Positions 1 through 12,391 of a stretch of 12,391 nt of DNA are shown here, in pieces; the stretch's first letter is position 1, and each line of letters starts with the position of its first letter. This DNA is from Ruminococcaceae bacterium UBA1438. GTDB taxonomy: Bacteria > Bacillota > Clostridia > Oscillospirales > Acutalibacteraceae. The stretch covers positions 23,663 through 36,053 of the forward strand of contig DCTO01000058.1 in the NCBI GenBank assembly GCA_002329285.1, written 5' to 3'. The translations under genes were made by a program, and so were the position numbers. Under the pieces are notes generated by a model, which was not told the DNA's origin, did not search any database, and was given only the letters and a program-made list of their open reading frames with translations.

Positions 1-708
1 GGCCAGGTTGTTAACGAACGCCAATTACAGCGAATTGAAAAAACCGAGCAGCTTCTTCGCATGAGCGGTATGCACACAACCTATCAAAACTATAATTTTT
101 TCAAAACCGCTTTTGCAATCATTTTCTCAATCTCCGCTGTAGGTCTCACACTTATATTAAGATTAGAATTAATCTACACTGTTCTTGTTATTGTCTTGGG
201 TGTGTTCTTTGCATTCTTCCTTCCGGATTTCTTCCTGAAGAGCAAGGTTACCTCTCACCAAAACGCCATCAAGCAGCAGCTTCCGGACGTGCTTGACCTT
301 TTAAGCGTTTGCACAGAGGCCGGCCTTAGCTTTGACGGAGCGCTTCTTAAGGTTATTGAGAAGATGGACGGAGCTCTTATTGATGAGCTTATGACGGTTT
401 TCCGCCAGATGCAGATGGGCGTTTCAAGAAACAAGGCTTTGGAAAGGCTTTCGGAATGCACTGATATTCCGGAGCTTAAAACCTTCGTTTCCGCAGTTAT
501 TCAATCCACACAGCTTGGTATTCCGATTAACAACGTTTTAAAGGTTCAGGCACAGCAGATCAGAGACAGCCGCCGCGAAGGCGCGAGAGAAAAAGGCAAT
601 AAAGCAGCATCTGCAATGGCAATTCCAACGATGGTTTTCATCTTCCCTGCCCTGTTTATCGTAATTATGGGACCGACTGTTATGAACCTTCTTAAATTAA
701 TGAAATAA
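1..708 (+). CDS. tadC: TadC-like pilus platform protein (type II secretion F domain), 5' truncated
   Basis: The reading frame is open from the first base of the window, so the start lies upstream and 235 residues are visible; the ATG at 61 is an internal Met. TadC-type proteins are polytopic inner-membrane platform proteins that pair with TadB and the TadA/CpaF ATPase to assemble Flp pili. Two adjacent hydrophobic segments lie at visible residues about 36-78. They are followed by a cytoplasmic helical T2SSF domain with the family features LPDVLDLLSVCTEAGLS, the later LGIPI turn, and an Arg-rich stretch (IRDSRREGAREKGNKAA). A final membrane helix (MAIPTMVFIFPALFIVIMG) ends the protein. This order (two helices, F domain, terminal helix) fits the C-terminal two-thirds to three-quarters of a TadC of about 300 residues. 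TadB is the closest alternative, but the short terminal tail and position next to the TadG-like gene favour TadC. The next gene starts 14 bases downstream, consistent with an operon. Confidence 0.9.
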   Translation, partial: GQVVNERQLQRIEKTEQLLRMSGMHTTYQNYNFFKTAFAIIFSISAVGLTLILRLELIYTVLVIVLGVFFAFFLPDFFLKSKVTSHQNAIKQQLPDVLDLLSVCTEAGLSFDGALLKVIEKMDGALIDELMTVFRQMQMGVSRNKALERLSECTDIPELKTFVSAVIQSTQLGIPINNVLKVQAQQIRDSRREGAREKGNKAASAMAIPTMVFIFPALFIVIMGPTVMNLLKLMK

Positions 709-722
709 ACCAACATATTATA

Positions 723-1079
723 ATGAAAAAGAAATATCTTATTATTTCTCACAATGGTGAGATTATCTGCGGTGAATGCGAAAACGCAAACACTGTTATC
801 ACTCGCTTTTTCGGCCTTATGCATCGAAAAAGCATGCCTGACGGGCACGGGCTTTTGCTTGAACCATGCAATCAAATTCACACCTTTAATATGCACTTTG
901 ACATTGATGTTATCACAATGGACAAAAGCAACAAGGTTTTGGCTGTGTTTGACAGCGTTCCGCCCCGCAAATGCAAAAGGGCTGTTAAGGGCGGCAGAAA
1001 GGTGCTTGAGCTGAATTCAGGCGAAGCCGGAAAATTCAACATTAAATGCGGCGATATTTTGGAAATTGCCGAGCAATAA
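723..1079 (+). CDS. DUF192 family small protein
   Basis: This encodes 118 residues matching the DUF192 (COG1430) pattern. An R28-F-F-G-L-M-x-R35 motif is followed by a Gly-rich turn (H42-G-L-L-L), then F55-x-M57 and I61-D-V63 leading to D67, which corresponds to the family's F-W-M-K-N-T / D-x-x-F-x-D core. The C-terminal half (AVKGGRKVLELNSGEA) fits the family's last strands. The biochemical function of DUF192 is not established. Many members are exported, but this one starts MKKKYLIISHNGEI with no signal peptide or membrane helix, so it is probably cytoplasmic. It lies 14 bases after tadC and 34 bases before the DivIVA-like gene in one direction, so it is probably co-transcribed with the pilus genes. 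No clear Shine-Dalgarno sequence precedes the ATG (the upstream bases are A/T-rich), so translation may depend on coupling to tadC. Family assignment is fairly sure; a role in the Tad system is only contextual. Confidence 0.82.
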   Translation: MKKKYLIISHNGEIICGECENANTVITRFFGLMHRKSMPDGHGLLLEPCNQIHTFNMHFDIDVITMDKSNKVLAVFDSVPPRKCKRAVKGGRKVLELNSGEAGKFNIKCGDILEIAEQ

Positions 1080-1100
1080 TAACTTAAACTATTTCGCACC

Positions 1101-1106
1101 AGGAGG
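1101..1106 (+). promoter_or_regulatory. Strong Shine-Dalgarno AGGAGG for the DivIVA-like gene
   Basis: AGGAGG ends seven bases before the ATG at 1114. It decides the start: the in-frame ATG at 1066 would overlap the end of the DUF192 gene, lacks such a site, and would add 16 residues unlike a DivIVA N-terminus. Confidence 0.85.
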
Positions 1107-1113
1107 TTTTCAT

Positions 1114-1803
1114 ATGGCTGCTTTTGATTTAAATAAGAATATTGACGAAGAGGAAAACACCTTTGATTTTTCAAAGGTTGCAAGAGGATATAAGCCCAAG
1201 GAGGTTAACAACTTCATCTTTGAGCTTAAAAGATCCAACGCTAACATAATTAAGAATTATGAAAGCAAAATTGCAGATTATCAGAATGAAAACGAAATGC
1301 TGCAATGCGAAATCAATGAATTAAAGGCAACACTTGCAAGCCGTGACCGCAATGAAAAGGCGGCAATCGAATCAGCTGATAAAGCAAGAGAAAAGCTTAA
1401 GGCAGTTCAGAGAGAAATCTCCGAAATTGAAACAATAAAAGCAGAAGCTGCAAGCAACAAGGCATTGGCTGAAAAGCTGCAAAAGGAAAACGAAAAGCTG
1501 CAAAAGAATTATGTTATTGCAGATGCCGATAAGAAGCTGCTTAAGGAAAAGCTGGAGGCAGTAAAAAAGGAATACAGCGAAGCTAAAAACGCCTATAAAG
1601 AGGAGATTGAGCAGATAAAAAATGATTATGCTCAAAAAGCTCAGGAAGGCGCTGATGTTGCTGCACAATCCGCTGCTGCGGCTGCTGCAAATGATGATGA
1701 GCTTCAAAGAGTTATCGGGGCTTACACAATTCATTTGAAGAAGACCCGCCAGCTTGTTGACTCCCTGCAGGAGCAGCTTGATAAGGCAGAGGATATATTG
1801 TAA
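1114..1803 (+). CDS. DivIVA-like coiled-coil protein
   Basis: This encodes a soluble, highly charged protein of 229 residues. Near the N-terminus, residues 17-35 (FDFSKVARGYKPKEVNNFI) match the DivIVA-domain signature: a hydrophobic/phenylalanine pair, then R-G-Y followed by E-V-x-x-F. In DivIVA and GpsB this tip binds negatively curved membrane and is followed by a parallel coiled coil. Here residues about 36-185 are rich in Glu, Lys, Ala and Leu in heptad-like spacing. An Ala-rich linker follows (about 187-203), then a short amphipathic C-terminal helix (residues 205-229). There is no membrane segment. DivIVA proteins act as cytoplasmic scaffolds at poles, septa or other curved membrane. 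This one sits 34 bases after the DUF192 gene in a Tad pilus operon, so a role in placing the pilus machine is a reasonable inference. A general Wag31/SepF-like division role cannot be excluded. The start is fixed by the AGGAGG just upstream, and a terminator-like hairpin follows the stop. Confidence 0.8.
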   Translation: MAAFDLNKNIDEEENTFDFSKVARGYKPKEVNNFIFELKRSNANIIKNYESKIADYQNENEMLQCEINELKATLASRDRNEKAAIESADKAREKLKAVQREISEIETIKAEAASNKALAEKLQKENEKLQKNYVIADADKKLLKEKLEAVKKEYSEAKNAYKEEIEQIKNDYAQKAQEGADVAAQSAAAAAANDDELQRVIGAYTIHLKKTRQLVDSLQEQLDKAEDIL

Positions 1804-1847
1804 ACAATTTGTAAATTTGCTCGGGAAGGTATGTTTTTGTTAACTCC

Positions 1848-1883
1848 TTTCCATTTGGCATATAAAAATGGGGGCATTTTTTT
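1848..1883 (+). terminator. Putative intrinsic terminator after the DivIVA-like gene
   Basis: TTTCCATTT (1848-1856) can pair with AAATGGGGG (1866-1874), nine pairs including three G-U, with a nine-base loop. Two bases later comes a run of seven T (1877-1883). A smaller alternative hairpin (AAAAATG / CATTTTT around a GGGG loop, 1864-1881) uses the same bases. The stem is not GC-rich, so termination may be partial. It lies 45 bases after the DivIVA-like stop codon and would separate the pilus operon from the giant gene. Confidence 0.45.
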
Positions 1884-1896
1884 ACAGGAAAAAACA

Positions 1897-1918
1897 AGCG
1901 GCTCTCCCCCGCGCCGCT
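1897..1918. other. GC-rich inverted repeat upstream of the giant gene
   Basis: AGCGGC (1897-1902) and GCCGCT (1913-1918) form a perfect six-pair stem around a C-rich ten-base loop. On the + strand it is followed by GAAAAATTT, not a T run. Read on the - strand it is followed by TTGTTTTTTCC, the layout of a terminator for leftward transcription, although no leftward gene is evident. It lies in the leader of the giant gene and may instead be an mRNA structure or protein-binding site. Confidence 0.3.
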
Positions 1919-1978
1919 GAAAAATTTGTGAGTGATGAAAAGAGCTTTAATTTGCGGCAACCTTCATCCTCATAGTGT

Positions 1979-1984
1979 GGTGAT
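1979..1984 (+). promoter_or_regulatory. Shine-Dalgarno GGTGAT deciding the start of the giant gene
   Basis: GGTGAT is complementary to the extended 3' end of 16S rRNA (ATCACC) and ends four bases before the ATG at 1989. The upstream in-frame starts, GTG 1932 and ATG 1935, have no comparable site. They would also add residues that do not fit the short basic leader expected before a TadE/TadG membrane anchor. Confidence 0.6.
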
Positions 1985-1988
1985 TTTT

Positions 1989-4900
1989 ATGAATAAAAAA
2001 ATTAAGAGAGGAATAAAAAACGAGCACGGCGCGATTATGGTTGTGCTTGCAGTCGGCATTGCTGTTTTCCTGGCTTTTGCCGCTCTGGTTATTGATATCG
2101 GTTTATCATATCACCAGAAAGCAAAGCTGCAAAGCGCATCGGACGCTGTTTCTCTTGCCGTTTCCAGCATGGTTAGTGAAATTGCAGACTTTAACCCAAC
2201 CAAGAATGCGAAACAGGCTAATAACATGAAAAACTGGGTTCAGAGTTATTACGAGGAAAACGGAATCAATGCTTTCCAAAACATTTCCGGTAATCTTTCT
2301 GATACCAATATTTATGTTTACAACATCAAAAACAAGGAAAGCGTTATAAACACGCTTGATCCAAACAAGGATGCTGTTTACGTTTTTTGGAAATCTGTTA
2401 ACTCAACTGATGATGTTGTTAGTTACAGATATATTGAGGTTTATTCTCATATGAAGACCAACGCCATTTTCGGTGGAGTGCTCGATATTGATTCCTATAA
2501 CCTCACCTGCGATTCAGCCGCAAAATGTGAGGTTATCAGAGGCGGAAACCCTGATGCGCTTAACTATCAGATCCTGAATTTAGGCTCTGACGAAAGCTTT
2601 GACATCACAGGCCCGATTGAAAACACCTTTGTTAAATCCATAACCAATTTCATGGAGAATGGCCTTAATATCGGGCTTGATTTCCTGCAGAATGACACAA
2701 GACTGATTTCTAAATATATCATGGGCGGCAAGGTTAGATATAAATGCCCAAACCCCGAATGCCCATATGTTAATGAGGACGGCACCCACGGCTATATAGG
2801 CTCTGAAGATGAATTTTGGCTTGATGCATCTGCTTCACCAACTGGCCAGGCAGGATATTTCTGCCCCAAATGCAGCACAGAATGTACAGAGGATGATTCA
2901 AACAGGGTTGATGTTAATATCACAACATCTGCTGCTGTTGTTAACGGATATATCCATTCTAACCACGGCGCAAGCATTGATATTGACACCTTCCGTTTAA
3001 GAAGCTCGCTTTATTCTGCAGTTCAAACAGTTACCTGCGAAAACCCAACCTGCGGATATGTTGGCGCTCCGGAAGAGTTTGAAACAAGATATGTTGATTC
3101 TGAGCAGAATTCAGGCAGCAAAGACACCATCATTTTCACATGCCCTAAATGCGGAACTGAAACCACACTTACCGCAACAGAGCTTGCTGAAGCAAATGAC
3201 ATTGATACAGAAAAATCAAACGAGTTTTGGACTGTTTATAAAAACGGAGTTAAGGAAAGCAACCGACCCCTGCTTGAACTCAGCGGCTCATCCGATGATT
3301 TGATTATTAGCGGAAACAACAACAACGATATTTATTTCCTTGGCGATCCCCTGTTCATCTACGGGCAGGACAGCTCTGTTTCATATTATTTCAGAACAGT
3401 TTATAAATCCGCGCAGGATGCTAAACCATGGGATGCTGCCCGCGTTAACAAGCAATTTGTTTTCGGAGCTGCAGAGGTTGCAGACCCCGGATTTATTGAA
3501 TACATTCACACACGCTTTAATTATGACACAATTGCTGACACTGATAACACCGTCAATGTTGGCTCAATCACAAGGCTTACCTCCGGCTCAACCTATGCCG
3601 TTCAGTTTGGCGGCACTGCTTCCGGCGGTGAGAATTACAGTTGGGATGAAGGCAGCGGCACATTAACTATTAGCGGTGCTTCAATCCCGAATTACACAAG
3701 AGGCAACCCTGCTCCGTGGAAGAATTTATACGGAAGCAGCGTTCAGAAAATCGTTGTCGGCCCCGGCGTTACATCCATCGGTGAATATGCATTTTACGGG
3801 CTTAACAACGTTTCATCGGTAACCCTTTCCGATTCCGTTTTATCTATCGGAAGGAATGCATTCTCCGGTTGCCGCAGCCTTACAAGCATCTATATCCCCT
3901 CCTCCGTTCAGATTATTGACAGCTATGCTTTCAATAACTCCGGAGTAAGCACCTTCTATGGTGTTGAAGGCTCATATATTCAGACCTGGTGCTCATCAAA
4001 CCGCAAGGCATTCAGCTCTGATTATGCTGACACCGGCGTTTCCGGCTCTGCAGTTGCAAAATTTGATATGGCGGTTGATCCCCTTTCCCTTCTCGATGAG
4101 ATTGACCTGGGTAATGACACCGCTTTACCGAGCGTTTATTCGGTTTATGATAATTACAACCGCTTTGATTACAACTTTGACGGCGTTTTGGATTCTGTTG
4201 GCGATGTTATTAACAACACCGTGCCAATGGTTGAAAACGGAGATGCAAATGTTTTCAATTCGCTTAACCCGGTTGAAAAGGTTATTTATGACAAGGGCTT
4301 TAATATTACAGCCGGCGCAGGCGGAGATGACAGCGCTGAGGACACCGTTCGCCCGACGATTGACGCAAAGGTTACTGCAATCACAGGTGACATTCATAAC
4401 GAGGCGCTTCGCGGCGATGACGACTTTAAATCATATTACGACATTAACATCTCTAAAGCTGTTAACACAAAGAGAGCTGCAATGCAGGCCTCGCTCAGCA
4501 CCATTGAAAACAACTACATTCAAAGGGCAATCACAGGCGGCGCATATGCAAGCGGCAGCATTGCGGATAACGTTTCAACAAAATACACTTATAACCGCAA
4601 TGAAATGAAGAGAGAGCTTTTCGGCGCAAACACACAAACCGGATCACTTTATGACACGCCGATTCTTTACAGAACGGCTGACACTCTTTATACCAGCTAT
4701 GTTAACCAAACAATGACATCACTGCAGCCGACTCATTTCCAAATTGGCGATGACGATTATAATGCAGAGGACTTCATTGAAGGACGCGACGGCGTTAAGG
4801 TTGACGGCAAGGTTCTTGAGCTTGTTAATAACTACATTCAGGATGCTCCCGATCCTCCGACAAATGATTGGCAGACGCAGTACAATAATTACACCGGAAC

Positions 4901-7900
4901 ATGGACAAAATCAGTTTGCCAAACCGGAACAAATTGGGGTGCAATTACCGGAACTGACAACAAGTGGAAGAACGACCCGCAGATTTCCGGATATGCTTAT
5001 ATTTCATATATTAATACACCGAGATATAAGAAATCCTGGACAACAACCACAACGAGAAATGTTATTTTCAACGGCGGATGCAAAGCATATGTTGACGGCG
5101 ATACTTCATTCACCTCAAGTGACGGAAAAGGAATTCAGATTCAATCCGGCACAAGCGACAATTACACATATGTTTATTTCAGAGGCAATGTTTCCTTTAA
5201 CGAAAATGAAGACACCTTAACAATCGGCGATAACTGCGTTGTTATTATCGAGGGTGATGTTTATGTTTGGACAAAGGGCAAGAGCATCTCTATCGGAAGC
5301 AATTCAATTTTAGTTGTTAAAGGAAAAATTCAAAACGGCCGTGGCGGCGATTTTAATATCGGAAACAATTCAAGGGTTTATTGTGCAAATTATTACGGCG
5401 CAACAGAACATTCATCAGGTCTTTGGGTTCCTGCAAACAACAATATTAACGTTGGAACAAATTCTTATTTCTTTACAACAGGAACACTTGATTTACAGGA
5501 TGGAGGCGGAACAGTTACCGCAAATAACGGCTCTGTGATTTCAGTTGGCACTGATTTTTGGTTTAATAACGGCGGTAACGTTGTTTTAAACACAACAAGC
5601 CAGATGTTTGTCAACGGCTATATGCGAGTTCAAGGTTATAACAATAATAACGGCAATGTTACCATAAATGACGGATGTTTACTTGTTGCAGACGGCTTTA
5701 GAATTTATAAGGGAGGAACAACTACCCTTAACGGCAGCGCAAGAATGATTGCAACAGGAAACGGAAGCGGTTCATCAGACACATCTGACAGCGGTGCAGG
5801 AAGTTATTCCGGCGTTGTTGACTGCTCTGAAATTGTTTCATCAACATCGGCAACAATATCTGCTCATAACAGAGTTTTTTCAGGAGGTAATAACGGTCTT
5901 TCCGCAATAGGAAATCTTTTTGTTGTTAACAATGTTGAAGCAACAAAAAATGATATACATGTATACGGTAAGGCTGTAGTTGGCGGCACGGTAAGCGTTG
6001 GCTCTCACACAACCTATGTTGAAAACAATGCCGTTTTGGTTACGCCTTCAGTTTCCGGTGCCCTTTCAATGGGGGCAAATTCCGTTACCGTTGTTGAATC
6101 AAGCGTTAATTTGGGAAGCAGTGATTTAACCTGCGATAACTCAACCCTTTACTGCAGCGGAACGCTGACTGCAAAGGATTTATACATCAAATCAAATTCA
6201 AAGATTCATGTTGATGAAAACATCAACCTTTCCGGCGTTATTTTCGGAACGAATGACAATGCGCAAAACTGGGTTCTTTCCTGCAAGGGCGACATCACCA
6301 GCACCGCAGGCACGGGCGACAGCGTTAACAGCGTTGCAACAGGAAGCTATATTTTCTGCGAAGGAAATATGACTTTCACAAACCGCGCATTTACAAATAA
6401 CGGAACGGTTTATTGTTTCCAGAAGTTTAAATCTAAGAGCCTGGTTAATAGTTCAGGAGCTAATTTCTATGTTAATGCAAGCTCTGAAAATGCAATTGAA
6501 ATAGACGGCTCTATAAAGAATTACGGCAATATCTATGCCGGCACCGGCGGCATTTACTGCACAAGAGACAGCAGCAACACCGGCATTGACAACTTTGACG
6601 GCGCTGTTATCGTTTCAATGGGCAAAATAGACCAGAACGGAAACGGCAATAATTCAAGCATTACGAACAAGAGCGGCAGCCGAATTTATGCTGCAGGCGA
6701 AATGCACTGCTATAAATTCAAGGGTGAAACAGGGCAATACACGCTTTGCGAAGGCAACCTTAACCTTTGGACAACAAATTCTGATCATTATTCCGATTTC
6801 AGCGGGCAGACGGCAATCGGCAAGGCGCTTAACGGCAATAATAATGCCGGCATTAACGTTTACGGCAGCTTAACCGTTAACGGCCTTGATTGCAGCGGCT
6901 TCAATTTCAACAGCATAGGCGATGATTGGAATTCAAATGGCTCTGCAAGCGACCCTGCCCTTGCAAATGCAACAAAGGGTATTTTTGCACGCTATCTGCA
7001 TGTTCGCAACGGCGGCAAAATGTACGTTCGCGGCATGGTTTATGTTAAGACCGGCGAATTTGATGTTTATAACAGCGACGCTAATAACAACTATTTCTCA
7101 ATTGCAGTTATTGACGGCGGCATTGGCAAGATGAACCACGAGGTTCTGCACACCGGCTCATATATGAGCGTTGACAGAGGCGATAATAACAATGCCTACG
7201 CTCAGCTTTATGTTGACGGAAACGCCTATATCGGCAGTTCAAGCAATAATTCAATTTACCTTAAGGACGCCTGCTATATGAGAATCACAGGCACGGTTAA
7301 GGTTAACCGCGGTATTGTTGGCGGAAATGTTCAGAACAACAGTTTTATTCACTTTGGCGGCTATCAGGTTGAAGGCGGCGACACCTCTATCGGCACTGCC
7401 GGAATGGAGCAGACCGATGCAGACAACACAGTATTCTATGTTGATAACAATGTTGAATGCTGGGGCGGTAAGCTTCATAACTATGCAACAACATATATCG
7501 GCGGCAATGCTTATATTGGCTGGAGATGGTCTGACGGAATGTTTGACTTTGCAGTTGATGACAAAGCAACCGTTTATGTTGGCGGAGATGTTTTTGCTGC
7601 TTATTGGGCACAGTTTAATTTTTCAAACGCATTCATTGCCGGAAATGTTAACGTTGCATCAGGTGGCTTCAAGCAGCTTAATGAAAGCGGAGACAATGGC
7701 GAGGTAAGCGGCACTGCATACATTGTTGGCAACATCGTTTCAAACGGCGAGATTGTTAACGAGGGCATCGGCGCTATTCTTTCCGGCGGCAATATCACAT
7801 CCACAGGTGCAATCACAGGTGATTCTGATGAGGGAATTATTTATGCTGCGGGCAATATTGAATTTAACGCAGCAACATCAAGCGTTTTCTCCATCTTCTA

Positions 7901-10900
7901 TTCAGATGCAATTATCAGATCTAATTACAGCACTGAAAGCACAATAAACATTGTGTTTGCATCTAATCTTCAGTATGAAAGCCTTGTTAACTGCCGCAGC
8001 AGTATAACAGACTCCTCATCACTTTACACATATGTTTCATTAACGAGAGACTCCTCTTCCCTGCTTGACAAATTCACGGTTGTTGGCGATAACGCGATTT
8101 ATAATGAAAACAACCCGAATCTGAATAAGAGAACCGTTATTGATGTTACCGGATATAACCTTATTCTTTCCGGTAAAGAGGTTAGAAACGCCGGCATAAT
8201 CATTTGCCGCAAGGACAGCAGTGGCAGAGGCGGCAGCATCACCATCAAGAAGAAAGGCGGCACCTGGTCTTATCTTGTTAACACAGGAACAATTTATTGT
8301 GACGGCAATCTTAGGATTGAAGGAACAAACACCGGTCCGGAGGTAACAGTTCCGTTTAACGTTGGCGAAACCAACTACGGTTTATCACTCCAAAACGGTA
8401 ACAGCCAGAGCGTTAAGGGCGATATCTATGTAATGGGTGAAATCTTAACCTATGGCGCAATCGATAATTACAACAAGATTTACGCCGGTGGCGATGTTCA
8501 CACCACAACCTTGATCAAAGGTACAACAAGCACTGACAACAACGGTCTTGATAACGAAGATAATTCCGTTTTGATGGCAGGCGGAAGCATTACTGCCGAC
8601 ATCAACCCTGACAACAACAACGAATTCGATTCTGCAAGAGTTAAATCCGGCGTTGCAACCAATCAGGAAACGGATGAAACCATCATCGCAAGAAGAAATT
8701 CAGTGTTCCTCGCTCTCGGCAACGTTCGCTGCTCATATGCATTCATTGTTGGCGACCATAACTTCTATGATTCCGCTAACACTGCAACAACTCAATTCGG
8801 CAGTGAACAATTTAAGTATCTAACTCAACAAAGTTATCACGGCTTTGACAGAAGCGCGGCAGGTTATGTCAGAACAAATATGACCGATGTTTCTGCAATT
8901 CAGCTCACGGCTGATGAAAACGATGTTAACTATTACGGCAATTTCACCGATTTGCTTTATGATGAAACCGGAAACAAGATTCTTAATCTTGCAGGCGAGG
9001 TTGGAAATTACTTCACCTATTCCGCAACTGCAAACGGCAAAAACGGAAGCACTTATAATGATTTCGGCTTTGCTTATATCGGCGGAACGCTGACAGCATC
9101 TAACAGACAGGATGCTAACGGCGGCAACAACCAGAGAAACTACATCCGCAATTTCGGAAAGAGCGTTATCTATGTTGCAGGCAACACCATTAACGACGGA
9201 TATCAGAATCCACGCGGAAATGCGCTTGAAACATACTTTATGTATCTCTATCCGTATTCAAGAATGTATGTTGGCGGTAACCTTGAAACTCATGGCGGTT
9301 ATCAGAACATCTTCTCATCTAATAACGGACTTGCGTTTGACTCCTGGTTCTATGCACATCTCTATGTTAACGGCAATGCAACCTTCCCGAACGGCAAGGC
9401 AAAGGTTCGTGACTGCACAAAAACCCTTATTGCCGGCAATCTTACCCTCACCGATTACTTTGAGCTTGGTAAATCACCCGATGAGGGCGAAAGAGATGTT
9501 AAGGAAGCTTACGACCAGAACAATTTCTGCTTCATGCAGATTGGCGGAAACTTCCAGTGCGACGGCTACGTTAAGATTTTTGAACGCTCAACAATGAATG
9601 TTAACGGCAATTTCTCAAATCTTTCAGGCTGGAGCATTCCAAATCATTATCTGACAATGCGCCATCACTCTGCTCTCCGCGTTGGCGGAAACATTGAGTG
9701 CTCAAAGGCGGATATCGGCTCTAACTCAACTGTATGGGCAGGCGGAAGCTTCAAGGCCGGCGCAAGCACAATCAAGATCAGAGATAACTGCGATATCTCC
9801 GTTGGCGGCAACGGCGCGGGCGACATTGTTGCTCTTTCATACATTGAAATCGGCAAGCATGAGAATGAGGCTTACAAGTATAAGACCTGGGCTGAAAACA
9901 GACCGCAGGGCGTTTATGTCAGCCAGGATGACATCATTAATGATGAAGGCGATGCTGACGGGCCTGAAGAGGCTTCCGGTGTTGACGTTGATGTTAACAT
10001 GACCATCACCTGCCCCAACTGCGGCAGAGAAGGCACAATCAGCGGCGGCCAGTTTACATGCGATGCGAGCACGGATGACGTTCAATACACCTGCGCATCC
10101 TGCCACGAAGTGTTTGATGATTCTGCAGACGCATTTGAGGGCGACACGGCAATCGGCTCCAGAGTTTATGTTAACGGCACAATCAACACCAAAACAAGCT
10201 ATCTGAAGCTGTTTGCAAACACCCAGGCATATGCAACAAGCAGCATCCGCTCTTACAGATATATTGCTCTTCGCCATCATGCAGGTCTTTATGTAACAAC
10301 ACAGACCCCGCAGGCAACAGGCATTATGTTTAACTTTGACAGCCAGAGCAGATTGCTTGACACTAACGGAAATGTTGTTAACCACTTCTATGTTGACACT
10401 GATGAAAACTCTTCCGAATACGGTAATATCTATTACTGGCCGGCAAGCTTCCAGTATCAGGATGCGGATAACAACGCCCAGCACAAGGACAATCAGAGGC
10501 TTTACGGCTTCACGGTTATCATTGACGAAAGCGAATCCTTTGATGTTGACCGCTCAAAGGGCAGACTTGAGCAGAACATGCTTTACTTCTATGAAAATGG
10601 CGTTAAGACATATCCTTACACCGTTCTTGAGGTTGAATCTGACGGCAATATAATTGAGCAATTCAATTATGTTTACATTGATTCAAGCCTGAATGCTGTT
10701 CAGGACGAGAGCGGCGACGATCACCTTAACGGCGATGTATTCAACGGCGGCTCTGCAATTTATATTGATCTTCCGGTAACTGAAGGCTCTATCGTTTCTT
10801 ACGGCGATCTTGACGTTAACACGCTGGCAACCTGCTATGCAACGGGTGACATCAAGTCTTATGGCAAGACCTATATCGGAAACGAGGCGCTTATCTTCAC

Positions 10901-11408
10901 CAAGGGCAATTATATGTGCACAAGCCTGATTTCACTTGGCTCGCTGTTTAACGGCAGAAGCATTTGCGGCTTTGAAATGAAGCACGGCCATCTTTATGCT
11001 GACGGCGATGTTAAGATTTACAGCTGCTCGCAGATTGGCGGTGGAACAATTGATGCGGTTGGCGATGTAACGTTTGACAGTGTTTATACACATTACGAAT
11101 ATGAATATGTTGACGAAAACACCAATCCTTACACTGATCCGACTGACATTGACCTGTTTATCGCTTCGGAAGACGGAAATATTAATTTCAATTCCATTTA
11201 CAGCTACACCGGCGGCGTAACCTACGCTCCTAACGGAACAATTGCCGCAAACGGCATTGCATTCGTTCATTATGGCTGCTTCATTGCAAGCGATAACAAC
11301 ATTAATGCGTTTTACATTAATCTTCACCGTCTTGCAAACCTCAGCAGTCTTGATCTGAAATGGACCGCTCCCGGCAATGTATTCCTTTGCGAGCCAATGG
11401 ATAATTAA
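1989..11408 (+). CDS. Giant TadG-like anchored surface protein with zinc ribbons, BspA LRR and beta-solenoid
   Basis: This single frame encodes 3139 residues, far longer than ordinary TadE/TadG minor pilins (roughly 150-600). The N-terminus has a basic leader, E12-H13-G14, a hydrophobic helix (15-35) ending VIDIG, then a polar helix with LQSASDAVSLAV: the TadE/TadG-like pattern of an inner-membrane-anchored pilus protein facing outward. Residues to about 195 resemble a TadG head, with NAIFGGVLDIDSYNLTCDSA as its last strands. Then come Cys4 modules at 253-299 and 350-388, a BspA-type LRR block (552-674), a region with predicted helices and a calcium-loop-like motif (727-739), and a Pro-containing linker near 955. 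From about 1024 to the end, beta-solenoid-like coils repeat, interrupted by a third Cys4 module (2675-2705). Composition is rich in Asn, Gly, Ser, Asp and Thr. There is no LPxTG, SLH or C-terminal membrane helix, so the N-terminal helix is the only visible anchor. Domain content suggests a surface adhesin or fibre displayed with the Tad pilus; ligand and export route are unknown. The start is chosen by its GGTGAT ribosome binding site. Confidence 0.88.
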   Translation: MNKKIKRGIKNEHGAIMVVLAVGIAVFLAFAALVIDIGLSYHQKAKLQSASDAVSLAVSSMVSEIADFNPTKNAKQANNMKNWVQSYYEENGINAFQNISGNLSDTNIYVYNIKNKESVINTLDPNKDAVYVFWKSVNSTDDVVSYRYIEVYSHMKTNAIFGGVLDIDSYNLTCDSAAKCEVIRGGNPDALNYQILNLGSDESFDITGPIENTFVKSITNFMENGLNIGLDFLQNDTRLISKYIMGGKVRYKCPNPECPYVNEDGTHGYIGSEDEFWLDASASPTGQAGYFCPKCSTECTEDDSNRVDVNITTSAAVVNGYIHSNHGASIDIDTFRLRSSLYSAVQTVTCENPTCGYVGAPEEFETRYVDSEQNSGSKDTIIFTCPKCGTETTLTATELAEANDIDTEKSNEFWTVYKNGVKESNRPLLELSGSSDDLIISGNNNNDIYFLGDPLFIYGQDSSVSYYFRTVYKSAQDAKPWDAARVNKQFVFGAAEVADPGFIEYIHTRFNYDTIADTDNTVNVGSITRLTSGSTYAVQFGGTASGGENYSWDEGSGTLTISGASIPNYTRGNPAPWKNLYGSSVQKIVVGPGVTSIGEYAFYGLNNVSSVTLSDSVLSIGRNAFSGCRSLTSIYIPSSVQIIDSYAFNNSGVSTFYGVEGSYIQTWCSSNRKAFSSDYADTGVSGSAVAKFDMAVDPLSLLDEIDLGNDTALPSVYSVYDNYNRFDYNFDGVLDSVGDVINNTVPMVENGDANVFNSLNPVEKVIYDKGFNITAGAGGDDSAEDTVRPTIDAKVTAITGDIHNEALRGDDDFKSYYDINISKAVNTKRAAMQASLSTIENNYIQRAITGGAYASGSIADNVSTKYTYNRNEMKRELFGANTQTGSLYDTPILYRTADTLYTSYVNQTMTSLQPTHFQIGDDDYNAEDFIEGRDGVKVDGKVLELVNNYIQDAPDPPTNDWQTQYNNYTGTWTKSVCQTGTNWGAITGTDNKWKNDPQISGYAYISYINTPRYKKSWTTTTTRNVIFNGGCKAYVDGDTSFTSSDGKGIQIQSGTSDNYTYVYFRGNVSFNENEDTLTIGDNCVVIIEGDVYVWTKGKSISIGSNSILVVKGKIQNGRGGDFNIGNNSRVYCANYYGATEHSSGLWVPANNNINVGTNSYFFTTGTLDLQDGGGTVTANNGSVISVGTDFWFNNGGNVVLNTTSQMFVNGYMRVQGYNNNNGNVTINDGCLLVADGFRIYKGGTTTLNGSARMIATGNGSGSSDTSDSGAGSYSGVVDCSEIVSSTSATISAHNRVFSGGNNGLSAIGNLFVVNNVEATKNDIHVYGKAVVGGTVSVGSHTTYVENNAVLVTPSVSGALSMGANSVTVVESSVNLGSSDLTCDNSTLYCSGTLTAKDLYIKSNSKIHVDENINLSGVIFGTNDNAQNWVLSCKGDITSTAGTGDSVNSVATGSYIFCEGNMTFTNRAFTNNGTVYCFQKFKSKSLVNSSGANFYVNASSENAIEIDGSIKNYGNIYAGTGGIYCTRDSSNTGIDNFDGAVIVSMGKIDQNGNGNNSSITNKSGSRIYAAGEMHCYKFKGETGQYTLCEGNLNLWTTNSDHYSDFSGQTAIGKALNGNNNAGINVYGSLTVNGLDCSGFNFNSIGDDWNSNGSASDPALANATKGIFARYLHVRNGGKMYVRGMVYVKTGEFDVYNSDANNNYFSIAVIDGGIGKMNHEVLHTGSYMSVDRGDNNNAYAQLYVDGNAYIGSSSNNSIYLKDACYMRITGTVKVNRGIVGGNVQNNSFIHFGGYQVEGGDTSIGTAGMEQTDADNTVFYVDNNVECWGGKLHNYATTYIGGNAYIGWRWSDGMFDFAVDDKATVYVGGDVFAAYWAQFNFSNAFIAGNVNVASGGFKQLNESGDNGEVSGTAYIVGNIVSNGEIVNEGIGAILSGGNITSTGAITGDSDEGIIYAAGNIEFNAATSSVFSIFYSDAIIRSNYSTESTINIVFASNLQYESLVNCRSSITDSSSLYTYVSLTRDSSSLLDKFTVVGDNAIYNENNPNLNKRTVIDVTGYNLILSGKEVRNAGIIICRKDSSGRGGSITIKKKGGTWSYLVNTGTIYCDGNLRIEGTNTGPEVTVPFNVGETNYGLSLQNGNSQSVKGDIYVMGEILTYGAIDNYNKIYAGGDVHTTTLIKGTTSTDNNGLDNEDNSVLMAGGSITADINPDNNNEFDSARVKSGVATNQETDETIIARRNSVFLALGNVRCSYAFIVGDHNFYDSANTATTQFGSEQFKYLTQQSYHGFDRSAAGYVRTNMTDVSAIQLTADENDVNYYGNFTDLLYDETGNKILNLAGEVGNYFTYSATANGKNGSTYNDFGFAYIGGTLTASNRQDANGGNNQRNYIRNFGKSVIYVAGNTINDGYQNPRGNALETYFMYLYPYSRMYVGGNLETHGGYQNIFSSNNGLAFDSWFYAHLYVNGNATFPNGKAKVRDCTKTLIAGNLTLTDYFELGKSPDEGERDVKEAYDQNNFCFMQIGGNFQCDGYVKIFERSTMNVNGNFSNLSGWSIPNHYLTMRHHSALRVGGNIECSKADIGSNSTVWAGGSFKAGASTIKIRDNCDISVGGNGAGDIVALSYIEIGKHENEAYKYKTWAENRPQGVYVSQDDIINDEGDADGPEEASGVDVDVNMTITCPNCGREGTISGGQFTCDASTDDVQYTCASCHEVFDDSADAFEGDTAIGSRVYVNGTINTKTSYLKLFANTQAYATSSIRSYRYIALRHHAGLYVTTQTPQATGIMFNFDSQSRLLDTNGNVVNHFYVDTDENSSEYGNIYYWPASFQYQDADNNAQHKDNQRLYGFTVIIDESESFDVDRSKGRLEQNMLYFYENGVKTYPYTVLEVESDGNIIEQFNYVYIDSSLNAVQDESGDDHLNGDVFNGGSAIYIDLPVTEGSIVSYGDLDVNTLATCYATGDIKSYGKTYIGNEALIFTKGNYMCTSLISLGSLFNGRSICGFEMKHGHLYADGDVKIYSCSQIGGGTIDAVGDVTFDSVYTHYEYEYVDENTNPYTDPTDIDLFIASEDGNINFNSIYSYTGGVTYAPNGTIAANGIAFVHYGCFIASDNNINAFYINLHRLANLSSLDLKWTAPGNVFLCEPMDN
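2028..2162 (+). other. TadE/TadG-type membrane anchor (residues 14-58 of the giant protein)
   Basis: G14-A-I-M-V-V-L begins a 20-residue hydrophobic helix that ends VIDIG, followed by LSYHQKAKLQSASDAVSLAV. The VIDIG ending and the Q-x-A-x-D-A pattern after the helix are typical of the Flp pilus-assembly TadE/G-like family. The basic stretch before it (KKIKRGIK) predicts N-in, C-out topology. No Glu is present at position five of the mature helix, so cleavage by a prepilin peptidase after G14 is uncertain; the protein may keep its helix as TadG-type proteins do. Confidence 0.82.
2745..2885 (+). other. Zinc-ribbon-like Cys4 module 1 (residues 253-299)
   Basis: C253-P-N-P-E-C258 is followed 34 residues later by C292-P-K-C295, with an extra C299. 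Two Cys knuckles separated by a short beta-rich stretch are the usual zinc-ribbon layout. Together with the second module it forms a related pair, both built as C-x-N-P-x-C ... CPKC. Metal binding is inferred, not shown. Confidence 0.65.
3036..3152 (+). other. Zinc-ribbon-like Cys4 module 2 (residues 350-388)
   Basis: C350-E-N-P-T-C355-G-Y-V is followed by F-T-C385-P-K-C388-G-T-E. The first knuckle, the E-E-F or D-E-F stretch after it and the CPKC knuckle all align with module 1, which suggests an internal duplication. The region between the modules (300-349) contains a short beta-like segment ending RLRSSLYSAVQ. Confidence 0.65.
3642..4010 (+). other. BspA-type leucine-rich repeat block (residues 552-674)
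   Basis: The block opens with W552-D-E-G-S-G-T-L-T-I-S-G and A-P-W-K, the conserved lead-in of BspA-like LRR_5 domains. Repeats of about 23 residues follow, with cores GVTSIGEYAFYGLNNVSSV, then SVLSIGRNAFSGCRSLTSI, then SVQIIDSYAFNNSGVSTF. It ends with YGVEGSYIQTWCSSN, the usual LRR_5 terminal 'G-x-x-x-x-x-A/W-C' cap. Members of this family bind host or bacterial surface ligands in several bacteria, and here the block is short (about three repeats). It is very recognisable by pattern. Confidence 0.88.
4167..4205 (+). other. Calcium-loop-like motif (residues 727-739)
   Basis: D727-Y-N-F-D-G-V-L-D735 reproduces the D-x-N-x-D-G-x-hydrophobic-D start of EF-hand and dockerin calcium loops. The twelfth position is Gly and an Asp follows at 739, so the last ligand is shifted. 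Only one loop is seen, so it is not a full dockerin; calcium binding is a guess. Confidence 0.35.
5058..9855 (+). repeat. Beta-solenoid-like degenerate repeats, first tract (residues about 1024-2623)
   Basis: Coils recur with the core hydrophobic-Y/x-V/A/I-x-G-N/D/T-hydrophobic, for example VYVGGDVFAA (Y1863), KIYAGGDVHT (Y2165) and MYVGGNLETH (Y2427). By eye there are at least forty such cores in the whole protein. The spacing is variable, commonly 20-35 residues, with Asn/Ser-rich loops between, so the DNA repeats are degenerate and not tandem copies. The pattern predicts a right-handed parallel beta-helix, as in haemagglutinin-type adhesins; bactofilin-like helices give a similar G-N/D-hydrophobic pattern. 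Low Pro and few charged Lys fit an extracellular fibre. Confidence 0.7.
10011..10103 (+). other. Zinc-ribbon-like Cys4 module 3 (residues 2675-2705)
   Basis: C2675-P-N-C2678-G is followed by C2702-A-S-C2705-H, a compact Cx2C-x23-Cx2C ribbon. An acidic linker just before it (EGDADGPEEASGVDVDVN) separates it from the preceding solenoid. Unlike modules 1 and 2, its first knuckle has two residues between the Cys, so it may be a separate acquisition. It interrupts the beta-solenoid tract. Confidence 0.65.
10155..11340 (+). repeat. Beta-solenoid-like degenerate repeats, second tract (residues about 2723-3117)
   Basis: The same cores return after the third Cys4 module (RVYVNGTINT, LYADGDVKIY, TIDAVGDVTF). 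Residues about 2775-2905 (between the cores RVYVNGTINT and TCYATGDIKS) are less regular and could be a separate domain. The last coils contain TYAPNGTIAANG (Y3079), then HYGCFIASDNNI. This 'APNG then outward coil' ending resembles the C-terminal caps of pilus-associated proteins of the PilX/DUF7305 kind, which is an inference from pattern only. The protein stops 22 residues after the tract, without an anchor. Confidence 0.6.
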
Positions 11409-11419
11409 TCATCAAAGAA

Positions 11420-11447
11420 GCAGGGCATACAGAAATGTATGCCCTGC
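11420..11447. terminator. Perfect 11-bp hairpin after the giant gene, probable terminator
   Basis: GCAGGGCATAC (11420-11430) pairs perfectly with GTATGCCCTGC (11437-11447) around the loop AGAAAT, 11 bases after the stop codon. On the + strand the following bases are AAAGAATTTG, without a real T run, so this may be a factor-aided or weak terminator, or an mRNA 3'-end stabiliser. On the - strand it is followed by TTCTTTGATG, slightly more terminator-like. The stem is certain; its function is not. Confidence 0.5.
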
Positions 11448-11454
11448 AAAGAAT

Positions 11455-11479
11455 TTGACAGATAATAACATTTTATAAT
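11455..11479 (+). promoter_or_regulatory. Possible promoter with consensus boxes but short spacer
   Basis: TTGACA (11455-11460) and TATAAT (11474-11479) are both perfect sigma-70/sigma-A consensus hexamers, but only 13 bases lie between them rather than the usual 16-18. This may be a weak promoter, or the TATAAT may act with a different upstream element. It lies between the hairpin and the next gene, where a promoter would be expected; a start about seven bases after TATAAT leaves a short leader before the ATG at 11503. Confidence 0.35.
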
Positions 11480-11502
11480 GCCTGAAAGGCTAAACAATTA
11501 TT

Positions 11503-12330
11503 ATGAGATATTTTTTCAGCAATCTTTCCGTTACAATAAAAGAGCTTTTTCAATCCTTTCTTGAATTGGATTTAAAGAAAAAAATCATATCTGCTCTCTG
11601 TGTGATATTAGCCATCGCGGGAATTATCACCGGTGTGGTTTTGACAAAGCAATCAAAAAAAACCAATAAGGATCCCGATAAAACCGCTTATTCATATGTT
11701 GAAAGCTTCGCAAATCATGATTATTTAAATGCTTATGAATATTCAATTATCGGCAAAAACGGTGTTTATAAATATCTTGAAAAGAATTATTTTGACGGTT
11801 ACAAGCACAAGGACACGCTTTCTGAGCAGGAAGAGATTGATGCCCGAAACATTGCAAACACGCTGAATGCATCCCTTAATTCTTTTATGAACACATATGG
11901 CATAAAGGATTATGATAATTTCTTTGGTGCTTATTTTGACAGCGCTTCAGAGCTTGTTAATAACTTCTTGGATGATACGGAGCTTACAGACGCCCTGATG
12001 ATAAAATCTCTTGAGCTTGGGCTTGCGGCAAATAAGGAGCAATATATTGCAAGCTTAAATGAGCAATACAACAATAATTATGAAATCAGCATTTCTGAGC
12101 CAACAATCAAAGAATTCTCTGATGAGGATACAGCAACATATATTGCAAACAAGAGTGAAGCGGCCGTTGAGATTTTTGAAAAATCCGGACTAAAGCCGGA
12201 AAAAATCAAGAAATTAAGGCGATATGATTACAGCATTTATATAAATGATCTGGAAACAAACGTTTTGAGCGTTTATCTTGTTAAGATCGGCGGAAATTGG
12301 TATGTTGATTTAACAACGCTTGTTTATTAA
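11503..12330 (+). CDS. Single-pass membrane protein, NTF2-like/lumazine-like C-terminus, unknown function
   Basis: This encodes 275 residues that I do not recognise as a named protein. A cytoplasmic N-terminus with LDLKKK precedes a hydrophobic helix at about residues 28-48 (IISALCVILAIAGIITGVVLT), then Lys-rich residues and an extracellular domain of about 220 residues. That domain starts with a helix (TAYSYVESFANHDYLNAYEYS) of the 'V-x-x-F-x-x-x-D-Y-x-x-A-Y' kind seen in NTF2-like DUF4878-type proteins. It ends with VYLVKIGGNWYVDLTTLVY, the final-strand pattern (hydrophobic-K-x-x-G-x-W-Y-V-D) of that fold. A middle part rich in acidic residues and Asn connects the two. The start ATG has only a weak GAAAGG (11484-11489), 13 bases upstream. 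The gene follows the giant gene in the same direction but behind a hairpin and a possible promoter, so it may form its own unit. Lipid or cell-wall anchoring is not seen. A chaperone or assembly role for the giant protein is conceivable but unsupported. Confidence 0.8.
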   Translation: MRYFFSNLSVTIKELFQSFLELDLKKKIISALCVILAIAGIITGVVLTKQSKKTNKDPDKTAYSYVESFANHDYLNAYEYSIIGKNGVYKYLEKNYFDGYKHKDTLSEQEEIDARNIANTLNASLNSFMNTYGIKDYDNFFGAYFDSASELVNNFLDDTELTDALMIKSLELGLAANKEQYIASLNEQYNNNYEISISEPTIKEFSDEDTATYIANKSEAAVEIFEKSGLKPEKIKKLRRYDYSIYINDLETNVLSVYLVKIGGNWYVDLTTLVY

Positions 12331-12352
12331 TAAAGACAAAGAGCAGAGGTTA

Positions 12353-12391
12353 ATGCACAAGTCCGTAAAAAAATGGACAATAGAAAAAAAG
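12353..12391 (+). CDS. Possible start of a further gene, truncated by the window edge
   Basis: An ATG at 12353 opens a frame that stays open for 13 codons to the edge (M-H-K-S-V-K-K-W-T-I-E-K-K). GAGGT (12346-12350) precedes it with only two bases between, which is short for a ribosome binding site. The first residues are basic, as in a membrane-protein leader, but nothing can be said about function. It could be chance in an A-rich stretch. Confidence 0.3.
   Translation, partial: MHKSVKKWTIEKK

What the first reader, a model, noticed from the sequence alone, without database searches (positions are those of the whole stretch)
1989..11408. Giant TadG-anchored mosaic adhesin (3139 residues) beside Tad pilus genes
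Seen: one uninterrupted frame with a TadE/TadG-type membrane start, two related Cys4 modules, a BspA LRR block, roughly 2000 residues of beta-solenoid-like repeats, and a third Cys4 module. Known: TadE and TadG are usually small minor pilins or pilus-associated proteins with, at most, a von Willebrand domain. Inference: this lineage has turned the TadG position into a giant surface fibre or adhesin that could be carried with, or displayed by, the Tad machinery. The combination of TadG anchor, LRR, zinc ribbons and solenoid in one protein is not one I recognise as a described architecture.
Basis: partly seen in the sequence, partly recalled or inferred. Interest (0 to 1): 0.8.

Follow-up and report, generated by a model that had tools for sequence, protein, structure and literature searches.

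The report
Giant TadG-type tip pilin
A gut bacterium and its close relatives carry, in the slot of their Tad pilus operon where two related genera encode a roughly 600-residue minor pilin (TadG), a version stretched to 2,300 to 3,700 residues by a long repetitive beta-sheet rod with a highly variable middle, which looks like an oversized pilus-tip adhesin.

Summary
In detail: 1989-11408 is one 3139-codon frame with a TadE/G-type N-terminus (PF13400), three Cys4 modules (two clearly related), a BspA-type LRR block and a beta-solenoid, modelled here for the last 760 residues. The gene ends a Tad operon (Flp pilins, TadV, TadE, CpaB, TadZ, TadA, TadB, TadC, DUF192, DivIVA-like coil, giant). PF13400 was found in 31 of 80 genomes of the genus: 20 proteins are complete (2318-3671 aa), 10 run off the contig, and one, in a rearranged locus, has an in-frame stop. 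All 31 have DUF192 and/or the coil gene directly upstream, 28 also TadC. A sister genus has a 2622-aa version. Two other genera of the family have 588- and 649-aa TadG in the same slot, with a DUF7305-like solenoid whose C-terminal end is homologous to the giant's. So this is a hugely expanded TadG, not an unrelated adhesin with a TadG anchor. Both ends are conserved, but the middle (about 900-1600) is hypervariable. The +5 glutamate is missing, as in tip-capping pilins. Best reading: a tip minor pilin presenting a long solenoid adhesin (inferred, untested). New variant of a known kind. LRR and zinc ribbons are optional modules.

The parts
1..708 (+). TadC, C-terminal part (T2SSF). The N-terminal part lies in another frame upstream (p96b), with an ambiguous base (X residue) between; taken as a contig flaw, not a real split
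   Evidence: PF00482 E 2.1e-17; in relatives p96b lies just before TadC
723..1079 (+). DUF192 protein, regular member of these Tad operons
   Evidence: PF02643 E 6.8e-19; found upstream of the giant in 29 of 30 other genus loci
1114..1803 (+). DivIVA/GpsB-like coiled-coil protein (ORF listed from TTG 1066)
   Evidence: NCBIfam GpsB 23.1 bits and DivI1A_domain 15.6 bits, both below cut-off; found upstream of the giant in 29 of 30 other genus loci
1989..11408 (+). giant TadG-family protein, 3139 aa
1989..2534 (+). pilin-like head, residues 1-182: long helix 4-62, second helix 74-90, beta-strands 108-112, 129-137, 145-158, 169-182; PF13400 at 14-58; no Glu at +5 after the Gly
2745..2873 (+). Cys4 (zinc-ribbon-like) module A, residues 253-295
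   Evidence: C253, C258, C292, C295 are invariant over the 14 rows of alignment A2, window included
3036..3152 (+). Cys4 module B, residues 350-388, related to A; no such CxxC pair in P0005-P0007
3594..4028 (+). BspA-type leucine-rich repeat block, residues about 536-680
4689..6788 (+). hypervariable segment, residues 901-1600
   Evidence: mean identity 0.15-0.25 per 100 residues to 11 homologues (gaps counted as mismatches), against 0.42-0.63 in residues 2701-3139
9126..11405 (+). C-terminal beta-solenoid, residues 2380-3139, modelled
10011..10103 (+). Cys4 module C inside the modelled region, residues 2675-2705; a similar module lies near residues 1134-1173 of P0003 and in L085
11142..11321 (+). 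conserved C-terminal end, residues 3052-3111, homologous to the C-terminus of ordinary 588-649 aa TadG (DUF7305-like)
   Evidence: hhalign E 1.7e-6, reversed control 0.6
11503..12330 (+). 275-aa protein with an N-terminal membrane segment (by eye); relatives directly downstream of the giant in L027 (53%) and L114 (34%)
   Evidence: no family match over cut-off

Best explanation
This is the TadG-type minor pilin of a Gram-positive Tad (type IVc) pilus, enlarged about five-fold. Its N-terminal pilin-like helix and small beta-sheet would pack with TadE, and as a subunit without Glu5 it would cap the growing Flp filament. Assembly by TadA/B/C would then push the rest of the chain outward: zinc ribbons, an LRR block and then a beta-solenoid rod. 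If all of residues 900-3139 is solenoid, at 21-25 residues per turn and 0.48 nm rise, the rod is roughly 43-51 nm long (my estimate). The conserved base and end of the rod and the hypervariable segment between them suggest a presented adhesin whose binding surface diversifies while its mount and its end do not. Shown: family, operon linkage, homology of both ends to a short TadG of the same slot, missing Glu5, predicted solenoid fold of the C-terminal quarter. Inferred: location at the pilus tip, export, adhesion, ligand.
For: PF13400 head over cut-off. Gene order TadE-CpaB-TadZ-TadA-TadB-TadC-DUF192-coil-giant: of the 30 other genus loci, 27 have TadC, 29 DUF192, 29 the coil and 24 CpaB upstream of the giant in the stretch fetched; the three without TadC (L086, L089, L120) are cut by a contig end. 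PF13400 and CpaB co-occur: 29 genomes both, 2 PF13400 only, 1 CpaB only, 48 neither, Fisher p 2.6e-18 (related genomes are not independent; in 4 of the 29 CpaB is on another contig). Two Flp pilins with the G|xxxxE motif lie upstream. The same slot holds ordinary TadG of 588 and 649 aa in two other genera, with homologous N- and C-termini. The window's N-terminus matches 23 of 23 genus giants first fetched, and its C-terminal half 19 of 19 complete ones. No Glu at +5 in 30 of 30 giants read (its L027 row is void, the N-terminus being missing) nor in the two ordinary TadG; TadE and Flp have it. Type 4 filaments are capped by a minor pilin lacking Glu5 (PMC10191384, passage), and TadG-type KilN is the tip backbone of a Tad pilus (PMC12075869, passages). 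Ends conserved, middle variable.
Against: No data on location, expression or binding. The N-terminal model is poor overall (pLDDT 57, pTM 0.29) and its pilin-like part drew no listed pilin match (where the LRR filled the list). Two reviews place TadG among cytoplasmic-membrane components rather than minor pilins (PMC10191384 table, PMC6916266; passages). I found no precedent for a rod of this size capping a thin Flp filament. KilN, CpaL and their kin are described with a prepilin cleavage site; processing of the giant is unknown. A hypervariable segment also fits escape from phage or immune pressure without adhesion, and the closest pair compared (P0037/P0038) shows no marked dip there.
Confidence: 0.6

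Rival explanations
1. A membrane-held rod: TadG stays in the cytoplasmic membrane by its helix, and the solenoid spans the thick cell wall as a scaffold or conduit for the pilus, or as an adhesin independent of the filament.
For: TadG is listed as a membrane component in two reviews. An estimated 43-51 nm rod is about the thickness of a Gram-positive wall (my estimate and general knowledge). No Glu5, so it may not enter the filament.
Against: The pilin-like head and lack of Glu5 also fit a tip cap; KilN (TadG homologue) and CpaL (minor-pilin-like with a vWA domain) are modelled at Tad pilus tips. A scaffold would not be expected to have a hypervariable middle.
Confidence: 0.22
2. A cargo: the Tad machine exports the giant protein, which is released or retained on the surface as a free adhesin, as type II secretion systems do with their effectors.
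For: Fold resembles the secreted adhesin EtpA. No LPxTG-type motif or other C-terminal anchor seen by eye in the translation.
Against: It keeps a conserved Tad helix and takes the TadG slot; PF13400 was found only once in this genome, which is 85.8% complete.
Confidence: 0.08
3. An ordinary BspA-type LRR adhesin that merely sits beside tad genes.
For: 28 of the 33 non-self hits of the first search have no annotated Tad domain and are LRR proteins.
Against: Those 28 match over 4-10% of the query. Of the 18 non-self C-terminal homologues, 15 carry a Pfam Tad domain, 2 more a Tad-type start by eye, and 1 lacks the N-terminus. Upstream neighbours are the same across the genus.
Confidence: 0.03
4. 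An artefact: misassembly or a chance open frame.
For: The genome is a draft of 122 contigs, 85.8% complete, with ambiguous bases near tadV and in tadC.
Against: Independent genomes and metagenome proteins show the same protein with conserved ends.
Confidence: 0.01

Closest known systems
Ordinary TadG of the same slot (here L115, 588 aa; L116, 649 aa)
   Same: Same operon slot, PF13400 head, no Glu5, G/N-rich solenoid-like body with a DUF7305-like C-terminal end
   Different: 3.6 to 6.2 times shorter than the complete genus giants; no LRR_5 match in the Pfam scan and no Cys4 module seen in the translations
KilN / TadG tip proteins of Tad pili (Myxococcus Kil system, PMC12075869; passages seen)
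   Same: TadG-type pilin head with a customised distal domain at a Tad pilus tip
   Different: KilN4's extra domain is described as helices plus a large beta-scaffold; no solenoid is mentioned in the passages seen
CpaL of Caulobacter (PMC12607857; passages seen)
   Same: Minor-pilin-like module fused to a large extracellular domain, placed at the tip by modelling
   Different: vWA domain reaching residue 626; no solenoid or LRR in the passages seen
Modular pilins PilB/PilC of Streptococcus sanguinis (PMC10191384, PMC6916266, PMC12075869 passages; PMC8179133 in a listing only)
   Same: Adhesive domains grafted onto a pilin, in a Gram-positive
   Different: Type IVa pili; vWA and lectin domains
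EtpA and other beta-helix adhesins (antigen 43, tapirin)
   Different: Different export routes (two-partner, autotransporter; recalled) and no pilin head; no sequence relation shown

Membership tests
TadG / TadE-G-like (PF13400) | PF13400 match at the N-terminus over the curated cut-off | tested here: met
   29.7 bits, cut-off 22.3, residues 14-58
TadG / TadE-G-like (PF13400) | Encoded in a tad locus with Flp, TadA, TadB/C, TadE, CpaB, TadZ | tested here: met
TadG / TadE-G-like (PF13400) | Pilin-like fold of the head | tested here: inconclusive
   Helix 4-62 plus beta-sheet, block pLDDT 56-84 for residues 11-180 and 37 for 1-10; no pilin among the listed matches, which the LRR filled
TadG / TadE-G-like (PF13400) | Part of the pilus tip complex | not testable with these tools
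   needs localisation
Subunits that cap type 4 filaments | No Glu at +5 after the prepilin-type Gly | tested here: met
   Val in the window; no Glu in 30 of 30 giants read; Flp and TadE have Glu
Subunits that cap type 4 filaments | Cleavage by the prepilin peptidase | not testable with these tools
   the Gly is present but processing is unknown
DUF7305 (PF23981) | Pfam match over cut-off | tested here: not met
   no match listed at E <= 1 for the window; short relatives 24.0 and 25.7 bits against 27
DUF7305 (PF23981) | Homology of the C-terminal end to DUF7305-like TadG | tested here: met
   hhalign E 1.7e-6 and 6.8e-8; reversed control 0.6
BspA-type LRR proteins | LRR_5 domain | tested here: met
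Two-partner secreted beta-helix adhesins (EtpA kind) | Long beta-helix | tested here: met
Two-partner secreted beta-helix adhesins (EtpA kind) | N-terminal secretion domain at Pfam level | tested here: not met
   no such family among the 9 Pfam matches at E <= 1
Modular (grafted-domain) adhesive pilins | Demonstrated adhesion by the grafted part | not testable with these tools
   no experiment

The most novel reading that the evidence does not exclude
The lineage builds a Tad pilus whose tip is a single beta-solenoid spear of about 250-460 kDa (at 110 Da per residue) and tens of nanometres, by far the largest pilin-type subunit known to me. It grew by expansion of the short DUF7305-like solenoid of ordinary TadG, and its middle is exchanged or diversified between relatives while base and end stay fixed: a tip whose receptor-binding section can be swapped.
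Probability: 0.4. Interest if true: 0.75.

Novelty: new variant of a known kind. Interest (0 to 1): 0.6.

Why it matters
TadG's role in Gram-positive Tad pili is unsettled, and tip customisation was described for far smaller domains in the passages I saw. A series from 588-649 aa in related genera to 2318-3671 aa in this genus (up to 4161 aa among metagenome relatives), with homologous ends, makes the question testable: is TadG a tip, and how large a load can a thin Flp filament carry through a thick wall? The conserved ends and hypervariable middle point to where binding specificity would lie. Three clusters of relatives stand for 864, 2526 and 4224 member sequences, so the protein is not rare in public sequence sets.

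Tried and rejected
Independent LRR adhesin: rejected, since the 28 hits without an annotated Tad domain match over 4-10% of the query and the C-terminal search returns Tad-type proteins; in both searches only the roughly 8000 candidates sharing most words were scored. Bactofilin or FapA membership: only sub-threshold matches in relatives (Bactofilin 14.1 and 16.7 bits against 27.9; FapA 15.8 against 31); not claimed. Phage or terminase reading of the third Cys4 module (GpA_ATPase E 0.016): below cut-off, taken as zinc-ribbon resemblance. Sequence search of residues 901-2379 against solved structures: no match at E <= 1. Horizontal transfer of the operon from the sister genus: not needed, since the 556-aa rpoB piece of G530 is 81-90% identical to the seven genus members compared and 68% to G592; the window's own rpoB was not found.

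Giants elsewhere in the phylum: one search lists matches only down to E 9e-10 (longest open frame 668 aa); the window's own weaker match is not among the rows, so giants there are not excluded. In the order sample (394 genomes, 22 with a match, all 24 rows listed) the longest other frame is 1492 aa; in the family sample (300 genomes, 27 with a match) there is one other giant, G530. A class sample of 391 genomes searched with the C-terminus gave the window and one weak match over query residues 609-705 in a 771-aa frame. Slot: not every short TadG sits after DUF192; in L117 (G521) the TadG-like ORF lies between TadE and CpaB, and in L110 (G240) no tad gene matched in the stretch fetched.

Literature: searches (lists capped at 15, 15 and 12 of thousands) showed no title or abstract start about a giant TadG; DUF7305 is in no paper held. 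Passages of PMC3244431 say nothing of large TadG proteins for the terms asked. Subscription papers and preprints were not covered.

Full report
What is there. Window 1989-11408 is one frame of 3139 codons. The window is G000:C52:23663-36053 of a 1.75-Mb draft genome in 122 contigs, 85.8% complete. The one locus found by the DNA scan of named genomes is an uncultured Eubacterium sp. from red deer (L027); one homologue is named by its source as a TadG-related protein of a Eubacterium sp. MAG (P0048).

Neighbours. Upstream on the contig lie a TadV-type peptidase, two Flp pilins (L002 13167-13328 and 13356-13520, motif G|QGMIEY, read), TadE, CpaB, TadZ, TadA, TadB and TadC, then DUF192, a DivIVA-like coiled coil and the giant. 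The tadC gene looks split, with an ambiguous base at the junction; I take this as a contig flaw.

Survey. PF13400 is found in 31 of 80 genomes of the genus and CpaB in 30 of 80: 29 both, 2 PF13400 only (G010, G097), 1 CpaB only (G038, on a 3.6-kb contig, L125), 48 neither; Fisher p 2.6e-18, without correction for relatedness. I fetched all 30 other PF13400 loci. Twenty proteins including the window's end in a stop at 2318-3671 aa (starts taken as the first ATG/GTG/TTG), and ten run off their contig. One, L118 (G097), has a TAG after 774 codons, beyond which the same frame continues; its tadA lacks the first 274 codons although the contig runs on with an unrelated ORF, and no CpaB was found in that genome, so this locus is rearranged or decayed, or the contig is chimeric. 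Of the 30 other loci, 29 show DUF192, 29 the coil, 27 TadC and 24 CpaB upstream of the giant in the stretch fetched; all 30 show DUF192 or the coil. L086, L089 and L120 lack TadC because their contigs end first.

Protein searches. With the C-terminus: 18 relatives besides the window (2412-4161 aa), 15 with a Pfam Tad domain, 2 more with a Tad-type helix by eye (P0039, P0047), and 1 lacking the N-terminus (P0036). With residues 1-1200: 33 besides the window, of which 5 have Tad; the other 28 are LRR proteins matching over 4-10% of the query. Both searches scored only the roughly 8000 candidates sharing most words.

Outside the genus. In 300 genomes of the family, one other giant appears, G530 in another genus (2622 aa); its rpoB piece is 81-90% identical to the seven genus members compared and 68% to G592, so it is a close sister. 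G592 and G545, other genera of the family, have TadG of 588 and 649 aa (or 583, if it starts later) in the same slot after TadC-DUF192-coil. They carry PF13400 and a sub-threshold DUF7305 (24.0 and 25.7 bits against 27) and read as a Tad helix followed by a G/N-rich solenoid-like body. Their N-termini match the giants', and their C-terminal ends match the giants' C-terminal ends by profile comparison (E 1.7e-6 and 6.8e-8; reversed control 0.6). In G521 of the same family, by contrast, the TadG-like ORF lies between TadE and CpaB (L117). In the order sample (394 genomes) the longest other frame is 1492 aa. The phylum sample (398 genomes, 187 with PF13400) lists frames up to 668 aa, but the list is cut at E 9e-10 and cannot exclude giants. 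A C-terminal search over 391 genomes of the class found the window and one weak partial match.

Variation. Over 11 relatives the mean identity per 100 residues, gaps counted as mismatches, is 0.41-0.46 in residues 1-400, 0.15-0.25 in 901-1600 and 0.42-0.63 in 2701-3139. Of four pairs compared, three dip in the middle: P0003/P0004 fall to 25-35% in 1301-1700 (43-53% in 901-1100 and 1201-1300, 61-95% elsewhere), P0005/P0006 to 18-19% in 901-1100, P0039/P0040 mildly to 37-59% in 701-1100. The closest pair, P0037/P0038 (73-96%), shows no marked dip. LRR and Cys4 modules come and go: LRR_5 is absent from 5 of 5 other genus giants scanned (L086, L090, L096, L101, L103) but present in L114, and a module like C lies at another place in P0003 and L085.

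Mechanism. TadG-type KilN forms the backbone of a Tad pilus tip, and TadG of several other bacteria is predicted to do the same with a C-terminal modular domain (PMC12075869, passages). Filaments are capped by a subunit lacking Glu5 (PMC10191384, passage). Here TadE and both Flp pilins have Glu5, while none of the 30 giants read, nor either ordinary TadG, has it (the L027 row of that table is void because its N-terminus is missing). The simplest reading is a tip-capping minor pilin with an overgrown solenoid; a rod of some 43-51 nm is my estimate from 21-25 residues per turn. Tip location, export and adhesion are inferred. The main rival keeps the protein in the membrane as a wall-spanning rod, since two reviews list TadG among membrane components (passages).

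Novelty. The kind (modular TadG/minor-pilin tips) is known. The size, the solenoid-with-LRR-and-zinc-ribbon architecture and the short-to-giant series were not seen in the listings. I rate it a new variant of a known kind.

Noticed in passing
window 1114-1803; relatives upstream of the giant in 29 of 30 other genus loci and in L114-L116: A DivIVA/GpsB-like coiled-coil gene (GYxPxEV-type motif by eye) sits directly before TadG in these Tad operons, also before the ordinary short TadG of L115 and L116; it could place the pilus machine at poles or septa.
   Followed up: partly
window 723-1079; L111, L112, L115, L116: A DUF192 gene follows TadC in these Tad operons, also in two loci of other families of the order (L111, L112); function unknown.
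   Followed up: partly
L118 (G097:C187): The giant gene has one in-frame TAG after 774 codons with the same frame continuing, and the tadA beside it lacks its first 274 codons; decay, rearrangement or contig error not distinguished.
   Followed up: partly
L104-L109, L113: Other loci in the order have 877-1491-aa proteins with weak PF13400 matches near a TadA-like ATPase about 50% identical to the window's; a separate medium-sized TadG-like type.
   Followed up: no
window versus L081, L083, L085, L114: The genus appears to have two Tad operon types: the window's, with G009, G032, G045 and sister G530 (TadA 73-90% identical among them), and another (66-71% to the window in the four compared).
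   Followed up: partly
L117 (G521), TadG-like ORF 6555-7706: In this family member a 383-aa TadG-like ORF lies between TadE and CpaB instead of after DUF192, so the slot has moved at least once.
   Followed up: no
P0044, P0047, P0038: Clusters of giant TadG relatives stand for 2526, 4224 and 864 member sequences in public sequence sets.
   Followed up: no
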